From: Polyangiaceae bacterium
GTDB lineage: Bacteria; Myxococcota_A; Polyangia; Polyangiales; Polyangiaceae
Assembly (NCBI GenBank): GCA_029266615.1
Contig: JAQSWN010000025.1
Coordinates: forward strand, 1 to 64,000
Reading direction: 5' to 3'
Length of the DNA: 64,000 nucleotides
Below, piece by piece: positions 1 to 64,000 of this stretch (positions are counted from its first letter, which is position 1; each line of letters opens with the position of its first letter). The notes under the pieces were generated by a model. That model was not told where the DNA came from and did no database searches. It saw only the letters and a program-made list of their open reading frames with translations. The translations under genes and the position numbers were made by a program.

Positions 1-143
1 TCACCGTCGGGCAAGATCTCTCCGTGGGCTACGCCATCCACGGTACGACCGACGTCGAGCTCTACATCACGGAGTCCTTCACCTTCCGGGTGTTGGAGAA
101 CAAGGCCGCCGTTCTGTTGCGACGCGTTCCGGAGCGGCCGTAG
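1..143 (+). CDS. Encapsulin shell protein, C-terminal end only (partial)
   Basis: The first 46 codons of the window are the tail of a gene whose start lies to the left; the frame ends at TAG 141-143. The peptide contains VGQDLSVGY, then VELYITESFTFRVLE, then a short AAVLLRR end. This order resembles the C-terminus of family 1 encapsulins (linocin M18 / HK97-fold nanocompartment shells), where a QDLS-GY segment precedes an ESFTFR strand close to the end. Encapsulins assemble into protein shells that hold cargo such as ferritin-like proteins or peroxidases; any cargo gene would be outside the window. The identification rests on a short tail, so it is a family-level call. Confidence 0.65.
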   Translation, partial: TVGQDLSVGYAIHGTTDVELYITESFTFRVLENKAAVLLRRVPERP

Positions 144-175
144 CGGCACTGTTCGTTTTCGCTCCAAATCGGGTC

Positions 176-236
176 CCGAGGCGCGTGTGCGGCCTGTCAA
201 AACCAGCGAGATACAGGCTGGAAACGCGCGCCTCGG
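176..236. other. Nested inverted repeat between encapsulin and recombinase-like gene
   Basis: Outer arms ccgaggcgcg (176-185) and cgcgcctcgg (227-236) pair perfectly over 10 bp. Inner arms at 191-197 and 213-219 pair over 7 bp (one G-T pair), leaving a 15-base loop. The structure starts 33 bp after the encapsulin stop and ends 12 bp before the next start codon. There is no T-run, so it is not a classical intrinsic terminator. It could be a terminator-like RNA hairpin or, given the recombinase-like gene next to it, an old recombination site. Only the symmetry is seen. Confidence 0.5.
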
Positions 237-248
237 ATACTTGGGACA

Positions 249-794
249 ATGACCTTCCCTATTCGCTCGCTCAAAAGCGGCGGCTCCGGCGCCGCGATTT
301 GGCGTGACCTGAGCTCGCCCCCGGCCGCCAATGACGTCGCCCTCAATCGAGTGTCGCTGAGCCGGAGGCTGCCAACGGATGCGGAAGAAATCGAGCTGCT
401 CGGCGCGACGCTCGATCTCGCGAGCACGAGCGATTTACGCGCGGCGGCGCTCTTGGTCATGGTCGCGCTTGGTCTGCACAAGCGCGACATCGTCCACTTG
501 AACGTCGCAGACGTGCTGATGGTGGGCGCGGCGGTATGCGTGCGTGTCCGCGGGCGTCGCGCCTTGGGCCGGGAGACGTTCTTGCCCATCATTGGCGCGG
601 ACGCGCGCACGTTGCGCACCTACTTGTCCGAGCAGCATGGCGAGGCGCCCGACGGTGGCGCCCCGCTGTTCTACAATATCGAGCACGGCCGGGCGGATCG
701 GCGAAAGCGCATTACCGCTAACGCGGTCAGCTACTGGCTGTTGGAGCTACGCCTGCGAGCACGCCAAGTCCTCGCAGGCGTCGCGCCGGGCTAG
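249..794 (+). CDS. Degenerate tyrosine-recombinase-like protein
   Basis: A 181-aa protein. From about residue 63 to 170 it follows the core fold of XerC/XerD-type tyrosine recombinases: a helix LRAAALLVMVALGL, then VHLNVADV, a beta hairpin around VCVRVRGRRALGRETFLPI, and an LF-N turn. The first catalytic Arg, normally in the motif GLR, is replaced by His (GLHKRD, H77). The protein stops before the H-x-x-R box and the Tyr nucleophile would appear. It is therefore unlikely to recombine DNA, and may be a relic or a DNA-binding descendant. It runs convergently towards the response regulator that ends at 845, leaving 50 bp between. Confidence 0.55.
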   Translation: MTFPIRSLKSGGSGAAIWRDLSSPPAANDVALNRVSLSRRLPTDAEEIELLGATLDLASTSDLRAAALLVMVALGLHKRDIVHLNVADVLMVGAAVCVRVRGRRALGRETFLPIIGADARTLRTYLSEQHGEAPDGGAPLFYNIEHGRADRRKRITANAVSYWLLELRLRARQVLAGVAPG

Positions 795-844
795 CCGCGA
801 TCGCGCCGCCCTCCCGCCCCATCGCTCCGCGAGCCGCGGCTCCC

Positions 845-2221
845 TTATTCCTCTTCGGGCCCGGGCGGCGGGGCGGTGCCGTCCAGATGGCGATACAAAG
901 TCTTGCGCCCGATGCCCAGGACGCGCGCGGCTTTGCTCTTGTTGCCCGCGCACGCCTTGATGACCCGGGCGATATAGCGGCGCTCGACCTCTTCGAGCGG
1001 CAAGAGCTCGCTCGGGTCGTCGCTAGCGATGAGCACGTGGCCCGGCTGAAAGTCCCGCACTTTGCGGGGCAAGTCTTGGAGATCCACCACGTCCGAATGA
1101 CTGAGTGTGACCGCGCGCTCCACGCAGTTGCGGAGCTCGCGCACGTTCCCGGGCCAGTCGTAAGCGGCGAGCTTCTCGGCGGCAGCGGCGCTGAATTTTG
1201 CGATCGGCTTTCCGCTACGGACCGCGAGCTCGCCCAAGAATGCCTGGGCCAGCAACAGCACGTCCCCGCTGCGCGAACGAAGCGGAGGCAGCTCCACGTG
1301 AATGACGTTGACGCGGTAGAACAGATCCTCGCGGAAGCGGCCTTGCTCGACCGCAGCCTCGAGATCCCGGTTGGTCGCCGCGATGACGCGCACGTCGAAT
1401 GGCACCTCGTGATTGGAGCCGAGGGCGCGCACCGTGCGCTCCTCCAGCGCCCGCAGCAGCTTGCCCTGGAGCGCGAGCGGCATGTCGCCGATTTCGTCCA
1501 AGAGGAGCGTACCGCCCTGGGCCGACACGAGCAGCCCATCTCGTCGCGTACGCGCGTCCGTGAAGGCGCCGCGCTCGTAGCCGAATAGCTCGCTCTCCAA
1601 GAGCGTCTCCGGCATGGCCGCGCAGCTCACGGCCACGAAGGGCCGGTCCCGGCGCGAGCCGCGCGCGTGGATTTCTCGCGCCACGAGCTCTTTGCCCGTG
1701 CCGGATTCGCCCGTGATGAGCACGGTAGAGTCGCCCGTCTGCAGGTGCTCGATGGTGGCGTAAAGCCGGCGCATCGGCTCGCTGCTGCCGATGAGCGAGC
1801 CGTAGCGTTGGGAGGTGTCGACCACCCGCCGTAGCGCGTCCACCTCGGTGCGAAGCTCGTGATTTTCCACCGCGCGCTTGAGCACCAGGCCGATCGTGTC
1901 GATGTCGAACGGCTTGGTGACGAAGTCGTAAGCGCCGGCGCGCATAGCAACGACGGCCGAGTCGATGCTGCCGAACGCAGTCACCACGACGACGGGCAGA
2001 TGAGGCTTCATCTGCTTCACGCGGCTGCAAAGCTCGCTGCCGCTGACGCCCGGCATGTTCAGGTCCGTGACGACGACGTCGAACGGCTCTGTCTCGAGGC
2101 GAGCCAGCGCGGCCACTGGGTTGGTGTCCCAAGCCGCCTCGAAGCCAGAGTCGCGGAGGGCGTCCGCGAACATTTCACATTCAGCGCGTTCGTCGTCGAC
2201 GATGAGTGCACGAGGTTTCAA
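845..2221 (-). CDS. NtrC-family sigma-54-dependent response regulator
   Basis: 458 aa in the classical three-domain order. The receiver domain (1-118) has the acidic pair D9/D10, phospho-acceptor D53 and K103. The AAA+ domain (about 140-375) has Walker A GESGTGKE (171-178), Walker B LLLDEIGD (239-246) and an arginine-finger region. The sigma-54-contact loop reads GAFTDA (218-223) rather than GAFTGA, a variant found in many two-component activators. A Fis-type helix-turn-helix fills 411-446. It activates sigma-54 RNA polymerase by ATP hydrolysis when phosphorylated. The start ATG overlaps the stop of the upstream kinase by 4 bp, so the pair is translationally coupled. Targets are unknown; a sigma-54 promoter is present at 59660 in this window. 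Confidence 0.93.
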   Translation of the reverse strand: MKPRALIVDDERAECEMFADALRDSGFEAAWDTNPVAALARLETEPFDVVVTDLNMPGVSGSELCSRVKQMKPHLPVVVVTAFGSIDSAVVAMRAGAYDFVTKPFDIDTIGLVLKRAVENHELRTEVDALRRVVDTSQRYGSLIGSSEPMRRLYATIEHLQTGDSTVLITGESGTGKELVAREIHARGSRRDRPFVAVSCAAMPETLLESELFGYERGAFTDARTRRDGLLVSAQGGTLLLDEIGDMPLALQGKLLRALEERTVRALGSNHEVPFDVRVIAATNRDLEAAVEQGRFREDLFYRVNVIHVELPPLRSRSGDVLLLAQAFLGELAVRSGKPIAKFSAAAAEKLAAYDWPGNVRELRNCVERAVTLSHSDVVDLQDLPRKVRDFQPGHVLIASDDPSELLPLEEVERRYIARVIKACAGNKSKAARVLGIGRKTLYRHLDGTAPPPGPEEE

Positions 2222-3669
2222 GATGCCACCGCCGGCAGGAACACGGAGAATGTGCTCCCCATTCCCGACTGACTAACGACGGAGATGCTGCCGCCGTTTT
2301 CGAGGATGATGCCGTGGGCGACGCTCAGGCCGAGGCCGGTGCCTTGGCCGACGTCTTTCGTCGTAAAAAAGGGCTCGAAGATGCGCGCTTTAGTTGGTTC
2401 GTCCATGCCGTGTCCGTCGTCCGTTACCCGCAGGTAGGCGCGACGGCCTCCAGACGGGGGGTCGCCGTGAGAGGCAGGTTCCGTGCCACAGGTGATGCGC
2501 ACCCTGCCCCCTCGAGCGCAAGCGTGGATGCCGTTGACGACCAGATTCGAGAGCACCTGCTCGAGCTGGACCGGATCGCCTAAGGCCATGGCGTCCCCAT
2601 CGACGCCGATCTCGACCTCGACCCCGTGCTTCATCGCGATGGGCTCGACCAAACGCGCGGTGACGCGCGCGATGTGGTGCAAGTCCGTCGGCGCCGGTCG
2701 CGGCTCGCGTCGCCCCGCAAAGTCCAGCAGCTGGCGGATGATGACGGTCATGCGCTCCGCTTGTTCGGCAACGGCGGTGAGGTACTCGGACCCGACCTCG
2801 GCGTCGACCGTGCCGCGACGGAGCATCTTCACTCGCCCCGCGATGACGTTGAGCGGCGTACCGAGCTCGTGCGCGATGCCGGCGGCAAGCCGCCCTACCG
2901 TGATCAGGCGGTCGGCGTGGCGGAGCTGCTCGATTGCATCGATGCGCGCGGTGGTCTCCGCTTGCGTTCGCGCGTTGGCCTCGGCAAGCCGTTCGCACAT
3001 GGCGTTCACCTCGCTCGCCAGCTCTGAAATCTCATCGCGCTGTCGGAAGGAGAGCGGCCCCGCCAGATCACCTTGACCGATGCGCTGCGCTTTCGCGGCC
3101 AACAAATTCAGGGGCCTTCCGACGAGCCACACCCCCATCACGAGCACGACCATGCCCGAGAACCCGACCATCGCCAGGGTCGCGGCCAGCGTGCCCACGA
3201 GATTTCCGCGCACGAACTCGTCGCGGATGCCGAGCCGCTCGGCGATCTCGACCGCGCCGAGGAGCTCCCCTTTGTCGCCGTGCACCGGCACGCGCGATAC
3301 CAGAAATTCTTCGTCTGGCTCGCTCGGGTCCGCCATCACGAAGTTCTCGAGGTAATTGACCACGCCGCGCTGCGAGACGCGCCCTGGCGCGATCTCGTTT
3401 TGGCGGCCGCTCGGGTGAACGAAGCCGACACGCATGTGCTGCCGCTCCTCGTCGGCCTGGCGCACGAGCTGCATGGCGCGCGCTTGCCCGGCTACGATCC
3501 ATTCGTCCGCGACGCACACGGCGAGCGTCGTACCGACGAGCAAATGATCGCGCCGCATGTCCAAGTCGAAGAGCTCGATCTCTTTGCGGGCGCGAACCCA
3601 GCCGAAGATGATCAGCACCGCCAACGTTCCGAGCACCGTGGCCAGCACCAACTTGAGGGCAACTCTCAT
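2218..3669 (-). CDS. Sensor histidine kinase partner of the NtrC-type regulator
   Basis: 483 aa. One N-terminal membrane segment (about 5-24), a periplasmic sensor domain (about 25-155) of double-Cache/PAS-like length, a second membrane segment (about 158-183) and a HAMP linker (about 184-236). The HisKA box GIAHELGTPLNVI carries H267; the HATPase domain (about 365-480) has the N box NLVVNGIHA, G1 DDGHGMD, F box FEPFFTTK and G2 GQGTGLGL. It autophosphorylates H267 and should pass phosphate to D53 of the overlapping regulator. A sigma-70-like promoter with a flanking inverted repeat lies about 70-100 bp upstream. The signal sensed cannot be told from sequence. Confidence 0.93.
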   Translation of the reverse strand: MRVALKLVLATVLGTLAVLIIFGWVRARKEIELFDLDMRRDHLLVGTTLAVCVADEWIVAGQARAMQLVRQADEERQHMRVGFVHPSGRQNEIAPGRVSQRGVVNYLENFVMADPSEPDEEFLVSRVPVHGDKGELLGAVEIAERLGIRDEFVRGNLVGTLAATLAMVGFSGMVVLVMGVWLVGRPLNLLAAKAQRIGQGDLAGPLSFRQRDEISELASEVNAMCERLAEANARTQAETTARIDAIEQLRHADRLITVGRLAAGIAHELGTPLNVIAGRVKMLRRGTVDAEVGSEYLTAVAEQAERMTVIIRQLLDFAGRREPRPAPTDLHHIARVTARLVEPIAMKHGVEVEIGVDGDAMALGDPVQLEQVLSNLVVNGIHACARGGRVRITCGTEPASHGDPPSGGRRAYLRVTDDGHGMDEPTKARIFEPFFTTKDVGQGTGLGLSVAHGIILENGGSISVVSQSGMGSTFSVFLPAVAS

Positions 3670-3739
3670 TCGGGAGGCCGGTAGCCTTACGCCACACCAC
3701 CTCCGAGTCGATGCCGGGTGACCCTACATTCGAGTAACC

Positions 3740-3774
3740 TATGAATCGTTTCGCCACTACCGTGTCAAAACGAT
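3740..3774 (-). promoter_or_regulatory. Sigma-70-type promoter with inverted-repeat operator for the kinase/regulator operon
   Basis: On the minus strand a perfect -35 TTGACA (complement of 3763-3768) is followed after exactly 17 bp by TTCATA (complement of 3740-3745). It points at the kinase start at 3669. The 7-bp arms ATCGTTT (3745-3751) and AAACGAT (3768-3774) form an inverted repeat with 16 bp between them; one arm touches the -10 box and the other the -35 box. A dimeric repressor or activator could bind here. Function is inferred from the match only. Confidence 0.55.
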
Positions 3775-3783
3775 ACACTCAGA

Positions 3784-3948
3784 TCAGGGGTTGCTGTCTC
3801 GCTGCTGGGTGCGCTCAGCGTCGGCCAGCTTCTGCTCCACCTCTTTGAGGTGCTGCTGGTCCAACGTCGTGCGCATCTCGCCCAAGGCGCGCTTGGCTTC
3901 ACGCAGCTTGAGCGAGCCCCGGTCGAAGTCGATGCAGATGAGGCACAT
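3784..3948 (-). CDS. Small conserved-type CxxC-like protein, 54 aa
   Basis: A short frame from ATG at 3948 to TGA at 3784-3786 gives 54 residues starting MCLICIDFDRG and continuing in a strongly charged helical pattern (LREAKRALGEMRTTLD, then KEVEQKLADAE). The two Cys in the first five residues (C2, C5) make a CxxC pair that could bind metal or be redox active. The composition, with amphipathic heptads, looks like a real protein. I recall similar tiny CLICI-type proteins from myxobacteria but cannot verify that here. It lies 15 bp downstream of the Dabb gene, probably in one transcript. Function unknown. Confidence 0.6.
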   Translation of the reverse strand: MCLICIDFDRGSLKLREAKRALGEMRTTLDQQHLKEVEQKLADAERTQQRDSNP

Positions 3949-3963
3949 GGCTAAAGCCTACCA

Positions 3964-4263
3964 CTAGAGCTCGTAGTCGACGACGCGCCGCTCGGTTCGA
4001 AGCCCTCCAATCAGGTTTTTTACCGGTTCGTGCGCGGGGTGCTCCGCGTATGCGGCGAGCGCTTCCCAGCTGTCGTGAGTGGTGGTCAGCACGAGATCTG
4101 CCTCTTGCTCGCCGCTCACGAGGCCGATACCCACCTCCATCTTCGTGAGGCCCGGCACTTGTCCGAACATGCCGAGAAGCGCCTCACGGGCCTGCTCCGC
4201 CTGGAGGCGGCGGTCCTCCACCGTTGGCCCCTTGAGCTTCCACATCACGATGTGACGGATCAT
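3964..4263 (-). CDS. Stress-responsive A/B barrel (Dabb) domain protein
   Basis: 99 aa that form a single Dabb domain. It opens with the typical strand MIRHIVMWKLKG, then a long helix, LTKMEVGIGLV, the strand ADLVLTTTHDSW, and closes with AYAEHPAHEPVKNLI and a final VVDYEL strand. Dabb proteins are dimeric ferredoxin-like alpha+beta barrels; family members are stress-induced proteins or cyclases/decarboxylases of polyketides, and the small stand-alone bacterial ones are mostly uncharacterised. The His in the first strand and the HPAH motif are conserved positions. It lies upstream of the 54-aa CxxC protein on the same strand. A 10-bp perfect palindrome sits 12 bp before its start. Confidence 0.85.
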   Translation of the reverse strand: MIRHIVMWKLKGPTVEDRRLQAEQAREALLGMFGQVPGLTKMEVGIGLVSGEQEADLVLTTTHDSWEALAAYAEHPAHEPVKNLIGGLRTERRVVDYEL

Positions 4264-4274
4264 CGCCGTGCAAT

Positions 4275-4284
4275 ACCACGTGGT
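4275..4284. promoter_or_regulatory. 10-bp perfect palindrome upstream of the Dabb gene
   Basis: ACCACGTGGT at 4275-4284 is a perfect palindrome beginning 12 bp upstream of the Dabb start codon (4263, minus strand). In this position a bound protein would block translation-start-proximal transcription. The rest of 4264-4472 contains no gene that I can support; no Pho box was recognised ahead of the porin. Confidence 0.3.
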
Positions 4285-4472
4285 GCTCGGACAGCCGCCA
4301 CGGAACTTTCCGAGGCAAGCGCCTGGAGCATCAGCGGCGCCGTTTTGCCGGTGGGTTCGGTGGTCATCGAGAGCTCGTGCTCGCCGGTAGCTCCGCTAAA
4401 TCGCAGCTCAAAACTGATCGGTCGGAGAGAGCGGCGGCTACAAGGTAGTGAGTTGCTTTTCGTGTCTGCCCG

Positions 4473-5915
4473 ATGACTCCCGCATGCAGTTTGAGTGACA
4501 GATTCCGAGGATTGTGCACAGCCCCTTCCCTTGGAGTGCTGCTGCTGCTGCTGCTCGGGAGCCAAAGTGCGCGCGCGCAGGTTCCGGCCGCGCTGCCCGC
4601 AGCGCCTGCACCCTCGCCAGGGCCCGCAGCCGCGCCGGATTTGCCGCCGTCCTCCCGCGAAGCCGCGCCGGTCGCCACGGATCCCGCCGCGCCGGCCGAC
4701 GGAACAGCGGAGGACACGACGGCCGAGCTCGGGGCCGACGAGGAGGGGCGCAAGAAGAGGAAAAAGCGCAAGCATCGCAAACCCACGGACGACGACGCCG
4801 CTCCAGTGCCGGCGCTCGACGCGGCAAGGGCCGGCAACGCTGCGGACAAGAAGCGAGAGAAGCCAAACAAGCACGACTTCCGGCTCAAGGGTCGAGTGTT
4901 CGCGCTCGCCGAGCTTTCGCACCGGCGCGAGCGCGTGGTCACGGTCGAGAGTGGCCTCGTCGACCGCGACCGAGACGCGCTCGACGTGGAGCTGCAGAGC
5001 GCCCGCATCGGCGTGGACTACCACTCACCGTTGCCTTGGCTCTCGGCGGAGGTCGAGCTCGAGCTCGCCGGCAACGTGGAGGCCAAAGACGCGTTCGTGA
5101 AGGCGGGGCAACTATTCTTCGTCAAGGCCGGCCGCTTCAAGGTGCCGGCGGCGGCGATGGAAGTTGCTTCGCCGTGGACGCTACCGCAGGTGCGCCGTGG
5201 CCTCGTGCACAACTTGCTCGTCGATTGGATGGACGTCGCGGGTCGCGCGCCGGGCGTTGCCTTCGGGTACCACGAAAAGACTGGCCTCAAGCCGCGCGTC
5301 ACACTTGGGGTGTTTCAAGGTTCCACGCTGAAGAGCGTGCTCGGCTCGGACCGTGACGTCCGGCTCATCGACCGCGCGACGCTGCATGCGCAAACGTACG
5401 CGGCGCGCGCGGAGATCTCGCCGTTCGGCATCGCGCTGGGCGCCTGGTACGAGCAACGCGTCAACTCCATCGCCCTGAATCGGACCGCTCACTACGCGAC
5501 GTTCGGCTTGGACGCGACGCTCGACCGCAGCTTCGAGCATAGTGGAGTGCGCGCCTGGATCGACGGCGGCGCCGGGCAGAGTCCCTACCTGCACAGCGAA
5601 AAGCCGGGCCAAGGCGATCGAGCGTGGTTCACGTTCGGTCGTGCGCAGTTGGCGTACCGGCTCGGTGGGGTCGCGCAAGACGACCCTTACCTAGAGCCGT
5701 TCGGCTTCTTCGCGGTGCTGGATCCGGATACCGAGGTCGTATCCGACTTGGTAACCGAAGCCGCCCTCGGCGTGAGCGCCGGCTTTTGGGATCGTGCACG
5801 AATCACGCTCCAGGGTGAGATAACGAACGGCCAGCGTAACTTTCCGGGTGGGTTTCTCGGCGGTCAGACGCCGGACCACCGGAGCCTCCTGCTCCAGGCG
5901 GGAGCACGATTCTGA
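4473..5915 (+). CDS. Phosphate-selective-porin-like (OprO/OprP type) outer membrane protein
   Basis: 480 aa. A signal peptide with six consecutive Leu codons (CTG run near 4541) ends at SARAQ. A disordered Pro/Ala-rich and then very basic segment (about 37-130, with KKRKKRKHRK) precedes a beta-barrel region that opens with FRLKGRVFALAELS. Porin-like features follow: VDYHSPLPWLSAEVELEL, the FFVKAGRFKVP strand typical of the O/P porin family, alternating aromatic strands, and a last strand LLLQAGARF ending in Phe. O/P porins pass phosphate or pyrophosphate across the outer membrane. The stop overlaps the next start by one base, so it heads the phosphate/polyphosphate operon. The call is by pattern, not alignment. 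Confidence 0.7.
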   Translation: MTPACSLSDRFRGLCTAPSLGVLLLLLLGSQSARAQVPAALPAAPAPSPGPAAAPDLPPSSREAAPVATDPAAPADGTAEDTTAELGADEEGRKKRKKRKHRKPTDDDAAPVPALDAARAGNAADKKREKPNKHDFRLKGRVFALAELSHRRERVVTVESGLVDRDRDALDVELQSARIGVDYHSPLPWLSAEVELELAGNVEAKDAFVKAGQLFFVKAGRFKVPAAAMEVASPWTLPQVRRGLVHNLLVDWMDVAGRAPGVAFGYHEKTGLKPRVTLGVFQGSTLKSVLGSDRDVRLIDRATLHAQTYAARAEISPFGIALGAWYEQRVNSIALNRTAHYATFGLDATLDRSFEHSGVRAWIDGGAGQSPYLHSEKPGQGDRAWFTFGRAQLAYRLGGVAQDDPYLEPFGFFAVLDPDTEVVSDLVTEAALGVSAGFWDRARITLQGEITNGQRNFPGGFLGGQTPDHRSLLLQAGARF

Positions 5916-7621
5916 TGTTCATCGTATTCGAGGGCATCGACGGAAGCGGCAAAACCACGATCTCCAACCGTGTGGCCGCGGCCCTGACCGCGGAGGGCAT
6001 TTCGGTGAAGCACCTGCGCGCCGAAGGGAAGTTCGTGTCACCCGTCTCCGAAGGCATCCGCGAGTTCGGGCGCAACTCGCAGAACTGGGACTTGTCGTGG
6101 CAAGCGGAGTTCCTGCTCTACGTGGCGCGGGACGTTCAACTGATCCACGAGGCGCTACGCCCGGCGCTCGCGGATCACGACATCGTGCTTGCCGACCGCT
6201 TCCTGTACACGCCAGAGGTGCTCGGCCGCCACGGCCGGCGCCTGCCGGAGAGCTTCACGCGCCCCATCCTCGCCGCTGCTGCGGATGGCTTGGAGCCGGA
6301 CTTGGTGATCCTGATCGACGTGGATCCAACCTTCGCGCGCGCTCGCCGCAAGCTACGCAAGCTTGCCGAGCAACCGGCGAAGCCGCCGTCGCGCAAGGGC
6401 CTCTCGGGCGTCGGCCTCCAGCAGCGGCTGCGTCATGGCTACCTCGCGATGGCGGGCGAGCACCCGGAACGTTGGGTCGTGCTCGAAAACGAAGACGCGC
6501 TCGAGCGCAGCGTGGAGCGCGCCGTGAGCCTGATTCGCGACGCGCACCGTGAAGGAGCCGCGCGCGCGATCGCGCGGTTCCGAACCGCTGCGAAACGAGC
6601 GCCGAACGCCGCCGCGGTCACCAGCCTAGAGGGTGCGCTGACCGCGTTCTTGAGGGTCGTAGACGGTTTGAGCGCCCGCGAGCCGCGCGTCGCGGCGTAC
6701 CTGCTCGGCGGCATGTTCGGGCCCGAGATCGACGAGCGCCGTCGAGCCCTGTTCGAGCGCGCGCCTGACGCGGTGCTCGCGGCCGCGCGAGACTTGCCTG
6801 ACGAGACGAGCTTCGAGCTGCGGCGTCGCGCCTGTCGCGAGCACCCCAGCCATACGCTGCGCTCTCTCGGCCTCTCTCTGCGCAGCCCCGGCGGCTGGGA
6901 GCTGTGGGAAGAGCTCGCCGAGCTCGCTCCCGCCGACGCGGTCGCGTGCCTCACGGGCATGGACGAAGAGCGCGCCTGGCACGCGCGAGAGCGCTACTAC
7001 GCCGCAAGTCCCGCCCTGGCGGCGCTGGTGATCGGCAGCTTGCTCGGCATCGGGTCGGCCCGGGCGGCCCAGCTTCGACAACGGCTGCTCACCGAGCGCG
7101 AGCGGGAGCTCGGAAGTGACTACGACATCGCTCGTTCGCTCGCTCGTTCGGTGACCGGGCTCGCGGACGAGGCCGCTTGGGCTCTGCGACGCGCGGCGCG
7201 CCCGGCCGCCCCCGTGGCAGCCTTGGCGTCGCTCCTGGGGGTGTCCGACGCCGAGAGCTGGCGCTGGCGCGCGGACGCGCTTCGCCGCGCTCCGAAGGTG
7301 GTGATGGCGACGCTGCGCGACCACTCCGAGAGCGAAGCGTGGGAAATGCGTCGAAGCGTCGCGGCGGATTGCAAAGAAGCGCTGGACGGCCTGCAGGGTG
7401 TGGACAGCGAGCCCGCATGGGCGTTGCGGGACGGCGGCCGAGACATTTGGCCGTCTACCGTGGTCAAGACGCTCGGAAAATTGGCCGACAATCCTCGCGG
7501 CCGCGCCCTCGTCGAGCGACAGCTGCGAAGGTACCCTGACAACGTTTCACTCCTCAAGCACGTGTCGAGCATCTCACTCGGTCTGCACCGACTCGACCTC
7601 AACTCCGACGAACCAAGCTAA
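5915..7621 (+). CDS. Thymidylate-kinase-fold P-loop protein with C-terminal W-x-x-R repeats
   Basis: 568 aa. Residues 1-215 resemble a dTMP kinase: MFIVFEGIDGSGKTT gives the P-loop (G7-T15), D94-R95 matches the DR(Y/F) motif, VILIDVD is the third strand, and a Lys/Arg-rich LID follows. The family normally ends near 215 residues; here about 350 more follow. They contain a repeat of 26-28 residues with an aromatic and an Arg three positions later: F300, W328, W355, W422, W449, W476 and W502, each followed by helical Ala/Leu-rich sequence. This looks like an alpha-solenoid. In a VTC/porin/Na-Pi operon the substrate may not be dTMP; polyphosphate kinase 2 enzymes share this fold. Actual substrate unknown. 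Confidence 0.75.
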   Translation: MFIVFEGIDGSGKTTISNRVAAALTAEGISVKHLRAEGKFVSPVSEGIREFGRNSQNWDLSWQAEFLLYVARDVQLIHEALRPALADHDIVLADRFLYTPEVLGRHGRRLPESFTRPILAAAADGLEPDLVILIDVDPTFARARRKLRKLAEQPAKPPSRKGLSGVGLQQRLRHGYLAMAGEHPERWVVLENEDALERSVERAVSLIRDAHREGAARAIARFRTAAKRAPNAAAVTSLEGALTAFLRVVDGLSAREPRVAAYLLGGMFGPEIDERRRALFERAPDAVLAAARDLPDETSFELRRRACREHPSHTLRSLGLSLRSPGGWELWEELAELAPADAVACLTGMDEERAWHARERYYAASPALAALVIGSLLGIGSARAAQLRQRLLTERERELGSDYDIARSLARSVTGLADEAAWALRRAARPAAPVAALASLLGVSDAESWRWRADALRRAPKVVMATLRDHSESEAWEMRRSVAADCKEALDGLQGVDSEPAWALRDGGRDIWPSTVVKTLGKLADNPRGRALVERQLRRYPDNVSLLKHVSSISLGLHRLDLNSDEPS

Positions 7622-7637
7622 ACTGAAAGACTCGCGC

Positions 7638-8378
7638 ATGACGCTTCGCTCACTCTTGCCTGCACTCGTGCTCACGCTGATCGGCTGCGGAAGCGTGGAT
7701 CCTTCGGCCTCTCCAGGCCCCGGCGCCGGGGGCGACGGAGCGGGCGGCTCCGGCGGCAGCCTGGGACCACAGGGACCCCTCTTGCCGTGGGAAGAGGGCA
7801 ACAAGTGGACGTACCGCATCACCAAGGACGGCGTCACCAGCGTCAAGACCACGACCATCGGCGAGCTTACGGCGGTGGGCGGCGTCGGCCCCAACGCGGA
7901 CCTGATGGCCTACCACGTCGTCACCGCGAAGGGCGCGGAGCTCGCCGATCGAACCGAGAGCTGGCAGGCGCAAGATCCGGAAGACGAGGACCGCATCATC
8001 CGATTCCGGGAGCTGTCGTTCGACGCAACCACCGGCGAGCTGGAGCTGGAAGAATATTGGGACGCCGCGAAGCTGCACATCGACGGCAGCCCAGCGCGCA
8101 CCGTGAAGGATGCGAGCTGGCTAGAGACGTACCAGGAATACAAGCTCGAGGTTGGCCTGTCCCCGACCGATCACGAGGTTCGGGAGCGCTGGACGGTGCT
8201 GGACGACGACGCCACGGTGGAGGTGCCAGCCGGCACCTTCGAGCACGCGATCCACTTGCAGAAGATCGGCAGCAGCACGACCAAGGAATATTGGTACTTG
8301 CGCGGCGTCGGCAAACTGAAAGAGACCGGCTCCCAAACGGAAGAGCTGGAAGACTACGAGCTGAGGGGGGCGCCGTGA
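7638..8378 (+). CDS. Lipoprotein of the polyphosphate locus
   Basis: The start at 7638 is chosen because it yields a lipoprotein signal peptide with lipobox LIGC (C17). Then comes a Gly/Pro/Ser-rich linker (about 18-45) and a soluble domain of 200 residues that begins PLLPWEEGNKWTYRIT. The WEEGNKWTY opening and later VEVPAGTFEHAIHL resemble small lipoproteins of myxobacteria in which a beta-rich domain binds an unknown ligand; TF-A-I-L steps recur in that family. The gene sits 17 bp after the kinase-fold gene and overlaps the VTC gene (GTGA), so it is part of the same operon. It may tether or sense at the membrane; function unknown. Confidence 0.7.
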   Translation: MTLRSLLPALVLTLIGCGSVDPSASPGPGAGGDGAGGSGGSLGPQGPLLPWEEGNKWTYRITKDGVTSVKTTTIGELTAVGGVGPNADLMAYHVVTAKGAELADRTESWQAQDPEDEDRIIRFRELSFDATTGELELEEYWDAAKLHIDGSPARTVKDASWLETYQEYKLEVGLSPTDHEVRERWTVLDDDATVEVPAGTFEHAIHLQKIGSSTTKEYWYLRGVGKLKETGSQTEELEDYELRGAP

Positions 8379-9229
8379 GCAACTCCTCGCCCGCTCTAGA
8401 TTGCTCGCGTGCGGCGCAGGCCGACGCGGCGATCACGGCGGAGCGAGAAGAAACCAAGTATCTGGTCGAGAAACGCGACTTGCCCGCCCTGCTGGCGCGG
8501 ATTTCCGCGCAGCTCGAAGCTCATCGGTTCACCGGGGAGGCCGCGAACCGCCTGCCCGGCGCCGAGCACTTCGTCACGACCATCTACTTCGATACGCCGA
8601 GCCTTCGCTACTATCGCGCAGCCCAGGAGAACCAGCACCGTAACCTGAAGATTCGCGCCAAGGAGTATTACGACCTGCACCCATCGCTGGCGGAGCTGGC
8701 GACGGACACGGCGCAGATCCTCCGCTACCAGCCGTGGTTATGGTTCGAGCTGAAGCGGCGGGAAGGCTCCGTAACGAGCAAGCGCCGCTTTCGTTTCGCC
8801 AAGGCCGCCGCGGCGACGCTCTTCGAGCAGCGCCACGTGGCCGGCGACTTGCCTTCGCAAACGGCGGAGGAGCGTGCGGACGCGGAGGCGATGATGGAGT
8901 ACGTCCGCGCGCAAGACGAACGTGTCGCGCCGAGCGCCCTCGTCAATTATCGGCGGCTCTCCTTTCAAAACGCGGACGGCACCCTGCGCGTCACCGTGGA
9001 CCTTGGTCTTTCGTTTTTCCCGGTGCCGGCGGATCTGTTTCTTCGCGCTCGTCCCCTTTCGCGGAGCGAGCTCGGCAAGCCGGCGGGTGTCGAGCCCCGA
9101 GCCGTGGTCGAGGTGAAGCGCCGCGCGCTCCTGCCGGATTGGCTCGAGCGCGCCCTCTGCCAAACCGCGGGCGCCCAGGTCAACTACAGTAAGTTCGTGG
9201 CTGCGAGCAGGGCTCTGCATGGCGGCTGA
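8375..9229 (+). CDS. VTC-domain protein, probable polyphosphate polymerase
   Basis: 284 aa from GTG 8375, which overlaps the lipoprotein stop (GTGA). It has the VTC tunnel-domain signature in order: EETKYLV (K28), TTIYFDTPSLRYY, LKIRAKEY (K92, R94), FELKRRE (E125, K127), SKRRF (K136-R138), VNYRRLSF (R193/R194), RVTVDLG (D209), VVEVKRR (E246, K248) and a final NYSKF. In yeast Vtc4 this domain polymerises the gamma-phosphate of ATP into polyphosphate, using a ring of basic residues and acidic metal ligands. No SPX or membrane segment is present, unlike the yeast protein. The neighbour ending over its stop codon is a Na/Pi-cotransporter-like protein, which supports a polyphosphate role. Confidence 0.85.
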   Translation: MSNSSPALDCSRAAQADAAITAEREETKYLVEKRDLPALLARISAQLEAHRFTGEAANRLPGAEHFVTTIYFDTPSLRYYRAAQENQHRNLKIRAKEYYDLHPSLAELATDTAQILRYQPWLWFELKRREGSVTSKRRFRFAKAAAATLFEQRHVAGDLPSQTAEERADAEAMMEYVRAQDERVAPSALVNYRRLSFQNADGTLRVTVDLGLSFFPVPADLFLRARPLSRSELGKPAGVEPRAVVEVKRRALLPDWLERALCQTAGAQVNYSKFVAASRALHGG

Positions 9230-11312
9230 GCCGCGCGGAGCTCGCGGGCGCTCCGGCGGCGTGAGGTTGCTCATTGCGTGGCTGCTCACGGCGCTCATCG
9301 TCGGTGTGTATTTCAGCCTTCCGGACGGCGACGACGCGCCGACCTTGAGCGCAGACGGCGGCGCCCAAGAGCAGCCCATTCCCGCTCGCATCGAGGTGAC
9401 CGCAGTCACGCCCGCGGACGCCACGCCGGGCAGCGCGATAACGGTGCAGTTCGCCGGTGCCGTGCACCCGGAGCAGGTCACGGCATCGCTAGGTAAAAGC
9501 CAGCTCACCGTGCTCTCTCGTCAGGAAGACGCGCTGGTCGTGCGCCTGCCCCAGCAGCTTTCGCCCGGACATTTCAAGCTCCGCGTCGCGGACGGCCAAG
9601 AGCGCAGCAAACCCTACGATTTGCGGGTGAAGCTCGAGAACTGGCGCAAGCCCTTCCGCAGCCTCGTGGGCGGTTTCGCGCTCCTCGTCTTCGGGATCGG
9701 CGTGCTGGGCCGAGGCGCACGCGAGGCGGTGGGCCTGCGCAGCACGCACGCGCTGGCGCGGTGGGCGCATCGGGGTCCGGCCGCGCTCGGCATGGGCATC
9801 GGTCTCGGCGCGCTCTCGCAGTCGACGACCGCGGCCGCGAGCGTGCTGTCGGGGCTCGTCACCGGTGGACTATTGGCGCTGGGACCGGCAGCAGCGGCGT
9901 TCCTCGGCGCTCAGCTCGGCACGGCGAGCGCCCCCCTCCTGAGCGGACTATTCGATCCACGTGAGGGCTTACTGGTCGTCGCGTTGGCGGTCATGTGGCT
10001 CGCCTTCACCACGACGCGCCGGGGCACCGCCCTCGCCCGGCTCACCCTCGGTGTGGGTCTCATCGCGTTCGGCTTGCAAACGCTCCGCCCCGGCTTCGAG
10101 CCTTTCGTTCAAGATCCAACCCTGCTCTCCGTCGTGCTCAAGCTGCGCGCCACGGACGTAGTCGGCGTCGCGACGTGCGCTCTGCTCGGGGCGGCGCTCG
10201 TCGCAATCTTTCAGGGTCCCGCGCCGGTGTGCGTGCTGGTGCTCGTCCTCGCGCAAACCACCGCCCAATGGGACTTGCGCACCGCGCTCTCCGTCCTCGC
10301 CGGCTCCGGGCTGGGCGCCGCCGTGGGCGCGACGTTGGGCGGACTGTCCAGCAAGCGCTCGCGCAAGCTCTTGCTGCTCAACCTTGCCCTGGGCCTGGCC
10401 AGCACCCTGCTCGCGGCGTCGCTCGTAGACGTCGCGGCTCGAATTGCAGATCTTCTCGTGCCCGGGGTTCCGCACGAAGTACGTTGGGGTAAGCGCGTCC
10501 TGCTGCCGCACTTGGGCGTGCACCTCGGCGTGGCCTTCGCGCTCTCGCAGCTCAGCTCCGCGCTCTTGCTGCTCCCAGCAACGTTCCCGCTCGCTCGACT
10601 CATCGAGCGCTGGTTTCCTCAAGACGCGAAAACGTCGTTGCCCAACGTAGGCGACGCCGCCCGCGTGACCCAAAGTCGCTTGCTGGAGGTGTGCGAAGCC
10701 CAGCTCTCGGCACTCGCGCCGCTACGCGAGCTCGTGTTGGCAGGCGATCGTGACGCGGGCCAGCGCGCGGAGCACGCGCTCGGCGGTGCCCAGGCCCTCC
10801 TGGACGACCTCATCGCCGGCCCCATGATGGCCCTCGGTGACGCCCCGGAAAGTCGCGCCTTGCGCGGAGCTGCGCTCACCAGCGTGCAGTTACAGCGCAG
10901 CTTGGAGGGTTTGGAGCGCCAAGCCGCTCGCTTCGTGGATGCGCGCGTCGCCCTTTCCGGAGACGCCCACCGCTCCGAGCTCGCCGCCGACGACATCAGC
11001 GCCCTCGAGCAAATGCACGACCTCTTGGCGAGCGCGGGCGAGGCCGCCCGAGACACTCTGCGCGACCGCTCCGCCTCGGATCTCGACTCGGCCCGCGCCC
11101 GGGAGATCGCGATGAACGCCATTGAAGCACGCCTGCGCAAAGCCGTTCTCGAGGGCGGACCGCAGACCGTCCGCAGTCACCTGCTCGTCCTCAAGCTCGC
11201 CGACGCTTACGAAGCCGCCGGAAACCAACTGTACCGCCTCAGCGAAGCCCTCTCCGAGGGCGCCGCCGAAGCGCCGCCCGAATCTCAGAAGCTCACGAGC
11301 CGCCGGCTCTAA
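9219..11312 (+). CDS. Na/Pi-cotransporter-family protein with N-terminal IPT/TIG and C-terminal PhoU-like helices
   Basis: 697 aa, overlapping the VTC gene by 11 bp. An N-terminal membrane anchor (about 15-34) is followed by an extracytoplasmic Ig-like IPT/TIG domain (about 56-138; ITVQFAGA ... LVVRLP). Membrane segments follow from about 145 to 470. The first transporter repeat has LSQSTTAAAS (Q201), matching the QSSSA sodium/phosphate motif of the NptA/YjbB family. The second repeat has FQGPAPV (Q332), so the second QSSS is lost. The C-terminal 200 residues are a helical PhoU-like domain. It would move phosphate across the inner membrane, supplying or draining the polyphosphate system. Direction is not predictable. 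Confidence 0.8.
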   Translation: MAAEPRGARGRSGGVRLLIAWLLTALIVGVYFSLPDGDDAPTLSADGGAQEQPIPARIEVTAVTPADATPGSAITVQFAGAVHPEQVTASLGKSQLTVLSRQEDALVVRLPQQLSPGHFKLRVADGQERSKPYDLRVKLENWRKPFRSLVGGFALLVFGIGVLGRGAREAVGLRSTHALARWAHRGPAALGMGIGLGALSQSTTAAASVLSGLVTGGLLALGPAAAAFLGAQLGTASAPLLSGLFDPREGLLVVALAVMWLAFTTTRRGTALARLTLGVGLIAFGLQTLRPGFEPFVQDPTLLSVVLKLRATDVVGVATCALLGAALVAIFQGPAPVCVLVLVLAQTTAQWDLRTALSVLAGSGLGAAVGATLGGLSSKRSRKLLLLNLALGLASTLLAASLVDVAARIADLLVPGVPHEVRWGKRVLLPHLGVHLGVAFALSQLSSALLLLPATFPLARLIERWFPQDAKTSLPNVGDAARVTQSRLLEVCEAQLSALAPLRELVLAGDRDAGQRAEHALGGAQALLDDLIAGPMMALGDAPESRALRGAALTSVQLQRSLEGLERQAARFVDARVALSGDAHRSELAADDISALEQMHDLLASAGEAARDTLRDRSASDLDSARAREIAMNAIEARLRKAVLEGGPQTVRSHLLVLKLADAYEAAGNQLYRLSEALSEGAAEAPPESQKLTSRRL

Positions 11313-11336
11313 GCTCAGCCGTCCCCCCGAGCCCGC

Positions 11337-12221
11337 TCAGCTTTCGCCAGCGCGACAGAGCGCGAGCCAGCGCTCGAGCGCCCGGCTGTGAAATTTCTGC
11401 CGGTGCACTACGAAGAAGAAGAAACGGCGAAAATCCCGCCCCGGAACCTGACAGGGCACCAAGCTCTGGTGCTTGAATGCGTCCACCAGCGCCACGCGCG
11501 ATACGCACCCCAAGCCCAAGCCCGCCTTCACCGCGCCCTTGATGGCCTCCGTATGCTCGAGCTCCAGCACGACTTGCAGCTCCGGCAGCAAGCCGTGCAT
11601 CGCGCGCTCGAAGGTCTGGCGCGTGCCGGAGCCCTGCTCGCGCAAGATCCACGCGGCGCCCTTGAGGTCCGCGTCGGACAAGCGCGGGCGCTGGGCGAGC
11701 GGATGATTCGGCGCCGCGAACACGCACAGCTCGTCGTCGCGCCATCGCGTCACCGAAAGCTCGTCGTCGGAAACCTCACCTTCGACGAGCCCCACGTCGA
11801 TCTCGAAGTTCTTCACCTGCCGCGCTATCTCCACCGTGTTAGCCACGTGCAGGCGCACGCGCGACCCCGGGTGCTCGCGCATGAAGCGCGCCATCAGCGG
11901 CGCACACAGGTAGTTGCCGATGCTCAGCGTCGCGCCCACGCGCAGCTCGCCCTCCTCCGTCTCACCGGAAAGCCCCGCTTCCAACTGGCGAGCTTGGGCA
12001 CACAGCGCCTCTGCGCGCGGCCGGAGCGACCGCCCGACCTCACTCAACTGCAGTCGCTTGCCGATCCGTTGGAACAGGCGAATGTCGAACTGTCGTTCCA
12101 ACTCCGCGAGAGAGCCGCTCACTGCCGATTGCGACATGGCGAGCGATTCGGCCGCCCGGCTGACGCTCTCGCTCTGGGCCACCGCCGCGAACACCTCTAA
12201 TTGTCGCAAACTGAAGCGCAT
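11337..12221 (-). CDS. LysR-family transcriptional regulator
   Basis: 294 aa from ATG 12221, the usual length of the family. The winged helix-turn-helix occupies 1-60 (MRFSLRQLEVFAAVAQS, then SRAAESLAMSQSAVSG), with the linker helix and the LysR-substrate domain (about 90-290; LRVGATLSIGNYL, VGLVEGEV, GLGLGCVS). It acts as a tetramer controlled by a small effector. It is divergent from the ferredoxin-NADP reductase, with 72 bp between the two starts, and LysR proteins usually control the gene facing them. The arrangement resembles CysB/CbbR/YeiE-type regulators. The short stretch 11313-11336 separates it from the convergent Na/Pi gene. Confidence 0.9.
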   Translation of the reverse strand: MRFSLRQLEVFAAVAQSESVSRAAESLAMSQSAVSGSLAELERQFDIRLFQRIGKRLQLSEVGRSLRPRAEALCAQARQLEAGLSGETEEGELRVGATLSIGNYLCAPLMARFMREHPGSRVRLHVANTVEIARQVKNFEIDVGLVEGEVSDDELSVTRWRDDELCVFAAPNHPLAQRPRLSDADLKGAAWILREQGSGTRQTFERAMHGLLPELQVVLELEHTEAIKGAVKAGLGLGCVSRVALVDAFKHQSLVPCQVPGRDFRRFFFFVVHRQKFHSRALERWLALCRAGES

Positions 12222-12267
12222 ATCGGTTTTGCCGCATAACGTTAGCTGAATATCCGGGTTTGCCGAT
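12220..12267. promoter_or_regulatory. Direct repeats and palindrome in the lysR-fpr intergenic region
   Basis: Two near-identical 18-bp copies lie 30 bp apart, atatcggttttgccgcat (12220-12237) and atatccgggtttgccgat (12250-12267); 14-15 bases agree when aligned with a one-base offset. Between them is the perfect palindrome TAACGTTA (12237-12244). A 30-bp (about three helical turns) spacing places both copies on one face of the DNA. This is a plausible LysR operator controlling both directions. The first copy overlaps the LysR start codon. Confidence 0.45.
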
Positions 12268-12293
12268 GGGTTTCTTTGCGCTACAGAAGGACC

Positions 12294-13067
12294 GTGGCTG
12301 CCCTGAATCGAGAGACCGTCCTCACCGTCAAGCACTGGAACGACACGCTGTTCAGCTTCACCACGACCCGCGATCGTGGAATGCGCTTCAAGAACGGCCA
12401 TTTCGTGATGATCGGCCTGGAGGTGGAGGGCAAACCGCTGCTGCGCGCCTACAGCGTGGTCAGCCCCAACTACGAAGAGCACCTCGAATTTTACAGCATC
12501 AAGGTGCAAAACGGCCCGCTCACCTCGCGGCTGCAGCACCTCAAGCCGGGCGACCAGGTTCTGGTCGGCACCAAGCCAACCGGCACGCTGGTCACCACCA
12601 CGCTGCTGCCCGGCAAGCGCCTCTACATGCTGGCGACAGGCACGGGTCTCGCGCCCTTCATGAGCATCATCCGTGATCCGGAAGCGTACGAAGGCTACGA
12701 GCACATCATCCTCGTGCACGGCGTGCGCACCGCTTCCGAGCTCGGCTACGCCGACCACATCAAGAATGATTTGCCGCAGCACGAGTTCATCGGCGACCTG
12801 GTACGCGAGAAGCTGCGCTACTACCCGACCGTCACGCGCGAAGCGTACGAGAACCAGGGCCGCATCACGGACCTCATCCGCAGCGGCAAGCTCTGCAGCG
12901 ACCTCGGCTTCCCCCAGCTGGATCCGGCTCATGACCGAGTCATGATCTGCGGCAACCCGAGCATGCTAGATGAGCTTGCGCTCGAGCTGCGCGGTCGCGG
13001 CTTCGTAGAAGGCGCCACGCACGACCCCGGCCACTACACGGTGGAACGCGCGTTCGTCGAGAAGTAA
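12294..13067 (+). CDS. fpr: Ferredoxin/flavodoxin--NADP+ reductase
   Basis: 257 aa from GTG 12294, chosen because AGAAGGA lies just upstream and the length then equals the family norm of about 250. The FAD domain has the RAYSVVSPN motif (R-x-Y-S) and the line KPGDQVLVGTKPTG. The NADP domain has LYMLATGTGLAPFMSII, LVHGVRTASELGY and the VMICGNPSMLDE motif. The C-terminus ends HYTVERAFVEK with the YxVE(K/R) type of the bacterial Fpr subclass. It exchanges electrons between NADPH and ferredoxin/flavodoxin. Its start faces a LysR gene that probably regulates it, for instance in redox stress. A strong hairpin follows the stop. Confidence 0.92.
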   Translation: MAALNRETVLTVKHWNDTLFSFTTTRDRGMRFKNGHFVMIGLEVEGKPLLRAYSVVSPNYEEHLEFYSIKVQNGPLTSRLQHLKPGDQVLVGTKPTGTLVTTTLLPGKRLYMLATGTGLAPFMSIIRDPEAYEGYEHIILVHGVRTASELGYADHIKNDLPQHEFIGDLVREKLRYYPTVTREAYENQGRITDLIRSGKLCSDLGFPQLDPAHDRVMICGNPSMLDELALELRGRGFVEGATHDPGHYTVERAFVEK

Positions 13068-13090
13068 CGCGGCCACGAGTCTGCCAGAAC

Positions 13091-13128
13091 CGAAACGCGC
13101 GTCACGTCGCTACGTGCCGCGCGTTTCG
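13091..13128. terminator. Strong hairpin terminator between converging genes
   Basis: Arms cgaaacgcgcg (13091-13101) and cgcgcgtttcg (13118-13128) are perfectly complementary over 11 bp. After one mismatch the stem continues with cacg/cgtg and closes on a loop of about 6 bases. It begins 23 bp after the fpr stop and precedes the converging small gene that ends at 13161. No long U-run follows, but the symmetry lets it act on both strands. Confidence 0.7.
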
Positions 13129-13160
13129 TCGTTTCGGTGGTCCGAACGTGCCGAAGGCGC

Positions 13161-13394
13161 TCAGGCGCAGGCGCTCAGATCGTCCAGGCCGACGATTGCC
13201 AGCACGTCACGGCACTCGAGCCCGGTTTCGCTGTGCAGGACGCGCGCGGCCGACATGAGGGCTTGGACGCGCTGGTCGGGAGGGCTCACTTGGGCGGCGC
13301 GCAGCGCGTTCTTGGCGCCGGCGGAGACGGCGCTGCTGTGCACGAGTAACGGCAGCATGGAAAAACCGGGGTCGCTGCCTTTGACTGCTGACAT
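13161..13394 (-). CDS. Hypothetical small protein, 77 aa
   Basis: 77 residues with balanced composition, start ATG 13394 and stop 13161. It carries hydrophobic/helical stretches (MLPLLVHSSAVSAG, then RVQALMSAARVLHSE) and ends with a Cys-containing LDDLSACA tail. No membrane segment or signal peptide is obvious. The reading pattern resembles a small all-helical protein, but I recognise no family. It converges on fpr across a bidirectional hairpin, and the next gene upstream is unrelated. Being short, it may also be a chance frame; composition favours a gene. Confidence 0.45.
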   Translation of the reverse strand: MSAVKGSDPGFSMLPLLVHSSAVSAGAKNALRAAQVSPPDQRVQALMSAARVLHSETGLECRDVLAIVGLDDLSACA

Positions 13395-13595
13395 ACCCGG
13401 AATGTGGGGCCCGGCCGGGACCCGTCAAGGGTGGGAGCCCCTACCTCGCCGCCCCTTCATGCTTCTTAAGAGGGAGCGACCGCAGCAATGCAGCCGTTTT
13501 TCGAAGCAGGCGCGGCCGGGACGGCACCACTCAGTTGCCTCTACGGCAACGACGACGTCGACCAGCGCACGCCAGGAGAGCTCGACGACACTTCA

Positions 13596-15536
13596 TCACC
13601 AGCCAGTGCTGCCCTCGCCTTTGATGAGATTGAACTTGCCGCCCGAATCGTTGACGACGCCCGGATTTCCGCCGGACGAGACGACTTTGACGGCGTCGAG
13701 CGAGCCGATGGCAAAAGCGTTGAGAAAAAACGCTCCCTGGCCGGCGTTCGTGATGGTCACGGTGTCGAGCCACACCTTGTCGACCGTATTGCCACCCTGA
13801 ACGTGAACTCCCGAGTTGGTCGCGTCGATGATGTCCAAGTTATTGACCTTGACGTTGCCGACCGGCCCCTGGTCGGCGTGAAATTTCAGCGCGCCGTGAG
13901 TGTGGTTGTAGGCGTTACCACCCGCGCGGAGCAGCGTATTGCGGTTCACCTCGGTAGTGCCGGTAAACGGATGCGAGTTGAACTGGGCTGCGAAGAACAT
14001 GCCCGGATATTGGACCGTGTCCGCGCAGACGTTGTCCTCGATTTTGTTGTCTTGACCGCCGTAGATGCCGAAGCAATTCGCCTTCCACGGGATCTGAATG
14101 TAGTTCTTGCGGAAGACGTTACTGCGGCTCGGGCCCGGCGACTCCCACGTGTCCGACCAGGCCGCGATCGCGTCGTCGCCCGTGTTGCGAAAGTGCGAGT
14201 TTTCCACGATGGAGTCGTGAGCGCCGTTGTAAAGGTTCACGCCGTCCGCCATCAGATTTCGGGCGCGGATGCTGGCCACGGTGAGCGGGCCGCTCCCTTT
14301 GCTCGGCCAAATACCGACCTTGAGGTGCTCGATCCAAATATTTTGGATGACCGAGTTACTCAAGTTACCGCGAAAGCCCGTCTCGGGCGACGCGTCGTCG
14401 CGCAGCAGCGTGTCCCCGAAGAGGGCGAAGTCGTAGTATTTGCAGGCGCCGGTACCCCAGCAATCGAACTGGGCATGAAAGCCAACGATTGATGAGTGCC
14501 ACATGCCCGCTCCCTTGACGGTGAGGCCCTTGGCGCTGAGCGTCTTCGTGTAACTTTGGAATTTGCCCTTCGGGATCCAGAGCACCTTGTTCAGGGACTG
14601 CGCCTGGTCGATGCACTCTTGGATCGCCCCCGAATCGTCCTTGTCGTCGTCGGGCATCGCGCCGCACTCCGTGAGCGAGAGCGAGCCCGCCGGTTGCGGC
14701 AAAGGGCCGCCCACCAATTCCAGCTCGACGAGATCGACCGTGATGTTGGGGGCGGTGTCGTCCGCCTCTTTGCGGAGCACGACCGTGGCTCCCGCCGGGA
14801 TGTCCCCGATGAGCGCGTGTGCCTCGTCGTAGAAGTGGTGCTCGTTTCCGATGCCCTTGTCTTCCTGCTGAGGCTTGTTGAAGACGTCGTCTCCACCGTA
14901 GGTCCACGAGTAGCGCGTGGTGAGCTCGAGCTTGCCGCGTGATTGCCCGTCCACGAAGACGCTGAGCGTCGTCCAGTAGTCGTGCCCGCCGTCCGGCACG
15001 GAGTAGCGCACGACGATCGAGTTGCTTGCTTCTTTGGCTTGGAACGCGACTTGGTGACCGTTCGCGGAGAGCGTCACGGCTTGGCGCCCGGACGACTCCC
15101 CGGAGATGCGCCCGAATGCGCGCGTCGGCACGGTCTTCATGCCGTTGGTGTCCATAGCCTCCGCCTCGTACGCGGTGAACGGTACGGACGGACCGCGCCC
15201 GTCTGGCCAAATAGGCTTGCTCGGCCCGCCCATGCCGCCCATGCCGCCCGTGCCGCCCCCGCTCACACTGCCCGCCATACCACCGGGGGCCGTACCGCCG
15301 GTGGTGGGAGCTCCTCCGGTGCCGCCGTCGGAATTGACAGCACCTCCGACGTTGCCGGAGCCGCCGCTGGGACTCGCACCGGAGCCGCCGACCGAGCTTG
15401 CGGCGCCCTGGGACGGGCCGCCGTCGTCGCTGTCGTCGTCGTCGCTGCTGCCGCGGCCGCATGCGGCCTGACCGAAAATCAAGAGAGCCGCAGCCGCGAC
15501 CACGGGCCACGCCGAGCGAGTTCGAATGTTCGTCAT
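13596..15536 (-). CDS. Secreted GH87-like beta-helix glucanase (alpha-1,3-glucanase/mycodextranase type) with CBM
   Basis: 646 aa. Signal peptide with a possible lipobox QAAC (C26), a long linker of Asp/Gly/Ser/Thr (about 27-100), then a carbohydrate-binding module of the CBM6/35 type (about 120-275: FTAYEAEAMD at its start, VDLVELELVG at its end). The rest (about 285-646) is a right-handed beta-helix with ECGAMPDDDKDDSGAIQECID, the form typical of pectate-lyase-fold hydrolases. The segment MADGVNLYNGAHDSIVENS (around residue 430) followed by RNTGDDAIAAWS (around 453) matches the catalytic Asp region of GH87. Substrate would be alpha-1,3-glucan, for example in fungal walls. Promoter-like sites precede it. 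Confidence 0.75.
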   Translation of the reverse strand: MTNIRTRSAWPVVAAAALLIFGQAACGRGSSDDDDSDDGGPSQGAASSVGGSGASPSGGSGNVGGAVNSDGGTGGAPTTGGTAPGGMAGSVSGGGTGGMGGMGGPSKPIWPDGRGPSVPFTAYEAEAMDTNGMKTVPTRAFGRISGESSGRQAVTLSANGHQVAFQAKEASNSIVVRYSVPDGGHDYWTTLSVFVDGQSRGKLELTTRYSWTYGGDDVFNKPQQEDKGIGNEHHFYDEAHALIGDIPAGATVVLRKEADDTAPNITVDLVELELVGGPLPQPAGSLSLTECGAMPDDDKDDSGAIQECIDQAQSLNKVLWIPKGKFQSYTKTLSAKGLTVKGAGMWHSSIVGFHAQFDCWGTGACKYYDFALFGDTLLRDDASPETGFRGNLSNSVIQNIWIEHLKVGIWPSKGSGPLTVASIRARNLMADGVNLYNGAHDSIVENSHFRNTGDDAIAAWSDTWESPGPSRSNVFRKNYIQIPWKANCFGIYGGQDNKIEDNVCADTVQYPGMFFAAQFNSHPFTGTTEVNRNTLLRAGGNAYNHTHGALKFHADQGPVGNVKVNNLDIIDATNSGVHVQGGNTVDKVWLDTVTITNAGQGAFFLNAFAIGSLDAVKVVSSGGNPGVVNDSGGKFNLIKGEGSTGW

Positions 15537-15658
15537 GATGGAGAGGCGCCGCCAGACACGACAAGCGGGAGCTGGGGCGCGTGTTGACTGTGCGGCGAGT
15601 CGCGTGAGCGTTCAACCGTGAATGCCGCTTTGCGCGTGAATACAGCGGCGGCGGCAAA

Positions 15659-15687
15659 GTTATAGTTTCTCTTGGTCAATTACCAAG
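15659..15687 (-). promoter_or_regulatory. Promoter-like -10/-35 with palindromic operator upstream of the GH87-like gene
   Basis: On the minus strand TATAAC (complement of 15659-15664) lies 16 bp downstream of TTGGTA (complement of 15681-15686), pointing to the GH87-like start at 15536. A 17-bp inverted repeat, CTTGGT-N5-ACCAAG (15671-15687), covers the -35 box and spacer. Such a placement suits a sugar-responsive repressor (LacI/GntR class). The rest of 15537-15777 shows no gene. Confidence 0.45.
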
Positions 15688-15777
15688 TTGAACCGTGTCG
15701 ATTCATCGCAGCTCTCAACTCGCTGCGCGCGCTTCTCGTTTTCTATTGTCGAGTCGCGGCGCTGCCGTTCGCGGCGC

Positions 15778-16131
15778 TTACTCGAGGTCGGGCGGAAAGC
15801 GATGCGTGCCGCCCGCGGCCAGCGGCAGCGGCTCCGCGCGGGCCACGGCCGTGACGGGGAGCTCGGCGTACAGGTGCGGGAAGAGCGCGCCGCCGCGCGA
15901 CGGCTCGAAGCGCAGAGCCGCGCCGAGAGCCGCCGTTCTCACCCACAGGAGTATCAAAGACGCCTGTCCCGCATAATGACGAGCGGCGGTCTCTGCCACC
16001 TGCGCGGCGGTGGAGAAGTGGATGAAGCCGTCTCGCAGATCATGCTCGGCGCCGAGGAAACGACCCTCCTGGCGGGCGCGCTCCCAGGCGTCGGCTGAGA
16101 GCAATCGGTACACGAAGACGGGCTGCGTCAT
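15778..16131 (-). CDS. DUF952 family protein
   Basis: 117 aa from ATG 16131; an upstream extension of the frame exists but MTQPVFVYRLLS is the natural family start. It matches DUF952: VYRLLSADAWERARQEGRFLG, then DGFIHFSTAAQVAETAARHY, LILLWVRTAALG, LRFEPSRGGALFPHLY and a final AVARAEPLPL. The DGFIHFS(T) motif is the family hallmark. These are small cytoplasmic proteins of unknown function, often annotated glutathione S-transferase-like without evidence. It is alone between the GH87-like gene upstream strand-wise and the xylanase. Confidence 0.88.
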   Translation of the reverse strand: MTQPVFVYRLLSADAWERARQEGRFLGAEHDLRDGFIHFSTAAQVAETAARHYAGQASLILLWVRTAALGAALRFEPSRGGALFPHLYAELPVTAVARAEPLPLAAGGTHRFPPDLE

Positions 16132-16290
16132 CTGACGAAGCATAGCAGCACTATTTACCCGAAAACATGGAACCAATGCCCGCGCGCTGGCCTCGCGGTT
16201 GACGATGGTGGAGCCGGGCGTCATGACCCGATTCGTCCAACCCCAGCCGTCGCCCAATCGCGACGGAAACGCCAGGAGTGTCTGTCGATC

Positions 16291-17550
16291 ATGCTCGCTC
16301 GCCGCGTCGTTCCCATGCTCTCGCTCCTCACCACGCTCGGGGTGTGGCCGCTCCTCGTCGCGTGCGACGCGGGGAGTGAGACTCCGCTCAACGCCGGGGC
16401 CAGCGGCGCCAGCATAGGGACGACGGGGGGCAGCGCGAGTGTCTCCGGGACGAGCAACGGCGGCAACGGCGGCGTCGCGAGCGGGACCGCGGGCGGCAGC
16501 AACGCGGGCGGTGCGGTCAGCGACTCACTCGCCGCCAAGTACGTGGGCTTCTTTCCGATTGGCGCAGCCGTCGGCGACGTCCACATCACCACGCAGCAAG
16601 ACATCCTCGTTCGCGACTTCAACCACCTGACTTGTGAGAACGCGATGAAGATCGCGGACATTCACCCTACCGAGGAGACCTACAACTGGGCCGAGGCGGA
16701 TAGAGTCGCGGACTTCGCGCGACAGCACGGCATGAAGCTCACGGGGCACACTCTCCTGTGGCATCGCCAGGCCCCGGAGTGGATGTTCGCGGGAGTGACG
16801 GCGGGGGACGCCGCCACCTTGGACCTCCTCAAGAACCGCTTGAAGGCGCACATCGAAGCGATGGTGAATCGCTACGCAGACGTGGTCGACAACTGGGACG
16901 TCGTCAACGAAGCCATCAGCGACACCGCCGACAAGCAGTACCGCGACGGCGCGGAAGGCTCGAAATGGTTCGAGCTGTTCGGCAGCGAGGAGTACATCTA
17001 CTGGGCGTTCCAGTTCGCCAAAGACGCGCTGGAGGCGAAGGCGCCCGGCAGCTCCGTCGGCAAGCTGTACTACAACGAGTACGTCGCGACGGTGAAGGCG
17101 GACAAGATGCTGAAGCTGCTCGCGTGGTTGAAGGACGACAAAGGACTCACCATCGACGGCGTCGGCTTTCAAAGCCACGAGAACATGACTTGGCCGAGCG
17201 TGGTGGATCTGCAGACCGCGATCGATAAGTTCCGGGCTGCTGGCTACAAGGTGAAGATCAGCGAGCTAGACGTGACCGTCTATAGCGACTACTCGACCGG
17301 TCCGTTCGTGCCCCAGCCCGCCGTCACCTACACGCCGGACCTGGCGGAACGCCAAGCCAAGCGCTTTGCGGACCTGTTCACGCTCTACCGTAAGAACAAG
17401 GACGTACTCACGAGCGTGACGTTCTGGGGCGTCTCCGACGACCAAACTTGGCTGGACAACGAGCCCGTGCCAGCCCGTAACGACTTTCCGCTCTTGTACG
17501 ACGACCAGCACCAGCCGAAGCCCGCGCGCGCCGCGATCATGAATTTCTGA
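16291..17550 (+). CDS. Endo-1,4-beta-xylanase, GH10, lipoprotein
   Basis: 419 aa. Signal peptide with lipobox LVAC (C25), a Gly/Ser/Thr linker (about 30-75), then a full GH10 barrel (about 77-419). GH10 marks include FNHLTCENAMK, LTGHTLLWHRQAPEW, acid/base E207 in WDVVNEAI, and nucleophile E325 in ISELDV; VTFWGVSDDQTWL is the seventh-strand Trp loop. It cleaves internal bonds of xylan; the lipid anchor places it on the cell surface, probably the outer membrane. A CE6-type acetyl esterase lies 40 kb on in the same window (56679). The start has no close Shine-Dalgarno; upstream 16132-16290 holds a weak sigma-54-like sequence that I do not accept. Confidence 0.93.
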   Translation: MLARRVVPMLSLLTTLGVWPLLVACDAGSETPLNAGASGASIGTTGGSASVSGTSNGGNGGVASGTAGGSNAGGAVSDSLAAKYVGFFPIGAAVGDVHITTQQDILVRDFNHLTCENAMKIADIHPTEETYNWAEADRVADFARQHGMKLTGHTLLWHRQAPEWMFAGVTAGDAATLDLLKNRLKAHIEAMVNRYADVVDNWDVVNEAISDTADKQYRDGAEGSKWFELFGSEEYIYWAFQFAKDALEAKAPGSSVGKLYYNEYVATVKADKMLKLLAWLKDDKGLTIDGVGFQSHENMTWPSVVDLQTAIDKFRAAGYKVKISELDVTVYSDYSTGPFVPQPAVTYTPDLAERQAKRFADLFTLYRKNKDVLTSVTFWGVSDDQTWLDNEPVPARNDFPLLYDDQHQPKPARAAIMNF

Positions 17551-17585
17551 TTGCTGGGGCGGCGCAACTGCCGTAGCGCATCGGG

Positions 17586-18872
17586 GTGACGCAGAGCGAC
17601 GTCGAGCGCGCGATCCATACAGTGTATCGAATGGAGTCGGCGCGCCTCATCGCGGGCCTCACTCGCATGGTTCGGGACGTGGGCGTCGCGGAGGAGCTCG
17701 CGCAAGACGCGCTCGTCATTGCGCTGGAGCATTGGCCCACTGAGGGCGTACCGGACAACCCGGGCGCGTGGCTGATGGCCACCGCCAAGCGCCGCGCGAT
17801 CGACGAGCTGCGCCGCAACAAGCGCCTCACTCGCAAGCACGAGGAGCTCGGCCATGACTTGGAGGCGGACGCGGCGGCTGAGCGTGAAGGCCTCATGCGC
17901 ACCCTGGAATCGAAGCTGGACGACGCGGTCGGCGACGACCTGCTGCGGCTCCTCTTCATCTCGTGCCACCCGGTGCTGTCCATGGAGGCGCGCGTCGCCC
18001 TCACGCTGCGCCTGCTCGGGGGCCTCACGACCGACGAGATCGCGCGGGCTTTCTTGGTGCCCGAGCCGACGGTGGCTCAGCGCATCGTCCGCGCCAAGCG
18101 AACGTTGGCCGAAGCGAAGGTGCCATTCGAGCTGCCACCGGCACCGGAGTTGTCCGAGCGGCTCTCCTCCGTGCTCGGCGTGATCTACCTCATCTATAAC
18201 GAGGGCTACGCGGCCACGGCCGGGGACGACCTGATGCGACCCGGGTTGTGCGAGGACGCGCTCCGCCTCGGGCGGATTTTGGCCCAGCTCGCGACCGAGG
18301 AGCCCGAGGTGCACGGCTTGCTAGCTCTGATGGAAATCCAAGCGTCGCGCGCCAAAGCGCGCGTTGGGCCAGGCGGGGAAGCCATTTTGCTGCTGGAACA
18401 GAACCGGGGCCGCTGGGATCAACTGCTGATTCGCCGTGGGCTAGCCGCTTTGGAACGCGCTGAGCGCTTGGGTGGCGCGGACGGTGCCTACGCGCTGCAG
18501 GCGGCAATCGCGGCGTGTCACGCGCGGGCACGCACCGCGGAAGAGACGGACTGGCGTCGCATCGCCGAGCTGTACGCAAAGCTGGTAGAACGCACACAAT
18601 CTCCCATCGTGGAGCTGAACCGCGCCGTGGCCGTCGCGATGGCGGAAGGTCCGGCCGCGGGCCTCGCGATCGTGGACGATCTCGCGAAAGTGCCGCTGCT
18701 TTCTAGCTACCATCTGCTGCCCAGCGTGCGGGGTGATCTCCTGCAGAAGCTGGGGCGCTCGGCCGAGGCTGCGAGCGAGTTCGAACGCGCTGCGTCTTTG
18801 ACTCGAAATGTACGAGAGCGCGAAGTCCTGCTCGGGCGCGCAGCCGCGAGCGGCCGCCGAACTCAAAACTAA
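17586..18872 (+). CDS. ECF42-family RNA polymerase sigma factor with C-terminal extension
   Basis: 428 aa from GTG 17586. Region sigma2 has IVRD-type GLTRMVRDVGVAEELAQDALV and PGAWLMATAKRRAIDELRR; sigma4 has LTLRLLGGLTTDEIARAFLVPEPTVAQRIVRAKR, cut here in spirit as ALTLRLLGGLTTDEIA plus VPEPTVAQRIVRAKR. After residue 190 comes the long C-terminal helical/TPR-like extension characteristic of ECF42 (ERLSSVLGVIYLIYNEGY, LNRAVAVAMAEGPAAGL). ECF42 factors lack an anti-sigma factor and work with DGPF/YCII proteins. No DGPF gene is adjacent to this copy; the nearest is 25528. A second ECF42 factor lies at 25915. The xylanase ends 35 bp before. Confidence 0.92.
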   Translation: MTQSDVERAIHTVYRMESARLIAGLTRMVRDVGVAEELAQDALVIALEHWPTEGVPDNPGAWLMATAKRRAIDELRRNKRLTRKHEELGHDLEADAAAEREGLMRTLESKLDDAVGDDLLRLLFISCHPVLSMEARVALTLRLLGGLTTDEIARAFLVPEPTVAQRIVRAKRTLAEAKVPFELPPAPELSERLSSVLGVIYLIYNEGYAATAGDDLMRPGLCEDALRLGRILAQLATEEPEVHGLLALMEIQASRAKARVGPGGEAILLLEQNRGRWDQLLIRRGLAALERAERLGGADGAYALQAAIAACHARARTAEETDWRRIAELYAKLVERTQSPIVELNRAVAVAMAEGPAAGLAIVDDLAKVPLLSSYHLLPSVRGDLLQKLGRSAEAASEFERAASLTRNVREREVLLGRAAASGRRTQN

Positions 18873-18996
18873 AGGCGGCCGGCCGTCTGTAATCATGGCA
18901 TCGTCCTCGACGGAACCGACTGGCCGGTTCGATAACGAACGAAAAGTCTGGTTCGCGGAGGCTCGACGGATAGAATCCGCGAGCCGTTTCGGCAGC

Positions 18997-19884
18997 ATGG
19001 TAACAAGGCTTTATCTTCCCCTGGGCTTAGCGGCGTTGGCATTCGGTCTTGGCGGAGGCTTGTTGTCTGGCTGCTCCGTGTTGATCGACGTCGACAACAA
19101 ACAGTGCGCGACGAACCAAGACTGCGAGGCACTTGGTCCCGCGTTCTCGGGTGCGACGTGTGAGGCAGACGTGTGCGTCGTGAAGTCGCCGAGCGGCGGC
19201 GGCAGCGACGCCGGCGGCGCGCCCAGCATGGGTGTCGACGAACTCGTGTGCGAAAAGCCGGAGCCAAGCGGGGAAGAGAAGGTGAAGTACACCTTTGCCC
19301 CGATCTACATCCCGGGCAGCGAGCCAGAAGACACGAGCTTCCAGATCAAAGCCTGTAACCCGGGCGATCTGGAGTGCTCGAGCCCGGTGGACGGCCCGTT
19401 CGAAGTGAACGCGGGCGAGCCGCACGACTTCTCCGTGCCCGTCGGGTGGCAAGGCTACTTCGACGTTCGCAACCAAGAAACCATGAGCGCCCTGGTGTTC
19501 ATGGGGCGCCCCATCCTGGAGGACACGATTGGTTGGAACATCACCATGCCCACTCCCGTGCTCGTGGCGCAGCTCAGCCTCGCCACCCGTGAGACGGTGA
19601 ACGCCGAGCTCGGCATCATCATTGCGGTCGCGCGCGACTGCGACGCGGTTCCCATCGAAGGAGTCCAGTTCTCGAACAGCAAGGAAGGCTTGCAGTACTA
19701 CTTCGTGAACAACTTCCCCGACACCTCGCTGAACGAGACGGCCGCTCAGGGCGCGGTCGGGTTCGCGAACGTGCCGATCAGCACGACGACCCTCACCGCG
19801 ACCATGTCCACGGGGCAGGAGCTCACGCGGGCGATCATTCGCGTCAAACCGAACACTGTCTCCCTCGTGGAGCTATTCCCTTGA
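18997..19884 (+). CDS. Myxobacterial-type lipoprotein with Cys pairs
   Basis: 295 aa from ATG 18997, which gives a good signal peptide and lipobox LLSGC. After it a short Cys-rich motif KQCATNQDCEALG and ATCEADVCVV, a pattern common to polyangial surface lipoproteins, then a Gly/Ser linker and a soluble domain with IPGSEPEDTSFQIKAC and AVPIEGVQFSNS. The domain near EGVQFSNSKEG reads like a carboxypeptidase-regulatory/CarboxypepD_reg-type beta sandwich, but I do not recognise a named family with certainty. The stop overlaps the TTG start of the Ser/Thr kinase by 4 bp, so both are one transcript and the lipoprotein may be linked to its signalling. Confidence 0.7.
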   Translation: MVTRLYLPLGLAALAFGLGGGLLSGCSVLIDVDNKQCATNQDCEALGPAFSGATCEADVCVVKSPSGGGSDAGGAPSMGVDELVCEKPEPSGEEKVKYTFAPIYIPGSEPEDTSFQIKACNPGDLECSSPVDGPFEVNAGEPHDFSVPVGWQGYFDVRNQETMSALVFMGRPILEDTIGWNITMPTPVLVAQLSLATRETVNAELGIIIAVARDCDAVPIEGVQFSNSKEGLQYYFVNNFPDTSLNETAAQGAVGFANVPISTTTLTATMSTGQELTRAIIRVKPNTVSLVELFP

Positions 19885-21560
19885 ACGCAGGCCTGTCGCC
19901 GCAGAAGCCGAGCACGATGCTCGGTCGCTACCGGCTCCTCATGGAGCTCGGTCACGGCGGCATGGCGCACGTGTATCTGGCCCTCGTGAGTGGTCTGGCC
20001 GGGTTCAGCAAGCTGGTGGTGCTGAAGGTCATGCGCGACGAGCTGCGCGAGCACCCCGCGTCGCTCAACATGTTCTTGGGGGAGGCGCGCCTCGCCGCGC
20101 GGATGAATCACCCGAACGTCGTGCAGACCACCGAGGTCGGCGAGGACGGCGGGCGATACTTCATCTGCATGGAGTACCTGGAGGGGCAGACTCTCAGCCG
20201 GCTCCTGAAGAAGACTATCGACGGCTCGCTGCCACTGGCCGCCCGTCTCGAGATCATGTGCCAGATGCTGGAAGGCTTGTCCTACCTGCACGCGTTCAGC
20301 GATCTGGACGGCACGCCACTCGGCCTCGTCCACCGTGACATCAGTCCGAACAACATCTTCATCACGTTCGACGGCGGCGTGAAGGTGCTGGACTTCGGCG
20401 TGGCGAAAGCAGCCGGTATCAGTCACGTGACCGAGGCCGGTACCTTCAAGGGCAAGCTGGGCTACGCCGCGCCGGAGCAAATCGTCGGGCGCAGCGACCA
20501 GCGGTCGGACGTCTTCGCGGCAGGTGTCCTGCTCTGGGAGATCCTGACCTACCGTCGCCTCACCCAAGATCGCACGCAGACGGAGATCGTGCAGGGCCGC
20601 ATCGCCGGCGCCGAGTCCGAGCTGATGCTGCAAAAAGGCGCGGACGTGCCGCGCGAGCTGATGGACATTTGCGCGAAGGCGGCCTCGAAATCGCCCGACG
20701 ACCGCTACCCCACCGCGGGGGCGATGCGCGACGCGATCAAGCAGTACGTCGCTTTTCACTCGCTGGACTACCCGAGCCAGAAGCTGCGCGACCTGCTGCA
20801 GACCCTCTATCAAAAAGAACGCGCGGAGATGCGCCGCCAGATCGACCTGCGCATGAAGCAGGCGAACCTGGAAGACGAGCACCCTTCCGAGTTTGCTCGC
20901 GGGCCGTACGTGCCCGCCGCGAGCACCATGTTCGGGGGCACGAGCAGCGGCACCAACCCGGGTACGTCGCAATCCCCGCCCGTGGCGCGCGGTAAAATGT
21001 TCGTCGCCGCGGGGGCGCTCGCGCTGCTCGCCGGCGTCGCCGGCGCGTTTGCGACGAGGCTCCGTCCCGCTGCAGAGGCGTCCACGGGCGCCGCGGTAGT
21101 CGCGTCGACGGCGGCTCCCACGGAAGCCAGCAAGCCGACGGTGCTGCCCGCGCAAGCGTTGGTGCAGCTGCGCATCTCTGCGGAGCCGGGAAGCGCGGAG
21201 CTCTTGCTGGACGGGGCCAAGTTGGAAGGTAACCCCTTCCACGGGCAGTTGGCCAAGGACAGCGCGTTACATCGTCTCGAGGTGCGGGCGCCGGGTCGCA
21301 AGAGCGACGTACGCATGATTCACCTCGACCACGACCTGCAGCTCCACATCGAGCTGCCGTTCGGTGGGGGCTCCGTCGCGGCGTCACCGGCCGCCGCTCC
21401 GGCAACACCTGCGGCCGCCGCCGCCCCCGCTGCCGCCGCCCCCGCCGGCCAGAAGTCCCCCGCCACGAAGCCTGCCACGACGTCGGAAGACTTCGTCCAC
21501 AAGCCGCGCGACGGTAAGGCCGTGCGCCCCATCGACAACTCGGACCCCTACGCGAACTGA
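19881..21560 (+). CDS. Hanks-type Ser/Thr protein kinase with membrane segment and PEGA-like periplasmic domain
   Basis: 559 aa from TTG 19881, which overlaps the lipoprotein stop; an in-frame ATG at 19917 is an alternative start. The kinase domain (about 16-290) has the Gly loop GHGGMAHVY, Lys K49 (VVLKV), the HRDISPNN catalytic loop (D153), DFG (171-173) and APE (GYAAPEQIVG). HRDISPNN is the typical myxobacterial form of the HRDLKPxN loop. One membrane segment (about 374-394) follows a spacer. The outer part (about 425-495) is a PEGA-like domain (LRISAEPGSAELLLDG, then HRLEVRAPGRKSDVRM). A Pro/Ala-rich tail ends it. The next gene, 2 bp on, is also a PEGA/TPR protein. Confidence 0.92.
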   Translation: MNAGLSPQKPSTMLGRYRLLMELGHGGMAHVYLALVSGLAGFSKLVVLKVMRDELREHPASLNMFLGEARLAARMNHPNVVQTTEVGEDGGRYFICMEYLEGQTLSRLLKKTIDGSLPLAARLEIMCQMLEGLSYLHAFSDLDGTPLGLVHRDISPNNIFITFDGGVKVLDFGVAKAAGISHVTEAGTFKGKLGYAAPEQIVGRSDQRSDVFAAGVLLWEILTYRRLTQDRTQTEIVQGRIAGAESELMLQKGADVPRELMDICAKAASKSPDDRYPTAGAMRDAIKQYVAFHSLDYPSQKLRDLLQTLYQKERAEMRRQIDLRMKQANLEDEHPSEFARGPYVPAASTMFGGTSSGTNPGTSQSPPVARGKMFVAAGALALLAGVAGAFATRLRPAAEASTGAAVVASTAAPTEASKPTVLPAQALVQLRISAEPGSAELLLDGAKLEGNPFHGQLAKDSALHRLEVRAPGRKSDVRMIHLDHDLQLHIELPFGGGSVAASPAAAPATPAAAAAPAAAAPAGQKSPATKPATTSEDFVHKPRDGKAVRPIDNSDPYAN

Positions 21561-21562
21561 TC

Positions 21563-22531
21563 ATGCGCTTCCACTCGACGATTTCTCGCGCCGTCACCCT
21601 GCTCTGCCTCGCCAGCGCCGGCCTCGTCACCACGCCGGCTTGGGCGCAGAGCGCAGACGCGGCCGGCTCGGACGCAGAGGTCGAGCAAGCCCGCAAGCAT
21701 TTCAGCCAAGGGCTCAAGCTCTACAAGGACGGGGACTTCGACGCGGCTCTCGTTCAGTTCGAGCGAGCGTACGCGATCAAGAGCAACTTCAAGGTGCTCT
21801 ACAACATCGCACAATGTTACTTCGAGCTGCATCAGTACGTGGAGGCGCGCGACGCGCTGTCTCGCTACGTCAAAGAGGGCGGCGGCAACATCGAGTCGGA
21901 CCGCAAGACGCAGGTGGAGACGGACCTCGCCGAGCTGCAGAAGCGCATCGCGCATCTCAAGCTCAGCGTGAACGTGAACGGAGCCACCATCTACGTGGAC
22001 GGCAAGAAGGCGGGCGTCACTCCCCTCGCCGGCTTCATCGACGTGAACGAGGGCCAGCGCACCATCTCCGTGGAAGCGCAGGATCACGGCAGTAAGCAGC
22101 GGGTGGTGCGACTCGCCGGCGGCGAAGAGCAGACCGTCACGCTGAACTTCGAGGAAAACAAGCCAAACACCGCGGCCGGCGGCGTCGACGTCGGCGGTGC
22201 ACCGCGAACGCCCACGGGACTCGGCGCCGGCTTCTGGGTCACCGGTATCGGCGCGCTCGCGCTTGGCGCTGGCGCGGGCGTGACGGGGTACCTCGCCCTG
22301 CAGGCTCAGAGCGACCGCGACGACAGGCTCAAGCGGCCGGGCGCAACCGCCTCCGAGCTCGACGACGACGCCACCAAGGCCAAAACCTTCGCCCTGACGA
22401 CGGACATCTTGGCCGGCAGCGCGATCGTATTCGCGGGCATCGCCACGGTGCTGCTCGTCACCCACGACTCCGGCTCGCAGCAAGTCGGGGTCGGGGTCGG
22501 TCCCGGCAACGTCAGCGTTTCTAGCAAATAG
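21563..22531 (+). CDS. Secreted TPR-PEGA protein, partner of the Ser/Thr kinase
   Basis: 322 aa. Signal peptide ending at TTPAWAQ. TPR-like helices (about 45-130: ARKHFSQGLKLYKDGDFDAA, then KVLYNIAQCYFELHQY), a PEGA domain (about 130-200: LKLSVNVNGATIYVDGKKAG, GFIDVNEGQRTISVEA), and a hydrophobic pair of segments (about 222-240 and 275-300) near the end, so the protein is anchored. It is an envelope protein of the kind that myxobacteria encode beside Ser/Thr kinases. Its start lies 2 bp after the kinase stop, so they form one operon with the lipoprotein. Role inferred: envelope sensor or scaffold. It ends exactly where the convergent NTT-like gene stops. Confidence 0.85.
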   Translation: MRFHSTISRAVTLLCLASAGLVTTPAWAQSADAAGSDAEVEQARKHFSQGLKLYKDGDFDAALVQFERAYAIKSNFKVLYNIAQCYFELHQYVEARDALSRYVKEGGGNIESDRKTQVETDLAELQKRIAHLKLSVNVNGATIYVDGKKAGVTPLAGFIDVNEGQRTISVEAQDHGSKQRVVRLAGGEEQTVTLNFEENKPNTAAGGVDVGGAPRTPTGLGAGFWVTGIGALALGAGAGVTGYLALQAQSDRDDRLKRPGATASELDDDATKAKTFALTTDILAGSAIVFAGIATVLLVTHDSGSQQVGVGVGPGNVSVSSK

Positions 22532-24655
22532 TCAGTCGGGGTCCCCGGGCAGAGCTTGGGGCGTCAAATCGGCGCGAATGGAGCGCTTGAGCTCGTCGAG
22601 CAGCTGCGTCTCGGTGCGCGAGACCTCGCCGCGGGGCTCGGGCCGCTCCGCGAGCGCCTCCACGAGGGGCGAGCGCACAGCCTCGGGGAGCAAGCTCTCC
22701 AAGTACTCCAGAGCGGTTCCGCGCAGCTTGCGGTCGTCGGTGCGTAGTCCCTGGCGCACGAGCTCCATGGACCCCCGCGTGAGGCACAGCGAAAGGAGCG
22801 CGAAGACGTGGTCGCTCGCATCCTGCGAGAGGGGGCCTCGCTCCAGCTCCGAGAGCGCGAGCGCGAAGACCTCCTTGCTGTCGGGCAGGAGCGCGCGATC
22901 TTCGTGCGTTACTTCGGCGAGAGCCAGAGCCGCGCGGTAGCGCACCTCGAGCGCCTCCGCGCCGAGCGCGCGAGTGAGCGCGGAAACGACCCGGGGCCCG
23001 CGCAGCGCGCGCAGCACGTGGGGGACGCGGCGACGCACCGCGAGCGGCTGGGCGCTGCTCAGCATGACGTCTGCCAGTAGGCCGACGACGTCCGGCCCCA
23101 TCGAGCGCAGCGCCGCGAGCGCGGCCTTGGCGAGCTGCTCCGACGCCAAGTGCGGGATCACGAAGGCGGCGAGGCGCTGATCGAGCGAAGGGCGGGAGAG
23201 CAAGCTACGTAGCGCGCTCACGTCCTGTCCGAGCAGCGTGCGCACGTCGGCGACGAGCTTTTCCTGGTCTACCGCCGCCGGAGGCGAGACCACGGTGTCG
23301 GCTTGGGCGCGAGCGGCTCGGTCCGCGCGCGCGCGCTCGATCTCGGCGCGAAGCTTGTCGCGGTCGATGCCCAGCGTCGTGGCCGAGAGCGTGAGGCGCG
23401 CCGCGGGATCTTCGACCTCCACCGCCTCCACGCTGACCGTGCCCGCGCGCAAGCTCGCCTCCAGCTCCGCCACGTAGCCTTGCCGGGCACGCAGCGAGAG
23501 CAGCAGCGCTAGCGCAAACGCGAACGTCGACAGCAGGAGCGGCACCCGCTCGATCATCAGCGGGCTCCCCAGCGAAACCAGCAAAATCGCCAAGCTGGCG
23601 GCGGCGTCCCCGCCCTTGTCGAACACGACGTCGATGAGGGACTTGGTGGCGCGCTTGGTCGCCGAGGGTAGCGGCGTGAACAGCGGCTCGAAGGCGCTGC
23701 GGAAGAGCGAGGGTCCGAGGGCCAAATCCGCTCCGCGCAGCGCGCCCATCGACCAGAATGACGGCGAAAGCGACGCGAACGCGCCGAGACCCACGCCGAG
23801 CGCGGGCGAGACGGCGAGAGTGCCGCCCAAGCCGAGCGTGCCGAACAAGGGCCGCGAAACGAACGCTTGCAAGACGAAGCTGAGGAGCGACCCTGCGGTG
23901 TAGAACACGGCGAAGAAGCGCACCAAGGACTCAGCGCTGCCGAAGCGCGCCTGAGCCGCTTGCTTGAGGGCGAAGTCCGCGAAGGCGGAGGCGGCCGCGG
24001 TGCTGGTAACGAGCAGGGCAAGCGTCCAAAGGTAGCCGCTGAACTTGACCGGCTCCTGCACGCGGCTGGCGGGGCCGCTCGAGGTGCTGTCGGTCGCGGC
24101 GAGTCGCTGTGAGCAAGCCGCGGAGAGCAGGCATATCCCCGCCACCAGCAGCAGCGTGCTGCGCGCGTCGAACCAGTGCGCGCCTCGCTCCATCGCCGCC
24201 CCGCCCAGCAGACCGCCCAGGGTCGCGCTGGCCGTGATGCGCCCGACCGAGCGCTTCATGGAGTGCGGATCCAGCCGCTCGTTCACTAGAGACCAGAAGG
24301 CGCTGATCATGAGCGCGCCGCCGATGGAGACGTGCAGGTAGACGGTGAGCGCAATGGCATGCGCCGCGAACGGCAGCAGCGCATACTCGGCCACCGAGAG
24401 CCCCGCGCTCACCACGAAGAGCAGCGGCGTCAGGCGGTCCGGCCCATGACGCGTCATCAGCCGAGACACGAGGAGGACGACCGGAATCGCGCAGAGCGCC
24501 GAGGCGAGCATCACCTTCGGCAGGTCTTGGACCTTGAAGATCGATAGGAAGAGCCCCTCGCGCAGCGATTTCCCGGCCACCTGGTGGGCGATGGCCAAAG
24601 CGGCCGTGAGCATCGCGAGCCGGACGGCGTGCCCTTCGGCGCGTGAGCTATCCAC
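22532..24655 (-). CDS. NTT/MFS-type membrane protein with C-terminal HEAT-like repeats
   Basis: 707 aa. The N-terminal 410 residues hold about 11-12 membrane segments in an MFS/NTT-like arrangement (AHQVAGKSLREGLFLSIF, PKVMLASALCAIPVVLLVSR, KSLIDVVFDKGGDA). The KSLREGLF and DVVFDKGGD blocks recall nucleotide transporters of the ADP/ATP-translocase (Npt) family and their non-plastid relatives with HEAT domains. Residues about 410-707 are soluble helices with HEAT-like repeats (AALRSMGPDVVGLLADVM, RVPHVLRALRGPRVVSALTRAL, EVRYRAALALAEVT). NTT proteins exchange ATP and ADP in organelles and obligate intracellular bacteria; substrate here is unknown and it may be a fused regulator of transport. 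Its gene abuts the TPR-PEGA gene without a gap. Confidence 0.7.
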   Translation of the reverse strand: MDSSRAEGHAVRLAMLTAALAIAHQVAGKSLREGLFLSIFKVQDLPKVMLASALCAIPVVLLVSRLMTRHGPDRLTPLLFVVSAGLSVAEYALLPFAAHAIALTVYLHVSIGGALMISAFWSLVNERLDPHSMKRSVGRITASATLGGLLGGAAMERGAHWFDARSTLLLVAGICLLSAACSQRLAATDSTSSGPASRVQEPVKFSGYLWTLALLVTSTAAASAFADFALKQAAQARFGSAESLVRFFAVFYTAGSLLSFVLQAFVSRPLFGTLGLGGTLAVSPALGVGLGAFASLSPSFWSMGALRGADLALGPSLFRSAFEPLFTPLPSATKRATKSLIDVVFDKGGDAAASLAILLVSLGSPLMIERVPLLLSTFAFALALLLSLRARQGYVAELEASLRAGTVSVEAVEVEDPAARLTLSATTLGIDRDKLRAEIERARADRAARAQADTVVSPPAAVDQEKLVADVRTLLGQDVSALRSLLSRPSLDQRLAAFVIPHLASEQLAKAALAALRSMGPDVVGLLADVMLSSAQPLAVRRRVPHVLRALRGPRVVSALTRALGAEALEVRYRAALALAEVTHEDRALLPDSKEVFALALSELERGPLSQDASDHVFALLSLCLTRGSMELVRQGLRTDDRKLRGTALEYLESLLPEAVRSPLVEALAERPEPRGEVSRTETQLLDELKRSIRADLTPQALPGDPD

Positions 24656-24956
24656 CCGGCTTGTTTAACCCAGCCTGACGGTTTGCCGCAATTCGTGCGG
24701 GATTGGACCGGATTGTCTGAAGCACGGGACCGTCACCCCCTTGAGCCGTAGCCGTTCACCGGCCGGAGCGTCGGGCCGCTCGTTCACGCTCCGCCCAAAT
24801 TGCCGTTGGATTGCCGGCAGTTACGCGCTGCAGAAAAAAAAATGCGCCGCGATGTCGATCGGCGATGCCTCCGTTTGACGTGTCTACAGAGACCGAGCTC
24901 TCGTACCGGACGCGGCGTTCGGCACGGAGGCGGTGGAAACAAGGAAAGTGCAGTTC
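24656..24956. other. Gene-free stretch with an A9 run
   Basis: No supported gene lies in these 301 bp. It is the common upstream region of the NTT-like gene (minus) and the SRPBCC gene (plus). A homopolymer of nine A at 24834-24842, and TTGCCG repeated 11 bp apart just before it, are the only striking features in otherwise GC-rich sequence. I see no convincing promoter. Confidence 0.5.
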
Positions 24957-25511
24957 ATGCTCAAGAAAATTCTCGTCGGTGTAGCGGCGCTCCTGGTCGT
25001 GCTGGTGGTCGTGGTCTCACTGCAGCCGTCGACGTTCCACGTCGAGCGGTCCACCACGATCGCGGCTTCACCCGAGGCGGCCCACGCTCAGGTAAACGAC
25101 TTCCACGCGTGGCGCGAGTGGTCGCCGTGGGAGAAGCTGGACCCCGGCATGCAGCGCACCTTCGACGGCGCGCCGAGCGGGGTCGGGGCCAAGTATGCGT
25201 GGGTGGGCAAGAAAGAGGTCGGAGAAGGTCGTATGACCATCGAGAAGAGCGAGCCGAGTGAAATCGTCATCAAGCTCGAATTCTTGAAGCCGTTCGAGGC
25301 CACGAACACGGCCACGTTCACCTTCGCGAAGACGACCGAGGGCACGAAGACGACGTGGGCCATGGACGGCAAGAACAACTTCGTCAGCAAGGCGTTCCAC
25401 CTCGTGATGAACATGGACAAGATGGTCGGCGGCGACTTCGAGCGCGGTCTCGCGGCGCTGAAGGCCAAGGCCGAGGCATCCCCCAAGCCGCCGGTCGCCA
25501 CCGCACATTGA
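24957..25511 (+). CDS. SRPBCC (START/Bet v 1-like) family protein, membrane-anchored
   Basis: 184 aa from ATG 24957, with AAGGAAAG about 9 bp upstream deciding the start. One hydrophobic N-terminal segment (MLKKILVGVAALLVVLVVVV) is followed by the SRPBCC fold: FHVERSTTIAASPEAAHAQV, DFHAWREWSPWEKLDP (the FxxWxxWSPW motif), KYAWVGKKEVGEGRM, and a C-terminal helix KMVGGDFERGLAALKAKAE. Such proteins bind lipids or polyketides, and members beside DGPF proteins are common in ECF42 neighbourhoods. It is 16 bp upstream of the DGPF gene and likely co-transcribed with it and with the second ECF42 sigma factor. Confidence 0.85.
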   Translation: MLKKILVGVAALLVVLVVVVSLQPSTFHVERSTTIAASPEAAHAQVNDFHAWREWSPWEKLDPGMQRTFDGAPSGVGAKYAWVGKKEVGEGRMTIEKSEPSEIVIKLEFLKPFEATNTATFTFAKTTEGTKTTWAMDGKNNFVSKAFHLVMNMDKMVGGDFERGLAALKAKAEASPKPPVATAH

Positions 25512-25527
25512 ACCAAGGAGCCCGACG

Positions 25528-25881
25528 ATGAAATTCTTGATGACCTATCAAGGCGACACCTCAGCGCCGCCCTCACCGCAGACGTTGGCCGCGCTCGGCA
25601 AGCACACGCAAGAAATGATCGCTCGAGGCGTGGTCCTCATGACCGGCGGCCTGGTGCGACCAGACCACGGCACCAAGCTCACGCAAGTCGGCGGCAAAGT
25701 CTCGGTCACGGACGGCCCCTTCCCCGAGACCAAAGAGCTCATCGACGGCTTCGCGCTCGTGCGCTGCGACTCCCGAGAGGCCGCCATCGAGATGGCCAAG
25801 GAGTTCATGCGCATCGCGGGAGACGGCCAGGCGGAAATTTTGCAGGTGTTCGACGCGCAGGATACGCCGCCGCGCGGCTGA
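25528..25881 (+). CDS. YCII-related DGPF protein
   Basis: 117 aa, with AAGGAGCC just upstream of the ATG. The family motif reads VTDGPFPETKELIDGFAL, preceded by LMTYQGDTSAPP and LMTGGLVRPDHGTK. It ends in the QAEILQVFDAQD block common to DGPF proteins. These are small dimeric ferredoxin-like proteins that accompany ECF42 sigma factors and are expressed under them; their chemistry is not established (some bear resemblance to the muconolactone isomerase fold). It lies 33 bp upstream of the ECF42 factor at 25915. Confidence 0.92.
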   Translation: MKFLMTYQGDTSAPPSPQTLAALGKHTQEMIARGVVLMTGGLVRPDHGTKLTQVGGKVSVTDGPFPETKELIDGFALVRCDSREAAIEMAKEFMRIAGDGQAEILQVFDAQDTPPRG

Positions 25882-25914
25882 CGGCGCGACCGAGACGTGC
25901 TGTGATGCGCCGGC

Positions 25915-27183
25915 ATGAGCTCCGAGACCCATCGGGCCATTCACGCGGTCTGGAGTATCGAGTCGGCGCGTGTCATCGCGACCCTCTCGCGCATCGTACG
26001 CGACGTGGGCTTGGCGGAGGAGCTGGCGCAAGATGCGCTTCTCGCCGCCCTCGAGCAATGGCCGGCGCACGGCATTCCGGACAACCCTGCGGCTTGGCTC
26101 ACCGCAACCGCCAAGCACCGCGCGCTCAGCACCCTCCGCCGCGGGAAGATGCTGCAGCGCAAGCACGAGGACCTGGGCTACGAGCTGGAAGCACTCCAGG
26201 AGCCGGAGCGGCTGATTTCCCAGCTGGAAGCAGCGATGGACGACGACGTCGGCGACGACCTCTTGCGGCTCATCTTCGCCGCCTGCCACCCCGTACTGGG
26301 CACGGAGGCGCGCGTGGCGCTCACCTTGCGCCTCCTCGGCGGGTTGACGACGGAGGAGATCGCGCGGGCCTTCCTGGTGCCGGAGCCCACCATCGCGCAG
26401 CGCATCGTGCGGGCGAAGCGCGCCCTGGCCGAGAAGCAAATCCCGTTCGAGGTGCCACGCGGGGAGGAGCTGTCGGAGCGGCTCTCTTCCGTGCTCGAGG
26501 TCGTCTACCTCATTTTCAATGAGGGCTACTCAGCGAGCGCGGGGGACGACTGCATGCGCCCGGCGCTCACGGAGGAGGCGCTGCGGCTCGGGCGTGTGCT
26601 GGCGGGGTTGGCCCCCGAGGAGCCGGAAGTCCACGGCTTGGTGGCGCTGATGGAGCTCAATGCGTCACGGTCGAAGGCGCGCACCAATGCCGCGGGCGAG
26701 CCGGTGTTGCTCCTCGAGCAAGACCGCGGGCGTTGGGATCAGCTCTTGATCCGACGGGGATTGGCGGCGCTTTCCCGCGCCGAAGAGCTGGCGCAGAGCC
26801 CCGGACCGTATGTATTGCAGGCGGGCATCACGGCTTGCCACGCCCGGGCCACTACTCCGGAGCAGACGGATTGGCCGCGCATCGCCGCCCTCTATGGCGA
26901 GCTGGCAGCACGGCTCGGCTCGCCCGTCGTGGAGCTGAACCGCGCCGTCGCCGTCGCGATGGCCGAAGGTCCCGCGGCCGGGCTTTCGCTGCTCGAACCG
27001 CTGCTTTCGGAGCCCGCGCTCCGCCAGTACCACCTGCTACCCAGCGCGCGCGCGGAGCTCTTGGAGCGACTCGGCCGCTTCGACGAAGCACGCGCGGAGT
27101 TCGAGCGCGCTGCGGGTATGACGCAGAACGCGCGACAGCGCGAGCGGCTCCTGCTGCGCGCGCGCGCGTCCGGTGCCAGCTAA
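25915..27183 (+). CDS. Second ECF42-family sigma factor
   Basis: 422 aa with the same plan as the copy at 17586: sigma2 (IESARVIATLSRIVRD, AEELAQDALLAALEQWP), sigma4 (LTTEEIARAFLVPEPTIAQ, RIVRAKRALAEKQIPFE) and the long C-terminal extension (SSVLEVVYLIFNEGYSASAG, LNRAVAVAMAEGPAAGLS). The two factors look roughly two-thirds identical by eye but are not recent duplicates. It is directly downstream of the DGPF gene, the canonical ECF42 arrangement. Activity should depend on the C-terminal extension rather than on an anti-sigma factor. A DGPF remnant starts about 50 bp after its stop. Confidence 0.92.
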   Translation: MSSETHRAIHAVWSIESARVIATLSRIVRDVGLAEELAQDALLAALEQWPAHGIPDNPAAWLTATAKHRALSTLRRGKMLQRKHEDLGYELEALQEPERLISQLEAAMDDDVGDDLLRLIFAACHPVLGTEARVALTLRLLGGLTTEEIARAFLVPEPTIAQRIVRAKRALAEKQIPFEVPRGEELSERLSSVLEVVYLIFNEGYSASAGDDCMRPALTEEALRLGRVLAGLAPEEPEVHGLVALMELNASRSKARTNAAGEPVLLLEQDRGRWDQLLIRRGLAALSRAEELAQSPGPYVLQAGITACHARATTPEQTDWPRIAALYGELAARLGSPVVELNRAVAVAMAEGPAAGLSLLEPLLSEPALRQYHLLPSARAELLERLGRFDEARAEFERAAGMTQNARQRERLLLRARASGAS

Positions 27184-27230
27184 CGACGTCGCATCATGTC
27201 GATCGCGTCGTCGCTCGGTTGACGCGGACC

Positions 27231-27323
27231 GACGAAGCGTTGAAGTGGGCCAAACGCTTCCTCGCCGCCGTCGGCCACGGCACCTCCGAGGTGCTGCAGC
27301 TTCACGAGACGCCGGCCGGCTGA
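27231..27323 (+). pseudogene. C-terminal remnant of a DGPF/YCII protein
   Basis: A 30-residue open frame, DEALKWAKRFLAAVGHGT then SEVLQLHETPAG, ends at TGA 27321-27323. Its WAKRF...G...EV-QL-E pattern is the C-terminus of DGPF proteins (compare AKEFMRIAGDGQAEILQV in the intact copy at 25528). No start codon or DGPF motif precedes it. The tail overlaps the 3' end of the convergent RND gene by 22 bp. It is a relic of a second DGPF partner, truncated by a deletion after the ECF42 gene. Confidence 0.6.
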
Positions 27324-30300
27324 AGCGGAGGCGTCGGCGCGCGGCGGTGGCGCGCCGCCCACTCACTGAAACGCTCCATGTACAGGTAGAACACGGGCGT
27401 GGCGTACAGGGTAAGCAGCTGCGAGAACAGCAAGCCGCCCACGACCGCGAGCCCCAGCGGCTGCCGCGACTCGGCGCCAGCGCCAATGCCCAGGGCGATG
27501 GGCAAGGTGCCGAGCAGCGCCGCCATCGTCGTCATCATGATCGGGCGGAAGCGCACGAGGCAAGCGTCGGTGATGGCCTGCTCCGCGCTCACGCTGCCGT
27601 CTTTGCGCGCCTCGATCGCGAAGTCCACCATCATGATGCCGTTCTTCTTCACCAGCCCGACGAGCAAGATGACCCCGACGAACGCGTACACGTTCAAGTC
27701 GATGTCGAAAATCATCAGGGTGACGACGGCGCCAAATCCGGCGAACGGAAGCGCGGACAAGATCGTCAGCGGGTGAATGAGGCTCTCGTACAGCACGCCG
27801 AGGACGAGGTAGATGACCAGCACCGCGATCAGCAGCAGGCCGCCCAAGCCCGTGAGCGATGATTGAAATGCCTCCGCGGAGCCCTGGAACTTGGCGTTGA
27901 CGTTCTCCGGCAACAGTCGGTTCGCCGCGCTCTGCGCGACCGCTACCGCCTCGCTCAGGGAGTGACCGGCTTGCACGTTGAACGACAGGGTGGCCGCCGG
28001 CAATTGGCCGGAGTGGCTCACGGTCAACGGTCCCGCGCCCTGCCGGACCTTCGCGAGCGACGTGAGCGGGACGAGCGTGCCCGTGGACGCGCGCACGTAC
28101 AGCGACTCGAGGGCGGCCGGCTCGCGCTGCGTTCGCGGATCGAGCTCCAAAATGACCTGGTACGTGTTGTTGCTAGCGTAGATGCTGGAGACCTGCCGCG
28201 CGCCATACGCGCTGTAGAGCGTGTCCTCCACCTTGGCGACCGTGACGCCCAGCTCTGCGGCGCGGCGGCGATCAATCTCCACGTTGAGCTCGGGGTTCAA
28301 GAGCTGGACGTCCGTGGTCACGTCCTTCAGCACGGACGACTTGGACAGCTCGGCCGCGAGCTTGGGGGTGGCCTCGTAGAGGGCGGCCGTGTCCGTGCTC
28401 TGCAAGGTGAGCTGGAACTCGCTCTTGGTGACGCGGCCGCCCAAGCGAATCGGCGGCGGTGACTGCACGAAGGAGCGCATGCCCGGCACCTTGTTCATCT
28501 GCTTCGAGAGCTCGGTCGCGATCTGGTCCGCGCTCTTGTCTCGCTCGGCGCGCGGCTTGAGGCGAACTAGAAAACTGCCCAGATTCGCGCCGCCCGAGCC
28601 CTGCCGCGCGCCGACGTTGGACATGAACGCGTCCACGTAAGGATGCTTCCGCAAAACTTGCGCCACCATTTGCTGGCGCTCCGCGACCGCCTCGTAAGAA
28701 ATACCCTGCACCGCTTCGGTTGTGACCTGGAGCTGGTCCGTGTCCTCGCTCGGCAAGAAACCCTTCGGCATTCGCACGAACAGCACGACCGTCGTCACCA
28801 GCACGACGCCAGAAAAAGCGAGCATGAGGCGGCGGTGGCGCAGCGACCAGAGCAGCGTGCGGCGGTACACGGCGAGCCAGGCGTCGAACATGCGCTCGAC
28901 GGCGCGGTAGACGCGCCCCTGTTGCTCGCCTTCATGACCGGGCTTGAGCATGCGGGCGGCCATCATCGGCGTCAGCGTCAACGACACGAACGCCGAAACG
29001 AGGATGGATACCGCAATCGTTACCGCGAACTCCTTGAACAAGCTGCCCAGGATGCCGCCTAGGAACAAGAACGGCACGAACACCGCCACGAGGGAGATGG
29101 TCATCGAGACGATGGTGAAGCCAATCTCTTTGGTCGCGTCGAACGCGGCCTGCATCGGCGTCTTGCCCAGCTCGATGTGGCGCACCACGTTTTCCAGAAC
29201 GACGATCGCGTCGTCCACGACGAAGCCGACGCTGAGCGTGATCGCCATGAGCGAAAGGTTGTTCAGCGAGAAACCGAGCAGGTGCATCACCGCGAAGGTG
29301 AAGAGCATCGCCAGCGGCATCGACAGGCTCGGAATGATGGTCGCCGTGATGCGCCGCAGGAACAGGAAGATGACCATCACCACGAGCGCGAGCGTGATGA
29401 CCAACGTGAGCTGCACGTCGTGAACCGAAGCCTTGACCGTTTGGGAGCGGTCGAAGATGACGTCCAGATCGACGGAGCCCGGGATTTCTTGCCGAAAGGC
29501 CGGCAGCAAGCCCATCACCTCCTGGACGACCTCCACCGTGTTGGCGCCCGGCTGTTTACGGATGCCGAGCACGACCGCGCGCGGCATTCCGTTCTTGTCC
29601 CCACGCCAGGCCGCGGTCTTGTCGTTCTCGACGCTGTCTACGGCGCGGCCGACGTCCTTGATGCGTACGGCGGCGCCGTTGCGGTACGTGACGATGATGT
29701 CCTCGTACGGCTTCGCGTTCCGGAGCTGGCCGTTCGTCTCGATCGCGAAGGCGGTGCGCGGACCGTACAGGGCGCCGTTCGGTAGGTTCACGTTGGCGCC
29801 CTGAATGGCGGCCGCCACTTCGTCCAGCCCGATGCCGAGGGTGGCGAGCTTGTGCGGATCCGCTTGGACGCGCACCGCGAACTTCTGCGAGCCAAAGACG
29901 CTCACCTGGGCCACGCCCCGCGTCTGCGAAATCATCTGCGCGAGGCGCGTCTCCGCGTACTCGTTCACGACGAAGAGCGGGAGGGTGGAAGAGCTGAGCG
30001 AGAGCAGCAAAATGGCTTGATCAGCCGGGTTCACCTTGCGGTAGCTGGGCGCCTGCGGCATGTCGCGCGGCATGCGAGGGATGGCGCGGGCGATGGCCGC
30101 TTGCACGTCTTGCGCGGCCGAGTCCAGATCGCGCCGCAAGTCGAACTGCAAGGTGACGCTGGTCGCGCCGAGCGAGCTCTCCGAGCTCATGCTCGCCATG
30201 CCGTCGATGGCCGAGAACTCACGCTCGAGCGGCGTCGCGACGGATGACGCCATCGTCTCCGCGCTTGCGCCGGGCAAGGATGCGCTCACTTGAATGGTCG

Positions 30301-30427
30301 GGAAGTCGACGTCCGGCAGCGCCGCGACGGGGAGCTTCAGGTAGGCCATCAGCCCGAACAGCAAGATCGCCACCATCACCAGGCTGGTGGCGACGGGCCG
30401 CTTGATGAACGGCTCGGAGATGCTCAT
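27302..30427 (-). CDS. RND multidrug efflux permease (HAE1/AcrB-MdtB class)
   Basis: 1041 aa, the normal length. It starts MSISEPFIKRPVATSLVMVA, the RP motif after the first helix, and has PVAALPDVDFPTIQVSASLPGAS split here as LPDVDFPTIQV and SLPGASAETM, the proton-relay Asp pair in VVDDAIVVLENV, and a second half with GFVG-type helices. Docking and pore domains (about 40-330 and 570-870) carry the porter motifs. It pumps drugs or other amphiphiles from the periplasm using the proton gradient, with the periplasmic adaptor encoded just upstream (4-bp overlap) and an outer membrane channel not in the window. The stop overlaps a DGPF relic. Confidence 0.95.
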   Translation of the reverse strand: MSISEPFIKRPVATSLVMVAILLFGLMAYLKLPVAALPDVDFPTIQVSASLPGASAETMASSVATPLEREFSAIDGMASMSSESSLGATSVTLQFDLRRDLDSAAQDVQAAIARAIPRMPRDMPQAPSYRKVNPADQAILLLSLSSSTLPLFVVNEYAETRLAQMISQTRGVAQVSVFGSQKFAVRVQADPHKLATLGIGLDEVAAAIQGANVNLPNGALYGPRTAFAIETNGQLRNAKPYEDIIVTYRNGAAVRIKDVGRAVDSVENDKTAAWRGDKNGMPRAVVLGIRKQPGANTVEVVQEVMGLLPAFRQEIPGSVDLDVIFDRSQTVKASVHDVQLTLVITLALVVMVIFLFLRRITATIIPSLSMPLAMLFTFAVMHLLGFSLNNLSLMAITLSVGFVVDDAIVVLENVVRHIELGKTPMQAAFDATKEIGFTIVSMTISLVAVFVPFLFLGGILGSLFKEFAVTIAVSILVSAFVSLTLTPMMAARMLKPGHEGEQQGRVYRAVERMFDAWLAVYRRTLLWSLRHRRLMLAFSGVVLVTTVVLFVRMPKGFLPSEDTDQLQVTTEAVQGISYEAVAERQQMVAQVLRKHPYVDAFMSNVGARQGSGGANLGSFLVRLKPRAERDKSADQIATELSKQMNKVPGMRSFVQSPPPIRLGGRVTKSEFQLTLQSTDTAALYEATPKLAAELSKSSVLKDVTTDVQLLNPELNVEIDRRRAAELGVTVAKVEDTLYSAYGARQVSSIYASNNTYQVILELDPRTQREPAALESLYVRASTGTLVPLTSLAKVRQGAGPLTVSHSGQLPAATLSFNVQAGHSLSEAVAVAQSAANRLLPENVNAKFQGSAEAFQSSLTGLGGLLLIAVLVIYLVLGVLYESLIHPLTILSALPFAGFGAVVTLMIFDIDLNVYAFVGVILLVGLVKKNGIMMVDFAIEARKDGSVSAEQAITDACLVRFRPIMMTTMAALLGTLPIALGIGAGAESRQPLGLAVVGGLLFSQLLTLYATPVFYLYMERFSEWAARHRRAPTPPLQPAGVS

Positions 30428-31587
30428 AGGCCCTCGGGGCGCTTTTGCTCGGGGTTGGTGCTCGCGGCCAATTTGGCGGGGGGCGCGGTTTCGGCGACCT
30501 TCGTGCCCTTACGGAGGCGGAGCAGGCCATCTGTCGCGACCCGCTCGCCCGGCTCGAGCCCGGAGGCGATGAGCGCCTGCGTCTCCGTGGTGCGCAGCAC
30601 CTTTACGGGCCGCGGCGTGACGCGACCGTCTTGCCCGATGACGAAAACGAGCGTCCCCGACTGCGACCGCTGCAGGGCCGGCTCCGGCACGACCGTCGCG
30701 TCCTCGTCCATTCCCATCACCAGCACCACGTCAACGGAGGAGCCGGGCCACAGCTCCTGCCCCGCGTTCGAGTAGGTGGCCTTGAGGGTGACGGTCCCGG
30801 TCGACGCATCCACGCTGTTCTCCAAGAACGTGACCGGTGCCTCGACGGTCTTGGCGCCCTCTCCGCGAGGCGTGACGCGCACCGTGAGCGGCTGCTTGCC
30901 GAGCCGTTCGCGAATCGTGGTCAAATACTCCTGGGGGACCGCGAAGCGCACGTACACCGGCGAGATACTGCGCAACACGACGAGCGGCTGCGCGTCCGTC
31001 GCCTTCACGAGGTTGCCCGGATAGACCAAGAGCGCGCCGGTCCGGCCGTCGATGGGCGCGGTGATGCGGGTGAACGCGACGTTCAGGCTCGCGCTCGCGA
31101 TTTGAGCTTGGCCGAGCTTCACGTCCGCGGCGCTGGACGCCGCGTCCGCGTTGGCCTTGGCCACGTCGCGATCGCTCGCCACACCTTCTTGACGTAGCGC
31201 ATTAGCGCGCTCCGCTTCCACGCGCATTTGGTCGGCGACGGCGCGGTTGCGGAGCAGCTCCGCCTGCGCCGCGGCGAGAGAGGCGCTGTACGGCCTCGTA
31301 TCCACCGTGAACAGCAGCTGGCCTCGCTTCACGAAGTCACCCTCTTTGAAGTGCACCTGCGTGACGAGACCTTGCACCTGCGCACGCACGTCCACCGTGC
31401 TACTCGCGTCGACGCTCCCGAAGACGCGGACCTCACGCGCGACGTTTTTCTTTTCGGCGACCGCGATCGCCACCGGGACGGGTTCCTCGCCTTTAGCGGC
31501 TTTGGAGCGGCTTTCACAGGCGAGCGACAGCGCTGCGCAAGCGAGGAGCACCCACGTCTGAATCCGGCACGAGGACGCGGTCGCCAT
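30424..31587 (-). CDS. RND efflux periplasmic adaptor (membrane fusion protein)
   Basis: 387 aa. Lipoprotein-like signal with Cys in SLACESRS. Barrel-sandwich/lipoyl halves (about 55-100: VDVRAQVQGLVTQVHFKEGD; and about 170-200: FTRITAPIDGRTGAL) flank a coiled-coil hairpin (about 100-170: AAAQAELLRNRAVADQ, DVAKANADAASSAADV). A beta-barrel domain (VRFAVPQEYL) and the membrane-proximal domain with GLEPGERVATDGLLRLRKG close it. It docks the RND permease, with whose gene it overlaps by 4 bp (ATGA), to an outer membrane factor. Its start is divergent from the response regulator at 31688. Confidence 0.95.
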   Translation of the reverse strand: MATASSCRIQTWVLLACAALSLACESRSKAAKGEEPVPVAIAVAEKKNVAREVRVFGSVDASSTVDVRAQVQGLVTQVHFKEGDFVKRGQLLFTVDTRPYSASLAAAQAELLRNRAVADQMRVEAERANALRQEGVASDRDVAKANADAASSAADVKLGQAQIASASLNVAFTRITAPIDGRTGALLVYPGNLVKATDAQPLVVLRSISPVYVRFAVPQEYLTTIRERLGKQPLTVRVTPRGEGAKTVEAPVTFLENSVDASTGTVTLKATYSNAGQELWPGSSVDVVLVMGMDEDATVVPEPALQRSQSGTLVFVIGQDGRVTPRPVKVLRTTETQALIASGLEPGERVATDGLLRLRKGTKVAETAPPAKLAASTNPEQKRPEGL

Positions 31588-31650
31588 GTATTTCGCCTAA
31601 GCTCTAGCGCTTTCACGGCTGGGTGGACAATGTGTCGGTTTGTGTAGGGT

Positions 31651-31667
31651 TTTCGCCCGCATCGAAA
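31651..31667. promoter_or_regulatory. Inverted repeat in the efflux/two-component divergent region
   Basis: TTTCG (31651-31655) and CGAAA (31663-31667), 7 bp apart, form a small inverted repeat in the 100-bp region (31588-31687) between the adaptor gene (minus) and the OmpR-type regulator (plus). This is where the regulator should control both operons. No direct-repeat CpxR-like box is visible, so binding by the regulator is only a possibility. Confidence 0.3.
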
Positions 31668-31687
31668 GCCTCGTGTACGCTTTTCCC

Positions 31688-32386
31688 ATGGCCGCCATCC
31701 AAGTGCTCCTCGTCGAAGACGACGCAAAGCTGGCGCGGCTTACCAGTGACTATTTGGAGCATCAGGGCATCGTTGTCACACGAGCCTCGGATGGCCCCTC
31801 CGCGATCCGCGAGGGCGTCCGGCCGGACATCGACGTGGTCGTGCTGGACTTGATGCTGCCGGGCTGCGACGGCTTCGAGGTCTGTCGCGAGCTGCGGAAA
31901 ACCTCGCACGTGCCCATCATCGCGGTCACGGCGCGGGTCGAGGTCGCCGACCGCGTGCTCGGGCTCGAGCTCGGCGCCGACGACTACATGACCAAGCCGT
32001 TCGCGGCCCGCGAGCTCTTGGCGCGCATCCAAGCCGTGGTGCGCCGGGCGCGCGGCAAGGCCGGTCCGCCCCCACGGGAGCTCACGGTGGGCAAGCTGGT
32101 CTTGGACGTCGCGAGCCTGAACGCGTCACTGGACGGCCGCCCGCTGCACCTCACGTCTTACGAGTTCGCTCTTTTACGCGTCCTGGCCGACCACGCCGGG
32201 CGCGTGCTGAGCCGCGAGCAGCTGCTCGAGCTCGCCAAAGGCAACGCAGACGAAGCCTTCGACCGCTCGATTGACGTGCGCATCTCCCGCCTCCGTCACA
32301 AGCTGGGCGACGACTCACGCCACCCACAGCTACTCAAAACCATCCGCGGCTCCGGCTACATGCTCACGGCAGGCGAAGAGCGGTGA
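31688..32386 (+). CDS. OmpR/CpxR-like response regulator
   Basis: 232 aa from ATG 31688; an earlier in-frame start would add a non-conserved tail. Receiver (1-115) with E10/D11/D12, phospho-acceptor D54 (VVVLDLMLPG), T82-type and K104 (ADDYMTKPF). The winged-helix DNA-binding domain (about 130-232) has LTSYEFALLRVLADHAGRVLS, RSIDVRISRLRHKLGDD and IRGSGYML. The 4-bp GTGA overlap with the kinase gene shows translational coupling. It is divergent from the RND operon and probably regulates it in response to envelope stress, as CpxR does. Confidence 0.94.
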   Translation: MAAIQVLLVEDDAKLARLTSDYLEHQGIVVTRASDGPSAIREGVRPDIDVVVLDLMLPGCDGFEVCRELRKTSHVPIIAVTARVEVADRVLGLELGADDYMTKPFAARELLARIQAVVRRARGKAGPPPRELTVGKLVLDVASLNASLDGRPLHLTSYEFALLRVLADHAGRVLSREQLLELAKGNADEAFDRSIDVRISRLRHKLGDDSRHPQLLKTIRGSGYMLTAGEER

Positions 32387-33753
32387 AGCGGCCGCGGTTC
32401 GCGCGCTCAGGGCTGCTCCTCCGAGTCTACTTGTACGGCGTGCTCATGTTGGCCCTAGCCGGCGGCGCAAGCTACCTCGTGAGCCGCTTCGTGTTCACGC
32501 CCGCGGTCGAAGTGCCGGCGCGCCCCGCCACGGCGTGGATCGCCTGGCACTTGCTGGAGACGGTCGACGACCCGGCGCGCCTGCGGAGCGAGATCGCCGA
32601 CTTGAAGCGCGTCCGCGTGGCAATGAGCCTATTCACCGCGGACGGCCAGCTGATCGCGAGTAACGCGGCCACGCCACCGCCGCCCCTCCCCCCGGCGGAG
32701 CTCGACGCGTTGCGGGGCCGGACCTCTCAGTTCGGCATGGGCTCCGGCACGGTCGTCCTGCGCGACGAAGCGGGGAAACTGTTGCGCTACGCGCAGGTTA
32801 CCTTCCCCACGCCGGACGTGCCGCTCGGCACCGCGATGGCGCAGCTCGCCGCCGCGCTAGTCGTGCTGGCGCTCTTATCCATACCACTCGCGCGTTCCAT
32901 CACCGCGCCGCTCGAGCGCCTAGGCGGCGTGGCGCGCACCTTCGGGTCCGGAAACCTCACCGCGCGCAGCGGCTTCGTGGGCGGCGACGAAATCGCAGAC
33001 CTCGGCCGCTCTTTCGACGAGATGGCCGAGCGCGTGATCAGCCTCCGCAAGTCCGAGAAGGAGATGCTCGCGAACGTGTCGCACGAGCTCCGCACGCCAC
33101 TTCAGCGCATTCGCATGGCGCTCGAGCTGGTGCGCGAAGGCGACAACAAGAGCGCCGCTGGCTACCTGACGGACATCGAAGAGGACCTGCAAGAGCTGGA
33201 GCGACTCTTGGACGACGTGATGACCGCGGCGCGGCTGGACATCTCGCGCGGCACCGGCGGGGACCCGCTGCCCCCGCTGCGGCGCCAAAGGCTCAGCGCC
33301 GCGGAGTTGGTAAACGCCGCGCGGCTCCGGTTCCAGCGTCGCACGGGTCCGCGCAAGCTGAAGGTCGACGTCGCCGAGGATGCGCCGCAGATCGACGCCG
33401 ATCCAACGCTCTTGCGGCGCGTGCTCGACAACCTGCTCGACAACGCGGCCAAGTTTTCCGAGCCGGATACCGCGATCGAGCTCACCGCGCAGACCGGCGA
33501 CGGCGGCGCGCTGGTTCTTGAGGTGCGCGACCAGGGCATCGGCATCGGTCCCGGGGAGCTGGAGCGCATCTTCGAGCCTTTCTATCGCACGGACAGGAGC
33601 CGCGCGCGCGCTACCGGCGGCGTGGGCTTGGGTCTCGCGCTGGCGCGACGGATCGTGGAGGCGCACGACGGCCGCATCGTCGCGGAGAGCGAGCCGGAGC
33701 ACGGCAGCCGCTTTCGCGTCACCATTCCGGCGGCGGCGATTCAGCCGGACTGA
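32383..33753 (+). CDS. CpxA-like sensor histidine kinase
   Basis: 456 aa from GTG 32383. Two membrane segments (about 11-38 and 150-170) enclose a small periplasmic sensor region; a HAMP domain follows (about 171-225: LARSITAPLERLGGVARTF). HisKA holds H234 in NVSHELRTPLQR; HATPase has the N box LDNLLDNAAKFS, G1 VRDQGIGIG, F box FEPFYRTD and G2 GGVGLGLALARRI. The LRTPLQRI and RTDRSRARATGG sequences are close to CpxA. It phosphorylates the overlapping OmpR-type regulator. Its 3' end overlaps the convergent SLC10A7-like gene by 13 bp. Confidence 0.94.
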   Translation: MKRPRFARSGLLLRVYLYGVLMLALAGGASYLVSRFVFTPAVEVPARPATAWIAWHLLETVDDPARLRSEIADLKRVRVAMSLFTADGQLIASNAATPPPPLPPAELDALRGRTSQFGMGSGTVVLRDEAGKLLRYAQVTFPTPDVPLGTAMAQLAAALVVLALLSIPLARSITAPLERLGGVARTFGSGNLTARSGFVGGDEIADLGRSFDEMAERVISLRKSEKEMLANVSHELRTPLQRIRMALELVREGDNKSAAGYLTDIEEDLQELERLLDDVMTAARLDISRGTGGDPLPPLRRQRLSAAELVNAARLRFQRRTGPRKLKVDVAEDAPQIDADPTLLRRVLDNLLDNAAKFSEPDTAIELTAQTGDGGALVLEVRDQGIGIGPGELERIFEPFYRTDRSRARATGGVGLGLALARRIVEAHDGRIVAESEPEHGSRFRVTIPAAAIQPD

Positions 33754-34700
33754 CGCGCGAGCTTGCCTGCGAGCCATCCGCCGACTACGAGCTGCAGCGG
33801 GTGGTAAATCATGATCGGCAGGAGCACGATCGCCAGGCTCGGCTGCGCGCCGAAGATGAGCCGCGCCATCGGAACGCCGCTGGCGAGCGTCTTCTTCGAG
33901 CCGCAGAAGAGCGCGGCGATGCGGTCGGCACGCTCGAAGCCGAGCAACTTGCCCGCGCTCCATGTCAGCGCGAGCGCCACCGCCAACAGAAGCACCGACG
34001 CAGCTACGGAGATGGCGAGCGGCGCGGCCCCGCTCCGCCACACGCCGCCCTGCACGGAGTCGCAGAACGACGTGTAGACGAGAAGCAAAATCGTAAGCCG
34101 ATCTGCCACGTTGATGCGTGGCTTGTGACGCGCAGCCCACGCGCCGAGCAGGGGGCGGCACGCTTGGCCCACCACTAGCGGCAGCACTAGCCACAAGCAT
34201 AGGTCCAGCACCACCGCGCCGAACGGCAGCGGTTGGCCCGCGGTGCCGAGCACCAAGCCGAGCCAGAGCGGCGTGAGCACGACGCCCAGCAAGCTCGAGA
34301 GGGTCGCGTTGAACACTGCCGCGGCGACGTTGCCGCGAGCCGCCGCCGTGAGGGCCACCGATGACGATACGGTGGATGGGAGGGCGCACAAGAAAAACAA
34401 GCCGGTACGCAGCTCCGCAGTGCCGCGTGAGCCCAAGGCCAGGAGCAGCAGGGCGCCCAGGAGCGGGAACAGCAAGAAGGTGGAGCTCTGAATCAGCAGA
34501 TGCAGCCGCCACTTGCGGGTGCCCGCGGCGAGAGCTTTCAAGGAGAGCGAAAGCCCGTGCAAAAAGAAGATGAGCGACACCCCGGCCTTGTTGATGACCT
34601 CTGGACGCAGACTGCCCCCCTTGGCACCGGGCTCCGGAAAGACCCAGGCCAGCGCGACCGCGATGGCCATACCGGTCAGGAACCAATCGGGCTTCTTCAT
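33741..34700 (-). CDS. SLC10A7-type bile acid:Na+ symporter family protein
   Basis: 319 aa with about 10 membrane segments and no signal peptide. Family blocks: INKAGVSLIFFLHGLSLSLKAL, FFLCALPSTVSSSVALTAAARGN and NATLSSLLGVVLTPLWLGLVL; also FCGSKKTLASGVPMARLIFG near the end, characteristic of the DUF4137/SLC10A7 branch of the SBF family. Cited as long runs these are typical of the whole family; the SGKKT-like segment is diagnostic. Transport substrate is unknown; bacterial members are annotated as bile acid/sodium symporters. Its gene lies 30 bp upstream of DoxX on the same strand and overlaps the CpxA-like gene convergently. Confidence 0.9.
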   Translation of the reverse strand: MKKPDWFLTGMAIAVALAWVFPEPGAKGGSLRPEVINKAGVSLIFFLHGLSLSLKALAAGTRKWRLHLLIQSSTFLLFPLLGALLLLALGSRGTAELRTGLFFLCALPSTVSSSVALTAAARGNVAAAVFNATLSSLLGVVLTPLWLGLVLGTAGQPLPFGAVVLDLCLWLVLPLVVGQACRPLLGAWAARHKPRINVADRLTILLLVYTSFCDSVQGGVWRSGAAPLAISVAASVLLLAVALALTWSAGKLLGFERADRIAALFCGSKKTLASGVPMARLIFGAQPSLAIVLLPIMIYHPLQLVVGGWLAGKLARQSG

Positions 34701-34730
34701 GCGCGAAGCGCGCTCGTAGCAGCTCCGCCC

Positions 34731-35243
34731 TCAGCGAGCGAGCTTGGCGGCTAGCCAAGAATCCACCGCGGCTCGTCCCCCGCCCGAAATCACGAGCGAG
34801 GAGGCCATGGCCAACGCCAGAACATGAAACTCGTAGCCTTCACCATGGGGAGCGCCACCCCAATTCATGAAGAATCCGTTCGGCAGGTGCACGATGAGCG
34901 CGGCGCCGAGCATGACCGCGAACGCGGCCGCCGCCGAGAAGCGCGTGGCGAAGCCGAGCAGGAGCGCGAGCGATCCAAGAAAGTCCGACAAGATGACGAG
35001 CGCACCGAGCAAGCTGGGGATCCCCACGGAGCTGAAGAAGCTCATCGTGCCGTCGATGCCGTAACCGCTGAACCAGCCGAATGCCTTTTGTAAACCGTGG
35101 GCGAAGATCACCCCGCCGAGCGAGAGGCGCAGCAGCGTGGGCACGACACTGTCCGTCGTGGAAAGAAGGCGAATCGACAGCGCCGAAGGCGTGGAAGCGG
35201 AGGTGGGGAGGGCGCCGTGAGGCAGGGAATCGAGGTTTTGCAT
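34731..35243 (-). CDS. DoxX family membrane protein
   Basis: 170 aa from ATG 35243; the frame continues upstream but MQNLDSLPHG starts the conserved part. Four membrane segments. DoxX marks: LLRLSLGGVIFAHGLQKAFGWFSGYG (R, H, G, K/F positions), a second helix with LSDFLGSLALLLGFATR and a third with LPNGFFMNWGGAPHGEGYEFH, ending GGGRAAVDSWL. DoxX proteins are inner-membrane oxidoreductase-associated proteins of unclear chemistry; some belong to thiosulfate:quinone oxidoreductase or to membrane redox complexes. The gene stands between SLC10A7-like and nitrite reductase operons. Confidence 0.88.
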   Translation of the reverse strand: MQNLDSLPHGALPTSASTPSALSIRLLSTTDSVVPTLLRLSLGGVIFAHGLQKAFGWFSGYGIDGTMSFFSSVGIPSLLGALVILSDFLGSLALLLGFATRFSAAAAFAVMLGAALIVHLPNGFFMNWGGAPHGEGYEFHVLALAMASSLVISGGGRAAVDSWLAAKLAR

Positions 35244-35375
35244 GCCGCGAATCTGCGGCCCCAGCAGATAACAATCCAACTCATGTTGCTGATGCGCGAT
35301 ATCACCATACTCTATGACTGGCAGAGCGTGGCCAACGTCAGCTCGGGATCGAGTTAGCAACCGCCGGAGAAGGCT

Positions 35376-35711
35376 TCACATGTCGATGAGCACGTGCCCC
35401 TGCGCGGACAGCTGCGTCGGATAAATGCGTAAGCTGCAATCGCCACTCGATGAATGACCCGTGGAAAGGTCGAATTTGAGGGAGTGAAGCGGGCAGATCA
35501 GCGTGCCGCTGCCGAGCAACCCGTCCGCGAGTGGCCCGTTTTTGTGGGGGCATTCGGCCTGGGTCGCGTACACCGCGCCGTCCCTGCCGCGGAACACGGC
35601 GACGCGGGTGCCGCCCACGTCGAACGTGCGGCCTTCGCCTTCCGGGATGGCGCTGAGCGGGCCGAGCGTGACCCAAGAGCTCATGACGGGCAGGGAGCGA
35701 GCGGCTTGCAT
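35376..35711 (-). CDS. nirD: Rieske-type NirD, nitrite reductase small subunit-like
   Basis: 111 aa from ATG 35711, preceded on the strand by a GGAGG-like sequence (ggaggcc). Motifs CPHKNGPL (C54, H56) and CPLHSLKFDLSTG (C73, H76) give complete [2Fe-2S] Rieske ligands, whereas many NirD small subunits have lost them. The size and the neighbouring NirB, 8 bp upstream, support NirD of the NADH-dependent assimilatory nitrite reductase. It could pass electrons or only stabilise the complex. A full Rieske cluster points to the ferredoxin-like sub-type. Confidence 0.88.
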   Translation of the reverse strand: MQAARSLPVMSSWVTLGPLSAIPEGEGRTFDVGGTRVAVFRGRDGAVYATQAECPHKNGPLADGLLGSGTLICPLHSLKFDLSTGHSSSGDCSLRIYPTQLSAQGHVLIDM

Positions 35712-35719
35712 AGGGCCTC

Positions 35720-38182
35720 CTATTGAATGACGGGAAGGTGCGACGCGAACTGGTTCACGGTGGCGGGCGTGCTCGCTTCGAGCCACGGATCCCGATAGGC
35801 CTCTACCGAGCTCTGCATCGCCGCGTCGAGCCGCTCCGCGAGGTGCTCGCTATCGTGCACGACCACGGCGCGAATCTTCTCTATACCGATGCGCTCCACG
35901 AAGCCGTAGGTGCGCTCGAGGTACTTGGCGTGCTCGCGGTAGTATTGAATGAAGCGGCCGGAGATGCGGAGGACGTCCTCGTGCGTCGCCACCGTGCACA
36001 AAAGATCGCCTTTGCGGACGTGCGCGCCCGCGGCGCCGCCGACGTAGATTTCCCACTTGCCACCCTCGACTGCGACGGCGCCGACGTCTTTGACCATGGC
36101 CTCCGAGCAGTTTCGTGGGCAGCCGGCGGTCGCGAGCTTGAGCTTGCCGGGGGTATCCAGTCCCTGAAAACGCCCTTCGATTTCTTGCGCCAAGCCCATG
36201 CTGTCGCCGAGCCCGAAGCGACAATAGTCCGTACCGATGCAGCTTTTGCAGGTGCGGTAGCTCTTGCTGTATGCGTAGCCGGAGGGCATGCCAAGGTCGC
36301 GCCAAACGTTCGGCAGTTGGTCGCGCGGCACCCCGACGAGGTCGATCCGCTGGCCGCCCGTGAGCTTCACCAACGGCACCTGGTACTTCTCCGCCACGTC
36401 CGCGATGCGACGGAGCTGCGCGGGCGAGGTGATGCCCCCTGGAAGCTGGGGGATGACACTGAAGGTGCCGTCCTTTTGGATGTTGCCGTGCACACGGTCG
36501 TTGATGAAGCGCGCGTCCCGCTCGTCTTCGTACTCGCCGGCCCAAATCGTCCGTAGCAGGGACGCGAGGCCGGGCTTGCTTCCCGGATCTTCAAGGCCCC
36601 CTGCCAAAGCCGCGAAGACCGACGACACGGACCGCAAGCCCAGCTCGCGGATCTTCGTCACCAGGTCGGGCTTGGACAGGGGCACACCGGGCACGTAGTA
36701 GTCGGCCGCGGGATCGACCTCGGCGGCGCCGCCGCAGGCCCACGCCACCACGTCGGCCACCAAGGCTTTGCACGCGCCGCAGCCCATGCCTGCGCGCGTG
36801 GCCTCCATGACCGTCTTTAGGGTGCGTTTGCCCGCGGCGACACTGCCGATGACGGCGCCCTTGGTGACGCCGTTACAGTTACAAACCTGCATATCTTGGG
36901 GCATTTCATCGATGGTGGCGCGCCCTTTGGGCGCACCGATATCGAACAGCAGGGACAGCCGCTCCTCCGGCAGCGGCGTGTTGCGATCGAATGCCTGCGT
37001 CAGGTACGGCGCCTTGCTGATGTCGCCCAGCAAGATGCTCCCGAGGAGGCGACCATTGCGGATGATGAGCTTCTTATAGGTTCCTTTCTTCGGTTCGGTG
37101 AACTGCACGACTTCGTCACCTTCCTCGGTGGGCTCGGTTGCGCCCATCGAGGCCACTTCGACGCCCATGACTTTGAGGCGCGTCGAGACCTTGGAGCCCA
37201 GATACGCGGCTTCCGCGTTCCGGCCCGTGATGTGATCGGCCAGGACCTTGGCCTGCTCCCAGATGGGCGCGACCAGGCCGTAAACCTGACCGCGGTGCTG
37301 CACGCACTCCCCCAGCGCGTAGATGCGCGAATCGTCCGGCGAGCGCAGCTGGTTGTCGACGACGATACCGCGCTCCACGCTGAGCCCCGCACGCACGGCC
37401 AGCTCGCTGTTCGCCTTGATTCCGGCCGCTATCACGACCAGGTCGCACTCGAGCCGCTCGCCGTCCGCGAACTCCAGCCCCGTTACGCGCTCGTCCCCGA
37501 GAACGCGCTTGGTGTTCTTCTGGAGCAGCACGTTGATGCCCAAATCCTCCAAAGTTTTTTTGAGGATACCGCCGGCGGCTTTGTCCAGCTGCTGGCTCAT
37601 CAGCGTGTCGCTCCGCTGGACGACGTGCACGTCCAGCGAGAAGTTTTGCAGGCCGCGCGCCGCTTCCAGCCCGAGCAAGCCGCCGCCGACCACCGCCCCC
37701 GCCTTCTTGCCCATCGCGTAGCTGGTGATGCTGCGACAGTCGTCTAGATTGCGGAAGAAGAAGACGCCCGGTTTGAGCTGGCCGTCTTCGAAGCGCACGC
37801 CATCCATCGGCGGGATGAACGGCACGCTCCCGGTCGCGATGATGAGCTGGTCGTACGGCTCCAGGACGCCACCCTCGCCCATGACGGTCTGCGCGTGGCG
37901 TAGGATCTTGAGCACCCGCACGCCCGCGTGCAGCTTGATACCGTGCTCCGCGTACCACGCGAGCGGGTTGAGAAAAATGTCCGACTCTTCGTGGGAGCCG
38001 TTCAGGACGTCCGAAAGCAGGATGCGGTTGTAGTTGCCGTATGGCTCCTCGCCGAACATCACGATCTCGAAGAGGTCGGCTCCGCCGCGCGCCAGGATTT
38101 CTTCCACCACGCGCGCCCCGGCCATTCCGTTACCGATCACGACCAAGCGGCGTTTGTCGGACAGGGGCGCGGGACTTTCCAC
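35720..38182 (-). CDS. nirB: Assimilatory nitrite reductase large subunit (NirB)
   Basis: 820 aa from GTG 38182, with GGAGGT a few bases before. N-terminal FAD/NAD domain (RLVVIGNGMAGARVVEE near 13, then AGAVVGGGLLGLEAARG). A BFD-type [2Fe-2S] domain near 435 (MQVCNCNGVTKGAVIG, GMGCGACKALV). The nitrite/sulfite reductase halves follow, with siroheme/[4Fe-4S] ligands CKSCIGTDYCRFGLGDS and ATAGCPRNCSEAM in the last third. It reduces nitrite to ammonium with NADH. It is 2 bp after the 116-aa gene and followed by nirD, so three genes form an operon. Confidence 0.95.
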   Translation of the reverse strand: MESPAPLSDKRRLVVIGNGMAGARVVEEILARGGADLFEIVMFGEEPYGNYNRILLSDVLNGSHEESDIFLNPLAWYAEHGIKLHAGVRVLKILRHAQTVMGEGGVLEPYDQLIIATGSVPFIPPMDGVRFEDGQLKPGVFFFRNLDDCRSITSYAMGKKAGAVVGGGLLGLEAARGLQNFSLDVHVVQRSDTLMSQQLDKAAGGILKKTLEDLGINVLLQKNTKRVLGDERVTGLEFADGERLECDLVVIAAGIKANSELAVRAGLSVERGIVVDNQLRSPDDSRIYALGECVQHRGQVYGLVAPIWEQAKVLADHITGRNAEAAYLGSKVSTRLKVMGVEVASMGATEPTEEGDEVVQFTEPKKGTYKKLIIRNGRLLGSILLGDISKAPYLTQAFDRNTPLPEERLSLLFDIGAPKGRATIDEMPQDMQVCNCNGVTKGAVIGSVAAGKRTLKTVMEATRAGMGCGACKALVADVVAWACGGAAEVDPAADYYVPGVPLSKPDLVTKIRELGLRSVSSVFAALAGGLEDPGSKPGLASLLRTIWAGEYEDERDARFINDRVHGNIQKDGTFSVIPQLPGGITSPAQLRRIADVAEKYQVPLVKLTGGQRIDLVGVPRDQLPNVWRDLGMPSGYAYSKSYRTCKSCIGTDYCRFGLGDSMGLAQEIEGRFQGLDTPGKLKLATAGCPRNCSEAMVKDVGAVAVEGGKWEIYVGGAAGAHVRKGDLLCTVATHEDVLRISGRFIQYYREHAKYLERTYGFVERIGIEKIRAVVVHDSEHLAERLDAAMQSSVEAYRDPWLEASTPATVNQFASHLPVIQ

Positions 38183-38184
38183 CG

Positions 38185-38535
38185 TTACACCTCCACCAGG
38201 CCCATATCGACCAAGACTTGCCCGCTCGCTCCTTCCGGAGCGCCAACGCAAAGCTCCAAATTCGACTCGGGCTCGATGTCGTCCACGATCGCCAGGGGCA
38301 CGTGCACGGAGGCCTTCGCGCCGACCGGGAAGTAGCGCATTGGCTTACCGTTCCGGAGCAGCACGAGGTAAATCATGTCCGGCAACGCGTTGCCGGCGCG
38401 CAAGTAGATGAGCTGCGTTCGCTTGTCGAACGGCACGGTGTACTTCACGGGCGGCGAGAGCGGAACGGCGCGTTTCAAGCCCGCACCGTTGAACTCATAG
38501 AGCCCCTGAATGAATCTCGAGGTTTCGAGCGCCAT
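38185..38535 (-). CDS. Unknown 116-aa protein heading the nitrite reductase operon
   Basis: 116 aa, first gene of the operon, with 2 bp between its stop and the nirB GTG. Sequence is beta-rich: YTVPFDKRTQLIYLRAGNALP, DMIYLVLLRNGKPMRYFPVGAK, SVHVPLAIVDDIEPESNLELC and GQVLVDMGLVEV, a pattern like an Ig/jelly-roll sandwich. It has one Cys and no membrane segment or signal. I do not recognise the family; I recall similar small genes beside nitrate/nitrite assimilation operons in myxobacteria and Planctomycetes but cannot confirm. It may assist NirB assembly or act in regulation. Confidence 0.65.
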   Translation of the reverse strand: MALETSRFIQGLYEFNGAGLKRAVPLSPPVKYTVPFDKRTQLIYLRAGNALPDMIYLVLLRNGKPMRYFPVGAKASVHVPLAIVDDIEPESNLELCVGAPEGASGQVLVDMGLVEV

Positions 38536-38587
38536 TGATGCTCAGTTTGCCGGCGCGCCGTTTCCGACTCTTTTCCGGAGCGAGACT

Positions 38588-38604
38588 CTTAATCGATTCG
38601 TAAG
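38588..38604. promoter_or_regulatory. Palindromic site upstream of the nitrite reductase operon
   Basis: CTTA-N9-TAAG (38588-38604) is an inverted repeat with the perfect palindrome AATCGATT (38591-38598) at its left part, 53-69 bp upstream of the 116-aa gene start. It is in the promoter zone of the operon. It resembles no NarL, NtrC or FNR box I can name. Confidence 0.3.
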
Positions 38605-38734
38605 TGTTCGGCGCGCAGCACGGTGGGGGTGGGCGGAAATGCCATCGCGCGCTCGATGACGTTGCGAAGCTCACTGAACGTCAGCTGCACGCAAGTCAAA
38701 GCCGAGATGGCGGGCCTGGTCTCCAGAGCGCCCA

Positions 38735-38932
38735 CATAAGCCGGGCCAGCTCGCGGATATCGAAGTAGACGCGTTCGAAGGCCACACGCTGAAGGGCCAT
38801 GTGGACAGCCTCGCCGACGGCACCGGCTCGCGATTCTCGCTTTTGCCGCCCGAAAACGCGTCCGGCAACTTTACCAAGGTCGTGCAACGTGTGCCGATGT
38901 TGCTGCGTTTGGAGGGCGTGGCCGGCCTCTAG
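38735..38932 (+). pseudogene. Remnant of an EmrA/HlyD-type membrane fusion protein
   Basis: 65 codons read HKPGQLADIEVDAFEGHTL and continue GHVDSLADGTGSRFSLLPPE, then NASGNFTKVVQRVPMLLRLE, ending VAGL and TAG (38930-38932). This is the C-terminal part of EmrA-type adaptors (G-S-FSLLP-NA-GNW-KVVQR-PV motif). There is no start codon, lipoyl domain or coiled coil to the left; the rest of the gene is gone. It is a truncated pump gene, followed after 128 bp by an EmrB remnant. The 38536-38734 stretch has no gene. Confidence 0.7.
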
Positions 38933-39060
38933 CTACGGCCCGGGCGGAGCGCCAAAGTCATGGTCAGCACCAAGTAATCCACAGGCATCCACAGGTAATC
39001 CCCTGGAGTTATGTAAGAGCGTTGCCCGGGAAACGGCGCAGGTTTCTGGCTCGAAAGCTG

Positions 39061-39150
39061 ATGGCGATTATCGACGTCACCATCGTCGACGTCGCGCTCG
39101 ATGACATCCGCGCGAGCTTCGATATGCCCATCGATCAACGGGCTACATGA
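39061..39150 (+). pseudogene. N-terminal remnant of an EmrB-type (DHA2) MFS transporter
   Basis: 29 residues, MAIIDVTIVDVALDDIRASF and DMPIDQRAT, end at TGA (39148-39150). It matches the first helix of DHA2 drug transporters, M-x-x-LDxTIVNVALPxI, followed by the linker to helix 2. The remaining 13 helices are missing, so the transporter is lost. In order after the EmrA remnant it shows a decayed emrAB operon. Between them (38933-39060) I see nothing. Confidence 0.65.
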
Positions 39151-39247
39151 TCTCTTCGGCATCACCTGCTAGCACTAGCGGTAGTGCATGGCCTCGCTCC
39201 AGTAACCAGCATCTGCCGAAGTGAATTCGGCTGAGCCGCCCCGCACG

Positions 39248-40423
39248 TCACGCTCGCGCGGCAGTGAGAGCGGCGTCCAAGAGCTCGACCGCTTCGTCTA
39301 CCTCCGCGCGGCTCACGTTGAGCGCGGGCATGAATCGGAGCGCGTCCTCCCGCGGTGAGTTGACGAGCAGGTTGCGCTCTGCCGCCTCGCGCACGACGGC
39401 TTGGCCGCTCAAGCCGCGCAGCGCGAGCGCCAAAAGCAGCCCGCGGCCGCGCACCTCGCCCTGACCGTGCTTGGTCGACAGCTCGCGCAGGCGACTTTGG
39501 AAGTATTCGCTCGTGGCGCGGACCTGGGCCAGGAATTCCGGCGCCCCGACGGTCTGCAGTACTGCGAGCATGACGGCGCCGATCACGGGGCCGCCGTTGA
39601 ACGTGCCCCCCTGGTCCCCAGGCTCGAACACGCACAGGTCTTCCCGGGTGACGAGCGCGGCCGCGGGTAAGCCGCCGCCCAACCCCTTGCCGAGGGTCAT
39701 GATGTCGGGCGTGATGCCGCTCGCCTGGTAGCCCCACATCTGCCCGGTGCGGCCGACACCGGTCTGCACCTCGTCCGCGATGAGCAGGAGTTGCTTCTCC
39801 TTCGTGAGCTCGCGTAAGCCTCGCAAAAAATCGTCCGACGCGGGCACGACCCCGCCTTCGCCTTGGATCGGCTCCAGCATGACCGCGACCGTCTTGGGGC
39901 CGATCGCCGCCTCTACAGCGGCGAGGTCGTTCAGCGGTACTTGCACGAAGCCGGGCACCTTTGGCTCGAAAAGCTCGCGCCACTGCGGCTTGCCGGTGGC
40001 GGACATGGTCGCCAAGGTACGGCCGTGAAAGGCTCCCGCCATCGTGATGATCTCGTAGGCGCCGCGGGACTGGCCCCACTTGCGTGCGAGCTTAATGGCA
40101 CCTTCGTTCGCTTCGGCGCCGCTGTTCGTGAAGAACGTGCGATCGCCGAAGGAGAGGCTGGCGATGGTTGCGGCGGCGCGCGCGGCCGGCTCGTTGAAGT
40201 AGGCGGGGCCGCAGTTGATGAGCCGGCTCGCCTGGCGAGTGAGCGCTTCCACCACCACGGGCGGAGAGTGGCCGAGGCAATTGACCGCCCACCCCTGCAC
40301 GAAGTCCAGGTAGCGGCGGCCCGCGCTGTCGGTCAGCCACGAGCCGCTGCCTTCGGCCATCACCACGCCCGGTCGACGCGCGGTGACCATCAAGTAACTC
40401 AGATCCAGCCCCGGTTCGTTCAT
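39248..40423 (-). CDS. Class III aminotransferase, acetylornithine/ornithine type
   Basis: 391 aa from ATG 40423 (a TTG 15 bp upstream is possible). PLP-binding K246 in LGKGLGGGLP, with D217 in IADEVQTGVGRTGQMWGYQ and the GAE-type FFTNSGAEANEGAIKLARKW. The opening GVVMAEGSGSWLTDSAGRRYLDF and the tail NVSRAEVDEAVELLDAAL are typical of ArgD/RocD. Class III enzymes transfer the delta-amino group of acetylornithine or ornithine. No other arg gene is adjacent, so the biosynthetic or catabolic role is open. It is followed on the strand by nothing close; an AraC-type gene lies 48 bp beyond its start. Confidence 0.88.
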   Translation of the reverse strand: MNEPGLDLSYLMVTARRPGVVMAEGSGSWLTDSAGRRYLDFVQGWAVNCLGHSPPVVVEALTRQASRLINCGPAYFNEPAARAAATIASLSFGDRTFFTNSGAEANEGAIKLARKWGQSRGAYEIITMAGAFHGRTLATMSATGKPQWRELFEPKVPGFVQVPLNDLAAVEAAIGPKTVAVMLEPIQGEGGVVPASDDFLRGLRELTKEKQLLLIADEVQTGVGRTGQMWGYQASGITPDIMTLGKGLGGGLPAAALVTREDLCVFEPGDQGGTFNGGPVIGAVMLAVLQTVGAPEFLAQVRATSEYFQSRLRELSTKHGQGEVRGRGLLLALALRGLSGQAVVREAAERNLLVNSPREDALRFMPALNVSRAEVDEAVELLDAALTAARA

Positions 40424-40486
40424 GTTCGGCGCGCGCAACTTGCCACGGCCGTTGGTGGTCGGCGAGCAGCGGTCCGAGAAATTCTG

Positions 40487-40912
40487 TCAGGCGGGGGCGA
40501 GCGGCAGGTACAGCTCCGTGGCGAGCTGCTCCTTCGGCACCTCCATCGGGGTATTGACGTATATCTCGTACGTCACGCCTTCCCCGAGGCGCTCGTTGCA
40601 GCGCGGCAACCATTGCCCCATCAGCCGCGCCCAGGCCTCGTGCGTGTCGTAGCCGGCTGCGAGCGCGATAGTGGTGACCGTCGTCTCCTCGCTGCGCAAA
40701 CGAAGCGCGGCGCGCTCGAGCCGCAGCCGCCGGTGCAGCTCGAGCGGCGTCTCTCCGAGCATGCCGCGGAAAATTCGATGGAAGTGAAAAGGTGACAGAG
40801 CCGCGACGCGCGCTAAATGGGAGAGATCCAGCGCTTCGTCCAAATGTGTGACCACGTGCTGGAGCGCCCGCTCCACCGCACTTTCATAGAAAGACAGCGT
40901 CTCCGTCTTCAC
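40487..40912 (-). CDS. AraC-family regulator with truncated GyrI-like domain (internal deletion)
   Basis: 141 aa from GTG 40912. The first 95 residues are an AraC helix-turn-helix pair (LARVAALSPFHFHRIFRGML, TVTTIALAAGYDTHEA). In a normal AraC-GyrI (Rob/MarA-like) protein HTH2 would continue FTRAFRAAFG and a 150-residue GyrI effector domain. Here GYDTHEA is fused directly to WARLMGQWLPRCNERLGEGV, the last helix and strands of a GyrI domain (TYEIYVNTPMEVPKEQL, YLPLAP). About 100-130 codons are missing in frame. Either an active single-domain regulator or a decaying gene. It may control the aminotransferase next to it. Confidence 0.6.
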   Translation of the reverse strand: MKTETLSFYESAVERALQHVVTHLDEALDLSHLARVAALSPFHFHRIFRGMLGETPLELHRRLRLERAALRLRSEETTVTTIALAAGYDTHEAWARLMGQWLPRCNERLGEGVTYEIYVNTPMEVPKEQLATELYLPLAPA

Positions 40913-41103
40913 GAGGCTTGGTTTAACTCGTCGCGCCAGCTGAGGCTTGACCGCCCTTGCGCATTCGACGCGAGCCGTTCGGCAGCTCGGCCGGTTTGCG
41001 CACGGTGTGGGACGGAAAGCCCGAAGCGAGCCGGTAGACATCCGGACCTCCCGCTGTATGGTTGGGATGCGGAGTCGGATTTGTCGTCGTGGGTAGGTTC
41101 GGA

Positions 41104-42027
41104 GTGAGAGCGACGTGGAAGCACATAGCCTTGGCGGCGCTGGTCAGCGTGGCAGGTTGCTCCTCCGCACCGCCGCCGATTTCCGCCAGCAGCTGCCCCG
41201 CGCCGTGCGCTCGCAGGAGCTCGCCCGTCGCGGGGCTCCGCGTCGTGCTCTCTGAAAGGGCGAGCACCATCTGCATGACGGAAGGCGGCTGCTTGGGAGA
41301 GCCGGTCGGCTCCGTGCGCACCACGCCGCTCCAAGCCCCCCTGCGCGGCGCGATTTCGGAGGCGCTCTCGGACGCCGGCTTCGAGCTCGTTCTAGGCGAC
41401 GCCGAGCGCGACGCCGTCGCTGGGGTCGAGTGGCGCGGAACGGATACGATTGCGCTGGGGTTGCGTGACGCCAACGGCCGCCTGATCGACCAAGCCAGTT
41501 ACCGCCGAAGCCTGGAGCCCTGCCGCGCGCTGCCAGAGCTCACCTGGGATACGTGCTGGGCCGCCAACTTCGAGCAGATGAAGCGAGCGCTCTCGCAACC
41601 GCTTTCGAGCTCTCCCGCCGTGGTCGCGTTCGCCCGCAAAGCGAAGGGCCTCGGAAGTGCGCAAGTGAGCACGCCTGGCCCGGCGGCGCGCGAGGTCTCC
41701 CCACAGCCAAGCTCGGCGGTGCTGGGGGAGCGACTCAGCGACCAGCAGCTTCAGGAGACCGTCGCCCGCTACCGCGAGCAAATTCAGCGCATCTGCTGGG
41801 AGCCCGCACGTGACGCCCGCGAGCCGACGGCGCCTTCTTCGGCGCGCGTCAGCACGTCTATCACCATCGGCGCTTCGGGCAGCGTCCTGGACGTGAAGAC
41901 CGGCGGCGACCCGCCCGGTTATCTACGGCTCGCCGACTGCATCGCGGGACAGGTCCGTGCCTGGCGCTTCCCCGCCTCGAAGAACGCAACGACCGCCAGC
42001 ATCCCCTTCGTCTTCGCCGGCGAATGA
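41104..42027 (+). CDS. Lipoprotein with AgmX/PglI-type C-terminal domain
   Basis: 307 aa from GTG 41104, which gives a signal peptide with Cys in SVAGCSS; GTG 41089 and TTG 41062 are alternatives. The middle region is a beta-rich domain with Cys pairs (ICMTEGGCLGEP, EPCRALPELTWDTCW). The last 100 residues follow the AgmX/PglI (myxobacterial gliding/TonB-like) tail: QLQETVARYREQIQRICW, VSTSITIGASGSVLDVKTGG, CIAGQVRAWRFPA. The TonB-like tail suggests it works in the periplasm with outer-membrane machinery. Function unknown. Confidence 0.75.
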   Translation: MRATWKHIALAALVSVAGCSSAPPPISASSCPAPCARRSSPVAGLRVVLSERASTICMTEGGCLGEPVGSVRTTPLQAPLRGAISEALSDAGFELVLGDAERDAVAGVEWRGTDTIALGLRDANGRLIDQASYRRSLEPCRALPELTWDTCWAANFEQMKRALSQPLSSSPAVVAFARKAKGLGSAQVSTPGPAAREVSPQPSSAVLGERLSDQQLQETVARYREQIQRICWEPARDAREPTAPSSARVSTSITIGASGSVLDVKTGGDPPGYLRLADCIAGQVRAWRFPASKNATTASIPFVFAGE

Positions 42028-42186
42028 AGGGTGCACCACTCTGGTCTCGACCGGCCGAGAGACGGCGCGTTGCAGAAAGGCCCCGCTCGCGCTTCGAGCG
42101 CTGGCCCGCTCCCGACCAGAACGAACGCGTTTGCCGCAACGCAAACCATTGAATTGTATGATCTTTTATGACCCGCCATGAAGACA

Positions 42187-42201
42187 CCAAAAATAATTTG
42201 G
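42187..42201. promoter_or_regulatory. AT-rich palindrome upstream of the DGPF gene
   Basis: CCAAA-N5-TTTGG (42187-42201) lies 65 bp upstream of the DGPF start at 42266, within a stretch (about 42148-42204) markedly richer in A and T than its surroundings. No well-spaced sigma-70 boxes were found; a TATGAT at 42158-42163 is preceded by TTGCCG at an unsuitable 20 bp. The region 42028-42265 has no gene. Confidence 0.35.
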
Positions 42202-42265
42202 GTGGACCGTGTCGATCGCGGTGGAGGAGGCTGCTGCTCTGCGGCCCCCAAAAGGAGAATGAACG

Positions 42266-42700
42266 ATGCGAGTGATGGTGATCGTCAAGGCGAACAAGAG
42301 CTCCGAGTCCGGCAAGCTGCCAACCGAAAGCGACCTGACCACGATGATGAAGTACAACGAGGAGCTCGTGAAGGCGGGCATCTTGCTCGCGGGTGAAGGC
42401 CTGCACCCGAGCATGAAGGGCAAGCGCGTCCTCTTCGGCCAGGGCAAGCCGACCGTGGTGGACGGACCGTTCACGGAGACCAAAGAGCTCGTGGCCGGGT
42501 TCTGGCTTTGGCAGGTCAAGTCGATGGACGAAGCCGTCGAGTGGTTGAAGCGGATGCCGCAGAGCAACGACGAGCACGGGATCTGCAACGTCGAGATCCG
42601 CCCGGTGTTCGAGGCAGAGGACTTCGGCGAAAATCTCACCCCGGAGACACGCGCCAAGGAAGAAGAGCTGCGGCGTCTGTCCGGCGAAGCCAAGCGCTGA
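42266..42700 (+). CDS. YCII-related DGPF protein (unlinked to a sigma factor)
   Basis: 144 aa, with AAAGGAGA about 8 bp before the ATG. Family features: MRVMVIVKANKSSESGKLP at the start, MMKYNEELVKAGILLAGEGLHP, and VVDGPFTETKELVAGFWLWQ with the DGPF motif. WLKRMPQSNDEHGICNVEIRP and a charged tail (EELRRLSGEAKR) close it. It is longer than the copy at 25528 and of the class often beside SRPBCC or ECF42 genes, but none is adjacent here. It may have been separated by rearrangement or answer to an ECF42 factor elsewhere. Confidence 0.9.
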   Translation: MRVMVIVKANKSSESGKLPTESDLTTMMKYNEELVKAGILLAGEGLHPSMKGKRVLFGQGKPTVVDGPFTETKELVAGFWLWQVKSMDEAVEWLKRMPQSNDEHGICNVEIRPVFEAEDFGENLTPETRAKEEELRRLSGEAKR

Positions 42701-42778
42701 GCCGACGGGCGCCCCGGACTTCTGCGTACACCTGCCCACCTGTCGCGGCTTTTCCCGCACCTCGGCGCCGGTGCCGGC

Positions 42779-43200
42779 GTGGGCGGTGAGCCGCCCGCCG
42801 CCGGTGGTAGTCTTGGTGGATCCGAAACGAGCGGCGCCTCAGGACACTGCGAGCTCACCTGTTCGCAGCCCGGCCTCGCGAAGGTGTGCAACAACGACTG
42901 CCAGCAATCGAGCACCTGTACGGCGCACTGCCCCGGCAGCCAAGCGTGCGAGCTGATGTGTGAAGACACCGCCAGCTGCGACGCCGACTGCGCCGCCGGC
43001 AACTGTTCCTACACCTGCACGGATAGCTCGACGTGCCAGGCCGATTGCGAGGGGGGGCGGCTGCGACATGGCGTGCATGCAAGGAGCCAGTTGCACGTTC
43101 ACGTGTCCGGGCGGCGGCTGTGTGCTTCCGTTGCTGGGGCAACGGAAGCTGCAACACCAGCTGCGGCGAGCACCAAAACTGCAAAGAGCTCGACGACTGA
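42779..43200 (+). pseudogene. Frameshifted Cys-rich surface lipoprotein
   Basis: Three adjacent frames together make one Cys-rich protein of about 140 aa. Frame 1 gives GHCELTCSQPGLAKVCNNDC, ACELMCEDTASCDADC, CSYTCTDSSTCQADC; after a run of seven G (43051-43057) frame 2 continues with GGCDMACMQGASCTFTCPGGG; after about 43120 frame 3 finishes CFRCWGNGSCNTSCGEHQNC and KELDD with TGA 43198-43200. Removing one G in the homopolymer and one base later restores the whole frame. The 5' end has no credible start: the frame begins just after the DGPF stop. It resembles the CxxxC-repeat proteins of polyangial genomes. Homopolymer error is possible. Confidence 0.6.
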
Positions 43201-43220
43201 AGGTGGCGCGCGAGCTCAGC

Positions 43221-44414
43221 TCAGGAAGCGACGGAAGCTACCGGTGCGGGGGGGACAATACTCCCCTGCTGAAAGCCGCGCCCCGGGAAACCGAAGAGGT
43301 AGCCCTGAAGCAAGTCCGCGCCGAGGCGAGCCAACGTATCCCGCTCCTCGATCGTCTCCACGCCTTCGCACACCACGCGCATTCCTAGCTCCTGCGTGCA
43401 GAGGGAGATCATGTTCTTGATGAGGCTGGCCTTGGCCGGAAAGCTGTCGACGTCGTGCACGAGTGAGACGTCCAACTTGACCAAGTCTGGGCCGAGCTGG
43501 CGAAAGCTCGACAGCCCGGCGTGGCTTGCGCCCAAGTCGTCCACCGCGATGCGGTAGCCCAAGTCCCGCAGCTTTCGCATTCGGGAGGGCAGCTGGTCCA
43601 CGCGGTAGAGCGCCGCGCGCTCCGTCACTTCCAGGATCACGCGCTCGGCGATGCGCGAGAGCGGCGCGTGGAGGGAGTAAAGGTGCTCGGTCGTGAGGTC
43701 CAGCGCGTGCAGGTTCACGCACAAGAAGGCGCTCGGTGGCGCATGCTCAGCGCCGGCGGCCACCGCGTCTCTAATTCGTTGGCCCAACTCCTGGACTCGG
43801 CCAAGGCGCTCCGCGGCGTCCAGCAGCTTGCCCGGGGTGGAGAGATCGGCGTCGGACGAGCGCACGAGCGCCTCGTAGCCGAACAGCTCCCGACTTGGCC
43901 ATGCGACGATCGGCTGGTAGGCGACCCACAGCTTCTCGACCGCGCGCTCGTAGCGAGAGCTCAGGTCCTCCAGGTTTTCGATCAGCCAGCCGCCGGCTTC
44001 GCACACTTCCAACGCTTTGCGCTTCAGCAGCGCCAGCCGATGGTGCGCCGCTGCGTCCTTGACCACCTCGACCAGTTTGTCCGACTCGACCGGCTTGGCC
44101 AGGTAACGGTACCCGCCTTGCTCCATCGCCTCCATGGCAGTGGCCACCGAGGGATTGCCGGTCAAAAAGACGATGGGCACGTCCAAATCCAGCTGCCGGA
44201 TTTCGCGCAGGAACTGCATGCCGTCCATTCCCGGCATCATCAGGTCCGAAACGACGACGTCGAAGCGGCGGCCTTGCCGGAAGAGGTCCAACGCGTCTTC
44301 CCCGCTGGGGGCCGTCTCCGCGAGTAGACCGCCGCGCGTGAGCATACGCTCGACGAGGCGCCGCAATTGCTCCTCGTCGTCCACGACCAAGACTCGAGTG
44401 TCGCGAGTCGCCAT
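43221..44414 (-). CDS. Receiver-EAL domain c-di-GMP phosphodiesterase
   Basis: 397 aa from ATG 44414, preceded by GGAGGTTTACG. Receiver (1-120) with phospho-acceptor D57 in VVVSDLMMPG and ALVTA-type LTGNP, K at AKP. The EAL domain (about 165-390) holds YQPIVAWPSRELFGYEALVRS (E of EAL), LCVNLHALDL, VILEVTER, AVDDLGASHAGLS, LVKLDVSLV, VVCEGVET and ADLLQGYLFG. All positions needed for Mg-dependent hydrolysis of c-di-GMP are retained (E, N, E, DD, K, E, Q). The receiver suggests control by a kinase elsewhere. It lies 20 bp past the Cys-rich pseudogene in the opposite direction. Confidence 0.93.
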   Translation of the reverse strand: MATRDTRVLVVDDEEQLRRLVERMLTRGGLLAETAPSGEDALDLFRQGRRFDVVVSDLMMPGMDGMQFLREIRQLDLDVPIVFLTGNPSVATAMEAMEQGGYRYLAKPVESDKLVEVVKDAAAHHRLALLKRKALEVCEAGGWLIENLEDLSSRYERAVEKLWVAYQPIVAWPSRELFGYEALVRSSDADLSTPGKLLDAAERLGRVQELGQRIRDAVAAGAEHAPPSAFLCVNLHALDLTTEHLYSLHAPLSRIAERVILEVTERAALYRVDQLPSRMRKLRDLGYRIAVDDLGASHAGLSSFRQLGPDLVKLDVSLVHDVDSFPAKASLIKNMISLCTQELGMRVVCEGVETIEERDTLARLGADLLQGYLFGFPGRGFQQGSIVPPAPVASVAS

Positions 44415-44549
44415 CGTAAACCTCCGCGCCCGCTTGCTGAGCAACGCGAGCTCCTCAATCAATACGCCCACCTAGAGCGCCTGTCCAGGACGGCGCCCTA
44501 GGGAGGGCTGTGTTAGCGAGGCATTAAGCGACCCGAGTCTCGGATCGCG

Positions 44550-45743
44550 TCACTCGGCGGCCTTGGGCAGCTTCGGAAAGTCTCGCAAATAATGGCAGGT
44601 GTAGCCGCCGGGATTCTTCTGCAAGTAGTCCTGGTGGTAGTTCTCGGCGACCGTATAGGGGCCCGCGTCCGCGATTTGCGTCACGAGCGGGCGGGGCCAT
44701 TTGTGGCTCGCATCCACGCGCTTCTTCACACGCTCTGCCGCTTCTCGTTGTTCCAGCGAAGTCGCGAAGATGACGGAGCGGTACTGCGGGCCCACGTCGT
44801 TGCCCTGACGGTCGCGCGTGGTGGGGTCGTGCATGCGAAAGAACCAGTCTTCCAGCAAGCTCTCGTACGAGATTTTCTTCGGATCGAACACGACCCGAAC
44901 TGCTTCCGCATTGCCGGTGGTGTCGTGGTGCATGTCCTCGTACGTCACGCCGGCGCGCCCGCCGGTGTAGCCGACGTCCGTCGACACGACGCCCGGGATC
45001 TTGCGGATGAGGTCCTGCATGCCCCAGAAGCAACCGCCCGCGAGGATTGCGGTTTCTAGCGTCGGCGTGCAGCCAGGTTGGTCGCCGGGTGCGGGACGCG
45101 CGCAACTGTTGTCCGTAGCCGTGACGGCCGCTGGCGCTTCCTTGCCGAAGAGCGGCAGGTAGTCGCCGTACCCGGACTCGGCCAGCTTGGCGACGGGGAT
45201 GAAGCGTAGCGAGGCGCTGTTGATGCAGTAGCGGAGACCGCTCGGCCGCGGGCCGTCCTCGAAGACGTGACCGAGGTGCGAGTCCCCGGCCTTGGAGCGC
45301 ACTTCCGTGCGACGCATGCCGAAGGATGAATCCGTGTGGCTCACCACGCGCGACTCATCCACCGGCTTGGTGAAGCTGGGCCAGCCCGTACCGGACTCGA
45401 ACTTGTCGCGCGAGCTGAACAGCGGCTCGCCGGAGGCGACGTCCACGTACAGGCCGTCCTCGTGGTTGTTCCAAAACTGATTGTTGAACGGCGGCTCGGT
45501 CGCGTCGTTCTGCGTGACCTCGTACTGGAGCGGGGTGAGCTTCTGCTTCAGCTCGGCTTCCGTGGGCTTCTTGTACATCTTCTGGGTGTCCAATCTGGGT
45601 GCGACGCGGGACGCCTGATTTTGCGCGGTCGCCGCACCGGTTTCGCTTCCTGATTTTCGCTCACACGCAAAGGTGGTGAGGCCGAGGCTCAGCGTCAACG
45701 CGAGCCACAGCCAGTGGAGCAAGGCAGGCGCCCGGGGTTTCAT
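44550..45743 (-). CDS. Lipoprotein methionine sulfoxide reductase, MsrB-MsrA fusion
   Basis: 397 aa from ATG 45743. Lipobox with C27 (TTFAC). MsrB occupies about 56-190: [45 protein letters not shown] and catalytic C173 in [11 protein letters not shown]. The zinc Cys pairs are absent (SGEPLFSS and [11 protein letters not shown] instead), so it is a zinc-free MsrB. MsrA follows at about 225-390 with catalytic C238 in GGCFWGMQ and [19 protein letters not shown]. It repairs both epimers of methionine sulfoxide in envelope proteins, and its lipid anchor puts it outside the cytoplasm. Reductant (thioredoxin-like) is not nearby. Confidence 0.93.
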
Positions 45744-45796
45744 GCTCGAAGGTACGTAACAGCGGGCCCCGAGGTTACAAGCACATTCCAGTGCAA

Positions 45797-46218
45797 CTAA
45801 AGAGTCCGTAATGCCCCAAGCCCCATGAGCGCCGCACCGGCGCCGACCCGCCAGTGACGGGCTCACCCAGGAGCAGCGCCCCGAGCGCGACCGTGAAGGG
45901 CAAGCTCAGCTTGTCCAACGGGGCGACTCTTGACGCGGGACCGAGCTGGAGTGCCTTGAAGTACGCCAGCCAAGACGCCCCGGTGGCAATGCCGGACAGC
46001 ACCAAGAAGAGGAGCGCCTTGCCCCGGAGGGACCCCAGAACGTGGTGCTGCTTACCGGCAAGCGCAATCCCCACCGCGAAGACGAGGACGACCGCGGTGC
46101 GAACGACGGTCGCCAAGGCGGCCGGGACGCCCGCAACGCCGAGCTTGGTCAAGATCGCCGTGGCCGCGGCGGCCGCAGCCGCGATCAGCGCGTAAGCCGC
46201 GGGGCGCGCACAGCCCGC
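45797..46218 (-). pseudogene. EamA-family transporter, single-domain, frameshifted
   Basis: From just after the stop of the HmuY-like gene (46219) the frame reads AAYALIAAAAAAATAILTKL, then [54 protein letters not shown] and LLLGEPVTG. It has no usable start codon. After VTG the natural continuation [17 protein letters not shown] appears only with one base added at about 45846, ending at TAG 45797-45799. The single-domain EamA permease (four or five helices) is thus broken at both ends. Substrate would have been a small metabolite. Reading through the shifted frame instead runs to a stop at 45775. Confidence 0.65.
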
Positions 46219-47328
46219 TCAGCGCACGGCTTTGGCGTCCAGCGTGAGCTGGGCGGAGCCACCCGCCGGATCCGCGGAGAGGTCCGAGAAGCGGACCAGA
46301 AATTTGCTCGCGCCGTCTGCCCCGACGACCAGCCACACGTCGTCGCTCACGGTGAGCGGGTCCGAGCCCGGCTCGAGCCAGCGCCGGCCGAACGCAGTCA
46401 CGGCGCCATCCTCCTGGTACTCGGCGCCGAGGAGCGCGTCTGCGTCCGCTTCTTCGAAGACGGCGAGCTCGGAGTCGGCGGTGCGGGCTTGAATCTGCGC
46501 TTCCGTCTCCTCGGCGGTGAGCGCGCCTTGGAGATCCACCGCCGCCATGCCTCGGGGCCCCGAAATGCCGCCATTGACGGAGACCACCTCGCGGCGAAAG
46601 CAGACGTGCCAGTCGTCCGCCTCCATCGCCTCCGCGACCGTGCGGGGCGCGACCTCTTCCGTGTCCAGGTTCAAGCACGCGGAAAGCGCGTCTGCGTCCG
46701 GTTGGCTGCCGCCGGCGGAGGCGTCGATGCCTCGGAGCTCGTGCGTTTCGCCCACGCCGGCCTCGGTGACCTCCGCGTAGCGCACATGATAGAGCGCCGG
46801 GACCGGCCCGCTCGGCTTCTCCGCGTAATAGCCGAGGACCTGCAGCTTGTAGTAGCGCTCGCCGTCTTTGAGGCCGTAGACGTGGTAGCGGCTGAACAGC
46901 TGGTGCGTGGCGCCGCCGTAGTCGTACCAGTCGACGAACGCGCCGCCCGCGCGGTCTTGGAGCATGAGCGGTACCTGGGGCGCCGTGTCCGAAAGAAACG
47001 TGGGCGCGGAGAGCGGACCAAAGGCGCTACCGTTTCCGGGACCGGAGATGCCGCCATTCGTGAAGATGTCGCGCCCAAGAAACGCCAGATCCCAGGCGAT
47101 CGAGCTTTCCCCCTCCCCTTCTACGGTCACTTCCGAGGGTGACGCGAGCTCCACGAAGCTCCGCGCGTCCGGACCAAGCGTGAGAGTGAGTGACTGAGTG
47201 CGGGTGGCGGGCGCTCCCGCGTCGCCCTGGTTCGCTGGCTCGTTCACGCTCTCGCTCCCACAACCCAGAGGGGCGACGAGCGCGACGAGCGCGACGAAGG
47301 TCAGGTCCACCCGAGCGATCCTGGACAT
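46219..47328 (-). CDS. HmuY-like lipoprotein with two haem-binding-type repeats
   Basis: 369 aa from ATG 47328. Signal peptide with lipobox LGC (C23). Two HmuY-type halves: SSIAWDLAFLGRDIFTNGGI (near 75) and DDWHVCFRREVVSVNGGISG (near 245); W-D-L-A-F/W-H-V-C-F and the TNGGISG step are the family signature. The same WDLAF...TNSG signature is in the gene at 48753. HmuY proteins of Bacteroidetes capture haem from haemoproteins; the exact His ligands are not clear here. The gene is divergent from a secreted zinc protease, with 87 bp between. Role in haem uptake is inferred. Confidence 0.75.
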   Translation of the reverse strand: MSRIARVDLTFVALVALVAPLGCGSESVNEPANQGDAGAPATRTQSLTLTLGPDARSFVELASPSEVTVEGEGESSIAWDLAFLGRDIFTNGGISGPGNGSAFGPLSAPTFLSDTAPQVPLMLQDRAGGAFVDWYDYGGATHQLFSRYHVYGLKDGERYYKLQVLGYYAEKPSGPVPALYHVRYAEVTEAGVGETHELRGIDASAGGSQPDADALSACLNLDTEEVAPRTVAEAMEADDWHVCFRREVVSVNGGISGPRGMAAVDLQGALTAEETEAQIQARTADSELAVFEEADADALLGAEYQEDGAVTAFGRRWLEPGSDPLTVSDDVWLVVGADGASKFLVRFSDLSADPAGGSAQLTLDAKAVR

Positions 47329-47415
47329 GGTCCAAGGATGTCTGGAGCCGCCGCTTGCCCTCAAGTGGAAACGCGTGTGCTTGACACAAGGGCGCTTTGG
47401 CAGTCGCCTAGAGAG

Positions 47416-48753
47416 ATGCGGTGGCCCAGGAAAGCGCTGGTTCTGCTGGCGGCGCTCACCGTGGCGCCGGCGGCTCGCGGCCAAACCTGCCAAAGCCCGC
47501 GCCCGGATTACGGCCCGGCCGAGCTCGGCGTTTACGACTCCGCGAGCGGGCAGGCGCGGGTTCACTATGCGCTGATGGGGGTCCACGCGCCGCCCGTCGC
47601 CTCGACGCTGGAAGACGGAGCTCCAGACGCGGTCGTGGTCGCGGCACGAGCGGCGGACGAAGCGCTCGACCGGTACGAGGAGCTCGGCTTCGAACGTCCG
47701 CTGAGCGACGCCAGCTCCCCTTGCGCAGACAACGGCGGCAGCGGTGCCTTGGACGTGTACCTGCTGCACTTCAGCGCGGCGGACGGCCAAGCTGGGCTCG
47801 ACCACTGCGCCCCCTCCACGCCTCGCCGTTGCGCCGGGTTCGTGCTGGTGGAAAACGACTTCGAAGGCGGTGGCTACGTGACCACGGCCGAAGGCCTACG
47901 CACCGTCGTGCCGCACGAGGTGTTTCATCTCGTCCAACACGCGTACGACTCGGACTTGGAGCGGTGGTGGGCGGAGGGCTCCGCGCAGTGGGCGGCCAAA
48001 CAAGTCTATCCGGAGTTGCGAGATCTGGAGCGCTTCCTCCCCGCCTACTTCGAGGTGCCTTGGCGCCCGCTCAACGTGCCCCCGCCCGGTATCATCACCA
48101 ACTTTCTCTACGCTACCGCGATCTGGCCGGTCTTCCTGCACGAACGCTGGGGCCCCGACATCGTACGCGAGGTATTCGAGCAACTGGACGGAGCCGTGGA
48201 CGCCTTGCCGGCGACAGACGCGGCCTTGCAAGCGCGGGGCAGCAGCTTGGGCCAAGAATTTCTGCAATTCGCGGCGTACAACGTGGCAACGGGGAGCCGT
48301 GCCCTAGCGCGCGCGGGCTACGAAAACGCGAGCGACTACCCCGAGGTGCCCGTCGTGACACTGCCGAGCCGCACGCCCACCGACACGGCCTCCGGCTTGG
48401 GCGCCTACTACTATTCGTTGCCAGCGGGCTCGCCCGAGGTCGCGCTGGAGGGTGACCCCGAACGCGTCTCGGCCCTGCTCCTGCCGTTGAACGAGGGCCG
48501 AATCGAGCTCGACTCCGCGCAGGCTTTGCCTGCACGAACCGAGGGCGACGCCATCGTGGTCGTCGCGGCGCAGACGCTTTCGCGGACGGACGCGCCATTC
48601 AGCGTCGTCTTCACCGGGTCGGCCCCCAGCTCAGAGCCGGAGACTTCCGGCTGCACGGTGGCGACGCGGCGCGGCGCGCTCGGCCCCGCGCTAGCCTTCT
48701 TGCTCGGCGCGGTCGCGGTCCGACGCGCCCGTCGACGAAAGGATCGTGTCTGA
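47416..48753 (+). CDS. Secreted metalloprotease (HExxH) with MYXO-CTERM
   Basis: 445 aa from ATG 47416, signal peptide ending PAARGQ. The zinc motif is HEVFHLVQHAYD (H167, E168, H171; HExxH-x6-H-type with H175 candidate), followed by a glutamate-zincin environment WWAEGSAQWAAKQVYPELRD. The protein has Cys pairs around residues 24, 105, 141. The C-terminus has SGCTVATRRGALGPALAFLL then RRARRRKDRV: MYXO-CTERM, so the mature protein is anchored at the cell surface after cleavage. Its stop overlaps the start of the HmuY-like gene at 48753 by one base, which links the protease to haem binding. Confidence 0.8.
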   Translation: MRWPRKALVLLAALTVAPAARGQTCQSPRPDYGPAELGVYDSASGQARVHYALMGVHAPPVASTLEDGAPDAVVVAARAADEALDRYEELGFERPLSDASSPCADNGGSGALDVYLLHFSAADGQAGLDHCAPSTPRRCAGFVLVENDFEGGGYVTTAEGLRTVVPHEVFHLVQHAYDSDLERWWAEGSAQWAAKQVYPELRDLERFLPAYFEVPWRPLNVPPPGIITNFLYATAIWPVFLHERWGPDIVREVFEQLDGAVDALPATDAALQARGSSLGQEFLQFAAYNVATGSRALARAGYENASDYPEVPVVTLPSRTPTDTASGLGAYYYSLPAGSPEVALEGDPERVSALLLPLNEGRIELDSAQALPARTEGDAIVVVAAQTLSRTDAPFSVVFTGSAPSSEPETSGCTVATRRGALGPALAFLLGAVAVRRARRRKDRV

Positions 48754-49469
48754 TGCGTGCTCAGCTCGTCTTGATGGCTCTGCTTTCGTTGGCTTGTAGC
48801 TCCGACCCGATAGCGACCGACGGCGCAGCCGGCAGCGGTGGAGGCGCGGCCACGCCGCCACGCGCCTGCAGCGGCGCACTGAAGCAGTCCCTCGGCTTGG
48901 TCGACGAAGTCTCCTCCGCGGCCGTCTCGACGGTCGACGAGCGCGACGAGGAAAAAACCGTGTACGTGGACGCTTCGGCGGGCGGTATCGAAGGGCAAGA
49001 CGAGCACGCGTGGGTATACGTCTCGCTCGCGACCGGGCAGGGCGTCGCGCTCACGGACCTCGCGGCCCTCGAGTCTCGCGACTGGGATCTGGCGTTCAAG
49101 CGCTTCGTGGTACGCACCAACAGCGGCGACAGCGGCCCCGGGCGCGGCGGCGCCGTCCGCGTTGCCTTGGACTTTGCGCAGGTAGACGCCGCCACGCTGG
49201 GCAACAAGTCGCTCCCCATCGAAGAGTGGTTCGACGACGACTGCACGCTGAGGGTGGACGAGAACGAAGAGCTCATCACCACCTTCACCGGCTGGAGCGA
49301 ATACGACGAGGCGAAGCACGTTCTCAACGCCGCAGACGTGACGTACATCGCGGCCGGCGCAGACGGCGCGCTCTACAAGGTGGCCATCTTGGACTACTAC
49401 GGTACGCCGACGGGCGGCTCCGGCTCCGTCGCGGGTCGCTACTTGGTGCGCGTCGCGCCGCTGCCATGA
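48753..49469 (+). CDS. HmuY-like haem-binding-type lipoprotein
   Basis: 238 aa, ATG overlapping the protease stop. Lipobox LACS (Cys near 15), a short Gly/Ala linker, then one HmuY domain (about 45-238): VDERDEEKTVYVDASAGG, SRDWDLAFKRFVVRTNSGDS, and FNDDCT-like KSLPIEEWFDDDCTLRVDE. WDLAFKRFVVRTN is close to the Bacteroidetes HmuY core. It likely binds haem at the surface; its neighbours are two proteases that could release it from haemoproteins. The stop overlaps the trypsin-like gene by 4 bp, so three genes form one operon. Confidence 0.78.
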   Translation: MRAQLVLMALLSLACSSDPIATDGAAGSGGGAATPPRACSGALKQSLGLVDEVSSAAVSTVDERDEEKTVYVDASAGGIEGQDEHAWVYVSLATGQGVALTDLAALESRDWDLAFKRFVVRTNSGDSGPGRGGAVRVALDFAQVDAATLGNKSLPIEEWFDDDCTLRVDENEELITTFTGWSEYDEAKHVLNAADVTYIAAGADGALYKVAILDYYGTPTGGSGSVAGRYLVRVAPLP

Positions 49470-50443
49470 GCGCGCTCCGGCTCGCCTGGCTGCTGCCGCT
49501 CTGCATGGCTTGCGGCGCCGAAGAGCCAACCGAGAAGCTCGGCCAAGCCGTCTACGGCGGCGAGCCGGCGCCTTCGGACGAGGCCGTCGTGGCGGTGGTG
49601 AACTTCGCGGGCGGCCAATGCTCCGGCAGCTTGCTCACGCCCACGCTGGTGCTCACCGCGCGACACTGCGTTGCCGGGACCGGCACCGAGAAAACCGGCG
49701 TCGTATGCGGCCAAACGCGCTTCGATCCCCCCGACAGCGCAGGCGCCATCTTCGTCGTTTCGCGCCCCCGGATCACGGAGGACGTGGACGACTACTCGGC
49801 CGTCGAGGACATTCGCATGCCGGACGGCTTGGGCGACGATCTGTGCGGGACGGACGTCGTCTTGCTCCGGCTCGCGGAGCCGCTTTCGGTGGTCACTCCG
49901 CTCGAGCCGCGGCTGGACGCGCCGGTCGTCGCGGGAGAGACGTACTCGGCGGTCGGCTTCGGGGTGGATCCGTCGCTCGAAGGAGAGCCTTCCGGTGAGC
50001 GAAAACGGTTAGATGATTTGCAGGTCGAGTGCCTCGCCGGCGATTGCCACGATCCGGACGTGCGCGACAACGAGTGGCTCGGCTCGGGCGGTCCGTGCAG
50101 CGGTGATTCGGGCGGCCCCGCGCTCGACACCGAAGGCCGCGTGATCGGCGTCGTGTCGCGCGGCACGGGTCGCTGCGGCGAGCCCGTGTTCGGAGACGTC
50201 GCGACGCGCGCGCCATGGTTACGTGCAGAAGCCATCTTGGCGGCCAAGCAGCGCGGCGCGGCGCCGCCGGATTGGGCGCCCTGCGGCGCCGAAGACGGCT
50301 GCGCCCAGAACGTACCGAACGTACAGGGCCCGAAGGAGAGCTGCGCGTTCGGGGCCGCTGCCCCTTCGCCCCTTTCGGCCCCGCTCGGGTTGTTTGGGGT
50401 GGTCGCACTGTGGCTCCGGCGGCCTGGGCGAAAGCGTCGATAA
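49466..50443 (+). CDS. Secreted trypsin-like serine protease with MYXO-CTERM
   Basis: 325 aa from ATG 49466. Signal peptide with MAC lipobox (CMACG). The mature domain starts AVYGGEPAPSDEAVVAVV, and the catalytic triad is H in LTARHC, D in CGTDVVLLRL and S in PCSGDSGGPAL. Disulfide-forming Cys pairs fit S1 peptidases. The tail ESCAFGAAAPSPLSAPLGLF plus RRPGRKRR is a MYXO-CTERM type anchor. Co-transcription (4-bp overlap) with the HmuY-like gene and the metalloprotease suggests a set for breaking down haemoproteins. Dual anchor signals (lipobox and CTERM) are odd and one may be false. Confidence 0.8.
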   Translation: MSALRLAWLLPLCMACGAEEPTEKLGQAVYGGEPAPSDEAVVAVVNFAGGQCSGSLLTPTLVLTARHCVAGTGTEKTGVVCGQTRFDPPDSAGAIFVVSRPRITEDVDDYSAVEDIRMPDGLGDDLCGTDVVLLRLAEPLSVVTPLEPRLDAPVVAGETYSAVGFGVDPSLEGEPSGERKRLDDLQVECLAGDCHDPDVRDNEWLGSGGPCSGDSGGPALDTEGRVIGVVSRGTGRCGEPVFGDVATRAPWLRAEAILAAKQRGAAPPDWAPCGAEDGCAQNVPNVQGPKESCAFGAAAPSPLSAPLGLFGVVALWLRRPGRKRR

Positions 50444-50476
50444 CGGTCGGTGACGGAGCCGTGCTACGCCGGCCGC

Positions 50477-51481
50477 ATGGCTTTCGGCGAAAACATCGCG
50501 CCCGACGAAGACGAGCAGTTCCAAGCCTTCGGCGAAGAGCTCGGCGCGCTACAGCGCGAACGGGCGGCTGCGCGTGGTGGTGAAATGTCGCGCGCCCTCC
50601 ACGTGAAGCACCACCACGGCGCGGTGGGCGAGCTCGTCGTCAAGGCGCCGCCCAACGCACGCCACGGCGTGTTCTCCATGAGCGGCAAGAGCTGGCCCGT
50701 CTACGTGCGCTTTTCCAACGGCAGCAGCCGTCACCAAGGGGACGGAGAGCCGGACGTCCGCGGCTTCGCGCTCAAGTTGGTGGGCGTGCCCGGGAAGAAG
50801 CTCATTCCGGAGCTGGCCGACGCACCCACCCAAGACTTCTTGATGATCGACACGCCCGTCATCCCGTTCCGCAACCCGGCCGAGTTCATGATGTTCGTGC
50901 GCGCCGCCAAGGACGGGCCCGCCAAGCTGCTCCCCCGCCTCATCAGCCAGTTCGGCCTCGGGCGCGCGCTGCACATCCTGTGGGGGGCCCTCAGAACCGA
51001 GAGAGTAAAGAGCTACGCGACGCACGCATTCCATACCGCGGCGCCGGTCGCCTTCGGAAAAACTGCGGCCAAGCTCGCGCTTTTCCCCAACGGCAACCCG
51101 CAAGCGGGCCCTTCCGTGAAGGGCAACGACTACTTGCGCCAAGAGATCGCGGCGCGGCTGAAGCAGGGTCCACTGTCATGGACTTTGCGCGCGCAGCTGT
51201 TCGTGGACGAGACCCAAACGCCAATCGAGGACACGAGCGTGAAGTGGGACGCGCCGTGGGTGGATTTGGCGACGCTCACGTTACCGCAGCAAGACCCCGA
51301 CTCCGTGCGTGGGCAGGAGATCTCCAAGCTCGTCAGTCAGCTCTCGTTCGATCCGTGGCACGCGAGCGAAGAACACCGCCCTCTTGGCCAAATCATGCGC
51401 GCTCGCAAGATCGCGTACGGCGTGAGCGTGATCGCACGCCAGGCCGCCGCCGAGCCGAGCTCCGTGCTCAGCCCCGGGTAG
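50477..51481 (+). CDS. Catalase-fold haem protein (short, SrpA-like)
   Basis: 334 aa from ATG 50477, much shorter than catalase (about 480). Core motifs are present: HVKHHHGAVGELVVKAPP with the catalytic His, PVYVRFSNGSS and GEPDVRGFALKLVGVPG (the RFS...DxRGFA(V/L)K block), PVIPFRNPAEFMMFV, and the proximal Tyr motif RARKIAYG near the end. Such catalase-related proteins may act as peroxidases, lyases or allene-oxide-type enzymes; the Asn and Phe of true catalases are not clearly seen. It lies 33 bp after the HmuY/protease operon on the same strand. It overlaps the convergent DUF2252 gene by 14 bp. Confidence 0.78.
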   Translation: MAFGENIAPDEDEQFQAFGEELGALQRERAAARGGEMSRALHVKHHHGAVGELVVKAPPNARHGVFSMSGKSWPVYVRFSNGSSRHQGDGEPDVRGFALKLVGVPGKKLIPELADAPTQDFLMIDTPVIPFRNPAEFMMFVRAAKDGPAKLLPRLISQFGLGRALHILWGALRTERVKSYATHAFHTAAPVAFGKTAAKLALFPNGNPQAGPSVKGNDYLRQEIAARLKQGPLSWTLRAQLFVDETQTPIEDTSVKWDAPWVDLATLTLPQQDPDSVRGQEISKLVSQLSFDPWHASEEHRPLGQIMRARKIAYGVSVIARQAAAEPSSVLSPG

Positions 51482-52697
51482 CCGGCGCTTGCGGCTCTGG
51501 CCTTTCGCCGCGCGCGAGTAGGCACAGGTCCAAGTACACGGCCTCGTGAATGCCGGCGAGGGTCACCGCGCGCTCCAAGATCCCGCCGCGTTGCCGCGGC
51601 GTCCAAGCCGGGAAATCAGTGCTTCGGCCGCGGCGGTGCGCGGCGCCGAGCAGCGCGCCCAAGTACCGCGAAAGCTCCGGCAATTGCCCCGGCTGGAGGC
51701 GGGAGAGGCTCAGCTTGTCCTCTTGAGGAGTGAGGCGGCGTACCAGGACGTCCGTCACGCCGAGCCGACTCGTGCCGAGCATGCGCGGCGGCTGCTCCAC
51801 GCACGTTCTGAACGCGCTCTCGACTTCATCCGCGCGCGAAGCCACGGCCGGGCGCGGCGCGAGCACGTCGACGCTCGAGCCGGCCTGCTCTTTGAGGTCG
51901 AACAGCCACCCGGTGTCTTCCCCGCCCTTGCCGCGAGTGAGCGCGGCGACGCGCAGCGAGCCGAGACTTCCCGTCCCCGCAATGCGGAACGCCACGTCCA
52001 GCAACTCGAGCTGCTCCGGCCGCGGACCGTCGCGCCGCGCCGTGCGCTCCGCGAAAGTCTGCAACGTGGCGGGCACGGCGGCGGCAACCTCCGGGCTGAC
52101 GTCCGCGTAGCGCTCGCCGCGCAGGAAGTGCCGCGCGGCGCCGCTCGCGACCGTGCGGTCCTCGAGCAGCCGCCGATTGGAGCGCCCGTCCACCTTGGCG
52201 ATCAGCGCCGCGACGGCGGGGGGAACGGGAGGCAGCCGCGCTTGCGAGAAGAGAGCCGCGCTGTGGCTTTCGAGCAGGCCCTCACAAAGGCCGAGAACCG
52301 CGGGGCCGCTTTGCCCGAGCTCCCGACCGGCAAGCAGGAGGCTCGTGGTGAGTCGCAGCACGTCCCAGCGCCAGGCCCCGCGTGTGGCTTCGTCGAAGTC
52401 GTTGAGTTGGAAGGTGGCGTGTCCCTTGCGCCAAGTACCGGCCTCTTCCAAGGCAGGGCTGAACGCTCCGAAATTCTCCAAGTGCGCGTCGCCTTGAATG
52501 ACGCCTTCACCTGCGGGTCCACTCGCGAGCTCCGGATCCGCCGCGAGCATCTCGTAGAAGAGCGGGGCCGCGCCGCGCAGGAACGCGAGCGGCGACGCGC
52601 TCATGCGCGCTTGCTTGCGCAGGAGCAGCGCCGGAAAGCGCGCCGTCCGATGCTGATCGAGCTCGAGCTGTCGTTGGGCGAGGCGGCGGGGCTGCAC
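51468..52697 (-). CDS. DUF2252 family protein
   Basis: 409 aa from GTG 52697. Family blocks: ARMSASPLAFLRGAAPLFYE, GVIQGDAHLENFGAFSPA, ATFQLNDFDEATRGAWRWD, RSNRRLLEDRTVASGA, ERTARRDGPRPEQLELLDVA, RIAGTGSLGSLRVAALTRG and ILERAVTLAGIHEAVYLD. DUF2252 proteins look like a kinase-like (aminoglycoside-phosphotransferase) fold with the GDAHLENFG and NDFDEA motifs as catalytic loop and metal site. Their substrate is unknown. Start: the N-terminal stretch fits the family from RTARFPALLLRKQARM. The gene overlaps the catalase-like gene convergently. Stretch 52698-52957 has no gene. Confidence 0.9.
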   Translation of the reverse strand: MQPRRLAQRQLELDQHRTARFPALLLRKQARMSASPLAFLRGAAPLFYEMLAADPELASGPAGEGVIQGDAHLENFGAFSPALEEAGTWRKGHATFQLNDFDEATRGAWRWDVLRLTTSLLLAGRELGQSGPAVLGLCEGLLESHSAALFSQARLPPVPPAVAALIAKVDGRSNRRLLEDRTVASGAARHFLRGERYADVSPEVAAAVPATLQTFAERTARRDGPRPEQLELLDVAFRIAGTGSLGSLRVAALTRGKGGEDTGWLFDLKEQAGSSVDVLAPRPAVASRADEVESAFRTCVEQPPRMLGTSRLGVTDVLVRRLTPQEDKLSLSRLQPGQLPELSRYLGALLGAAHRRGRSTDFPAWTPRQRGGILERAVTLAGIHEAVYLDLCLLARGERPEPQAPATRG

Positions 52698-52957
52698 GAC
52701 TTCGACGCTACAGCGGGCGGCTCGCTACCGCCGCTTCCATTTTCCGTGGTCCGGGCGGCGGTGGCTTGGGCTGCGCCCAAGCGCAAACACGCGATCCTGG
52801 AGGATCCCTAGCGCCGTGGGCGGGCTCGTTACAGCTCCGCCGCACTTCGTCCGCGCGAGTCAGCTGCGTCAGCTCGAAAAGCCGGCGACGACGAGCAGCA
52901 ACGTGGATTTTCCCCCGTTGTCGCAGTCGCTCATTAGGGATACGAAGCACTCTGTCC

Positions 52958-55900
52958 ATGTCAAACCGTCGCTTATGGGCTTTTGGAGGCGCGGTGTGCG
53001 TGGCGCTGGTCGTGGGGAGCGGCTGCAGCAGTGAGCAGCCGCGGACGGAGGAAGGGCCGCTGGGGCAAACCAGCGCGGCGCTGTCTCTCTCCACTCCCGG
53101 CTTCGTGGAGACGACGGTCTTCCAAGGCTTGAACGAGCCCACCGTGGTGCGCTTCGCGAGTGACGGCCGGGCCTTCGTCGCGGAAAAGGGCGGTAAGGTC
53201 TGGATCTACGACTCGCTCACCGACACGACGCCCACGCTGTTCACGGATCTCGCCAGCCGCGTTCACGATTTTTGGGACCGCGGCATGTTGGGCATGACGT
53301 TGGACCCTGCGTTCCCCGCCCAGCCCTATGTCTACGTGCTCTACGCGTACGATGGCGATCCGGGCGGCAGCTCTCCCAAGTGGGGTGACTCGTGTCCCAC
53401 GCCTCCCGGCGCCACCGCGGACGGCTGCATCGTATCAGGTCGGCTTTCTCGCTTTACTGTCACGGACAACACGGCGGGCGCCGAGAAGGTCCTGCTCGAG
53501 GGCTGGCGGCAGCAGTACCCGAGCCACTCCACGGGTCAGGTCGAATTCGGACCCGACGGCGCGCTCTATGCGTCCGGGGGGGACGGGGCGAGCTTCAACT
53601 TCGTCGACTACGGCCAAGACGGCAATCCGCTCAATCCGCTAGGCGATCCGCCGGTGGCGGTCGGTCAGGTGCAAACGCCGCCGAGCGCCGAGGGCGGCGC
53701 GCTGCGTTCTCAGAGCGTGCGCCGGGCTGCCGGCCCTGTTTTGCTCAACGGCACCGTGATTCGGGTGGATGCGGCAACAGGCGCGGCGTTGCCCGGCAAC
53801 CCGCTCCAAGGGTCGACGGACCCGATCGCCCAGCGTGTCATCGCCTACGGCCTCCGCAATCCCTTCCGCATCGCGGCGCGGCCCGGCAAGAACGAGCTCT
53901 GGGTCGCCGACGTGGGCTGGAACGATTGGGAGGAAGTGAATCGTATCCCGCTCGGCGGAGCGGCCCCGCTCAACTTCGGTTGGCCTTGCTACGAAGGCGG
54001 AAACCGCCAACCCGGCTACGAAGGCGCGGGCCTCGCCCAGTGCGAGTCGCTGTACGCTGCGGGTAGCCACAGCGCGCCCTTCTTCGCGTACAGCCATTCG
54101 GCGGGCGTCTCTGCGAGCGATGCCTGCGGCCGCGGCAGCTCCTCCATCACGGGCATCGCCTTCTACTCCGGAACGAGTTACCCAAAGCCGTATCAAGGCG
54201 CGATGTTCTTCGCGGATTACTCGCGCCGCTGCATTTACGTCATGGAGGCCGGGACTGACGGCGAGCCCGCGGCCGCTACCGCCCGCTCCTTCCATGTCGA
54301 CGCGGACGGCCCCGTTTTCCTCACCACCGGGCCCGGCGGCGACTTGTTTTATGCCGCGCTCACCTCGGGGACGATCCAGCGCATCAGCTACTTGCAACCG
54401 GCGGCGGTGATCAAGGCCGCGCCGGTTCAAGGGCAAGTGCCGCTCATCGTCAACTTCGACGGCTCCGCTTCGACCAAGGCGCTCCCCGGCGACACGCTGA
54501 GTTACGCCTGGGATCTCGACGGCGATGGCGGGTTCGACGACGCGACGGATCTCAAGCCTGCGTACCTCTACGACACGGTCGGCAAATACCCGGTGCGCCT
54601 GAAGGTGACGGACCAGCGCGGCGTCTCGAACGTGAGCCAAGCGCTCGTCGTGGACGCGACCGCAGAGACGCCTCCCGTGAGCACGCCGCCGGAAGTCTTC
54701 ATCGATACGCCCCTCACCTCCACACGGTGGAAGGTGGGGGACACGATCGGCTTCAGTGGTCACGCGGTCGACGCAGAGGACGGCAAGCTCCCCGCCTCCG
54801 CGCTGTCCTGGCAAATCGTGATTCAGCACTGCCCGAGCGGCTGCCATTTGCACGACTTGCTTTCCTTCGAGGGCGTCGCGAGCGGCACCTTCCCGGCCGA
54901 AGATCACGAGTACCCCATGCGGCTCGAGGTCATTCTCACCGCGACCGATAAATCCGGCCAGAAGCGCACCGTACGGCGGGAGCTCTTGCCGCAGACGGTG
55001 AGCCTCGTCTTCGACACGGAGCCGAGCGGGCTCTCGCTCGTCGTTGGCTCGACCGAGCAGAAGACGCCGTTTTCTCGTCGAGTGATCGCGGGCTCCGAGA
55101 ACACCGTGTCGGCCGCGCTGAGCCAAGCGCTGAACGGCGCAACCTGGACGTTCAGCCAGTGGTCAGACGGCTTGCCGCGCGCTCACACCCTCGCCGACGC
55201 AACCACCGCGAAGCGGTATGTCGCCACGTACGCGCCCGCCGGCGGCCTCACCGCCCAGTACTTCGATCAGCTCGCGTTTGGCGGCTCCCCGCTCACGCGG
55301 ATTGACCCCATCATCGACTTCGACTGGGGCAACGGCTCGCCGGATCCGAGCATCGGCGCCGACACCTTCTCCGCTCGCTGGACGGGTGAGATCAAAGCCG
55401 ACTTCGCCCAGACGTACACCTTCCGCACCACGTCGGACGACGGAGTGCGTTTGACGATAGACGGCGTGGCCGTCATCGACCAATTCACCGACCATGGTCC
55501 CACCGCTCACAACGGTGAAATCGCGCTCACGATTGGCTGGCACGACATCGTGGTCGAGTACTACGAAAACGGAGGTGGTGCACAGCTGGAGCTCGGTTGG
55601 TCGAGCCCCTCGCAGCCCTACCAAATCGTGCCGGCGACCCACCTGCGCCCCGGGTGCGCCGCAGGGATTTGCAGCCCGGGCCAAGTGTGCGGCACGGGCG
55701 ACCTCTGCACGCCCGCGTGCGACCCCGCGACGTGCAAAGACAGCAAGCACTGCGTGGCCAGCTCTGGCGCGTGCGTCTCGCTCTGCTCGGGCGTGAAGTG
55801 CCCAACCGGCGATAAGTGCGTAACGGGCGGAGTATGCGTGGACGCCTGCACCGGCGTAGCGTGCGAGTCGGACCAGCACTGCGAGCTGGGAAAGTGCGTG

Positions 55901-56467
55901 GACAATCCCCCCGATGGCAGCGGAGGCGCTGGCGGTCAGAGTGGCGCCGGCGGCGAAGGCGGAGAGCTCTCGTCGGGCGGAGCCAGCGGCAACGGCGGTG
56001 CGGCTGGCAACGCTGGAACCGCCAGCAACGGCGGTGCGGCTGGCAACGCTGGAACCGCGAGTAACGGCGGCAACAGCGCAGCCGGTAGCGCCACGGCTGG
56101 CAACGGCACCGGCGGCACCAGTGCGGGTGCGACGAGCGGCGGAGCCCACGCGGATGCAGGCGCGCCCACCGACGGCGGTGTCGCGACGGCTGGCACCTCC
56201 GCCAGCGCCGGCGAGAACGCCGGCGGCACAGGCGCGAGCTCCAGCGGCGGCGCAGGTGCGGAACCCGCGACGAGCGGCTCCGGCGGCACGAACTCCAGCT
56301 CGAACGGCGGCGAGCCCGCGGGCGAGCCCCCAGGTGGTAGCAGCTCCGGCAATGACGAGAGCGGCTGCAGCTGCCGCACCGTGGGCGCACCGCCGAGCCA
56401 CGACAACGGTTGGCTTTGGCTCGGCAGCGCGCTCGCCGTCACGCTGACGCGGCGCCGCAAGCGTTGA
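52958..56467 (+). CDS. Giant surface protein: PQQ-type sugar dehydrogenase, PKD, PA14 and MYXO-CTERM
   Basis: 1169 aa from ATG 52958, chosen because it gives a signal peptide with lipobox GSGC (C23); the frame continues upstream without a signal. A soluble PQQ glucose/sorbosone dehydrogenase-like beta propeller fills about 45-475 (VFQGLNEPTVVRFASDGRAF, VIAYGLRNPFRIAARPGKNELW, WEEVNRIPLGG). A PKD domain (about 482-566; FDGSASTKALPGDTLSYAWD), a second Ig-like region, a PA14 domain (about 762-897: TAQYFDQLAFGGSPLTR, FRTTSDDGVRLTIDGVAVID), Cys-rich repeats (about 900-983), a Gly/Ser/Thr linker with a 36-bp tandem repeat and MYXO-CTERM (SGCSCRTVG ... TRRRKR) complete it. Surface sugar oxidation is inferred. 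Confidence 0.85.
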   Translation: MSNRRLWAFGGAVCVALVVGSGCSSEQPRTEEGPLGQTSAALSLSTPGFVETTVFQGLNEPTVVRFASDGRAFVAEKGGKVWIYDSLTDTTPTLFTDLASRVHDFWDRGMLGMTLDPAFPAQPYVYVLYAYDGDPGGSSPKWGDSCPTPPGATADGCIVSGRLSRFTVTDNTAGAEKVLLEGWRQQYPSHSTGQVEFGPDGALYASGGDGASFNFVDYGQDGNPLNPLGDPPVAVGQVQTPPSAEGGALRSQSVRRAAGPVLLNGTVIRVDAATGAALPGNPLQGSTDPIAQRVIAYGLRNPFRIAARPGKNELWVADVGWNDWEEVNRIPLGGAAPLNFGWPCYEGGNRQPGYEGAGLAQCESLYAAGSHSAPFFAYSHSAGVSASDACGRGSSSITGIAFYSGTSYPKPYQGAMFFADYSRRCIYVMEAGTDGEPAAATARSFHVDADGPVFLTTGPGGDLFYAALTSGTIQRISYLQPAAVIKAAPVQGQVPLIVNFDGSASTKALPGDTLSYAWDLDGDGGFDDATDLKPAYLYDTVGKYPVRLKVTDQRGVSNVSQALVVDATAETPPVSTPPEVFIDTPLTSTRWKVGDTIGFSGHAVDAEDGKLPASALSWQIVIQHCPSGCHLHDLLSFEGVASGTFPAEDHEYPMRLEVILTATDKSGQKRTVRRELLPQTVSLVFDTEPSGLSLVVGSTEQKTPFSRRVIAGSENTVSAALSQALNGATWTFSQWSDGLPRAHTLADATTAKRYVATYAPAGGLTAQYFDQLAFGGSPLTRIDPIIDFDWGNGSPDPSIGADTFSARWTGEIKADFAQTYTFRTTSDDGVRLTIDGVAVIDQFTDHGPTAHNGEIALTIGWHDIVVEYYENGGGAQLELGWSSPSQPYQIVPATHLRPGCAAGICSPGQVCGTGDLCTPACDPATCKDSKHCVASSGACVSLCSGVKCPTGDKCVTGGVCVDACTGVACESDQHCELGKCVDNPPDGSGGAGGQSGAGGEGGELSSGGASGNGGAAGNAGTASNGGAAGNAGTASNGGNSAAGSATAGNGTGGTSAGATSGGAHADAGAPTDGGVATAGTSASAGENAGGTGASSSGGAGAEPATSGSGGTNSSSNGGEPAGEPPGGSSSGNDESGCSCRTVGAPPSHDNGWLWLGSALAVTLTRRRKR
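55991..56062 (+). repeat. Two tandem 36-bp copies inside the PQQ/PA14 surface gene
   Basis: aacggcggtgcggctggcaa plus 16 further bases (55991-56026) is repeated with a few changes at 56027-56062. Each encodes NGGAAGNAGTAS, so the linker can change length by whole 12-residue units. It lies in the low-complexity Gly/Ser/Ala linker ahead of the MYXO-CTERM signal. Confidence 0.75.
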
Positions 56468-56493
56468 CTCGCCCGTGAGCTGACACGAAACCG

Positions 56494-56515
56494 CTCACCC
56501 TACAGGTGAGATTTT
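56494..56515 (+). terminator. Intrinsic-type terminator after the giant surface gene
   Basis: CTCACC (56494-56499), loop ctaca, GGTGAG (56505-56510) and then ATTTT (56511-56515) form a 6-bp hairpin and short T-run 27 bp after the stop. The stem is short but has a proper tail. The stretch 56516-56678 holds no gene and carries the upstream region of the esterase. Confidence 0.55.
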
Positions 56516-56678
56516 CGGCGCCCCGGCGCGGAACAATCCGTCGCTGGCGGCCGCGTTTATGCGCGAATTATCCATGTTTTTCTCGTCGACGAGGGCACGT
56601 CCGAGAAGGCAAGCTGTATCGAAATCCCACCGAGAGCCGAGCCGCATCCGTGGCTCGCTCGGAACGAGAACGTCAGCC

Positions 56679-57743
56679 ATGACCCGACTTCGCCTAGCCG
56701 CCCTGTGCCCGGTGCTCAGCCTCTTTGCGTTCGCCGCGTGCGGCTCCCCCACGGAGGAAAACAGCCCCGGAGGCGCAGGAGCGGGCGGAAGCGCACCCAT
56801 CGCCGGCACGCCATCGAGCGGATCGAGCGCGGGCGGAGCCACGCTGGGGGGCACGCATTCGGGTGGCTCCTCCACCGGCGGAACGGGCGCCGGCGGCAGC
56901 GGAGCGAGCGGGGGCGCGACTGGCGGCGTGTTCACCGGCGGCGGTGCGGGCAATGGCTCCGGCGGGGGCAGCGCGGCGGGGAGCTCCGCGACCGGCGGGA
57001 CCGGTGGAGCCGCGGGAGCGGGCGGGACGGGCTCCGTGGGCGAGCCCGTACTTCATATTTTCATGTTGATGGGGCAATCCAACATGGCTGGCGTTGCCAA
57101 ATCCGAAGCGTCCGACAAGAACACGGATGACCGCCTCAAGGTCTGGGGTGGCTGCAACCAAAAGGCCGGGCAGTGGAACCTCGCCAATCCCCCCTTGAGC
57201 GACTGCCCTGGCGGCAGCGGTATCAACCTATCGACGAGCGTCGACCCCGGCATCTGGTTCGCCAAAACCCTGCTGAAGAAGCTCCCCGCGGGCGACACCA
57301 TCGGCCTCGTCGGCACGGCGGAGAGCGGTGAAAGGATCGAGACCTTCATCACCGGCGGCAAGCATCACGACTCGATCATGAAGAAGATTGCGGCCGTGAA
57401 GACCGCGAAGAACGCGCGCTTCGCCGGGGTCATCTTTCACCAGGGTGAGTCCAACACCGGTCAAGGGACGTGGCCGGGATTGGTCAAGCAGCTGTACAAC
57501 GAGGTCAAAGCCGGCTTCGGCGTGACCTACGACGTACCGTTCATCTTGGGCGAGCTCCCCGCGGGCGGTTGTTGCAGTAGCCACAACACGCTCATTCGCC
57601 AAGCGGCCATGCAGCTACCGCTGGGTTCTTACGTTACCCAAGACGGGACCAAAGTCATGGACGAGTACCACTTCGACCACGCCTCCGTGGTCTTGATGGG
57701 TACCCGCTACGGCGACAAAATGCTCGAAGCACTGAAGTGGTGA
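56679..57743 (+). CDS. Secreted SASA/CE6-type acetyl esterase lipoprotein
   Basis: 354 aa from ATG 56679. Signal peptide with lipobox FAAC (C21), a very long Gly/Ser/Thr linker (about 25-118), then an SGNH-like domain (about 122-354) of the sialate O-acetylesterase/CE6 acetyl-xylan esterase family. Motifs are IFMLMGQSNMAGVAKSE with the nucleophile Ser, GVIFHQGESNTGQGTW and the DEYHFDHASVVLMG Asp-His pair. It removes acetyl groups from sugars such as acetylated xylan. With the GH10 xylanase at 16291 and the GH87-like enzyme it forms a surface polysaccharide-degrading set in this window. Linker length and lipobox resemble the xylanase. Confidence 0.85.
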   Translation: MTRLRLAALCPVLSLFAFAACGSPTEENSPGGAGAGGSAPIAGTPSSGSSAGGATLGGTHSGGSSTGGTGAGGSGASGGATGGVFTGGGAGNGSGGGSAAGSSATGGTGGAAGAGGTGSVGEPVLHIFMLMGQSNMAGVAKSEASDKNTDDRLKVWGGCNQKAGQWNLANPPLSDCPGGSGINLSTSVDPGIWFAKTLLKKLPAGDTIGLVGTAESGERIETFITGGKHHDSIMKKIAAVKTAKNARFAGVIFHQGESNTGQGTWPGLVKQLYNEVKAGFGVTYDVPFILGELPAGGCCSSHNTLIRQAAMQLPLGSYVTQDGTKVMDEYHFDHASVVLMGTRYGDKMLEALKW

Positions 57744-57759
57744 GGAGCCCGCGCCTCGT

Positions 57760-59538
57760 TCACACCAAGTCGGCCGCCGCTGCGCGGAACGTCTGCTGCT
57801 CGTACAGCCGCGCGTAGAGCCCGCGTCGTTCCATCAACGTGCGGTGGCTGCCGACCTCCACGATACGCCCGTGCTCCAAGGAGACGATGCGGTTGGCCTT
57901 CTGAATCGTCGAAAGGCGATGGGCGATGATGAGGCTCGTTCGTCCCGCTAGGAGCGGCTCCAGCGCGGCCTGAATGAGGCGTTCGTTCGTCGAGTCCAGC
58001 GCGCTGGTCGCTTCGTCCAGGATGAGGATCTTGGGGTCACACAGGATGGCGCGGGCGATGGCGAGGCGTTGCCGTTCTCCGCCGGACAAGCGGTAGCCGC
58101 GCTCGCCGACGAGAGTTTCGTAGCCCTGGGGCAAGCCCGCGATGAAGTCGTGGATCTGTGCGGCCCGCGCGGCTTGCTCGACCGCCTCTTGGCTCGCGTC
58201 CGGCCGGGCGTAGCGGAGGTTGTCCGCGATGCTGGCGTGGAACAGGTACGTTTCCTGAGAAACGACCGCGATGTGCTGGCGCAAGGTTTTGAGCTTGAGC
58301 GCGCGGTAGTCGTGGCCATCCAGGAGGACCCGCCCCGCGGTCGGATCGTAGAGCCTGAGCGCGAGCGCCGCGAGCGTGCTCTTGCCGGCGCCGGACGGGC
58401 CGACGACGGCCACGGATTCACCGGGGGCGATGTCCAACTCTATGTCCTGGAGCGTCGCGGGCGCGTCCCCGTAGGCAAAGCTCACTTGCTCGAATTTCAA
58501 TGCGCCCTGCACGTCTTGGAGCGCCACGGCGCCGGGCGCATTCTTGATCTGCGGCTCCAAATCCAGCACCTGCAGAACGCGCTCGAAATAACCGTAGGAC
58601 GTAACGATGTCCACGTGCACGCCGGCTAGGTCCGACGCTGGCGAGTAGAGCTTCTTGAGCAGCGTGACGAACGCCAGCACCGTGCCGAGCCCGATCTCGC
58701 CGATGATGACGAGGTAGCCGCCGACGCCGAACACCACCGCCGGCCCCAGGTCTTCGAAGAGCTTCATGAGCATCTGAAACCAGCGCCCGACCAAGTTCTG
58801 CTTGAGGGAGGCCGCTTGCAGCTCGCGCGCCTTCTCGCGAAGACGCTCGGTTTCGCGCTTGCGCGCGCCGAACACCTTGATGAGCAGCACGCCGGACACG
58901 CTCAGCGTCTCCATCAAGATGCCGGTGAGCTCCGCCATGCGTGCCTGAGTTTGTTTCTTCAGCTGCTTGCGCTGCCGCCCCACCCTGCGCGCCGGGAGCA
59001 CGAAGAGGGGCAATGCGGATAGCGCGACGAGCGCGAGCCGAAAGTCCAGCGCGAAGACGAGCGCGACGGACACGCTCAGCGTGAGCGCGTTTTGCATCAG
59101 CTTGACGAGGTTGTCCTGCAGCGCCTGACCGATACCCTGCACGTCCGTGAGCACGCGCGAGATGACCTCACCCGGCTTCGCATTCGCGAAGAATGCCAAC
59201 GACTGGCGCTGCACGTGGGCGAACAGCTCGAGCCGGAGGTCGTACATCACCTGCTCGCCGATCCACGCCGCCAAGTATTTGTGGGCGACGCCGAGCAGCC
59301 CCGCCAGGAGCGGCCCCACCACCATGCCCGCGCAGAGCCAGGCCAGCTCTTGATAGTGCCGGCCGGGGATCGCATGGTCTACGATGCGCTTGATGAAAAG
59401 TGGGGGCAGCCCTCCCGCCAGCGCCGCGAGAGCGATGCTGGTCGTCACCAGCAGCACCTGCTTCCGGTAGGGCCTGAAGTAGAGAAAGATCCGCGAGAGC
59501 GTGGCTCGCTCGATCGGCTGCGGAATCTCCTGCGGCAT
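57760..59538 (-). CDS. ABC-type exporter, MsbA/LmrA-like half transporter
   Basis: 592 aa. N-terminal domain (about 1-330) has six membrane segments, starting RIFLYFRPYRKQVLLVTTSIA and PPLFIKRIVDHAIPG. The nucleotide-binding domain (about 345-590) has Walker A VVGPSGAGKST, Q loop VVSQETYLFHASI, LSGGERQRLAIARAI, Walker B ILILDEATSALDS and H loop IAHRLST. The half-transporter forms a homodimer; relatives export lipids (MsbA), drugs or peptides. Substrate is unknown. The gene is divergent from the sigma-54-controlled secreted protein, with 163 bp between the starts. Confidence 0.93.
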   Translation of the reverse strand: MPQEIPQPIERATLSRIFLYFRPYRKQVLLVTTSIALAALAGGLPPLFIKRIVDHAIPGRHYQELAWLCAGMVVGPLLAGLLGVAHKYLAAWIGEQVMYDLRLELFAHVQRQSLAFFANAKPGEVISRVLTDVQGIGQALQDNLVKLMQNALTLSVSVALVFALDFRLALVALSALPLFVLPARRVGRQRKQLKKQTQARMAELTGILMETLSVSGVLLIKVFGARKRETERLREKARELQAASLKQNLVGRWFQMLMKLFEDLGPAVVFGVGGYLVIIGEIGLGTVLAFVTLLKKLYSPASDLAGVHVDIVTSYGYFERVLQVLDLEPQIKNAPGAVALQDVQGALKFEQVSFAYGDAPATLQDIELDIAPGESVAVVGPSGAGKSTLAALALRLYDPTAGRVLLDGHDYRALKLKTLRQHIAVVSQETYLFHASIADNLRYARPDASQEAVEQAARAAQIHDFIAGLPQGYETLVGERGYRLSGGERQRLAIARAILCDPKILILDEATSALDSTNERLIQAALEPLLAGRTSLIIAHRLSTIQKANRIVSLEHGRIVEVGSHRTLMERRGLYARLYEQQTFRAAAADLV

Positions 59539-59659
59539 GTGCTCGCCATTGTACCCGCGTCGTGACTGAAGCGATCACAACTGGGGCGCTTTTGTCACGC
59601 ACGGCACCACTCGTAGGCTCAAAACACGGCGAATTTGCGATCGAGCGGGTTGGACGTGC

Positions 59660-59675
59660 TGGCCCACGCCTTGCT
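59660..59675 (+). promoter_or_regulatory. Sigma-54-type promoter (-24/-12)
   Basis: TGGCCCACGCCTTGCT at 59660-59675 fits the sigma-54 consensus TGGCACG-N4-TTGCW with GG (59661-59662) and GC (59673-59674) at exact spacing; only two positions differ (A to C, G to A). It points at the secreted 148-aa gene: expected transcription start is near 59686, 16 bp before the ATG 59702, with GGAG at 59692-59695 between. No NtrC-type enhancer site is clearly recognised in the 120 bp upstream. Confidence 0.6.
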
Positions 59676-59701
59676 CTAGCGACTGAGGACTGGAGCTAAA
59701 G

Positions 59702-60148
59702 ATGAACCTCAAATTGACCGGCCTTGGCTTGCTCGTTGCCGCTTGTTTGGCGGCTCCGCTCACCTCGAGCGAGACCGCGCGTGCGGCGACCACCGCTGAG
59801 GCCTCGAAAGCGGAGCTGCACCGCGCGCTACAAGAAGCCGTGACGCGTCACGTGTCGCAGAGCGGAATTGGGAGCTCGCTCCGCGGCTACGCGCTCGCTC
59901 CCGCGATCGTGCAGCTTCGACGCTACGCCGAGCCCGGCACGAAGCAGACGAAAGTCGTTTGCATCGTGAGCCTCGCGGTCAAAAACCAGCGTGAGGAGCT
60001 GGTCGCGGATGTGCGCGGCAGCGCCTCGGCCATCGGCGGTTCATCGCTGGACGCGGTAGACGCCGCCGCCAGCTCCGCCGTCTCGCGGGTGCCCGCCGTG
60101 TTGAGCAAGCTCGAAGGCGCACCCATCGAGCGCGTCGCCCGGCGTTGA
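59702..60148 (+). CDS. Secreted protein of unknown function
   Basis: 148 aa. Signal peptide (MNLKLTGLGLLVAACLAAPL, cleavage near ARA), then a small domain with KAELHRALQEAVTRHVSQSG, ALAPAIVQLRRYAEPGTKQT, KVVCIVSLAVKNQREELVA and AIGGSSLDAVDAAASSAV. The KQTKVVCIVSLAVKN strand and the VRGSASAIGGS loop read as a small alpha/beta domain; I recognise no family. One Cys. It lies behind a sigma-54-type promoter, so it may be a target of an NtrC-type regulator such as the one at 845. It is not in an operon. Confidence 0.7.
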   Translation: MNLKLTGLGLLVAACLAAPLTSSETARAATTAEASKAELHRALQEAVTRHVSQSGIGSSLRGYALAPAIVQLRRYAEPGTKQTKVVCIVSLAVKNQREELVADVRGSASAIGGSSLDAVDAAASSAVSRVPAVLSKLEGAPIERVARR

Positions 60149-60555
60149 ACGGGAGTCATCGCTGAGCGGAGAGGTACGGCGGGTCACCACCCCCACCCAC
60201 ACCCCTCCGCTGCCGATGGAAAAGGACCGTTGTCGAGAGCGCGGCAATCACTCCGGTCCAGCAGACATTGAATCCGCGGCAGACGCGCCAGACGCGCCGA
60301 CGCGCCAGACGCACAAACGCCAGAGCGGAGTGCGTCGCAACGGACCACCCGCGCGCGCGGCGACGTGAGCGTAAGGTGCGAGTGGTTCACGTCGAGCATT
60401 CGTCCCAATTTGAGGAAACGCGAGGCGTTTCTCCTGGCGCCCGTGCGAGCGAGAACCTCTTGATTCAAGTCCCGCCTGAGCCTACCGTTATCTAGTTTTG
60501 GACTGCGGCGCTCGCTGAGCTTCTTGGGCGAAGCGTCCGGTGCGGTCGAGGGAAC
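60149..60555. other. Gene-free stretch with hairpins and short repeats
   Basis: About 400 bp without a supported gene. It has the hairpin GAAACGC-gag-GCGTTTC (60415-60431), a 7-bp stem at 60308-60314/60330-60336 (gacgcac / gtgcgtc), and a short run of imperfect repeats of acgcgccag between about 60280 and 60312. These may form a terminator for the 148-aa gene or an untranslated leader. The repeats are too short for CRISPR. Confidence 0.4.
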
Positions 60556-61062
60556 ATGTCAAAGGCTCAGGCTCTCGAGGAACAAGCCGCGGCAAGTCAC
60601 GGAAGGGTGCTCTTGGTCGACGACCAACCGGAGCTCCGACGTCTATTTCGCCGCAGCCTCAACAAGGCCGGCTACGTCGTCATCGAAGCGTGGAACGGCC
60701 GCGTCGCGGTCGAGCTCGCTCAGCAGCTCTCGTTCGACGTCGTGATCAGTGACGTGCACATGCCGGACATGAGCGGGATCGAGCTCCTGGAAACCCTCGC
60801 CGAGCTGGATCGAGACTTACCCGTCATCCTCACTTCGGGCTCGCCGGGCCCCCACACCCCGCTCGAGGTCGGCGAGCACGAAGCCTTCGCCTACTTGGTA
60901 AAGCCGGTTCCGTTCGACGTCATGCACGAGACCGCTCGGAAAGCGGTGCAGGTGCGGCGCCAGCGGGCGGCGAGCCGGGAGCTCTTCGAGCCGTATGCGT
61001 CGGTCGAGCGGCTGCGGGTACCGCGTCCTCCGGGTGAAGACGACGAGCCGTCGTCAACGTAG
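60556..61062 (+). CDS. Stand-alone CheY-like receiver protein
   Basis: 168 aa. Receiver domain at about 15-135 with D22/D23, phospho-acceptor D66 in VVISDVHMPD, T-type ILTSGSP and K110 in YLVKPV. A C-terminal extension of about 30 residues (RQRAASRELFEPYASVERLR, PRPPGEDDEPSST) follows, without output domain. It is a phosphate relay or CheY-like regulator from a phosphorelay; its kinase is not adjacent. It is convergent with the DUF1772 chimeric gene, whose 3' end overlaps by 9 bp. Confidence 0.9.
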   Translation: MSKAQALEEQAAASHGRVLLVDDQPELRRLFRRSLNKAGYVVIEAWNGRVAVELAQQLSFDVVISDVHMPDMSGIELLETLAELDRDLPVILTSGSPGPHTPLEVGEHEAFAYLVKPVPFDVMHETARKAVQVRRQRAASRELFEPYASVERLRVPRPPGEDDEPSST

Positions 61063-61923
61063 CCCTAAAATCCAGCCTCTCACCGCACTGACCGCGGCCG
61101 CATCTATCCGCTCGGTTCCGAGCGGCGGTATCTGCAGGAGGAAGCCTCGCCTGGACATGAGCTCGACCAAGAGGCTGGCATCGGGGGCGCCAGGCTCGAA
61201 CGCCGTACCCTGAGCGGTCCGATACGCGGCCGTGTCTTCCACCGCGCCGAGCTCCCCCGCGAGGTCTCGCAGGCGCAAAAGCCCCGGCTCCGTCTCCCGC
61301 GAGAGCTGGATCGCCGAAAGCCCGAGCGCGAAGCTCTTTCGTCCGTCACGCACCTCGGGCCTGTCTTCTCCGGTCTCCGAAAGCTTGTTCGGAAGCAAGT
61401 CCAGCCGCGAGCGGTCCGGTGTCGCGCACACGCCAAATCGACTGCAGCCGCAGAGCGAGAGGATGAACAGCGTGCAGGCAAGGAAGCTCGCCACGCCGCG
61501 CACGTGGTTGCACACCGACCAGCGCGCCACGAAGCGCTCCCAGAGCGCCGCCGCTTGCGGTGTGTCCGGCGCCAGCCGCATCAGCGCGTCATTGTACGGA
61601 ATGTTTCCGACTCGAGTGACCACGACGCACCCCACCAAATAAAACAAGCTGCCCGCCAGCGCGAGCCGCGCGCTCGTCGAGGAGTCTGCCGTAGCGCGGA
61701 GCGCGAGCACGATCGAGCAAGCCGCGGTGCCCAAAAAGACGCCCAGAAACGAGCGATTGAGCACGACCACGTTGATGCTCTGCATCGCCGAGATGCCGTG
61801 AGCCGCCGGCAATCGCGCCAAAGCCGGCAACACGAAGCTGCTGAACGCGAAGAAGACCCCGGCGATCAGGCCAGAGCCGAGCGCCGCCACGACCTCAAGG
61901 AGGGAAAATGGCCGGAAGGACAT
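61054..61923 (-). CDS. Chimeric protein: DUF1772 membrane domain fused to part of a c-type-cytochrome-like domain
   Basis: 289 aa. Residues 1-155 are DUF1772: LLEVVAALGSGLIAGVFFAF, SFVLPALARLPAAHGISAMQ, NRSFLGVFLGTAACSIVLAL, GNIPYNDALMRL and a final membrane helix. After LFILSLCGCSRFG the sequence changes to LDLLPNKLSETGEDRPEVRD, SFALGLSAIQLSRETEP and PDASLLVELMSRRGFLLQIP, ending PPLGTERIDAAAVSAVRGWI. This tail has the look of large c-type-cytochrome-like proteins of myxobacteria and planctomycetes (LPxKLSETG, PDxSLL, MPPLGTxxVD...VxxI) but no CxxCH haem site remains. A fusion by deletion is the simplest explanation. Confidence 0.6.
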   Translation of the reverse strand: MSFRPFSLLEVVAALGSGLIAGVFFAFSSFVLPALARLPAAHGISAMQSINVVVLNRSFLGVFLGTAACSIVLALRATADSSTSARLALAGSLFYLVGCVVVTRVGNIPYNDALMRLAPDTPQAAALWERFVARWSVCNHVRGVASFLACTLFILSLCGCSRFGVCATPDRSRLDLLPNKLSETGEDRPEVRDGRKSFALGLSAIQLSRETEPGLLRLRDLAGELGAVEDTAAYRTAQGTAFEPGAPDASLLVELMSRRGFLLQIPPLGTERIDAAAVSAVRGWILGLR

Positions 61924-62034
61924 GCCCCGGAGGATGCTCGGTGCATAGTTGCATCGCTACCTGGCAAACCTCACAGCTACGTTGCGATAATGCAAGGCGA
62001 TGATGCTCCCCAGGGTGAGCGGGTCAGCCGCAGG

Positions 62035-62622
62035 TCAGCTTGGGCCGCACCAGGCCTTCGCGTTCGGCGCCCAGAGCTCGCGGTCGAAGCCGGTAATCCA
62101 ATGCGTCGAGTAGTCACCCAGTTGCACGAGGTCCCTGCCGGCGACGCGTCCTGCCATGTCGAAATGGAGCACGCGCGCCTGCCCGACCTGAGCAACCACC
62201 TGCAGCTCGAACTCCGCGCCGTCTTGAGGGCGTTCGGGGGTGGGGACGCTGCGAAGGCTCGCCAAATTGTCGAGCGCGCGCTCCAGTCGTGCGGGTGAGA
62301 CCTGACAGCCGTTTGGCCCGCTGACGACCCAGCCCCCCTCCTCCTTGCGGATGATTACCGCTCCCACGTGGGCCATGACTCGGAGGGTCGTGAGCTCGGC
62401 GCGCGCCTGGGGCGCGAGCGCAGTCGCCGTCGCCACCGGAGGACCGGGTGAAGGGGGGTGAGCCTCGCCGTGGCCCGATTCGTCCGAGTCGCTCGCGGCT
62501 GCGTGCGGCGCCCCCTGCGCGACGGCGGCCCCTCCGTCAGAAGGAGCCGCGCGCAGCTTGGGACGCCCGTCGCAACCCGCTACGAGCGATGCGAGCAGAG
62601 CCAGCGGGACGGCGACGTTCAT
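62035..62622 (-). CDS. Lipoprotein, possibly DUF4340-like
   Basis: 195 aa. Lipobox VAGC (C17), a linker rich in Ala, Gly, Ser and Pro (about 20-75), then a domain of about 110 residues with GGWVVSGPNGCQVSPARLER, ALDNLASLRSVPTPE, FELQVVAQVGQARVLHFDMA and VQLGDYSTHWITGFDREL. The V-SG-N-W...RL...L..L and the G-D-S-YW pattern recall DUF4340-type domains, but I do not assert it. It lies 12 bp after the porin gene in the same direction and may be in its operon. An outer membrane or periplasmic role is inferred from the lipobox. Confidence 0.6.
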   Translation of the reverse strand: MNVAVPLALLASLVAGCDGRPKLRAAPSDGGAAVAQGAPHAAASDSDESGHGEAHPPSPGPPVATATALAPQARAELTTLRVMAHVGAVIIRKEEGGWVVSGPNGCQVSPARLERALDNLASLRSVPTPERPQDGAEFELQVVAQVGQARVLHFDMAGRVAGRDLVQLGDYSTHWITGFDRELWAPNAKAWCGPS

Positions 62623-62634
62623 GACGCCGCAAGC

Positions 62635-64000
62635 CTACCACTCGAGCGTGACGCCGCCGTTTACGATGTGAACGGTCTGCTGAACGTCGACGTAGCGGGA
62701 CCCGGTCGCAGACGACGCGTCGGCGATATTGCGAGGGTCGAACGCGTAGTGGGCGTTGAAGTAGTCCAGCGCGAGGACGATTTGGTCGATTCGATGGAAA
62801 ACGCCGGTGCTGATGCCGGTTTGGGTGCGCAGCAACGGGGCGGCGTCGACGGTCGAAACCGGGGCGTCGAGCGCCATTCTATCGAAGCGCGCCTGTCCGA
62901 AGCCGCCCATGACCCACGTGTTGCCGAACTTGACGGAAGCCTGCGCGAGGAAGCCGCGCGTCGGTCGGAACTTACGCTCGTAGTTCTTCACCTCGCGGCC
63001 GTTCACCTCCGAGCCGAGGCTGATGTAGATCGGGTTGAAGGTGAAGGTCGTAAAGCCGTCCATACCCTGACCGTTGTAGCCAGAGAGCCCCGCTTTGACG
63101 GGCCCGAGATTGGCCTGAAGACCTCCGCCGATACCGTACGCGCTTTGCCGAAAGTTCCGGCGCGCCGAGTTGTTCGTCATGGGGTCATTGTCGGGATCCA
63201 CGGATTCGGTGGTCCCGATGCTCTGCTGGAAGCCGTTGGCCCACAGCTTGAAGCCCCAGCCCTCGCGCCAGCTGTAGTTGGCTACGGCCTCGGCTTCGAA
63301 GCGAGGCAGCGGGGTTTGGAACCACTCGTAGGTAGGAATCGAACGGGGGTCGAAGACGCCGACGCTGACGCTGAAGATCTTCGCGATCGTGGGCGTCGTG
63401 TACGTCAGTTGCGCGCGAAAGTCCGGCCAGAGCGTGCCGAACCCGACGTGACCGCACGAGCCGCCAAACATCTTGTCGTACGCGCAGGGGAACCCGAGGC
63501 CGTACGCGTGGCCGATCTCGTAGTTCATGAGCAGGTTTTGGCGCGGGAACAAGCTGAGGTCGCGGCCGCCCCGCACGCCTCCCCACTTGCCCGAGACGTC
63601 AAGGTACACCGAACGGGGATCCATCCACGTTGGGTCCGCGACGGCCGAGGGGTCGATGTTGGTGATCTGCATCCCCACCTCGACCCGGCTCGCGAGCTTC
63701 AGGTTCTCGCTGACCTCTTTTCGGAAGTTGAACGCGAGCGTCGAAGGCACGTAACCAGAACGAATCTTGGTCTTGCGCAGCTGGCCGGCCGCGTCCGCCT
63801 GCGAGGACGAAGTGGACTCGTTGAAGCCCACCCAGTTCAGGCTGTTCAGACCCTCCGGCCGATTGTCGCCCCAAACGTGCGACACGAACGCGTTCACGCG
63901 GCCATCCGTCGTAACGATCCAACCGCCGGCCTCGGCCAACTTCACTTCTGCGCGAGGCGCAGACGACCACAACGTCGCGATCGCCGCTAGAGCGAAGGCG
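62635..64000 (-). CDS. Porin-like outer membrane protein, 5' end outside the window (partial)
   Basis: The reading frame is open to the right edge, and the codons before MWSSAPRAE read AFALAAIATL, the end of a signal peptide, so the start is a little beyond 64000. About 450 residues of beta barrel: GWIVTTDGRVNAFVSHVWGD at the N-terminus, then VPSTLAFNFRKEVSENL, KLASRVEVGMQITNIDPSA, DVSGKWGGVRGGRDLSLFPR, and a last strand GGVTLEW. This is the general-porin fold (GDGxxNAF and GxWGxxxxGRxxSL motifs). Solute specificity cannot be told. The lipoprotein gene follows 12 bp downstream. Confidence 0.75.
   Translation of the reverse strand, partial: AFALAAIATLWSSAPRAEVKLAEAGGWIVTTDGRVNAFVSHVWGDNRPEGLNSLNWVGFNESTSSSQADAAGQLRKTKIRSGYVPSTLAFNFRKEVSENLKLASRVEVGMQITNIDPSAVADPTWMDPRSVYLDVSGKWGGVRGGRDLSLFPRQNLLMNYEIGHAYGLGFPCAYDKMFGGSCGHVGFGTLWPDFRAQLTYTTPTIAKIFSVSVGVFDPRSIPTYEWFQTPLPRFEAEAVANYSWREGWGFKLWANGFQQSIGTTESVDPDNDPMTNNSARRNFRQSAYGIGGGLQANLGPVKAGLSGYNGQGMDGFTTFTFNPIYISLGSEVNGREVKNYERKFRPTRGFLAQASVKFGNTWVMGGFGQARFDRMALDAPVSTVDAAPLLRTQTGISTGVFHRIDQIVLALDYFNAHYAFDPRNIADASSATGSRYVDVQQTVHIVNGGVTLEW

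Follow-up and report, generated by a model that had tools for sequence, protein, structure and literature searches.

Bacterial polyphosphate is usually credited to PPK enzymes. The nearest described relatives of the locus reported here are the VTC complex of yeast, formed by Vtc4 with Vtc1/2/3/5, and a bacterial gene cassette that joins CotH, a poly-phosphate polymerase (VTC) and DUF4956 (PMC7112168). For Vtc4, the exchanges R264A/R266A/E426N are described as impairing (PMC9911596), and K458 is called catalytic (PMC4641920). Searches of open-licence PMC papers turned up no bacterial VTC protein whose function had been studied. Here we analyzed a 64,000-nucleotide stretch of DNA (hereafter the window) from a Polyangiaceae bacterium, a relative of the myxobacteria, and found that it holds a novel form of this little-studied bacterial VTC cassette.

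The locus covers positions 4473–11312 of the window, where ORF calls place, all on the + strand and in this order, genes for a porin, a thymidylate-kinase-fold (TMK) protein, a lipoprotein, a VTC-domain protein and a Na/Pi-fold membrane protein (NaPi). The coordinates and the junctions of −1, +16, −4 and −11 bp, the last being the overlap of the VTC and NaPi genes, confirm the compact, same-direction five-gene locus that had been proposed in a sequence-only reading. Between 3600 and 11700 we detected no sigma-70-like promoter and seven terminator-like sites, compared to 5.2 expected, and the window contains no Rfam family at gathering score. The sequence-only reading had staked itself on the conservation of the five genes together in relatives, and indeed nine of the 14 loci in the window's VTC clade hold all five, arranged in three gene orders. 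VTC, NaPi and TMK are kept together in 11 of these 14; the loci that miss NaPi (L003, L122 and L131) carry a partial set. Within the 329 genomes sampled from the phylum, the seven that carry the window's VTC subfamily are exactly those that carry the TMK-solenoid fusion, and five of these seven contain a full-length NaPi, which always adjoins VTC. Finding the five families together again in relatives, distant ones included, points to more than a chance association, and the five genes are a real conserved unit. What could not be upheld is the claim that they form a complete, closed path, because a PPDK_N lipoprotein joins the operon in the relatives L003 and L005 and because in two genomes (G304 and G046), where NaPi was not found, the VTC relative is unlinked to TMK and the two lie on separate contigs.

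The VTC-domain protein, a predicted polyphosphate polymerase of 284 amino acids with a GTG start (8375–9229, + strand), matches PF09359 with an E-value of 6.9e-28 and 98.2 bits against a cut-off of 23, and its profile reaches yeast Vtc4. In the alignment K28 (8456–8458) corresponds to Vtc4 K200, K92-I-R94 (8648–8656) to R264 and R266, E246-V-K248 (9110–9118) to E426 and K428, and K273 (9191–9193) to K458, all on the + strand; R194 and R205 match R361 and R373. The R264 position is accordingly occupied by Lys (K92). All eight of these tunnel-residue equivalents are invariant in 24 aligned sequences, and the equivalents of Vtc4 K281 and K294 are not placeable since the alignment shifts there. 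R24 is basic, as in Vtc4, while the invariant E26 is acidic where Vtc4 has Thr. An acidic residue at this site may mark hydrolytic tunnel enzymes, and by our placing E26 seems to coincide with the acidic-patch Glu-4 of the plant tripolyphosphatase AtTTM3 (PMC4641920). A Pfam search of the five window proteins (E≤0.01) found the VTC domain alone and no SPX domain in this protein. Given the PF09359 match and the retained Vtc4 tunnel residues, the protein is predicted to be a polyphosphate-making enzyme of the yeast (VTC) type, as had been supposed, and looks catalytically complete. The idea that it does so instead of PPK falls, because the same genome contains two PPK1 matches and three PPK2-domain matches, the latter in two ORFs. 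VTC-domain genes as such are present in 163 of the 329 sampled genomes.

NaPi (697 amino acids; 9219–11312, + strand) matches PF02690 (Na_Pi_cotrans) with an E-value of 6.1e-16 and 59.1 bits against a cut-off of 29.1. A moderate AF2 model (pTM 0.58), in which the membrane region is modelled poorly, and weak Foldseek matches suggest an N-terminal helix, an IPT/TIG-like beta domain, the Na/Pi core and a PhoU-like C-terminus. The NaPi profile matches the solved SLC34A2a over the first repeat only (E 1.1e-6). Where QSSS is expected, repeat 1 reads QSTT (9819–9830, + strand) and repeat 2 reads QGP (10212–10220, + strand), the latter invariant in 11 of 11 NaPi; ordinary members of the Na/Pi family from the phylum show QSSS in four cases (one QSSH). 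With QGP replacing the Na+/phosphate motif, plain phosphate uptake is therefore unlikely. Of the earlier assignment as a Na/Pi-type transporter, the domain and the fold stand, whereas ordinary Na/Pi transport does not. We infer that NaPi may be an alternative membrane partner of the VTC polymerase, taking the place of DUF4956.

Across 90 scanned VTC loci, a set that leaves out the window itself, DUF4956 lies on the VTC strand in 68, and NaPi follows VTC directly on the same strand in nine. No locus has both on the VTC strand and 13 have neither. A 45-bit DUF4956 match in L008 (Paraliomyxa miuraensis) falls on an ORF overlapping a CotH gene and was judged spurious. A broad HlyD profile finds matches in 50 of 87 distinct loci. 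At the level of whole genomes, CotH is found in 143 of the 163 VTC genomes versus 40 of the 166 others, by a Fisher test that ignores kinship between genomes and with a profile from a mixed CotH/LTD cluster that overcalls CotH; the named CotH cases rest on Pfam. VTC genomes are also rich in PPDK_N lipoproteins, again by a kinship-blind Fisher test and from an approximate table (324 genomes searched versus 329 for VTC).

The porin (480 amino acids; 4473–5915, + strand) belongs to a family kept in nine of the 14 clade loci and is likely an OprO/P-like outer-membrane pore. It has no Pfam match at E≤0.01, and the window porin is not among the seven of 12 aligned porins that match PF07396 (Porin_O_P) at E≤0.05. 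A PDB profile search returned no OprP or OprO; the only matches, threonine dehydratases at E>0.02, were taken as chance. The lipoprotein (246 amino acids; 7638–8378, + strand) is DUF3108-like by its relatives and has a lipobox cysteine, Cys17, shared by all 10 aligned lipoproteins. It too lacks a Pfam match at E≤0.01, and four of 10 family members match DUF3108_like at E≤0.05. PHROGs gave nothing for either protein.

The TMK protein (568 amino acids; 5915–7621, + strand) combines a thymidylate-kinase fold (PF02223, Thymidylate_kin, E 3.2e-19; above the TIGR00041 cut-off) with a C-terminal alpha-solenoid, seen as helical hairpins in an AF2 model of pLDDT 88. The P-loop GIDGSGKTT and DRF are present. 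Compared to solved TMKs and to the genome's other TMK, AEGK replaces EPGG/EPTS, ARDVQL replaces ADRMDH and PEVLG replaces SLAYQ, all of which we take to be dTMP-binding sites in TMKs. Instead of being the housekeeping dTMP kinase, the protein may be a kinase of the cytosol with a nucleotide-handling or regulatory role. PADLOC hits to the anti-phage entries PDC-M51B (E 1.2e-8, residues 1–202) and VakA (E 8.6e-7, residues 1–35 only) were taken as TMK/P-loop similarity. The idea that TMK substitutes for CotH was also dropped: CotH lies near this VTC type as well (L008, L122 and L131), and in L129 TMK has an LTD protein next to it.

Our main reading, to which we assign a probability of about 0.42, is a five-gene envelope module in which polyphosphate synthesis by VTC is coupled to export via NaPi, the porin and the lipoprotein. 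In the cytoplasm, VTC would build polyphosphate from ATP, and NaPi, with QGP replacing its second Na+/phosphate motif, would be the membrane partner that feeds the chain across the inner membrane, a job that would fall to DUF4956 at other bacterial VTC loci and is done by the transmembrane bundle in yeast. The chain would then move outward to the likely OprO/P-like porin and the predicted lipoprotein, while the TMK-solenoid may act in the cytosol on nucleotides or as a regulatory kinase of the system. The beneficiary of the whole would be the cell surface, as the site at which kinases of the CotH type and a PPDK_N lipoprotein would act. Polyphosphate export remains a fair reading of the locus. 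In its favor stand the overlap of VTC with NaPi, the placing of NaPi or DUF4956 but never both on the VTC strand, the conservation of the five genes in the clade, the genome coincidence of the VTC subfamily with the TMK-solenoid, the retained tunnel residues, the QGP motif, the porin and lipoprotein families shared with DUF4956-type loci, and the HlyD and CotH matches. Points against it are the acidic E26, the three of 14 loci without NaPi, the two genomes G304 and G046, the PPK1 and PPK2 already in the genome, the poorly modelled NaPi membrane region, the breadth of the HlyD profile and the kinship-blind CotH test.

VTC could instead be another tunnel enzyme, a tripolyphosphatase or one processing polyphosphate or NTP, with the operon making or handling some other phosphorylated product of the envelope. 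The invariant E26, seemingly at the Glu-4 site of AtTTM3 by our placing (PMC4641920), and the wealth of CotH and PPDK_N lipoproteins in VTC genomes would fit; R24, basic as in Vtc4, and the invariant K273, equivalent to catalytic K458, argue against it, and we consider this explanation unlikely, if worth keeping in sight. The sequence-only reading had mainly favored phosphate uptake and storage, with the porin and NaPi importing phosphate that VTC stores as polyphosphate. The family names of the three proteins and, weakly, the PhoU-like C-terminus of NaPi speak for this, but QGP for QSSS in 11 of 11 NaPi, the presence of PPK1 and PPK2, and the 68 of 90 loci that couple VTC to DUF4956 rather than NaPi make it rather improbable.

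E. coli YjbB is a reported phosphate exporter, and NaPi might likewise rid the cell of surplus phosphate, in an overflow response whose storage branch would be VTC. A Na/Pi fold with a PhoU-like tail and a porin available as exit would suit this role; given the changed repeat 2 motif, and since most scanned loci couple VTC to a membrane protein outside the Na/Pi family, we rate it slightly lower again. That unrelated genes are neighbors by chance, as the varying gene order and the partial sets in L003, L122 and L131 might suggest, is largely refuted by the overlapping genes, by the recurrence of VTC with NaPi and TMK in the sample families f1, f7, f11 and f16 and in named genomes, and by the exact 7/7 genome coincidence of the VTC subfamily and the TMK-solenoid.

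One may speculate, as a long shot, that VTC systems in bacteria act as polyphosphate pumps that span the envelope and give an extracytoplasmic phosphate donor to surface kinases (CotH, PPDK_N lipoproteins), this locus being a second architecture with a re-purposed Na/Pi transporter as conduit. The exported chain would then energize CotH and PPDK_N surface kinases, which have no ATP outside the cytoplasm; the genome-wide CotH tie hints at a way in which phosphorylation at the surface might be supplied. Because the locus puts names to a likely membrane partner of VTC, to a candidate exit pore and to kinases inherited along with it, synthesis-coupled export in bacteria becomes directly testable.

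With the CotH–VTC–DUF4956 cassette (e.g. L048–L051) the locus shares a VTC gene that adjoins a membrane-protein gene, as well as the porin family (L048–L051, L105) and the lipoprotein family (L051). It differs by having NaPi and the TMK-solenoid and no DUF4956 or CotH, and its VTC falls in a separate clade. The TMK protein resembles dTMP kinases (PF02223, TIGR00041) in P-loop, DRF and fold, and is set apart by the altered putative dTMP-binding motifs and the C-terminal alpha-solenoid. NaPi shares with the Na/Pi cotransporter family (SLC34/NptA, PF02690) the domain match and the first-repeat profile match to SLC34A2a; QGP in repeat 2, a degenerate repeat 1 and, in the moderate model, two additions, a beta domain at the N-terminus and a PhoU-like tail, distinguish it. 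Like the yeast VTC complex, finally, the locus has a VTC tunnel domain whose catalytic residues match, and a membrane partner expected to carry the chain across the membrane (for yeast, see PMC9911596). In contrast to the yeast complex, no SPX domain was found in its VTC, a Na/Pi-fold protein of its own would provide the membrane part, and a porin, a lipoprotein and a TMK-solenoid are added.

All five ORFs that the sequence-only reading had placed at 4473-11312 were indeed found there, on the plus strand, in the order porin, thymidylate-kinase-fold protein with a helical solenoid (TMK), lipoprotein, VTC protein (284 aa) and Na/Pi-cotransporter-like protein (NaPi, 697 aa), with gene junctions of -1, +16, -4 and -11 bp. 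Pfam domains were detected in three of the five proteins (thymidylate kinase, VTC and Na/Pi cotransporter). NCBIfam supported the kinase assignment (TIGR00041, 90.2 bits; cut-off 83.25), gave only sub-threshold Na/Pi matches for NaPi and no match for the VTC protein. The window's own porin and lipoprotein matched no family; 7 of 12 aligned porins matched Porin_O_P and 4 of 10 aligned lipoproteins DUF3108_like (E<=0.05 in both cases). A divergent two-component pair at 845-3669 on the minus strand (sigma-54 activator 845-2221, histidine kinase 2218-3669), seen also in the compared locus L002, is a possible regulator of the operon. Elsewhere in the window, a 707-aa ORF (22532-24655, minus strand) combines a partial MFS match below cut-off with HEAT repeats.

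For the comparison, nine loci (L002-L010) were taken from one scan of genome contigs and 80 further VTC neighbourhoods were chosen by hand, two of them repeats of L009 and L010; their ORFs were searched with profiles of all five proteins. In the VTC tree (91 rows) the window's protein lies inside a set of 14 (bootstrap/SH-aLRT 99/92), whose sister comprises the genomes G046 and G304 (16 rows together, 99/94). Joint conservation of the five genes in relatives, implied by the proposal of a single system, was borne out: nine of the 14 loci in this clade hold all five, in three orders. The order porin-TMK-lipoprotein-VTC-NaPi is shared by the window, L002, L004, L005, L119 and L124, while L006 and L007 read porin-lipoprotein-VTC-NaPi-TMK (the L007 TMK is divided between two ORFs) and L008 reads TMK-lipoprotein-VTC-porin with a divergent NaPi. 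L009 and L010 show VTC-NaPi-TMK. NaPi and TMK are missing from three of the 14 loci, namely L003, an 8-kb contig with lipoprotein-VTC, and L122 and L131, which are extra copies of the locus-type VTC in G267 (the genome of L119), each adjoining a CotH gene instead of NaPi. Because the set persists through this reshuffling of gene order, the data argue for a functional unit. Of the 120 VTC homologues listed from the protein database, 50 lie on contigs of at least 5 kb; for 23 of these, the length of the longest contig recurs among the 120 TMK-solenoid homologues listed, an indirect sign that both genes share contigs.

Within one sample of 329 genomes from the phylum, seven genomes, belonging to five families, carry the VTC subfamily at E<=1e-10 (the window's genome G000, G046, G085, G258, G267, G286 and G304). 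The TMK query matched 12 genomes; it reached the solenoid in exactly these seven (with the G046 match broken in two across two contigs) and covered the kinase domain alone in the other five. This 7/7 coincidence has a probability of 1.3e-14 if genomes are taken as independent, which these are not. Full-length NaPi is present in five of the seven, directly adjoining VTC every time, and three further matches, which fall in other genomes, are all partial. In G304 and G046 the search of this sample found no NaPi, and VTC and TMK lie on different contigs. There, TMK sits in L129 and L130 together with a PPDK_N protein and the porin, L129 additionally encoding an LTD protein and the lipoprotein.

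The PPDK_N protein, which carries a lipobox, is encoded at several VTC and TMK loci (L003:1817-3976, L005:3982-6096, L048:14916-17009, L129:4357-6312). The locus scan detected it in nine loci and not in the window. Its gene lies immediately upstream of the lipoprotein gene in L003 and of the porin gene in L005, overlapping it by 4 bp. Searched at E<=1e-30, the family was present in 110 of 324 genomes; VTC accompanies it in 87 of these, including all seven of the VTC subfamily. We predict a surface enzyme with an ATP-grasp domain, PPDK_N being the ATP-binding domain of pyruvate phosphate dikinase. The window's genome also encodes a single 1068-aa ORF (L146:6575-9781, contig C354) that matches both PPDK and CotH/LTD profiles.

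The single VTC sequence gave no match to solved structures, and yeast Vtc4 was reached with a profile of 24 homologues (E 2.4e-4). Eight tunnel residues, K28, K92, R94, R194, R205, E246, K248 and K273, correspond to Vtc4 K200, R264, R266, R361, R373, E426, K428 and K458, in an alignment offset by one downstream of an insertion, and all eight are invariant. Excerpts of the literature describe impaired catalysis for R264A/R266A/E426N (PMC9911596) and term Lys-458 catalytic (PMC4641920). E26, likewise invariant, is matched by Thr in Vtc4 and points away from a polymerase; its position appears to be that of AtTTM3 Glu-4, which an excerpt of PMC4641920 assigns to the acidic patch of a tripolyphosphatase. 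Judged by its residues, the protein is likely a polymerase. The suggestion that VTC acts instead of PPK did not hold: the same genome contains two PPK1 matches and three PPK2-domain matches (two ORFs), so that VTC is no replacement, although with 7% contamination in the 98% complete assembly some PPK copies could be foreign. Searches of open-licence PMC papers, judged by title and abstract opening, listed no account of the five-gene unit or of a functional bacterial VTC protein.

The AF2 model of TMK is good (pLDDT 88, pTM 0.86) and shows the TMK fold with helical hairpins; all 50 listed of 1032 PDB matches are TMKs. At what we take to be the dTMP site, its motifs are unlike those of a solved TMK and of the one other TMK of the genome, and we treat it as a specialised kinase. 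Because that other thymidylate kinase (L016, contig C392) has GSGSTT where the P-loop Lys is expected, and the locus TMK has GSGKTT, a role as dTMP kinase may still fall to the latter.

NaPi is the sole PF02690 match of the genome. Four ordinary Na/Pi proteins, drawn from three of the phylum's genomes, have QSSS as the motif of either repeat, apart from one QSSH in the second; in the locus type the first motif is degenerate and the second is QGP in 11 of 11. In NaPi-II models, as excerpted from PMC6325988, the QSSS residues belong to the Na+ and substrate sites. The altered motif disfavours plain phosphate import through NaPi, one part of the sequence-only reading. A profile of nine NaPi proteins matched the solved SLC34A2a in the first repeat only (E 1.1e-6). 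In the AF2 model (pLDDT 78, pTM 0.58), a helix stands at the N-terminus, and a beta domain and a helical C-terminal domain are also seen. Foldseek likened these two domains weakly to IPT/TIG domains and PhoU, respectively, and returned nothing at E<=0.001 (best PhoU E 0.019, target TM-score 0.75).

Among 90 VTC loci scanned besides the window, DUF4956 lies on the same strand as VTC in 68 and NaPi in nine; none has both and 13 have neither. VTC-DUF4956 pairs are common in the phylum, often with HlyD-type genes (L048-L127), and HlyD profiles matched in 50 of 87 distinct loci. The window's porin family occurs in five DUF4956-type loci (L048-L051, L105) and its lipoprotein family also in L051, where Pfam confirmed CotH, DUF4956, VTC and Porin_O_P. 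On account of this pattern, the shared porin and lipoprotein families and the HlyD matches, the neighbourhoods suggest that NaPi would be an alternative membrane partner of VTC and the direction outward. CotH is found in 143 of 163 genomes with VTC, all seven of the subfamily included, versus 40 of 166 without; the window's genome has two matches, both on other contigs. In a Gram-positive precedent (PMC7112168), the genes for CotH, a poly-phosphate polymerase and DUF4956 are neighbours and adjoin pel genes. By analogy, export would fit better than plain phosphate import.
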